A stretch of DNA of 23,124 bases. Origin: a virus. Positions within the stretch are counted from its first letter, which is position 1, and each line of letters begins with the position of its first letter. Positions 1 to 23,124 of the stretch are shown one piece after another. The notes beneath the pieces are model-generated. The model searched no databases. It was not told the DNA's origin and saw nothing but the letters and a program-made list of their open reading frames with translations. The translations under genes and the position numbers were made by a program. Where the stretch lies: IMG/VR virus record IMGVR_UViG_3300037891_000785, positions 1 through 23,124 of that record. One strand, given 5' to 3'.

Positions 1-63
1 GGAAAGAGTTGCCCCTTTGCCGGTTTTCAAGACCGGTGCATTCAACCACTCTGCCATCCTTCC
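1..63 (-). tRNA. tRNA-Ser (anticodon UGA), 3' part missing
   Basis: Read on the minus strand from 63, the sequence starts with an acceptor strand GGAAGGA, continues through a D-arm, and has an anticodon arm CCGGT-CTTGAAA-ACCGG (36 to 20) with anticodon TGA at 29-27. A long variable arm beginning AAAGGGGCAACTC follows, as in type II serine tRNAs. The anticodon arm and flanks closely match bacterial tRNA-Ser(UGA). The T-arm and 3' acceptor strand lie outside the window. It has its own sigma70-like promoter just upstream. UCA codons are common in such AT-rich phage genes, so codon supplementation is the likely role (inference). Confidence 0.93.
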
Positions 64-85
64 AGCTTTGTTAATTGTTACTTAC

Positions 86-114
86 AGTATACACTAACAT
101 TTAGGATTCGTCAA
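86..114 (-). promoter_or_regulatory. sigma70-like promoter of tRNA-Ser
   Basis: On the minus strand TTGACG (114-109) is followed after exactly 17 nt by TATACT (91-86), giving a start near 79, about 16 nt before the tRNA 5' end. It overlaps the last codons of the gene ending at 101. Seen in sequence; activity is inferred. Confidence 0.7.
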
Positions 115-634
115 TTGGAAGATTACTACCTTTTTGAACTATTCCAGATGTATCTGCTATAAGCCACGTATCATTAAAAAATTTAACCATTAATTTAGTA
201 ATTCTTCCTTGTGCTATATCTGAAGCATTGATATCTTTGATTTCTTTTACAAACTTCTGTCTTTTTAAAGATCTTGGAAATAATCTATAACAATCAGATA
301 CTAGTTTTTTTGTTAACCATTCTTCAGTCTTCATTTCTTTCTTTAAATCTTTGTCTTTTAGCATTCTATCTTTTAATTGCTGTTTATCTGTGTGTACTTC
401 AGTAATATCAAATTTTTTCTGTACTTTTTTTGCACTTTTTTCATGACAATACCAACTAATGCCATTGTTTATAAATGATGGAATTGTTTGATCACATTTA
501 TATCCGTAATCAATTTCGTGTTTTTTTAGAAAAGCAAGTAATTCTTTTTCTTTAGACTCATTATCAACACCAACTAATGCATCAGGAAATCCACTGCACC
601 AATTTTCTTCAATTAAAAAATACTTTACCCACAT
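101..634 (-). CDS. hypothetical protein, 177 aa
   Basis: I do not recognise this family. It is a soluble, lysine-rich protein with no membrane segment or signal peptide. The N-terminal third contains a cluster of aromatic residues and a few Cys (C13, C47, C63). The middle third (residues 68-115) is highly charged and probably helical. It starts at ATG 634 with only a weak AGG upstream, and is the last protein gene before tRNA-Ser, whose promoter overlaps its 3' end. It follows the nucleosidase-like gene by 7 nt and is probably co-transcribed with it. Confidence 0.75.
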   Translation of the reverse strand: MWVKYFLIEENWCSGFPDALVGVDNESKEKELLAFLKKHEIDYGYKCDQTIPSFINNGISWYCHEKSAKKVQKKFDITEVHTDKQQLKDRMLKDKDLKKEMKTEEWLTKKLVSDCYRLFPRSLKRQKFVKEIKDINASDIAQGRITKLMVKFFNDTWLIADTSGIVQKGSNLPIDES

Positions 635-641
635 ACATTAC

Positions 642-1205
642 CTATAATGTTGGTACCAACTCAATTAACGTTGGCATCTTTATTTTTTCCAACACTTCTT
701 TATTAAATATTGTACAACCAGTAGTAACATTCTGCAACCAGTCTTTGGAAGCTCTACTATCAGCTGAATCTGAAATGTACTTATAACATTTAAAGTCAAC
801 ATTGTGTTTTTTACAAATTTTTGCTATAGCATAGGCTTCCATGTCTACTATATCGCAATCAATTTTTGGCTTTGAAGTTGCAAAAGTATCTCCACTAGCA
901 CAAACAATACCTGGATTGCCAATCATAATATCTTTTTCATATGGAGTTTGACCTAATTTAAAATTAAGAGGTGTTGCATCCATATCTCTATCAACAAATC
1001 CTGTAACTTCAACTAATCCTGAAATATTTTTGTTTACTGCACCTGCTGTTCCATAATTAATTATTAGTTCAGGCTTTGAATCATTTATAATTTTTTCTGT
1101 TTCCGATGCGGCATTTATCTTACCTACTCCAGTAAAATGAATTACTGTTCCATACAGTCCTTCAACTTCCTCAGGTATTGCACATAGTACTACTAATTTT
1201 TCCAT
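642..1205 (-). CDS. MTA/SAH nucleosidase-like (nucleoside phosphorylase superfamily)
   Basis: At 187 aa it is shorter than bacterial MTAN enzymes (about 230 aa) but retains the family hallmarks. These are a start of the type VVLCAIPEEVE with the acidic residue E12, an NYGTAGAV nucleotide/phosphate loop near residues 50-57, VDMEAYAIA (E123, matching the ribose-binding Glu) and ISDSAD (D146, matching the catalytic Asp). Family knowledge: these enzymes cleave adenine from 5'-methylthioadenosine or S-adenosylhomocysteine. MTA is the by-product of spermidine synthesis, and speD lies about 1.5 kb upstream in the same gene run, so clearing MTA is a plausible job (inference). The ATG directly follows the stop codon of the deformylase gene, so the two are likely translationally coupled. 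Substrate among the superfamily is not certain. Confidence 0.85.
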   Translation of the reverse strand: MEKLVVLCAIPEEVEGLYGTVIHFTGVGKINAASETEKIINDSKPELIINYGTAGAVNKNISGLVEVTGFVDRDMDATPLNFKLGQTPYEKDIMIGNPGIVCASGDTFATSKPKIDCDIVDMEAYAIAKICKKHNVDFKCYKYISDSADSRASKDWLQNVTTGCTIFNKEVLEKIKMPTLIELVPTL

Positions 1206-1733
1206 TTATCTGCCTAACTTTTTTCTAATTTTTTGTGACTTTTTCTTTGCCATATCCCATTTTAGTTTTGAAGCTCTTTTATTAAATGTTATACCATCTA
1301 AATGATCACATTCATGTTGGAAACATTTACTTTCTATATTGTCTAACTCTGCTGTTTGTTCTTTGCCTGTAATATCTTGCCATTTGACAGTAACTACTTT
1401 TGGTCTTTTTACTTCAACCCAGATATCTGGAAAACTTAAACAGCCTTCAATGTCATTGACTTGTTCATTACTGCTTTCAACTACTTCAGGATTCCATACT
1501 ACTATAGGATTTTTAAATGTTTTAAAACTTTGCCCATTACCTATTGCAAAAAATCTTTTTGTTATTCCTATTTGGTTTGCCGCTAATCCTATACCTGATG
1601 CTGTTTCCATTAAACGGATCATTTCAACTTGAAACTTTTCTAAATCATTATTATAATGAACTAGTCCTTTGTTAAAATCAAACTCATCACTTTTAACGTG
1701 TAACGTTTCGTAAGGGTTAGTATATATTTCCAT
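1206..1733 (-). CDS. def: peptide deformylase
   Basis: Removes the formyl group from the N-terminal Met of nascent proteins. All three family motifs are present: motif 1 GIGLAANQIG (residues 47-56), motif 2 EGCLSFP (97-103, C99 as metal ligand), and motif 3 QHECDHLDG (139-147) with the HExxH metal site and catalytic Glu. The 175-aa length is normal for a bacterial enzyme, longer than many cut-down phage versions. The ATG is preceded by AAGAG. The next gene begins immediately after its stop. Deformylases occur in marine phage genomes and are usually explained as support for high-rate phage translation. With the tRNA and tmRNA it makes this end of the window translation-centred. Confidence 0.97.
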   Translation of the reverse strand: MEIYTNPYETLHVKSDEFDFNKGLVHYNNDLEKFQVEMIRLMETASGIGLAANQIGITKRFFAIGNGQSFKTFKNPIVVWNPEVVESSNEQVNDIEGCLSFPDIWVEVKRPKVVTVKWQDITGKEQTAELDNIESKCFQHECDHLDGITFNKRASKLKWDMAKKKSQKIRKKLGR

Positions 1734-1776
1734 GTAGGTCTCTTATTTTTAAACTGTTTGTTTATTTTTATTTAAT

Positions 1777-2175
1777 TCAATTACTTTTTTTTTGTATAGT
1801 ATCAATTAGATTCCCTAATCCATTTCTTCGTTGAGCTGTTAAAAGTTCTTTAATACGCAAATCATTAAATTCATCTCTGTGTATTGCTACTGCTTCTGTA
1901 ACATCTCCGCCAGTAAAACAGTCACACACTATTCTAGTAATACCTTTTGTAATCATTGAATCTGAATCGTACTGAACGTTAACTTTATCATTTTCAACTA
2001 TAGGATTAATCCATATACGAGATATACAACCAAAGACTAACTTATCATCAGTTCTTTGTTCACGTGATAATGATGTTTTATAATCTGCAAGTTCAACTAG
2101 ATATTCTAATCGTTCCATGCCTTCAAGTAATTCTAATTTAGAACCCCAGAGTTTAATTTTTTCTTTAATTGTCAT
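1777..2175 (-). CDS. sufE: SufE-like Fe-S cluster assembly protein
   Basis: At 132 aa it is a full-length stand-alone SufE-fold protein. The sulfur-accepting cysteine sits in VFGCISRIWI (C50), matching the VxGCxSxVW motif around Cys51 of E. coli SufE. The C-terminal LLTAQRRNGLGNLIDTI matches the family's RxxGLxxM helix. SufE takes persulfide sulfur from the cysteine desulfurase SufS and passes it to the SufBCD scaffold. No sufS or scaffold gene is in the window, so it would have to work with host partners (inference). Its ATG overlaps the stop of the preceding 60-aa gene (ATGA), indicating translational coupling within a speD - small ORF - sufE unit. Confidence 0.9.
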   Translation of the reverse strand: MTIKEKIKLWGSKLELLEGMERLEYLVELADYKTSLSREQRTDDKLVFGCISRIWINPIVENDKVNVQYDSDSMITKGITRIVCDCFTGGDVTEAVAIHRDEFNDLRIKELLTAQRRNGLGNLIDTIQKKSN

Positions 2176-2354
2176 TTTCCAGCTTGTTGTGTAAAGATTG
2201 TTTTTGATAGTGGCATTATTCTTGTTGGTCTTTTAATAATTAATTTTTTAGGTCTTCTAGCTATTCGTCTAACTGGTTTTTTACAAGTCAATCGTTTAGG
2301 TCTAAGAATCTTATCCATAAATCTGCTTGTTTCTACTATATCTGTTATTTTCAT
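2172..2354 (-). CDS. small basic hypothetical protein, 60 aa
   Basis: Very rich in Arg and Lys (for example residues 18-45, with repeated RP and KP pairs) and without any acidic patch, so a nucleic-acid-binding or virion-core role is possible, but no family is recognised. It is linked by ATGA overlaps to both neighbours: its start overlaps the speD stop and its stop overlaps the sufE start. That pattern argues it is real and translated. There is no Shine-Dalgarno, consistent with coupling. A T4-late-like TATAAATA lies 36 nt upstream, inside speD. Confidence 0.75.
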   Translation of the reverse strand: MKITDIVETSRFMDKILRPKRLTCKKPVRRIARRPKKLIIKRPTRIMPLSKTIFTQQAGK

Positions 2355-2722
2355 AATTGTATTTCAGTTAAACCTTTTTCTCTATCTAAATATTTATATT
2401 CAATTTTAACTGGATCAAACTGTTTAAGCTCATCAAATATAAGTTGTTCATTAAATGGTCCGCAAGTGTATACATCTAACTGAAACAACCCTGGATCTGA
2501 TTCATCCCAACAATGTAATGCTATGTGTGATGTTTCAATAACTACTAATCCTGTTAAACCTCTGTTGCCTTCTTCATTTACATAAGCAGTTATAGGTCCT
2601 TGACATATAATCATGCCAATTTTTTCTACTAATTGAGTTAACCATTTATGAGCCCACTGTGGACTTGTTGGAGTCTTTTTTGTTTCCGCTCTAATTATCA
2701 AATGTTTGTGTACTACTGCCAT
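2351..2722 (-). CDS. speD: S-adenosylmethionine decarboxylase (prokaryotic type)
   Basis: Makes decarboxylated SAM, the aminopropyl donor for spermidine. At 123 aa it matches the small bacterial/archaeal self-processing enzyme. The core GLTGLVVIETSHIALHCWDE (residues 55-74) aligns with the canonical pyruvoyl site: S65 would become the pyruvoyl group, H70 matches the processing His five residues later, and the LDVYTCG segment carries C87, the catalytic Cys. Odd point: the residue before the pyruvoyl Ser is Thr rather than the usual Glu. It starts at ATG 2722 with no Shine-Dalgarno; a GTTAAATA element ends five nt before the ATG. It is overlapped by the next gene. An MTA-nucleosidase-like gene downstream fits the same pathway. 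Confidence 0.93.
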   Translation of the reverse strand: MAVVHKHLIIRAETKKTPTSPQWAHKWLTQLVEKIGMIICQGPITAYVNEEGNRGLTGLVVIETSHIALHCWDESDPGLFQLDVYTCGPFNEQLIFDELKQFDPVKIEYKYLDREKGLTEIQL

Positions 2723-2727
2723 AGCTG

Positions 2728-2735
2728 TATTTAAC
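2728..2735 (-). promoter_or_regulatory. T4-late-like element next to the speD start
   Basis: GTTAAATA is followed by CAGCT and then the speD ATG. The element resembles the T4 late promoter TATAAATA. At that distance transcription would start at or next to the ATG. Role inferred from pattern only. Confidence 0.35.
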
Positions 2736-3013
2736 TATAATATAAACAACTGTATCAATGCTATTGCATTCATTATTGTAAACCAACTACATAGCACAAT
2801 TACAAAGGCCGCTTTACGTATTACTGCACTAACTACACCTAGGATAGAACCAATAAAATATAATGGTATAAAAATTCTAGTTGCAGGATCTAAAACTGTA
2901 AACGTTAGTATGGCACTAGCTGAAATTAAAAATATAGCTTCAACCATTTCACACCAAAATGCCAATGGTGAAAATGTGTAACTATCTTTTATAAATTTTT
3001 TAATTTTGTTCAT
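2735..3013 (-). CDS. small integral membrane protein, 92 aa
   Basis: Three hydrophobic stretches are visible after a short basic N-terminus (MNKIKKFIK), around residues 22-38, 42-62 and 66-90, so a three-pass inner-membrane protein is likely. No family is recognised; a holin is possible in principle but nothing specific supports it. I chose ATG 3013 because GGAG (3023-3020) lies 6 nt upstream; the in-frame TTG at 3025 would bury that ribosome site. It follows directly after the tmRNA gene, so the tmRNA promoter may also serve this gene. Confidence 0.8.
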   Translation of the reverse strand: MNKIKKFIKDSYTFSPLAFWCEMVEAIFLISASAILTFTVLDPATRIFIPLYFIGSILGVVSAVIRKAAFVIVLCSWFTIMNAIALIQLFIL

Positions 3014-3029
3014 TTGTATCTCCAATATA

Positions 3030-3279
3030 AGTGCAACTATTCTGTTGCCAGGTCAGTTGCCAACCCCGTTAGCCTAACTAATTAGGCCGCAAGTGCTAGA
3101 TTTTCATCTGCATTTGTAAATGTGTTCGCATTAACCGAGCTTACATCCGGACAACTCCATTGCTCTTTTAATTACTGTCGATCCTATTTCACCCCCATAA
3201 AACTGTTTAACTTAATGGTGGAGGTGGTCGGTACTGCCCCGACGTCCATATAATCTATTTCAACAACTTCAACATTGTA
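3030..3279 (-). ncRNA. ssrA: circularly permuted (two-piece) tmRNA
   Basis: In minus-strand order the acceptor piece comes first. It has a T-arm GTCGG-GGCAGTA-CCGAC (3243-3227), then acceptor strand CACCTCC, discriminator A and encoded CCA (3226-3216). After about 19 nt of intervening sequence the coding piece begins at 3196 with GGGGGTGAAATAGGATCGACAG, the typical tmRNA 5' region. GGGGGUG pairs with CACCUCC over 7 bp and places a G3-U70 wobble, the alanyl-tRNA synthetase identity element. A short CCGG/UCGG hairpin (3150-3135) sits where PK1 is expected, then a tag frame ending at TAA 3084-3082. A closing hairpin GCAAC-AGAATA-GTTGC lies at 3048-3033. This order is the permuted form known from alphaproteobacteria. 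Outer ends are approximate, and I did not resolve helix P2. Confidence 0.93.
3082..3129 (-). other. tmRNA proteolysis-tag reading frame
   Basis: Reading from a likely resume codon GCG (3129-3127) gives ANTFTNADENLALAA followed by TAA. The C-terminal LAA-type ending is the known ClpX recognition element of tmRNA tags, and the ADENLALAA end resembles the E. coli tag. The resume codon is inferred; the in-frame GCA at 3111 would give a shorter 9-residue tag. Confidence 0.8.
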
Positions 3280-3284
3280 AATAT

Positions 3285-3312
3285 ATTATACACGGAATTT
3301 AGAAAAATACAA
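3285..3312 (-). promoter_or_regulatory. sigma70-like promoter of the tmRNA
   Basis: TTGTAT (3312-3307), 16 nt, TATAAT (3290-3285) on the minus strand predicts a start near 3278, just upstream of the acceptor piece. It lies in the short gap after the stop codon of the 311-aa gene. Confidence 0.7.
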
Positions 3313-3319
3313 GAAAAAT

Positions 3320-4255
3320 TTAGATAGGAATGGTTTTAAGATTGGAAATAGTTTGTGTTGTAGCAATAGCTGAATTAATTAAGTAAGCCATACATGGGTC
3401 AGACATCAAACCTTCAAGTAGTCCTGCTAGAGCGGCCATTTTTAAAAGTTCCATAAATTGTCCAAGATACTTCAAGTCATTTTTGATTATATCAATTAAC
3501 AGTTTTGCCAAACCAACTATTGCTAGTGCCATTGCAAGTACACCAACTATTCCTTTGATCTTGTCCCATATTTCAGCAAGTATTGATCCTGCTTTCATCA
3601 ATCCTCCCATTAGGTCTTCAATGAATGCACAAGGGCCTGAAGATACATTTGGCACATTGGCTAATACTGTTGATAATGAGTTTACGGACCTAGCTATACT
3701 CAAATAGTTTGCTAGACCAGGAACAACAATACCACCCGGTGAACTTGGCGAAGTTGGTATTCCAACATCACTACCATGCGTTCCTGTATTTCCCATTAAT
3801 GACCATGGTGATACTCCAGCGGCCAATTCATCAATACACATACCACTTTGTCTATTACTCAAATAAGTGATATCTTTTAATGCACCATTGACATAATTAA
3901 TATCTTTTATTTCTGTGTCAGTTAATTTTCTAGATGTTTGTCCGTCACCTAATACTGATCCTGGCACTTCAGCTCTAAGGCTCCAAGTTTTGTTGTCCCA
4001 ATTATGAGGAAGTTGTGCCTGTTGTTCTGAAACTTTTCCTGCTATGTCTTTTAATTGATCTTCATGTGGATTTTTAAATCCAGCATAAGCTGAACAACTT
4101 CTTCCCCATGGATCTGTATGACTAACAATATTTAATGCACCACTTTTTAGTAGAGCTTTTTGTACGTCACTAATCTGGCTTGATGCTGGTATAATAGTAT
4201 TTGGAAAATTTAAACTATCTAAATATGCACCTGTTATTGTTTTACCTGTTACCAT
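3320..4255 (-). CDS. probable virion protein with hydrophobic C-terminal region, 311 aa
   Basis: No family recognised with confidence. The N-terminal 150 residues are soluble and rich in Trp and Asp, followed by a Gly/Ser/Pro linker (residues 158-180). Residues 210-310 are rich in Leu, Ile, Ala and Gly, with a possible membrane segment at 234-256 and amphipathic helices around it. Cysteines occur at 54, 140, 209 and 288. It starts at ATG 4255 behind AGGAG and follows the PAAR gene by 3 nt, so both are made together. PAAR proteins cap tail spikes and often travel with proteins they help deliver; a tail-tip or membrane-active role is inference from context only. Confidence 0.7.
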   Translation of the reverse strand: MVTGKTITGAYLDSLNFPNTIIPASSQISDVQKALLKSGALNIVSHTDPWGRSCSAYAGFKNPHEDQLKDIAGKVSEQQAQLPHNWDNKTWSLRAEVPGSVLGDGQTSRKLTDTEIKDINYVNGALKDITYLSNRQSGMCIDELAAGVSPWSLMGNTGTHGSDVGIPTSPSSPGGIVVPGLANYLSIARSVNSLSTVLANVPNVSSGPCAFIEDLMGGLMKAGSILAEIWDKIKGIVGVLAMALAIVGLAKLLIDIIKNDLKYLGQFMELLKMAALAGLLEGLMSDPCMAYLINSAIATTQTISNLKTIPI

Positions 4256-4258
4256 TTA

Positions 4259-4546
4259 TTAGTCTCCTACAAAAACTGTTGTTGATCCTGTTTGGACCGT
4301 TGATCCACAAGCAATTGGATCTGTAACTCTTCCTAGTTGTCTATTTTCAACATACACACTACCGGATCCAGACAATAGTGTACTGTCGTGGCATACTGCC
4401 AAACAACAATGAACTTCCCAACTATCACCTTGTCTATGTACTGGTAAATTATCTACGTGAACACTAGGACTAGCACTATTGTTAGCTCTCGATGGCCAAC
4501 AGCCGTGTCCTGTACAAATGTCACCTAATCTACATACTGCTTTCAT
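4259..4546 (-). CDS. PAAR-domain tail spike tip protein
   Basis: At 95 aa, essentially a whole PAAR domain. It begins with a GDICTGHGCWPSR segment (8-20), followed by the typical SPSVHVDNLPVHRQGD strand pair (26-41), Cys/His positions (H46, C47, C48, C52, H53) and the closing repeat GSVYVENRQLGRVTDPIACG with TVFVGD. These Gly/Cys/His turns form the small cone that sharpens the tip of contractile-tail spikes, with a metal held by Cys/His. There is no Shine-Dalgarno: TATAAATA ends five nt before the ATG and is at the same time the last codons and stop of the radical SAM gene. It lies upstream of the hydrophobic 311-aa gene. Confidence 0.9.
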   Translation of the reverse strand: MKAVCRLGDICTGHGCWPSRANNSASPSVHVDNLPVHRQGDSWEVHCCLAVCHDSTLLSGSGSVYVENRQLGRVTDPIACGSTVQTGSTTVFVGD

Positions 4547-4550
4547 AATG

Positions 4551-5783
4551 TTATTTATATGGAATTAAATGCTTACAGAATAAAGTATATAATTCCGGAA
4601 ATATAAGTTTCCAATTTTCATTTCTAACTGTATCAAACATTTTATTTACTTCCATGATCTTAACTTTTTCTGTGTGCTTGTATGGATTGTTTTCTACAAA
4701 AAGTATAACATCAGTAACCATTTGTTTTACTCTTGCGTTTTTTATTGTATCTACGTTCCAAGCATCTTTTAATTCTTTTGCTATATCTTTTCTAACCACT
4801 GCACTTAAACTAGATATACTCATATACTTTGGACTATTCACATATGATATACTTGGAAAAGTAACATTGATATTTTGTTGTATCCAATCAACTAATTCTT
4901 TGAGATATAAAACATTGAATATAGAAAGTGTAGTACTAACGCCTAGCTCTACGTTTTTGTTTTGTTGACTAAAATTGTACCAATATTTTACAACTTTTTC
5001 CATTGTTTGCCACTCAGTTCCTGATCTTAGAAAAGAACATTTATCGTCACCTATAGCATCAATGCTCATGACCAACTCAACTGTTTTAAATGTTTTTAAA
5101 GCATCTAAAAATTTTTGTTTTGGTAAAAAACTAGAATTAGTAAAAACTTCAAGGTGAATGTTTTTTGAAAATCCCCATTCACTTAAATTCTGTACGTAAT
5201 TTAAAAAATATTCACTTAACATTGGCTCACCACCAGTTACTTTAAGTTTTTTTATTTCCGCTGATTGTTTTTTGCTGATATTTTGTATTGCTTTGTTTAA
5301 TTGATTTTTAGGATCAAGTAATTTATCATTTGGATCAATTGCCCAATGCTTTTGCATATCCAATGAAGATTTAATTTCATTATGAAATCCACTTGATACC
5401 CATGGACTACAAGATCTACATTTAAGATTGCAAAATCTTCCTGATTCAATTTCTAAATATTCTAAACTTACTTCAGTTGTTTGTGTTAAATAATTTGTTG
5501 ATTTAGCACGTAACGATCTTACATCTTGTTGATCTTTTTTGTAACATCTCCAACAGCCTGCAACTTTTTCATTGTTTAACATTTTTTCTCTTAATGTTTT
5601 CATGTAGTGACTATCATAAAAAGCACTAGTCAATGAATTATTAGCATCAACATTTGGTCTAGGACCACAGCCACTATCTGCATCTATATCAAAAGTACAG
5701 CAAGGAGTTATGGACGAATCAGCCATAACATCTACTGAGCGAAAAGGGTAAAAGCAAGAAAATTTATTGTTAACAGTATCCAT
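4551..5783 (-). CDS. radical SAM protein (twitch/SPASM-like)
   Basis: At 410 aa it has a radical SAM cluster motif C118-x3-C122-x2-C125 (within GRFCNLKCRSC) and a SAM-binding GGEP at 184-187. Additional cysteines that could hold an auxiliary cluster lie N-terminal to the core (C28, C29, C39, C77, C80). That layout is seen in radical SAM proteins of T4-like marine phages annotated as twitch-domain proteins. The substrate is unknown. Neighbours are the RNR cluster upstream and the PAAR gene downstream; neither fixes a function. The start ATG 5783 has no Shine-Dalgarno and lies two nt after a perfect 7-bp inverted repeat. Confident as a radical SAM enzyme, not as to reaction. Confidence 0.92.
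   Translation of the reverse strand: MDTVNNKFSCFYPFRSVDVMADSSITPCCTFDIDADSGCGPRPNVDANNSLTSAFYDSHYMKTLREKMLNNEKVAGCWRCYKKDQQDVRSLRAKSTNYLTQTTEVSLEYLEIESGRFCNLKCRSCSPWVSSGFHNEIKSSLDMQKHWAIDPNDKLLDPKNQLNKAIQNISKKQSAEIKKLKVTGGEPMLSEYFLNYVQNLSEWGFSKNIHLEVFTNSSFLPKQKFLDALKTFKTVELVMSIDAIGDDKCSFLRSGTEWQTMEKVVKYWYNFSQQNKNVELGVSTTLSIFNVLYLKELVDWIQQNINVTFPSISYVNSPKYMSISSLSAVVRKDIAKELKDAWNVDTIKNARVKQMVTDVILFVENNPYKHTEKVKIMEVNKMFDTVRNENWKLIFPELYTLFCKHLIPYK
4552..4559 (-). promoter_or_regulatory. T4-late-like TATAAATA next to the PAAR start
   Basis: A perfect TATAAATA on the minus strand, followed by ACATT and the ATG of the PAAR gene. It also encodes the last two codons and part of the stop of the upstream gene, so chance cannot be excluded. 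If used, the transcript would start at about the ATG. Confidence 0.45.
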
Positions 5784-5785
5784 GT

Positions 5786-5801
5786 ACTGTTATTTAACAG
5801 T
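5786..5801 (-). promoter_or_regulatory. perfect inverted repeat at the radical SAM gene start
   Basis: ACTGTTA-AA-TAACAGT on the minus strand: 7-bp arms with a 2-bp centre, filling most of the 23-bp gap between two genes. A further half-site GTTAACAGTA (plus strand) lies within the first codons of the gene. There is no U-run after it, so a terminator is unlikely; a protein operator fits better. GTTAAATA within it also resembles a late-promoter element. Confidence 0.45.
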
Positions 5802-5806
5802 AACTT

Positions 5807-6127
5807 TTAGCTTTGTATGATTGATGATTTCTCTTCAGGTGTTGGTACTTTAACACTTGAAATTGTTTGAGAGTACTGTGATGATGCTACTGAATTTGCT
5901 TTTGTAACTGCAACTACTTGGCTCATTGGTAATACTATTGTATCATTAATGTCCTGCATCATTAAGAACTGACTCATAGCTACACCTTTTGGTGTATGAA
6001 TTAGCATCATTGGTTTTGAAACTGTAAATGAATCGTTATCAGCTTCAACTACTTTAGTGATAACTTCTTCACTTGATACAAGTTTTAATGTTATGATATC
6101 ATCTTTTTTATATTTGTTTACGATCAT
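5807..6127 (-). CDS. conserved small hypothetical protein, 106 aa
   Basis: The first 80 residues look like a compact beta-barrel: alternating strands around KKDDIITLKLVSSEEVITKVVEADND, then SKPMMLIHTPKGVAMSQFLM. This is of the kind seen in Sm-like or SH3-like folds. I recall similar small proteins in T4-like marine phages but no assigned function. The C-terminal 25 residues are Ser/Thr-rich and probably disordered. Its ATG overlaps the nrdB stop (ATGA), so it is translated together with ribonucleotide reductase. Confidence 0.8.
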   Translation of the reverse strand: MIVNKYKKDDIITLKLVSSEEVITKVVEADNDSFTVSKPMMLIHTPKGVAMSQFLMMQDINDTIVLPMSQVVAVTKANSVASSQYSQTISSVKVPTPEEKSSIIQS

Positions 6128-7221
6128 AGTTTAAATCCTTCAAATGTTTTATCGTTTACGTCTTGTTTTACTCCACCAATAATATAACTTTCAACTTCAG
6201 TTTCCTGCGGTGCAACTTGCAATCCTGAACTTGATAACCAATGCTGTGTCCATGGTAATGGATTTTGAGTTACTGGTTGTTCAAATATTGGATCAAAGCC
6301 TATTGCTTTTAATCTTTTGTTAGCAATAAATTCAACATATCTGTGAAGTAGTTTTTCGTTAAGACCAATTAGTGTTCCGTCTTTCATTAAATGCTTTGCC
6401 CATGCTTTTTCTTCTTCAACACAATCTTTGTACATTTGGTAAACATCGTCTTTGCATTCTTTTTGGATTTTAACAAAGTCTTTGTCATCGCCAGTTTGCC
6501 AATTTTTAATGATATGTGTTGTAAGTGCTAAATGCTGAGACTCGTCTCTAGCAATTAATGAAATTATTTTTGCTGAACCTTCCATAAGTTTAAGTTCACC
6601 AAATGCGAATGTACAAGCAAACGAAACATAAAATCGTAAACCTTCTAAAAGATTAACATTTTGTATTGCCATATATAATTGTTTTTTAACATCATACAAT
6701 GTACCTTTTTTCTTATATATTAAATCTGTAGCCATTGTACTAAACAGGTCGTAGTGTTTTGTAACTGATACTGCTCTTTTTAAAATTTCTTTATCATCTA
6801 AAATAGTATCAAACACTTCACTTGGATCTGGATAAACATTTTTCATAATGTGTGTATAAGATCTTGAGTGAATTGTTTCAAAGAAATCCCAAGTAATAAT
6901 ACAACCTTCTAATTCTGGATTTGAAACATAAGGTAAAAAAGCTAAACTTGGTCCTCTACCTTGTACACTATCTAATAGTGTTTGATATTTTAGGTTAGCA
7001 GTGAATATGTGTTTTTGCTCCGGACGGAAACTTGCATAATCTCCTCTATCTTTTTGTAAAGACACTTCTTCTGGTCTCCAAAAATATCCTAACATTGTTT
7101 GATTTAATTTATCAAACTGTGGATATTTGAATATATCGTACCTTTGTATATTTTGATCCTGTCCAAAGAACATTGGTTCTTTAGTAAAATCGATATCTTC
7201 TCTGTTGAATACTGTTTTCAT
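6124..7221 (-). CDS. nrdB: ribonucleoside-diphosphate reductase beta subunit (class Ia)
   Basis: Carries the di-iron/tyrosyl-radical cofactor that starts ribonucleotide reduction in NrdA. At 365 aa it is close to E. coli NrdB and shows the same cofactor residues at the same numbering: D84 (LLDSVQGR), E115 and H118 (ETIHSRSYTH) and radical Y122. The remaining Glu is in EGLRFYVSF, and a Glu and a His are in ARDESQHLALT. The C-terminal tail ends in EGFKL, the type of tail that docks to NrdA. It follows nrdA by 20 nt with a sigma70-like promoter in between and overlaps the next gene by 4 nt. Confidence 0.98.
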   Translation of the reverse strand: MKTVFNREDIDFTKEPMFFGQDQNIQRYDIFKYPQFDKLNQTMLGYFWRPEEVSLQKDRGDYASFRPEQKHIFTANLKYQTLLDSVQGRGPSLAFLPYVSNPELEGCIITWDFFETIHSRSYTHIMKNVYPDPSEVFDTILDDKEILKRAVSVTKHYDLFSTMATDLIYKKKGTLYDVKKQLYMAIQNVNLLEGLRFYVSFACTFAFGELKLMEGSAKIISLIARDESQHLALTTHIIKNWQTGDDKDFVKIQKECKDDVYQMYKDCVEEEKAWAKHLMKDGTLIGLNEKLLHRYVEFIANKRLKAIGFDPIFEQPVTQNPLPWTQHWLSSSGLQVAPQETEVESYIIGGVKQDVNDKTFEGFKL

Positions 7222-7234
7222 GCTACTACTTATT

Positions 7235-7263
7235 ATTATACTTAAATTTCACAAGCTTCGCAA
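7235..7263 (-). promoter_or_regulatory. possible internal promoter for nrdB
   Basis: TTGCGA (7263-7258), 17 nt, TATAAT (7240-7235) on the minus strand. The -35 lies in the last codons of nrdA. The predicted start is about 7 nt before the nrdB ATG, leaving almost no leader. The match is good but the region is AT-rich. Confidence 0.45.
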
Positions 7264-9611
7264 GAAGAATCTTCTGCTGTAAGATCTTCGCTACTTGTTA
7301 CTTTTTTAGGTTGGGTTTCTACTACTGGATTTTCTGGATCCAGGTCCTGTGCCGCATTCTGAATTGGCTCTACTTCAACTTCTACCGAAGTATCTGTTTT
7401 AAAATCATATGTATTTTGATAATATGATGTTTTCCAACCTAACTTGTAAGTTGTTAATAAGTCTTTAAAAATTACACTCATTGGTACTTCATTGTTATCA
7501 AAATGTGTTGGATTGTATGACCAGTTACCAGATATAGCTTGATCAAAGAATTTTTGCATAACTGATACAATTTTAATGTATCCATCATTGCTTGGCATAT
7601 CCCAAAGTAAAGTATAAAAGTTTTTTAGTTTTAAATAATCAGGAACAATTTGTTTTAATGGTCCTTTTTTACTCTTTTTAACTGATAAAAATCCACGTGG
7701 TGGTTCAATTCCGTTAGTTGCATTACTAACAACTGAAGAACTTTCCGATGGCATTTGTGCTGATAATGTTGAATTTCTCATTCCATGTTCAGCAATTTCT
7801 TTTCTTAATTTTTCCCATTTCATTTTTAACTTTGTAGAACATACTTCATCTAAATCTTCTTTGTAATGATCAATTGGTAACTCTCCTAATGAATATTTTG
7901 TTCTGTGAAAATACTCACATTTACCTTTTTCTTTAGCAAGATTCATTGATGCTTGTATTAGATTAAACTGAAATGCTTCAGATAGTTCATGAACATATTT
8001 TAATGCGTCTTTATCATGATAACCAACTTGTTTTTTAGCTAGATAATGTGCTAGTCCAATATATCCTACGCCTAATGAACGTCTTGCTTTTGTGCTAATC
8101 TCTGCCGCTTTAATAGGATACTTTTGATAATCAATAATTTCATCCAAAGCTCTAACAGCCAAATCACATAATTCTTCTAACTCATCTAAATCTTTTAATG
8201 TACCAACGTTAATGGCAGAAAGAATACAAAGTGCTATTTCTCCATCTCCATCAATATGTTGAATTGGTGATGTTGGTAATGTAATTTCCTGACATAGGTT
8301 TGACATAGAAACTTTATCTAAGAATGAACTATGTGTGTTTACATGATCAATATTCATAATATAAATTCTACCTGTTTCAGCTCTTTCTTTTAACAAACTG
8401 TTAAACAATTCTTGAGCTGGAATTTCTTTTCTAGGAACAGATGAATCTTTTTCAAAGTCTTTGTACATTTTATCAAACTTTGGTGTACCAAATGCATCAA
8501 ATAAACCAGGAACATCATGCGGTGAGAATAAACTGATTATTTCACTCTTAATAAATCTTTCATAAAATAATTTAGAAAGCTGAATTGAATAATCTAATTT
8601 TCTTACTCTATTGTCTTCTGTACCTTTATTATTTTTTAATACAATAATATCTTCAATTTCTTGATGCCAAATTGGAAAGTGTACTGTAGCACAACCACCA
8701 CGTACTCCATTTTGTGTACAACTTCTAACAGTTGCTTCAAACTTTTTAAGGAATGGTACAACACCAGTGTGTGCAATTTCACCTCCACGTATTTTAGAAT
8801 TAAGTCCTCTAATACGTCCTGCGTTAATTCCAATACCAGCTCTTTGTGCCGTATATTTTCCTATTGCCATGTCTGATGCAAAAATTGAATCTAATGTATC
8901 ATCGCTATCAACTAAAACACAAGAAGCAAATTGTCTTACTGGTGTTCTTACTCCAGCCATTACAGGAGTAGGTATGTTTATCTTAAACATAGAAATAGCA
9001 TTGTAATATTTTTTAATAATTTGTAATCTTTGTTGTGTTGGATAATCTGCAAACAATGTTGCCGCAATCATCATGTACATATATTGTGGTGTTTCGTAGA
9101 TGTCAGTAGAGCTTCTATCTTGTACAAGATACTTGTCTACAACTTGTCGTAAACCTGCATATGTAAAATTTAAATCTCTATCATGTTTAATATAAGAATC
9201 TAATCTCTTCCATTCATCATCAGAATATTTTGATAAAATAGATCGATCATATACTCCACGTTCAACATTTGTACCAACAAAAAATCTCAAAGGCATATGA
9301 GCCTCTGCCGCAGTATGTTTTCCAAATACGTGCTTACGTAGAGAATATAATAATAGTCTTGCCGCAACATATTGATAGTTTGGTGTGTTTAGTGATATCA
9401 AATCATTTGCTGACTTAATTAATATATCTTGAATTTCTACCGTTGTCATTTTATTTGAAAATTGTAGACCTGAATTCATTTCAACTTCAGATGCTGACGT
9501 ACCAGATAATCCATCACAGGCCGCTTCTGTCATCTTATGTATTTTATTTAGGTCTAATGATTCTGTGTGACCGTCTCTTTTTACGATCAATAATTCTTGT
9601 TCTGTTGTCAT
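7242..9611 (-). CDS. nrdA: ribonucleoside-diphosphate reductase alpha subunit (class Ia)
   Basis: Catalytic subunit reducing NDPs to dNDPs. At 789 aa it is slightly longer than E. coli NrdA (761), mostly from an acidic C-terminal extension. In order: an ATP-cone (about residues 6-90, with LLIVKRDGHTESL), the active-site cysteine in FASCVLVDSDD, the RAGIGINAGRIRG loop, NLCQEITLP with the Asn-Cys-Glu radical site, IALCILSAINVG with the partner cysteine, and SYYQNTYD with the Tyr pair of the radical path. The tail C784-E-A-C787 re-reduces the active site through thioredoxin or glutaredoxin. The presence of the ATP-cone suggests allosteric dATP inhibition is possible. The ATG is preceded by CGGAG at good distance and by a promoter at 9698-9670. 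Confidence 0.98.
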   Translation of the reverse strand: MTTEQELLIVKRDGHTESLDLNKIHKMTEAACDGLSGTSASEVEMNSGLQFSNKMTTVEIQDILIKSANDLISLNTPNYQYVAARLLLYSLRKHVFGKHTAAEAHMPLRFFVGTNVERGVYDRSILSKYSDDEWKRLDSYIKHDRDLNFTYAGLRQVVDKYLVQDRSSTDIYETPQYMYMMIAATLFADYPTQQRLQIIKKYYNAISMFKINIPTPVMAGVRTPVRQFASCVLVDSDDTLDSIFASDMAIGKYTAQRAGIGINAGRIRGLNSKIRGGEIAHTGVVPFLKKFEATVRSCTQNGVRGGCATVHFPIWHQEIEDIIVLKNNKGTEDNRVRKLDYSIQLSKLFYERFIKSEIISLFSPHDVPGLFDAFGTPKFDKMYKDFEKDSSVPRKEIPAQELFNSLLKERAETGRIYIMNIDHVNTHSSFLDKVSMSNLCQEITLPTSPIQHIDGDGEIALCILSAINVGTLKDLDELEELCDLAVRALDEIIDYQKYPIKAAEISTKARRSLGVGYIGLAHYLAKKQVGYHDKDALKYVHELSEAFQFNLIQASMNLAKEKGKCEYFHRTKYSLGELPIDHYKEDLDEVCSTKLKMKWEKLRKEIAEHGMRNSTLSAQMPSESSSVVSNATNGIEPPRGFLSVKKSKKGPLKQIVPDYLKLKNFYTLLWDMPSNDGYIKIVSVMQKFFDQAISGNWSYNPTHFDNNEVPMSVIFKDLLTTYKLGWKTSYYQNTYDFKTDTSVEVEVEPIQNAAQDLDPENPVVETQPKKVTSSEDLTAEDSSCEACEI

Positions 9612-9669
9612 CTCTACTCCGAAGTCATGTTTTGTTTTTTTGTTTTAATTGTTCTCTTAACATTCATTA

Positions 9670-9698
9670 ATAGTAAGAGATAAATTGCAAATTGTCAA
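9670..9698 (-). promoter_or_regulatory. sigma70-like promoter of nrdA
   Basis: A perfect TTGACA (9698-9693), 17 nt, TACTAT (9675-9670) on the minus strand, giving a leader of about 50 nt that includes the CGGAG ribosome site. It lies in the largest non-coding gap besides the tmRNA (9612-9765). The rest of that gap holds only A/T runs, and I saw no NrdR-type box. Confidence 0.75.
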
Positions 9699-9765
9699 TA
9701 GTAAAAAAAGTGTTTTTTATCTTAATGTGGACAACTAATGCAAAGTTGTATTTATTTTAGAAGTG

Positions 9766-10992
9766 TTAAGATGTTAACCAACGTTTTAATAGGTAGGACA
9801 TATTACAGTCAGTAGTTGTACTGCTGTTTCCGTACAGTAAAGCCATGTTTCCACCGCTTACTGACGGTGTAGTAAATGTAATTTTGGACGTATCTGCTGT
9901 TTCAGTTCTATCATCGACATAATGTACATTAGATCCATCGGAAATAATTTGTAATCTACCAACTGCATAGGCTGATCCAAACTTTAATGAATAATCTAAT
10001 GATATAGTATTGACATCAGCTACCTTAAATGTAAAAACATTTGCTGATGTATTTTTAACTAGAGTATTTTTTAATAATGCATTGTTACCAATATATTGAT
10101 TAGCATCAAACTCTGGTCTTGAATCTTGTGTATAAATTTTAATATTACTTGCAACTGATACTGATGGTGTTCCAAGTGCTTTGTTTAAAAAAGTTGATAG
10201 TATTTTTGCCTGTCCTGGAGAGTCCATTGTTGATAATAATGTTCCATCAATTGAAACTTGTCTAGATGAAAAACTAAGTTGACTAATATTACCTAAAATA
10301 TTTAAATTTGCATTGGTGTTTGAAGTATCAATTGATCCTAATGCATCTAAGGCTGTTTTAACCTGTGTTTGTGTATATCCTGAAGTTGCAATATCAACAA
10401 AGCCTGTGCCTGTTGTTAGATCAATATACAACATATTTGTTGCTGACGTTTGTACTGTATCTAAATTTGGAAGTGCTGTTTCAATGGCTGTAACAATTTC
10501 TGAAACTTTCCATTTTGAAACTACTAGAGTAGAATTATTTTCTGGTATAGCACCTGCTATAAATGTAATTAAAATTCCTGAGCCAACTGAAATACTATAC
10601 TGTGAGTTTTCAACTGTAGTTGGTCTATTATTAATATCAAATTTTGTAACAACAATATCTTCTGCATTAATTGGTGTTGTCTTAGTTGCTGGCTTAGACA
10701 TCAAACTACCATTTAGTGTTGTTGAACTTGCCGTTGTACCATCACCTTTAAATGAATCAGTATTTGCAAGTTTGAACATCACTAATCTAGTATCAATTAA
10801 TGATTGAGTTTGTGCCTGTGCATTTAAAAAAGAATCAACTTGAACCATTCTATTACGTTCATCTTGATTTCCAGTACCAATGTATAGTTCTCGTGTGTCT
10901 AGAGCTAAACCTATCTCACCTTCTGCTAAAGGTTCTGGTAGATCTGTTCTATTACCTCTACGATTTTTTAATCTAACATAAGTTGTTGCCAT
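9766..10992 (-). CDS. tail-fibre/tail-spike type structural protein, 408 aa
   Basis: The N-terminus reads RRGNRTDLPEPLAEGEIGLALDT...LYIGTGNQ (about residues 12-42). This matches the short motif at the start of many phage tail fibres and tropism determinants (a strand-turn with LAEGEIG and YIG), which mounts the fibre on the tail. The remainder is Ser/Thr/Asn/Gly-rich with many beta-strand repeats and few charged residues, as in trimeric fibres. No enzymatic motif is visible. The start ATG 10992 follows AGGAATAGAG. It ends before the nrd promoter region, so it closes one transcription unit. Receptor binding is inferred from the motif and composition. Confidence 0.75.
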   Translation of the reverse strand: MATTYVRLKNRRGNRTDLPEPLAEGEIGLALDTRELYIGTGNQDERNRMVQVDSFLNAQAQTQSLIDTRLVMFKLANTDSFKGDGTTASSTTLNGSLMSKPATKTTPINAEDIVVTKFDINNRPTTVENSQYSISVGSGILITFIAGAIPENNSTLVVSKWKVSEIVTAIETALPNLDTVQTSATNMLYIDLTTGTGFVDIATSGYTQTQVKTALDALGSIDTSNTNANLNILGNISQLSFSSRQVSIDGTLLSTMDSPGQAKILSTFLNKALGTPSVSVASNIKIYTQDSRPEFDANQYIGNNALLKNTLVKNTSANVFTFKVADVNTISLDYSLKFGSAYAVGRLQIISDGSNVHYVDDRTETADTSKITFTTPSVSGGNMALLYGNSSTTTDCNMSYLLKRWLTS

Positions 10993-11015
10993 AATCTCTA
11001 TTCCTAAATATAATA

Positions 11016-11693
11016 CTATTTAGTAGCTTTGTAAAAAGCTTCTACTTTGTTAAGCCACATATCTGTATATTTTTTAAATTCGTCATTTTTGACTAAAAAT
11101 TGTTGATATTCGCCTGAATGTGATACTATTAATATTAGCCCTGCTTGTATATCTGTGTTATATGCTTCATTGTGTGCTAGGGCATAAGCGGCACATTGAA
11201 CAAAATAATCTTCAATCCACTCTTTCTTTTTAACTTTACGGCTTGTTTTAAAGTCACCTATGACAGGTATACCATCATAAACACAAACCATATCAGCCGT
11301 TCCGGCATATAAGTTAGGAAAACACAACCCCTGCTCGATCCCCCAAACTTCATCAATTTTAGACATACCATTATCAATAATAATGTCACTTAATTGCTTT
11401 GCTTGTTGATAAACTTGATTGGTTCCAGTTGGACGTTCTATGCCTTCAACATATGATTCTAAATGTTTGTGTGTAACTGTACCTAGGTTTGCTGACTCTG
11501 TAACTATACGTTGTGCTTCTGCTTTACCTACTCGTTTTTTCCAGGCGTTCAATCCTGTCATGTCTTTTGAGTGCGAAAGTATAGTGGTAACACTAGGAAC
11601 AGGATTACCATCCTCTCCAACATAATGACGTTTGCCATCTATTGTTGTTCTTTTTAATTTTTTATATTGAAATTTATCTACTAGTAATGTCAA
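11016..11693 (-). CDS. PD-(D/E)XK superfamily nuclease
   Basis: At 225 aa it has the complete RecB/Cas4-type nuclease signature: H75 in LGTVTHKHLE, D134 in YAGTADMV, D147-x-K149 in IGDFKTSRK, and Q166-x3-Y170 in VQCAAYA. No helicase domain or iron-sulfur cysteine set is present, so it is a free-standing exonuclease-like protein, perhaps for DNA degradation or recombination (inference). The start is TTG 11693; no ATG occurs before residue 45 and the N-terminal residues look genuine. AGAGAT lies about 10 nt upstream. It starts 3 nt beyond the stop of the preceding gene. Confidence 0.9.
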   Translation of the reverse strand: MTLLVDKFQYKKLKRTTIDGKRHYVGEDGNPVPSVTTILSHSKDMTGLNAWKKRVGKAEAQRIVTESANLGTVTHKHLESYVEGIERPTGTNQVYQQAKQLSDIIIDNGMSKIDEVWGIEQGLCFPNLYAGTADMVCVYDGIPVIGDFKTSRKVKKKEWIEDYFVQCAAYALAHNEAYNTDIQAGLILIVSHSGEYQQFLVKNDEFKKYTDMWLNKVEAFYKATK

Positions 11694-11695
11694 AA

Positions 11696-12043
11696 TTAAA
11701 GATCTCTATCAATGGTTTTTTTAGCAAGTTTATTAACTTTCTTTTCATTATCCATTGTAGCATCTTTAGAGTGTTGTGTCAAACTATTACTTGTATTTAG
11801 GACAACCTTTTGTCCATTAACACTTTTAACAATTTTTAGGTTTTTTAGTAAATCTCTTATAGAATTAGCTGTAACATTAAATCCTTCTTGTTTACCATTT
11901 AATTGTTTAACCAATTTATCTGTTTCAATTTCTGATTGTCCATTAGCTACCAAAGTTATTAGCAAATTCATTACTTCTGATTTGATCTGTGTAAGGTAAC
12001 TTTCAGCGATCTCTTGCTGATTTAATACTTCCGACAATTTCAT
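11696..12043 (-). CDS. hypothetical protein, 115 aa
   Basis: Unrecognised. The first 75 residues appear helical with a winged-helix-like pattern (a helix at 5-35, then KLVKQLNGKQEGFNVTANSIRDLLKN, then a short hairpin VNGQKVVL). The C-terminal 35 residues are polar and basic. A small DNA-binding protein is possible but not shown. The ATG is preceded by AAGAG, and the gene starts 3 nt after the acidic protein's stop, in one unit with the nuclease downstream. Confidence 0.7.
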   Translation of the reverse strand: MKLSEVLNQQEIAESYLTQIKSEVMNLLITLVANGQSEIETDKLVKQLNGKQEGFNVTANSIRDLLKNLKIVKSVNGQKVVLNTSNSLTQHSKDATMDNEKKVNKLAKKTIDRDL

Positions 12044-12046
12044 GAT

Positions 12047-12982
12047 TTACTCTTTTCTGGCTCTACCTAATGGCTCGTCAGCTGGTCCTGAAGCTGAATC
12101 ATCACCATCAGTTGAAGCATCGCTATCAGATTTGATTTCATCTTCTAAGTCACCACCTAATTCATCTTCTAAGTCAGGTGTATCGTCACTCATATTTGAT
12201 GAAGCTGGTGCTTCGCCTTGAAGTTTTAATACTTCATTGTTTACAGCATCTTTTGTTTCTTTAGCAACTTGTAATAAGTTATCTAGTGATGCTGAAACTG
12301 AATCTCTAAATGCAACTGCTTGGTCCATTCCAAATTCTGTTGCCATTTGATCAACAATCGCCGCCAAGTCTTCGTTTTGCATTTTGCTAACTTTTTCAAT
12401 CATGCTTTGTACTTCTTCTGGCATTTGTTGAGATGCTAAAACTGTTTGTGCTTGTTCTAGCTCTGCTGTATCTTCAGTAACTTCTTCTTTGTCACCTTGT
12501 TTTTTAGCAATCGCTTTTTGTAATCCGGCTGGTAATTTTTTTTGTGCCGCTGTTAATTCTTCGTTAGTTTTTTCTTTATCACTAACTGCTTTTTTCATTG
12601 GCTCAGTTTTGTTACCATCTTTGTCAAGATCTAAAAAATCAGGTTTTGCCGCTTCAGTAGTTTCTGTACTACCTACTGGACTGTCTTGTCCTGCATCGTT
12701 GCTGTTAGCAGATGGAATATCTTTATCGTCAATATGACCAATCATTAAAACTACTGCTTCTGAAAGCAATAAATTTTTTGCATATTGTGGATTTTCATGA
12801 TACGTATTAAAAGGCAAAGATCTTTTTAGTGCTTCACGTTGAGTATCTAAATCTACTTTGGCTTTATAAAGTTCTGCTAGTGATACATTATCGTATACTT
12901 TGAAGCCATACGTTTCGTCTAACCAACGGCTAACACGTTCAATACGACTTTCATACTTGGATTGTAGATCGTTTAATTTCAT
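12047..12982 (-). CDS. acidic low-complexity protein, 311 aa
   Basis: Unrecognised as an enzyme. The N-terminal 85 residues are helical (coiled-coil-like, with an LDTQREALKRSL segment). Then come a disordered stretch with a DxDxDG turn (LDLDKDGN near 117-124) and a KLPAGLQKAIAKKQG segment (149-163) of a type I associate with T4-like marine phage proteins. A helical region 175-255 is followed by a strongly acidic Ser/Asp/Glu tail (260-300). Such helical, acidic proteins can be scaffold or virion-core parts, but here that is only a guess. The start ATG 12982 has no clear Shine-Dalgarno; CTAAATA lies 8 nt upstream. Confidence 0.75.
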   Translation of the reverse strand: MKLNDLQSKYESRIERVSRWLDETYGFKVYDNVSLAELYKAKVDLDTQREALKRSLPFNTYHENPQYAKNLLLSEAVVLMIGHIDDKDIPSANSNDAGQDSPVGSTETTEAAKPDFLDLDKDGNKTEPMKKAVSDKEKTNEELTAAQKKLPAGLQKAIAKKQGDKEEVTEDTAELEQAQTVLASQQMPEEVQSMIEKVSKMQNEDLAAIVDQMATEFGMDQAVAFRDSVSASLDNLLQVAKETKDAVNNEVLKLQGEAPASSNMSDDTPDLEDELGGDLEDEIKSDSDASTDGDDSASGPADEPLGRARKE

Positions 12983-12993
12983 AACACTTTTAT

Positions 12994-13677
12994 TTAGTCT
13001 TTTAGTTGATTAATTTCATCTTTGTATTTGTCATTGATAATATTTCTTAGATCAGTACAACGGGTTTTAACCTCTTCAAATGCTATTTTAGCCTTATTCT
13101 GGGCTGTTTGATCGTCTGATAATTGTCTCATTTCTTGTTTTTTATTGTATATTTCCGTAATTAGATCTGTGTATACTGTATGCTCATTGAGTATATCTTG
13201 TATTTGTGCATGATCCATATTCATACCAGTTGATAGTCTATGTGTTATCATGTATGCTGTTTCATATAATCTTAAACCAGTAACATAATTATCTCGAGAT
13301 ACGTAATCAAGTATATCAAATGTTTTTTTAGGACCGTGTTGTATTTTAATGAAAAACTTACCTATTTGCACACCTTCTTTAGTTTTACGTGTGTGCCTTG
13401 CTGTTTGAAATTCTTTATCATGGACATTTCTAATAATAGTTCTAATTTCAGCTACTTGATCTTGAGCTTTACCTTTAGTTTTTTTAAATCTCCGCAATTG
13501 ATTTTCAATATGATCTAAGTAATCAGAAGGTATTATAGTGTGTTTGTGTAATATTCTGATTAATCTAAAATGCTCAATACAGTCCGTGATTGTAGGAAAG
13601 TCTTGATAACTTCTATTCTTGCTTCTTTTTGCAAGTTGTTTTCTATCATCTTCTCGTGTCATATTTGCATTTGCCAT
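12994..13677 (-). CDS. hypothetical protein, 227 aa
   Basis: No family recognised. It is almost entirely alpha-helical by pattern, strongly basic in the first 90 residues (an Arg/Lys-rich helix around 68-85 and TRKTKEGVQIGKFFIKIQHG near 116-135), with a charged helix at the C-terminus. No membrane segment. It begins a unit of four genes running to the nuclease, behind a sigma70-like promoter (13716-13689) whose start point would lie only a few nt from the ATG. No Shine-Dalgarno is visible. Confidence 0.75.
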   Translation of the reverse strand: MANANMTREDDRKQLAKRSKNRSYQDFPTITDCIEHFRLIRILHKHTIIPSDYLDHIENQLRRFKKTKGKAQDQVAEIRTIIRNVHDKEFQTARHTRKTKEGVQIGKFFIKIQHGPKKTFDILDYVSRDNYVTGLRLYETAYMITHRLSTGMNMDHAQIQDILNEHTVYTDLITEIYNKKQEMRQLSDDQTAQNKAKIAFEEVKTRCTDLRNIINDKYKDEINQLKD

Positions 13678-13688
13678 CGTAAAGTTTT

Positions 13689-13716
13689 AGTATAGCTTTA
13701 TAATATTACATTTCAA
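13689..13716 (-). promoter_or_regulatory. sigma70-like promoter
   Basis: TTGAAA (13716-13711), 16 nt, TATACT (13694-13689) on the minus strand, in the 58-bp gap before the 227-aa gene. The predicted start is about 13682, a leader of roughly 5 nt. Confidence 0.5.
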
Positions 13717-13717
13717 C

Positions 13718-13736
13718 AAAAAGAGCAAGTCTTTTT
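13718..13736 (-). terminator. possible weak A/U hairpin terminator
   Basis: AAAAAGA-CTTGC-TCTTTTT on the minus strand, directly after the basic-protein gene: a 7-bp perfect stem whose 3' arm is itself U-rich. It contains only one G-C pair, so termination would be inefficient, but the position between two units fits. Confidence 0.3.
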
Positions 13737-14023
13737 TATCTTCTTCTTAATGATTTATTCATAGCGGCTACTCGTCTAGACGCTGGATTGAATCTCTTTG
13801 TGAATTTAATTTTTCGTGTTAATCTTGCACCCATTCTACTTCTTAATTTTTTCATTTGAAAACGTTTTTTAATATCCAATGGTGCTGAACATACTGATGG
13901 GTTAGATACTATTCTGCCTTTTTTTCTACCAAAAGTACAACGATATTTTCGTACTACATTTCTTCCACTTTTGCCATAAACAATTTTAGCTTCTTGTACT
14001 GGAAAAATATCACTAATAAGCAT
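13736..14023 (-). CDS. small basic protein, paralogue of its upstream neighbour, 95 aa
   Basis: Highly basic (Arg/Lys throughout). It shares with the preceding gene product the start MLI-x-(D/E)IF, then YRCTFGRKKGRIVSNPSVC with two cysteines 16 residues apart (C29, C45), then APLDIKKR, FTKRFNP and a C-terminal NK-Arg run. Two Cys plus basic surroundings suggest a small nucleic-acid-binding fold, but no function is established. AGGA lies upstream of the ATG, which overlaps the previous stop by one base. A packaging or DNA-coating role is conjecture. Confidence 0.8.
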   Translation of the reverse strand: MLISDIFPVQEAKIVYGKSGRNVVRKYRCTFGRKKGRIVSNPSVCSAPLDIKKRFQMKKLRSRMGARLTRKIKFTKRFNPASRRVAAMNKSLRRR

Positions 14024-14337
14024 TATCTTTTTCCTAACTTTATAGGTGCAGTTCTTCTTCTTGACTTAACTTGTTTGTTTAAGCCTTTAACAATCTTTGA
14101 TATAGGATTATATTTTTTTGTAAATGATGCTCTTTTACCTTGAATAGTTGATTTTCCTGCTCTTGTTGTTTTCATTGTTTGACGTTTCTTAATGTTAATA
14201 GGTGCTGTACACGTTTGAGGATTAGCTACTATTCTTCCTTTACGTGGGCCTGCCGCACAACGGAATCTCTTTTTAACTTGGTTTTTGTACTTGCCAAATA
14301 TTTGAGGTGTTCCTTCGAATATTTCATTGATTAACAT
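14023..14337 (-). CDS. small basic protein, first of a tandem pair, 104 aa
   Basis: Same family as the next gene downstream: MLINEIF start, FRCAAGPRKGRIVANPQTC with C27 and C43 spaced by 16, APINIKKR, FTKKYNPISK and LNKQVKSRRR. It has an extra basic tail of about 10 residues. Almost no acidic residues after position 8. AGGAT is 5 nt before the ATG. I recall proteins with this RCxxGxRKGRIV pattern from T4-like marine phages without known role. The pair looks like a tandem gene duplication that has diverged strongly at sequence level. Confidence 0.8.
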   Translation of the reverse strand: MLINEIFEGTPQIFGKYKNQVKKRFRCAAGPRKGRIVANPQTCTAPINIKKRQTMKTTRAGKSTIQGKRASFTKKYNPISKIVKGLNKQVKSRRRTAPIKLGKR

Positions 14338-14340
14338 ATA

Positions 14341-14628
14341 TTATCCTAAACTTTGCAAAATCATTGGTCCAAACATTGATGAAACATACATTGTTAACAT
14401 AGTAAAAAACATGGTTCCTGCTGTCCAAAGGATTATTTTTTGTATTTTATCAAATCCTTTTTCTAATTGTGCTTCCATTTTTTCCATTCGTGCATCTACA
14501 CGATCAAATCTATTACCAATTTCTTCATGACGTTCACGTGATAAAGCCACGTGTACTTGTAAGCTATCTGATTCAATATCGTTTGTTGGTGTTGCCATTT
14601 TTAATTTTGCCTCTGGTTTTTGCTCCAT
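14341..14628 (-). CDS. coiled-coil single-pass membrane protein, 95 aa
   Basis: A polar N-terminus is followed by a heptad-rich helix (residues 28-63, RERHEEIGNRF...MEKMEAQLEKGFDKIQKI) and one transmembrane segment near 66-90 (ILWTAGTMFFTMLTMYVSSM), with a very short tail. This arrangement resembles XhlA-type haemolysin/holin-accessory proteins, so a lysis-related role is possible. No holin or endolysin is visible next to it. A good AGGAG ribosome site lies 7 nt upstream of the ATG, which overlaps the stop region of the previous gene. Confidence 0.75.
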   Translation of the reverse strand: MEQKPEAKLKMATPTNDIESDSLQVHVALSRERHEEIGNRFDRVDARMEKMEAQLEKGFDKIQKIILWTAGTMFFTMLTMYVSSMFGPMILQSLG

Positions 14629-14629
14629 T

Positions 14630-14995
14630 CTACTGCTCCTTTGTAATCCTAGTATTTGTATTTAACCCTTTTGTTATAATAGTGTTATCAAACAAAACTA
14701 CCTCGTTTAGACGTTCTTTAAGTACACCTACAGGGTCAGTATTAATGGCAAACAAGTCCTTTTGTTCTACTCCAAATTTAAAAGTATATCCATTGGACGT
14801 TTTTTCTGGTTTAGTAAAAAACAATATTTTTTCGTATATTGATATTAATTGTCGTATATGATCAAAATCTTTTTCCTGATCACTTTCAGTTTCTTCATTA
14901 TTGTATGCTAATTCAATATCAGTAGTAATACAATATATTTCAATTGTGTCTGCTATTTTAACATATGAATTTTTCGTAGGATTTAGAGTATACAT
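14630..14995 (-). CDS. hypothetical protein, 121 aa
   Basis: Unrecognised. Mixed alpha/beta pattern: strands in the first 30 residues, an acidic helix around 33-62, and a segment NGYTFKFGVEQKDLFAINTD before a helix and a C-terminal strand. No membrane segment or cofactor motif. The ATG overlaps the last base of the 636-aa gene's stop codon (TAATG), so expression is probably coupled to that gene. Confidence 0.7.
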   Translation of the reverse strand: MYTLNPTKNSYVKIADTIEIYCITTDIELAYNNEETESDQEKDFDHIRQLISIYEKILFFTKPEKTSNGYTFKFGVEQKDLFAINTDPVGVLKERLNEVVLFDNTIITKGLNTNTRITKEQ

Positions 14996-16905
14996 TATTT
15001 GACTACAGCACCTTTAGACACACTTTTTCTAATTTTTTGTTGAGGTCTAACTTTGTCTTTTAATGCTCGTTCTTTTCCCATATCTCGTAATACTTGATAC
15101 AATTCGCTTCTTGGTGCGTATGCTTGAATAAAATGCATAGTAGAGTGTACTGCATTATTTTTATCTTTGGTTTTCATATAAGGAAAGTCAACTGCCCAAC
15201 GTCTTAATTTCTTAAGTTCATTAGAAGTTACTTTAAGTTGTCTTTCAAGTTTTAATAAAATTCTTACAGACAAATCTGGTTTAACCATTCCTCCAGCAAT
15301 ATAATATAAAAACTCTTTAATTATGATATCATTTGATCGCAATCTATCAGTAAATGCTTTACTTGATTTTTCTTTATCAAATTGAATAATACTACCACTA
15401 CCAATTAAACTATGTAATAACAAATATAAATCAGTTCCGTTAGTTCTAAAATAATCAAAATTATTATAGCTTAAAGTTCTTCTAGCATACACCTGAGCTA
15501 TATTTTTGTATTTGTATTCTTCACTTAACATTAATAAAGCTACACAATAGCTGTAAACTAATTCACTTACTTGTGGTGCTGAAAACTGTCCAATGTCTTG
15601 TCTTGATCTAAATGCTCTGCTCTCTGTCAAATTATTAACTAAACTTAATTCATATTCTTCTTTTGCAAAATTCTTTCTACTAAAGTCTAATCTGTCAACA
15701 ACTTTAATAGCACTACCAATTCTATCAACTGCTACAAAACCTTCTTGATCTCTAACCACGTACTCTTCACCTTCTTGATCAAATGCATCTATTTGTTTAA
15801 TATTTTTTAACTTCTGATACAACGTATTTTTAATTGCTGTGAGTTTTAACCAAGCACTATACCATGACTCAATTTGTGGTTTATTACTTTGCCAATATAA
15901 TTTCCATTGTTCTAAATCTGTTAGTCTACGTTGACCTGCTGTTCCTTCTCTTCCTGTTTTTAATTTAGCAATAGCTTTTTCAACTCGTTGTTCGTAGTCT
16001 GTTGCAAAGTTAACAAAAAATTGTTTTGGGTCTTGTGTAATACTACCAGCTCTAATCATATTATTGTGATTAGCATGAACTAATTGTTTAAAATCTTTTC
16101 CTACTTCTTTTGCTTCTAACCAATCAAATATATTTCCTGCTGAATTAATATATTTTTCTGCATCAGAAATAGCATTTGTAACAGCTTGGTACTCACCTGA
16201 TGTTAAATTTACAATACCAGTATAGTCTTTGATATAAGCATCATCATACCATACATCATCTGTTTTGCTTAATCCGGCTATATCTACATCAAAACTTGCT
16301 GTCATTGATTCTAACGTACTACCACTGTAAGATGTATGAAATACTATTCCAATTTTTGCTCTTTGCATTTTTTCTGCTAATTCATTATGTTTTGGAACTG
16401 CATACGTTATGGTGTTTGGTTTAAATGATACATAAGGTTGTCCTTTGTAATTCACTGGTTTTAAATCACCTTGTACAAACATTAAATCGCCTTGTAATAC
16501 ATTTTTAATGCCTAACTTAGACAAGTGTGTAAATGCTATTAACAATTTATTACGTAAACCTGCTTTACTTACTTCTTCACCATTCTTGATAGTATCTGGA
16601 TGATTGTTTTCAATATCTTCTCTGGACTTATTAAGTTTAGGATCTTTGTTAAACACACCTTTGGTACCTACAAAAAACTTTCCATCGCTGGGATCTGTTC
16701 CACAAAATAATGCTGGTGACCCATCCCATTTAATAGTAAGATTAAATTTTTTAGGACTAGATGACTTTGCTACTTGTGAAAGATTTCTTAAAAACTCAAG
16801 AGCTTTTAAGGCTCCTGCTTTGCCTTGAAATAAGGCTAAATCTTCAAGGTGTGTAAGATGAAGATTTGTGTTTTCGTTGAGATTATTGAGATCATTTACT
16901 TTCAT
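14995..16905 (-). CDS. large protein with ligase/nucleotidyltransferase-like motifs, 636 aa
   Basis: The segment TIKWDGSPALFCG (57-69) contains K59-W-D-G, matching motif I (KxDG) of covalent nucleotidyltransferases such as ATP-dependent DNA/RNA ligases and capping enzymes. NVLQGDLMFV (135-144) resembles motif III, QEGFVAV (387-393) motif IV (EGxV) and AIKVVDR (399-405) motif V. The spacing between III and IV is unusually long (about 245 residues), filled by a helical insert. Residues 415-636 are helical and basic. I recall related uncharacterised proteins in T4-like phages. If the motif assignment is right, K59 would be adenylated; substrate is unknown. The start overlaps the end of the 85-aa gene by 14 nt. 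Confidence 0.7.
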   Translation of the reverse strand: MKVNDLNNLNENTNLHLTHLEDLALFQGKAGALKALEFLRNLSQVAKSSSPKKFNLTIKWDGSPALFCGTDPSDGKFFVGTKGVFNKDPKLNKSREDIENNHPDTIKNGEEVSKAGLRNKLLIAFTHLSKLGIKNVLQGDLMFVQGDLKPVNYKGQPYVSFKPNTITYAVPKHNELAEKMQRAKIGIVFHTSYSGSTLESMTASFDVDIAGLSKTDDVWYDDAYIKDYTGIVNLTSGEYQAVTNAISDAEKYINSAGNIFDWLEAKEVGKDFKQLVHANHNNMIRAGSITQDPKQFFVNFATDYEQRVEKAIAKLKTGREGTAGQRRLTDLEQWKLYWQSNKPQIESWYSAWLKLTAIKNTLYQKLKNIKQIDAFDQEGEEYVVRDQEGFVAVDRIGSAIKVVDRLDFSRKNFAKEEYELSLVNNLTESRAFRSRQDIGQFSAPQVSELVYSYCVALLMLSEEYKYKNIAQVYARRTLSYNNFDYFRTNGTDLYLLLHSLIGSGSIIQFDKEKSSKAFTDRLRSNDIIIKEFLYYIAGGMVKPDLSVRILLKLERQLKVTSNELKKLRRWAVDFPYMKTKDKNNAVHSTMHFIQAYAPRSELYQVLRDMGKERALKDKVRPQQKIRKSVSKGAVVK

Positions 16906-17149
16906 CTGATTCGTTTAACTTTTTAATACCTCGTTCAAATTTTTTAGGGTCTTGTGTTTTAATGCTGTTAACAAATCTTTTGATCAAATCATCTGCTACT
17001 GTTTCATCATAAGTTTCATATATCATTCTAGTAAGGTTAATAGCTGATGCTATAACATGATTAGCTCGTGATTCCATAACATTATTCACATCTGTCTGTG
17101 GAACAACTCTGCTAATTTCTTGTAATATTGAACGTGTATGTTTTTTCAT
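16892..17149 (-). CDS. hypothetical protein, 85 aa
   Basis: Unrecognised, mostly helical, mixed charge, no membrane segment. It starts at ATG 17149 behind a good GAGGAT site and a late-promoter-like element, making it first in the unit that includes the ligase-like gene, with which it overlaps by 14 nt. The overlap and ribosome site support it as a genuine gene. Confidence 0.75.
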   Translation of the reverse strand: MKKHTRSILQEISRVVPQTDVNNVMESRANHVIASAINLTRMIYETYDETVADDLIKRFVNSIKTQDPKKFERGIKKLNESDESK

Positions 17150-17164
17150 AGTATCCTCTTCAAA

Positions 17165-17173
17165 TATTTATTA
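17165..17173 (-). promoter_or_regulatory. T4-late-like promoter element TAATAAATA
   Basis: Located in the 58-bp gap after the helicase gene. The predicted start about 6 nt downstream leaves a 10-nt leader that contains the GAGGAT ribosome site of the 85-aa gene. Matches the TATAAATA consensus in 7 of 8 positions. Confidence 0.45.
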
Positions 17174-17207
17174 AAGATTTTGTGTCCATTTACATACATT
17201 TATACGA

Positions 17208-18611
17208 TTATTCCAAATCATTAAAGTTTTGACGTTGACTTTTCAACAAATCTCGTAAACTTTTGGCATTTTCAGTCTTTTCTGCTACTACACTACCTTC
17301 TGATTTTTCAGAAACTGTTGATGTTCTTTTACGTATTGATGCTGTCAATACATCTGATGACGTTGGTAGTATGTTATCATCATCTTCATTTAAGTCTGTA
17401 ATTCTTAATTTGTCAATATCAAATGCTAAATCAACCTTTGCACCAACTCCACCAGATGATCTTGTTTTAATTAGCTGTATCTGATATCTACCACGTTCAC
17501 GCATCGCTCTACTTGTAAAGATACCTATAACATTATCTGCTGTATTAATCTTACTAATACCACCTGCAATATGACTCATATCATATTCTACTTCTTCTAC
17601 TGCACCTCTGTTTAACTGCGATGCTGTTACTAGTACACAATGTTGTTCTACTGCAAAATTTCTTAGTTCTTCTGATATGTATTTGTCTTTAATAAACATT
17701 TCAGACGGTGATATTTTTTTATTGTTAGGCATCATTAAATCTAAATAGTCTACTAATATAACATCTGGTGCTACACCTTTATTAATTGTATATTCTTTTA
17801 CATACGTTCTTAAATCGTTTGTAGTTCCGCCCGATCCCATGTATTTGACTTGAAACTTTCCAGCAGTTTTTGATTGTAGTCTAACTGCTAAATCTACATC
17901 ATCAATCTTTTTAAATATTTCGTTTGTTGGTATACCTGTTGTCATTGCATCTATTCTCATTGATGATAATTCTTCACTTAATTCAAATGTAAAGTATAAA
18001 ACATTAAATCCTTTTTGTACCCAATTTAATGCTAAATTCTGTAAGAATAAACTCTTACCAGAACCTGATGTTCCTGCAAATATATTAAGCTCGCCTTTAT
18101 TAAATCCACCATATAGTTTTCTATCTAAACCTGCCCAGCCTGTACTCATTGTACCATTATTATCTTTAAGAGCTAGTAGTCTTTTCTTTGGATCATCAAA
18201 ATAATCAGTACCTAGATCTTTTGTCAAACCAATACGTACTGCCGCTTTAATCATTTCTTCAACAGGTCCATACTCACCTTTTTCTAATAAGTCTGTTGAA
18301 TCAATAATTGCTTTTTCTAATGCCTTGTGTCTGCAAAATACTTCAAACTCATCTAAGAACCATTGCTTTTGTGTATCATCAATATTTGGTATTAATGATA
18401 AGTCAAAATCAGTCTTTGCTTTAACTTGCTCCAACGTTGGTAATTTTTTGTATTTTTCACAATACTCAATAATCATTGCTACTACATCAAAGTATTGTTT
18501 ATTGAAATATCTTCCGTCAATAATATTTCTTACCCTAGCATACAGTTCTGAATCTGTAACTAGAAATTCTAAGAATAGTTTTTGTAAATCATTTGTATAT
18601 ACTGATGGCAT
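17208..18611 (-). CDS. replicative DNA helicase (T4 gp41 / DnaB family)
   Basis: Hexameric 5'-3' helicase that unwinds the fork and works with the primase encoded upstream. At 467 aa it matches T4 gp41 (about 475). The N-terminal helical domain (1-130) is followed by the RecA-like domain: STGWAGLDRKLYGGFNKGEL, Walker A GTSGSGKS (180-187), the catalytic acidic residue in FTFELSEE (207-214), Walker B VILVDYLDL (284-292), and QLNRGAVEEVEYDMSHIAGGISKINTADN with the arginine-finger region. The acidic/Ser-rich C-terminus may bind partners. The start ATG 18611 is separated from the thyX stop by two bases and lacks a Shine-Dalgarno, suggesting coupling. Confidence 0.96.
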   Translation of the reverse strand: MPSVYTNDLQKLFLEFLVTDSELYARVRNIIDGRYFNKQYFDVVAMIIEYCEKYKKLPTLEQVKAKTDFDLSLIPNIDDTQKQWFLDEFEVFCRHKALEKAIIDSTDLLEKGEYGPVEEMIKAAVRIGLTKDLGTDYFDDPKKRLLALKDNNGTMSTGWAGLDRKLYGGFNKGELNIFAGTSGSGKSLFLQNLALNWVQKGFNVLYFTFELSEELSSMRIDAMTTGIPTNEIFKKIDDVDLAVRLQSKTAGKFQVKYMGSGGTTNDLRTYVKEYTINKGVAPDVILVDYLDLMMPNNKKISPSEMFIKDKYISEELRNFAVEQHCVLVTASQLNRGAVEEVEYDMSHIAGGISKINTADNVIGIFTSRAMRERGRYQIQLIKTRSSGGVGAKVDLAFDIDKLRITDLNEDDDNILPTSSDVLTASIRKRTSTVSEKSEGSVVAEKTENAKSLRDLLKSQRQNFNDLE

Positions 18612-18613
18612 TG

Positions 18614-19261
18614 TTACATTATACTTTCATTTTTTTCATTTTGCAAGTACTTCCAGCTAATTGGAAAACTTTCTTTACAATAGTCATTAATCATATTAGC
18701 CACTTGTTGTGTTTCTAGTTGGGTGTCTTTAGCACATCTTAATTGACATACTCTAGCAAATGCATACAAAGTTCCACTCCAATACCATTCTGTCATCATT
18801 GATTGCGGTAATACCATTCTTGCCATTTCAGGTGCTACACCTTTTGCAATCATTGAATCATAAAGTATCAAACAACTTTCCATAGTTGTCTCTAAATGAT
18901 AATCAACAGTTTCTCCTAAATCAATTGTTCCATCACTACCCTGTTTACTATCAACTGGCCTGCCTCTCCATGCATCTGGTTTATATAGTTCAGGTGGAAA
19001 GTCTACATACCTTCGGCTAATTTCATTCCAACTTAATCCTACTTGATGCTTAACTAATTGCCTTGCTACAAATATAGGAGCCTTAATCCTAAATTGCAAA
19101 CTGCAATGAGCAAACGGTGACCAATGATTATGTATTGCAAGAAACTTTATTAGTTTCTCATCTGATAAGTCAAACTCTGTTTTATTCTTACCATAACTAA
19201 CTCTAGCGGCATTCACTACCGTAAGATCTGATCCCATTTTATCAATTAGTTCTACGTTCAA
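18614..19261 (-). CDS. thyX: flavin-dependent thymidylate synthase
   Basis: Converts dUMP to dTMP using FAD and NADPH. At 215 aa, in the normal range. Family features: VVNAARVSYG (15-24), the core APIFVARQLVKHQVGLSWNEISRRY (61-85) and the C-terminal region LPQSMMTEWYWSGTLYAFARVCQLR with conserved Arg residues. The signature normally written RHRX7S is altered here to K71-H72-Q73 with one extra residue before S82. The start is TTG 19261, chosen because AGGAG lies 6 nt upstream and no ATG fits. With nrdAB it supplies dNTPs for an AT-rich genome. Confidence 0.95.
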   Translation of the reverse strand: MNVELIDKMGSDLTVVNAARVSYGKNKTEFDLSDEKLIKFLAIHNHWSPFAHCSLQFRIKAPIFVARQLVKHQVGLSWNEISRRYVDFPPELYKPDAWRGRPVDSKQGSDGTIDLGETVDYHLETTMESCLILYDSMIAKGVAPEMARMVLPQSMMTEWYWSGTLYAFARVCQLRCAKDTQLETQQVANMINDYCKESFPISWKYLQNEKNESIM

Positions 19262-19270
19262 TTTATTCTC

Positions 19271-19879
19271 CTAATATGTTGATACAATTTTATCTGCAAT
19301 ACCATATTTGACTGCTTCTTTGGCACTTAACCATCTGTCTTCAGGTGGTAATAAAATGTCTCTAACTTTCTTTTCACTTAATCCTGTACACTTTTTATAG
19401 TGGTCAATCATTCTTGCTGTGCTTAATTCAAATTCACGTACTCTAGCAAATAATTCATGTTCTTTACCTACACTACCCCAACTGTACTGATGTGATAGTA
19501 TTGACGTGTTAGGTGTTATTACACGTTTACCTTTTTGACCGCTCATGAATGTTAATAAACCACAACTTGCAATCATACCAAGTCCTACTGTTTTTACAGG
19601 TATAGCTGATCCTTTCATTGTGTCAATTAGTGCAAATGCTGAATGTACTTGTCCACCCGGTGAGTTAATCACCAATGTTAATTCTTTTGGTCTTTGTGAG
19701 TTTGGTAATAAATTTTTTTCAATGATACAGTTGATTACTGGTTTTGTAGTATTACTATCAAATCCATCACTAAAATACATTATACCAGATTCATACATTA
19801 ACATCCCTGGTTGTAAAGGCGGTTGCTGTGATTGTTTACTTTGTTTTTTTGATGTTTCTTTTGGTTCTTTAATTTCCAT
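19271..19879 (-). CDS. clpP: ClpP-like serine peptidase
   Basis: At 202 aa, full ClpP length. Catalytic triad: S105 in GMIASCGLLTF, H130 in SILSHQYSWG, D181 in PEDRWLSAKEA. The GGQVHSAFAL segment after NSPGG (72-76) forms the oxyanion region, and a typical KYGIADKIV ends the fold. The N-terminal 25 residues are Lys/Gln/Pro-rich and replace the usual axial loop start, so ClpX docking might differ. Possible roles: degrading host or phage proteins, including those tagged by the phage tmRNA, or head maturation; none is shown by the sequence. AGGAAAG lies upstream of the ATG. Confidence 0.94.
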   Translation of the reverse strand: MEIKEPKETSKKQSKQSQQPPLQPGMLMYESGIMYFSDGFDSNTTKPVINCIIEKNLLPNSQRPKELTLVINSPGGQVHSAFALIDTMKGSAIPVKTVGLGMIASCGLLTFMSGQKGKRVITPNTSILSHQYSWGSVGKEHELFARVREFELSTARMIDHYKKCTGLSEKKVRDILLPPEDRWLSAKEAVKYGIADKIVSTY

Positions 19880-19882
19880 AAT

Positions 19883-20434
19883 TTATTTCTTTCCTAGTCG
19901 TTTTAATACTTCAATTTTTGCTGTATTATGTTCAGCTGATTGAATAATTGATTTTAATGTATATACTTGTCCGTATTCTTTTACTGCATCAGCAGTATCT
20001 TTAATGTTATCTTCCCAATCAGGAAAACTAACCATCCAGTTGTTTTCTAATGCAACATCAATAAGGTTTGTTCCTGCTTTATCTCTGTCAGGACAAACAA
20101 TTACAGTATTACCAATACCATTAATTAAATCAATTTGTGGTTGAGTTAATTTATTTCCTAGTGATGATACAGCATTAATTGTTAATGCATCTAATACACC
20201 TTCAACTATTACTGTATATTTTCTTTCTTTAAATAAGTTATCCATGTTATACATATAACCTGGCTGTACCGAAGAATAATATTTTGGTACATTATCATAT
20301 TCTTTAATTAGTCTGCTTGTATATCCTACAACTTTGTTATTAAAGTAAAATGGTAAAATAAATCTTTCATTAATTTTCATATATGGATCTGGTGACCAAT
20401 ATAGTCCTTTAAACAGATCTAGCTTTCTATCCAT
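19883..20434 (-). CDS. DNA primase, TOPRIM catalytic part (T4 gp61-like)
   Basis: At 183 aa it carries the catalytic TOPRIM domain: VIVEGVLDAL (76-84, E79) and VIVCPDRDKAG (111-121, with the D116-x-D118 pair) bind the metals for RNA primer synthesis. Residues 1-40 (WSPDPYMKINERFILPFYFNNKVVGY) match the segment joining zinc and TOPRIM domains in bacterial primases. It lacks the zinc-binding domain, which is encoded by the overlapping ORF at 20419-20856 in the +1-related frame. The ATG at 20434 has no Shine-Dalgarno and sits inside a predicted stem. The part is therefore either made by -1 frameshifting as a fusion of about 324 aa or made separately by reinitiation. Confidence 0.9.
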   Translation of the reverse strand: MDRKLDLFKGLYWSPDPYMKINERFILPFYFNNKVVGYTSRLIKEYDNVPKYYSSVQPGYMYNMDNLFKERKYTVIVEGVLDALTINAVSSLGNKLTQPQIDLINGIGNTVIVCPDRDKAGTNLIDVALENNWMVSFPDWEDNIKDTADAVKEYGQVYTLKSIIQSAEHNTAKIEVLKRLGKK

Positions 20435-20435
20435 A
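20382..20435 (-). promoter_or_regulatory. candidate stem-loop downstream of the slippery site
   Basis: UAUGGAU (20435-20429) can pair with AUCCAUA (20388-20382), 7 bp, starting 4 nt after the slippery heptamer. A competing inner pairing GAUCUG (20419-20414) with CAGAUC (20391-20386) also exists. The loop is large (40 nt) and the helix AU-rich, so strength is uncertain. Confidence 0.35.
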
Positions 20436-20856
20436 ATATATTTAAAACAAACAATGCTTCAGTTGGTGGATTTTTTTGATTAATAATATGCTCAAACGGA
20501 ACTGCATTGTTTGGTAATTTTTGTTCTTTAAAATCTAATGTCCACTTGTCAGCTTTTTGTACTTGAAAGTCATCATCTTTTTCTTTCATTGCTTGTAACT
20601 GTAATTCTTTAATCTTTTGATCTGGTACACCAATACCTAGTAATAGTTCACGTATTCTTTTGCTCAACAGTCTACCAGGTGTATAAGATGCTTTGTAACC
20701 ACAATTAAAACAATGATAACTTATGATTTCTGAATATTTAAAGCCGCCACGTTTTCTTTTGTCAGAACACATTGGGCAATTTAAAGACATCCAACCAGAA
20801 GGAGTCTTTTTTGCTCGAGCGCCTATATGCGAAATTATTACAGTTTGTAAATCCAT
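20419..20856 (-). CDS. DNA primase, zinc-binding N-terminal part
   Basis: At 145 aa it has a zinc ribbon C27-x2-C30 ... C49-x2-C52 (NCPMC and YHCFNCGYK), as in the N-terminal domain of DnaG/gp61 primases, where it reads the template start site. Residues 60-130 form a charged linker. The last seven codons after the slippery site (ILWIES region) look non-homologous, as expected if the normal product continues in the -1 frame. The full fusion would be about 324 aa, close to T4 gp61 (about 340). It starts at ATG 20856 with no Shine-Dalgarno, immediately after a strong promoter whose start point falls on or next to the ATG. Confidence 0.9.
   Translation of the reverse strand: MDLQTVIISHIGARAKKTPSGWMSLNCPMCSDKRKRGGFKYSEIISYHCFNCGYKASYTPGRLLSKRIRELLLGIGVPDQKIKELQLQAMKEKDDDFQVQKADKWTLDFKEQKLPNNAVPFEHIINQKNPPTEALFVLNILWIES
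20440..20446 (-). promoter_or_regulatory. candidate -1 ribosomal slippery heptamer
   Basis: T-TTA-AAT in the frame of the upstream zinc-domain ORF fits X-XXY-YYZ (U UUA AAU). A slip by -1 here enters exactly the TOPRIM frame (TAT ATT ATG GAT). The zinc-domain ORF ends 7 codons later. Frame arithmetic was checked on coordinates. Confidence 0.6.
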
Positions 20857-20863
20857 TATTAGT

Positions 20864-20892
20864 ATTATAAGACAAAAATACTAAAAGGTCAA
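20864..20892 (-). promoter_or_regulatory. strong sigma70-like promoter of the replication cluster
   Basis: TTGACC (20892-20887), 17 nt, consensus TATAAT (20869-20864) on the minus strand. The start would be at 20857 or 20856, so the primase mRNA would have no or one leader base. It lies in the 36-bp gap after the 332-aa gene. Confidence 0.75.
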
Positions 20893-21891
20893 TTAAACTT
20901 TAAGGATCATTCCACTATAACCTGTAAGGTTAAGTTTGTATGGATTTTTTGTTCCAATTAGGATTGCATCTGCAATTGACAAACATATATCATTAAAATT
21001 AACTCTGTAGTTGTCAGCAAAATGCCATAAATTTTCTACTTTTTTTGGATACATTTTTAATAGCTCATATGTATCACCAACACTTCTTTTATGATTAGCT
21101 AGTCCTTCAGCTATTAAAGTAGATCCTAATTTAGTAATACTTGCAGGAATGTAGTGAACATTGTTTTCTTTCATTATAGTATAAGCATCATTGCCTGTGC
21201 TAAAGTGATCGTAATCACAATCATTAAATCCAATTATAGCAACTGGTTTTTTAGCTGACAAAAACTTTGCTATGTCTGGTGTTATATATTGATCTGTAAC
21301 TACTATACAATCATCAGTTGGTTCGCTTGTCATTTGAAACGACCAATATTTTAGCATAGCTTCTAATGGTGCTGGATCATGATCTACAAAATTTAAACAA
21401 ATTTTATGAACATCTTTTACCCTACGAGTAGCATTGATTGTATAAGTTAATGTTGTTAGGTCACCTTCATATGAATTACAAGTGTCATCCCAAATTACAT
21501 CTGATGCGGCAACGTTTGTAGAAAATTTAAAAAATTCTTCATTATTAAGTGTAGTTGTTGGATACATTCTTAACTTTTGAAATTTTATATAATGCCTTAG
21601 TTGTTGGTATAGTCTTTTTTCTACAGCATGGCCTTTACCACATTTAGAAAAATCTTTTGCATAACAAAAGGTTTTAGCATGAAAATCTAAACCAGATAAA
21701 ACAATTTTTGCCCACTCTGTATAACAAGCATTTAACGATTTTATTTCAAAATCAGCTTCATCAATAAATGGTAAAATTATCGTGCGAACTATTTCTTGTT
21801 TATCTTTATCTTTATTATATTCATTAATGATGTAAACTTGTTTGTCGGCTACGTTTAAATTTTTATGAGCCAGTGGAAAATGATCAGACAC
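20893..21891 (-). CDS. hypothetical protein, 332 aa
   Basis: No family recognised. A mixed alpha/beta soluble protein with several Cys and His (C56, C76, C84, C143) and repeated YTIN-type strands. Residues 195-235 (DDCIVVTDQYITPDIAKFL...VAIIGFNDCDYDHF) look like a Rossmann-type strand-helix-strand. The C-terminus may be helical. The start is GTG 21891, supported by AAGGA about 6 nt upstream and by lying right after the structural gene's stop. It precedes the replication promoter, so it ends the unit beginning at 22684. Confidence 0.7.
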   Translation of the reverse strand: MSDHFPLAHKNLNVADKQVYIINEYNKDKDKQEIVRTIILPFIDEADFEIKSLNACYTEWAKIVLSGLDFHAKTFCYAKDFSKCGKGHAVEKRLYQQLRHYIKFQKLRMYPTTTLNNEEFFKFSTNVAASDVIWDDTCNSYEGDLTTLTYTINATRRVKDVHKICLNFVDHDPAPLEAMLKYWSFQMTSEPTDDCIVVTDQYITPDIAKFLSAKKPVAIIGFNDCDYDHFSTGNDAYTIMKENNVHYIPASITKLGSTLIAEGLANHKRSVGDTYELLKMYPKKVENLWHFADNYRVNFNDICLSIADAILIGTKNPYKLNLTGYSGMILKV

Positions 21892-21892
21892 T

Positions 21893-22684
21893 TTAATTCC
21901 TTAGTAACATTTTATCAAAAGTACCCGAATTACCTGCACCTGCTTTATATCTTACTCTTATATGTCTACAAGATGATTGGAAAAAATACGGAGTTGGTCC
22001 TGTATGAGTTGTCATAGCTATATCATTAATACCCATACCAACTACAGGAATTGGAAACCAATCTGAATCAGTACTACTAGGTGTATTATCTAAATTTCCT
22101 TCTATTCTTACATTTCCAGTAAAGTTAGTTGAATACAAAGAAATAGTGTGATTTCTAGCAGTTAGATTACGTTCTGATGCGCCTGAAAGAGTATCACTGT
22201 AATTATATGTATTACGTAACGTAAATGTCGTTGTAGTTTGTGTTGGTCTAGCTTTTGGTATTGCACCGTCAATAATTTCAAGTGTGCCTGTAATTTGTCC
22301 AGCTCTATCTGTATAGACTACTGATTGAGTTTTTGATGAATCTTCAACGTATGCTGTAAAGTTATAAAAACCATCAGCTACTTCATACAATTCAGTTGCA
22401 GTAAAACTAACTGATGCAGTACCGTTTATAGCACTATCAACAGTCATTGTTTTAGCAAATATAGTTTCTTTTGTTTCTATATCTTGAACTCTAAAATAAA
22501 CTGTATCACCTGTTAGATTATACTTGTTACGATCTTGATCTAAAAAGGCAAAATTTAACTTGTTATCTAAGCCGTGATATAGTAAAATGTTTTTATCATA
22601 CATTGTCATATTACTATTTACTTGAGATGACACATTTAGCTGGTGTTGTTCAGCGAAGATATATAATGTATAAGTACTAGACAT
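21893..22684 (-). CDS. probable tail/baseplate structural protein, 263 aa
   Basis: An N-terminal beta-rich domain (about 30-140; KLNFAFLDQDRNKYNLTGDTVYFRVQD ... GFYNFTAYVED) looks like the Ig-like fold of BppU-type baseplate proteins. A Thr/Asn-rich middle follows, then a C-terminal beta domain ending in SCRHIRVRYKAG...FDKMLL, a pattern common in phage structural jellyroll segments. No enzymatic residues visible. The ATG 22684 has no Shine-Dalgarno; CATAAATA ends five nt before it. The divergent plus-strand gene starts only 10 bp away. Structural role is inferred from composition and fold pattern. Confidence 0.65.
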   Translation of the reverse strand: MSSTYTLYIFAEQHQLNVSSQVNSNMTMYDKNILLYHGLDNKLNFAFLDQDRNKYNLTGDTVYFRVQDIETKETIFAKTMTVDSAINGTASVSFTATELYEVADGFYNFTAYVEDSSKTQSVVYTDRAGQITGTLEIIDGAIPKARPTQTTTTFTLRNTYNYSDTLSGASERNLTARNHTISLYSTNFTGNVRIEGNLDNTPSSTDSDWFPIPVVGMGINDIAMTTHTGPTPYFFQSSCRHIRVRYKAGAGNSGTFDKMLLRN

Positions 22685-22689
22685 ATAGA

Positions 22690-22697
22690 TATTTATG
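22690..22697 (-). promoter_or_regulatory. T4-late-like element next to the structural gene start
   Basis: CATAAATA, then TCTAT, then ATG 22684. Same 5-nt spacing as at the speD and PAAR genes. The complementary strand overlaps the first codon of the divergent gene. Confidence 0.4.
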
Positions 22698-23075
22698 GAA
22701 AAAATGGATTACGCAGATTTAAAAGAAAAATTCCCGTTCTTAAGCTGTATACGGCATGGTTTGAATGAGTATGTAGGAATCATACAAAATCAAGACCAAT
22801 TCGTTACAACAATGTACATTTACGACAGGATACCCACTCAATCACTGAAAGAAAAGTTCCTAGAACTGGGAGAAATGTGGTGGTGGGAATCAAATAGGAC
22901 TATTCCTATTAATATTTTCCTCAACAAAGAGTTTGATAGTTTTAAAAATCAAATAAAAACATTCACTACCAAAGATGTTGAAATTGTATTTGGTGTAGCC
23001 ACTAGCTTAAACAATGTAATGAAAAAAAGAATAATTAGAAGAAATATTTCGCTAGTAAAAAAGACTACTGATTAA
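22695..23075 (+). CDS. conserved hypothetical protein of T4-like marine phages, 126 aa
   Basis: The only plus-strand gene found. A compact alpha/beta protein with MWWWESNRTIPINIFL (56-71), preceded by YVGIIQNQDQFVTTMYIYDRI and followed by a basic C-terminus (KKRIIRRNISLVKK). I recall similar proteins with the WWWESNR block in T4-like cyanophages and pelagiphages, without function. The start may be ATG 22695 or the in-frame ATG 22704; the second has GGA 5 nt upstream and may be the true one. Divergent from the structural gene; its promoter must lie inside that gene. Confidence 0.85.
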   Translation: MEKMDYADLKEKFPFLSCIRHGLNEYVGIIQNQDQFVTTMYIYDRIPTQSLKEKFLELGEMWWWESNRTIPINIFLNKEFDSFKNQIKTFTTKDVEIVFGVATSLNNVMKKRIIRRNISLVKKTTD

Positions 23076-23124
23076 AGACCTACAAACAAATTAGCCAACA
23101 ATAACAATATACTAGATGTATATA

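Follow-up and report, generated by a model that had tools for sequence, protein, structure and literature searches.

A circularly permuted alpha-type tmRNA gene in a marine T4-like phage and its relation to bacterial ssrA

Introduction

Phage-borne tmRNA genes of the circularly permuted type have already been described. Buchholz et al. 2022 (PMC9004378) reported a two-piece, SAR11-like ssrA in the myophage Melnitz; in their screening of 18,146 phage genomes, 402 carried a tmRNA (133 unique structures), and 53 phage tmRNAs were of the two-piece type, 50 of them marine or aquatic. In addition, huge phages with tmRNA and SmpB have been described (PMC7162821), and an SsrA is annotated in GenBank for the Pelagibacter phage Mosig EXVC030M (MT647606, 111467-111805). 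As for bacteria, an earlier reading of the present locus from its sequence only called permuted tmRNAs typical of alphaproteobacteria and some cyanobacteria, which stands with the correction that they are found in betaproteobacteria too (PMC11915505).

The locus described here lies in the window, that is, the whole analysed stretch of 23,124 nucleotides (positions 1 to 23,124 of IMG/VR record IMGVR_UViG_3300037891_000785, called G000 below), a 23-kb uncultivated metagenomic virus record. As in Melnitz, which is a Methylophilales phage, and related marine myophages, the tmRNA of the window is permuted and two-piece and belongs to a marine T4-like myophage; compared by description, the tmRNA of Melnitz is likewise closer to alphaproteobacterial ones and is the first element of an operon, as the window gene appears to be. 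However, a glutamine riboswitch is located at ssrA in Melnitz (PMC9004378), whereas no riboswitch was found in the window by the Rfam scan, and the neighbouring genes differ. The SsrA of Mosig is also permuted, with the CACCTCC acceptor strand and G3-U70, and its tag (GEDNFALAA) ends in FALAA, much like the LALAA of the window; the NrdB proteins of the two phages are 64% identical. The differences are in the locus, which in Mosig adjoins a late-transcription accessory gene, in the T-loop (TGCAACT in Mosig, GGCAGTA in the window) and in the rest of the tag. With the alphaproteobacterial two-piece ssrA (RF01849), the window gene shares the gene order, the GGCRGTA T-loop, the TCGAC D-region, the CCTGGCAACAGAA signature of the 3′ pseudoknot, the encoded CCA and the LAA tag end, but its T-stem is GTCGG/CCGAC instead of the near-invariant CCGGG/CCCGG, and its identity to the sampled true bacterial genes is at most about 60%. 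As permuted tmRNAs of the alpha type have been published from phages before (Melnitz, Mosig; PMC9004378), the window tmRNA is not new in kind.

Identity and layout of the gene

A complete circularly permuted (two-piece) alpha-type tmRNA gene is located at window positions 3030-3278 on the minus strand. In cmscan, the match to RF01849 (alpha_tmRNA), the model that the sequence-only reading had named as a check, scored 142.8 bits against a gathering threshold of 50 (E 1.7e-39) and covered the entire model 1-355, while RF04321 (tmRNA_permuted) gave a full-length match of 115.3 bits against 47; the class was assigned above these gathering thresholds. Moreover, ARAGORN independently called a tmRNA* with the tag ADENLALAA, and the T-arm/acceptor motif has a single copy in the window, and none of 100 dinucleotide shuffles contained it. 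The folding energy of the entire RNA (z -1.7) is not significant and is uninformative. The parts of the gene are as follows:

3216-3278, minus strand: acceptor piece, with the P2 5′ strands, T-arm, acceptor 3′ strand, A73 and CCA
3243-3227, minus strand: T-arm GTCGG-GGCAGTA-CCGAC, with GGAC just before it
3226-3220, minus strand: acceptor 3′ strand CACCTCC, followed by the discriminator A73 at 3219
3218-3216, minus strand: encoded CCA, the end of the acceptor piece
3197-3215, minus strand: intervening spacer of 19 nt, expected to be removed
3030-3196, minus strand: coding piece, with the acceptor 5′ strand, D-region, P2 3′ strands, tag, stop hairpin and pseudoknot
3196-3190, minus strand: acceptor 5′ strand GGGGGTG, the start of the coding piece
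Coding piece between GGGGGTG and the tag, minus strand: D-region GGATCGACAG
3151-3175, minus strand: P2 3′ strands, forming inter-piece helices with the acceptor piece
3175-3170 with 3255-3250, minus strand: P2 helix
3164-3159 with 3267-3262, minus strand: P2 helix
3155-3151 with 3278-3274, minus strand: P2 helix
3082-3111, minus strand: tag frame GCA GAT GAA AAT CTA GCA CTT GCG GCC TAA (ADENLALAA*)
3072-3087, minus strand: hairpin GCCTAA-TTAG-TTAGGC, holding the tag stop codon
3033-3066, minus strand: 3′ H-type pseudoknot with the CCTGGCAACAGAA signature
3066-3062 with 3054-3050, minus strand: putative pseudoknot stem 1, GGGTT/GACCT
3060-3055 with 3038-3033, minus strand: pseudoknot stem 2, GCAACT/AGTTGC

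On the minus strand, the acceptor piece opens from 3278 with ACAAT and further P2 strands and stands ahead of the coding piece, in which AAATAGGATCGACAG comes directly after GGGGGTG and before the P2 3′ strands. This is the order that the sequence-only reading had described, and its 7-bp acceptor stem is confirmed as well, in that all 7 pairs form between the two pieces, G3-U70 included; the positions 3216 and 3196, which it had taken as the processed ends, agree with the predicted ones. G3-U70 is to be expected in any tmRNA, because it is the general alanine identity pair. The alpha-type T-loop and the 3′ pseudoknot signature are both present, and the locus is a real tmRNA gene that, as far as can be judged from its letters, looks functional.

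The tag

Two in-frame starts are present, and both end in ADENLALAA*. In the reference of 102 alphaproteobacterial genes, the resume codon is mostly located 63-67 nt past TCGAC. The short tag has an offset of 65 and a context score of 9.9, and the longer in-frame tag of 15 aa, ANTFTNADENLALAA, has an offset of 47 and a context score of -2.1; because its offset and context fit better, the short tag is preferred and the longer one was rejected. The preferred frame has a GCN resume codon and the hydrophobic AA end.

This frame also bears on the idea that the RNA is a decoy or takeover RNA, whose main effect would be to compete for SmpB, AlaRS or ribosomes against the tmRNA of the host and not to help in rescue. 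Such a role has an example in mycobacteriophage DS6A, whose tag-less tmRNA is cited in PMC11915505 as inhibiting the host tmRNA, and the T-stems of phages have diverged from their bacterial counterparts. However, a pure decoy could do without the tag frame, the stop codon and the LAA end, all of which are intact here and the same in the related contig L122, so that this role is very unlikely.

Unusually long tags with a common motif are found in the viral clade nearest to the window (L042, L055, L080, L096, L126, L135 and L136), for example ANTKALGFADLTVGMSELRLAA (22 aa) and ANKRALGFADLTLLLPSKTELRLAA (25 aa); the codon changes in the shared motif are mostly synonymous, though the numbers are small. 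The 23-aa tags of L053 and L065 are unrelated to it.

Conservation in close phage relatives

Three further phage contigs have the same RNA together with the upstream neighbour ORF at 92-94% identity. L124 is identical to the window across 249 nt. In L122, the T-arm, acceptor-stem and tag bases are all unchanged, the spacer differs in 9 of 19 columns between invariant flanking stems, and 3 inter-piece P2 pairs are changed on both sides and still paired, with 0 pairs broken; 50 of 500 shuffles reach the observed P2 values, which makes this a weak control with only two distinct close sequences. In pseudoknot stem 2 of L122, GGGGC/GCCCC replaces GCAACT/AGTTGC with pairing kept, as read from the segments, the script's best L122 helix being another 5-bp register. 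The stop-codon hairpin is invariant in L122 and so shows no covariation. The compensatory changes point to selection on the RNA, and the whole pattern, that is, paired changes, a fixed tag, T-arm and acceptor stem, and a free spacer, argues that the tmRNA is a maintained two-piece RNA and neither debris, nor a decaying gene, nor an attachment-site remnant.

Temperate phages commonly use ssrA as an att site, which PMC9004378 also discusses. The locus might on this ground be a host ssrA remnant without a function of its own, derived from an att site or from imprecise excision. However, the gene is complete, neither a 3′ fragment nor a partial gene beside an integrase, and the three lineage records (G000, G002 and G003), which may be fragments, gave no match to an integrase (PF00589); the compensatory changes show selection, and a close bacterial source is absent among the sampled genomes. 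A remnant is strongly disfavoured by the complete gene and the lack of an integrase match, and is considered extremely unlikely.

Relation to other viral and bacterial tmRNAs

The acceptor/T-arm pattern matches at least 120 IMG/VR viral contigs. In 51 distinct T-arm/acceptor versions, chosen without conditioning on pairing, 149 of the 153 free pairs of the viral T-stems form, compared with 72.7 on average and 91 at most after shuffling. In the parsed sets, the T-stem CCGGG/CCCGG occurs in 10 of 96 viral sequences and in 99 of 109 bacterial ones (Fisher p about 3e-34), a p value that is inflated by relatedness, with a bacterial set that over-samples one family and a parsing that demanded paired stems; when the remaining bacterial T-stem matches were parsed more loosely, they mostly agreed with the parsed set. 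The pairs of the T-stem are thought to tune EF-Tu binding.

In a FastTree tree of 199 sequences, the window is placed in a clade of 12 sequences, all of them viral (support 0.96), and the next group consists of 69 sequences, all viral but one (L188), with modest support at deeper nodes. The bacterial sample comprised 142 genomes of a single class and 32 of a single family, and its best true match to the window tmRNA has about 60% identity. The sequence-only reading had the phage take the RNA from an alphaproteobacterial host or co-evolve it; neither this identity nor the virus-only clade supports recent capture from a particular host. A DNA search of named phages, with the window tmRNA as the query, gave only short, weak matches. 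By these sequence comparisons, the phage tmRNAs group apart from the sampled bacterial ones, and their T-stems co-vary where the bacterial ones are nearly invariant, which is mildly new.

Two candidate bacterial relatives were rejected. L188, a "bacterial" match of 68% identity, is a MAG contig with phage-type NrdA/NrdB alongside and reads as phage inside a MAG; L126, with an exact acceptor/T-arm match, is likewise a phage-like contig inside a MAG. Phage-like contigs with their own tmRNAs were seen in two MAGs of one alphaproteobacterial family (L126/L136 and L135 in G001, L188/L275 in G155), and tmRNA surveys of MAGs can therefore mistake phage genes for those of the host.

Genomic setting

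The window encodes NrdA, NrdB, ThyX, a DnaB-type helicase and a primase, and its NrdB is 63-64% identical to the NrdBs of Mosig, HTVC008M and cyanophages; the stretch belongs to a marine bacterial virus of a distant T4-like lineage. The upstream neighbour of the tmRNA is an ORF of unknown function; downstream, further genes follow in a run on the same strand. The surrounding elements are:

3285-3312, minus strand: promoter-like block, TTGTAT (3312-3307), 16 nt, TATAAT (3290-3285)
642-3025, minus strand: downstream gene run, probably co-transcribed with the tmRNA
19271-19879, minus strand: ClpP-like peptidase of the same phage

The promoter-like block stands just upstream of the gene, in keeping with the dedicated promoter proposed earlier: it predicts a start near 3278, where the pairing of the acceptor piece begins, and 31 of 33 bases around it are conserved in L122. 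Its -35 element is weak, and the site is absent from the consensus-scan list. The run 642-3025 consists of a small membrane-like ORF, S-adenosylmethionine decarboxylase, a 60-aa ORF, SufE, peptide deformylase and a nucleoside phosphorylase-superfamily protein.

As the record is an uncultivated metagenomic one of 23 kb, the contig might be chimeric and hold a piece of host chromosome, the tmRNA then being simply bacterial. However, phage genes (NrdA/NrdB, ThyX, helicase and primase) flank the tmRNA on both sides, independent phage contigs have the same arrangement, and the sequence groups with viral tmRNAs only; host contamination was rejected on this basis and is barely conceivable.

Several other features of the lineage were observed. 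The S-adenosylmethionine decarboxylase and the nucleoside phosphorylase-superfamily protein stand in one gene run (window 642-2722), which suggests polyamine synthesis with by-product salvage. SufE is located at window 1777-2175, and SufB, named from sequence alone, is carried by the phage-like contig L126 (730-2184). Two adjoining small basic proteins (window 13736-14337; 95 and 104 aa) resemble a tandem duplication whose copies have diverged. A partial tRNA at window 1-63 (minus strand) is cut by the contig end, and a complete tRNA-Ser(TGA) is found at its place in the relative G002. At L280:8529-11062 in G003 (IMGVR_UViG_3300017758_003447), a contig of 58 kb from the same phage lineage, an AdoCbl-II (vitamin B12) riboswitch of 93 bits immediately precedes the genes for a DUF6580 membrane protein and a TonB-dependent receptor of 621 aa; the arrangement resembles a B12-regulated operon for outer-membrane uptake, carried by the phage, and may be more unusual than the tmRNA.

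Discussion

Judged by sequence, structure and conservation, the locus very probably encodes a functional tmRNA (ssrA) of the phage, circularly permuted and of the alpha type; in its phage origin, permutation and type it agrees with the sequence-only reading. Its most likely role in infected cells is ordinary trans-translation, for which the host would supply AlaRS, SmpB, EF-Tu, RNase P and Clp proteases. A single precursor would be transcribed from the promoter-like block; host RNase P would cut before GGGGGTG (3196), and 3′ processing would expose the encoded CCA (3216), which would remove the 19-nt spacer and leave two RNAs joined by the acceptor stem and P2. Host AlaRS would charge the tmRNA via G3-U70, and host SmpB and EF-Tu would carry it to ribosomes stalled on broken mRNA, where translation would resume at GCA (3111), append (A)ADENLALAA and stop at TAA, the tagged fragment going to Clp proteolysis. 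For the phage, the benefit would be that ribosomes are kept available in a T4-like infection while host mRNA is degraded. Since SmpB was not found in G000, G002 or G003, which are incomplete records of the same lineage, the phage tmRNA would depend on the host, and the need for host processing enzymes stated by the sequence-only reading is a reasonable one.

Proteolysis might also be run by the phage itself, the tmRNA tagging host or phage proteins mainly so that a phage ClpP recycles amino acids or remodels the cell. The ClpP-like peptidase is encoded in all three lineage records, the residues expected for its Ser-His-Asp triad align with those of solved ClpPs, and peptide deformylase is present as well; host-protein tagging was proposed for Melnitz (PMC9004378). 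However, the ClpP-like gene is 16 kb from the tmRNA with nothing linking them directly, the PHROG matches of its product are mostly head maturation proteases, and Mosig carries a tmRNA while its genome gives no ClpP match, unlike the window lineage. That is to say, the ClpP-like protein is a possible partner in tag proteolysis and may equally be a head protease, and proteolysis run by the phage is unlikely. Doubtful, too, is the broader idea that a long-separate marine-phage lineage of permuted tmRNAs, with compensated T-stem drift, would form together with its own ClpP and deformylase a phage-run quality-control set distinct from that of the host.

With ordinary trans-translation as the preferred reading, the window adds a structurally complete and well-supported tmRNA example from a distant T4-like lineage, and shows that permuted tmRNAs carried by phages are maintained there by selection on their structure. 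The contrast between the variable, co-varying T-stems of phages and the nearly fixed ones of bacteria is testable with EF-Tu, SmpB and AlaRS.
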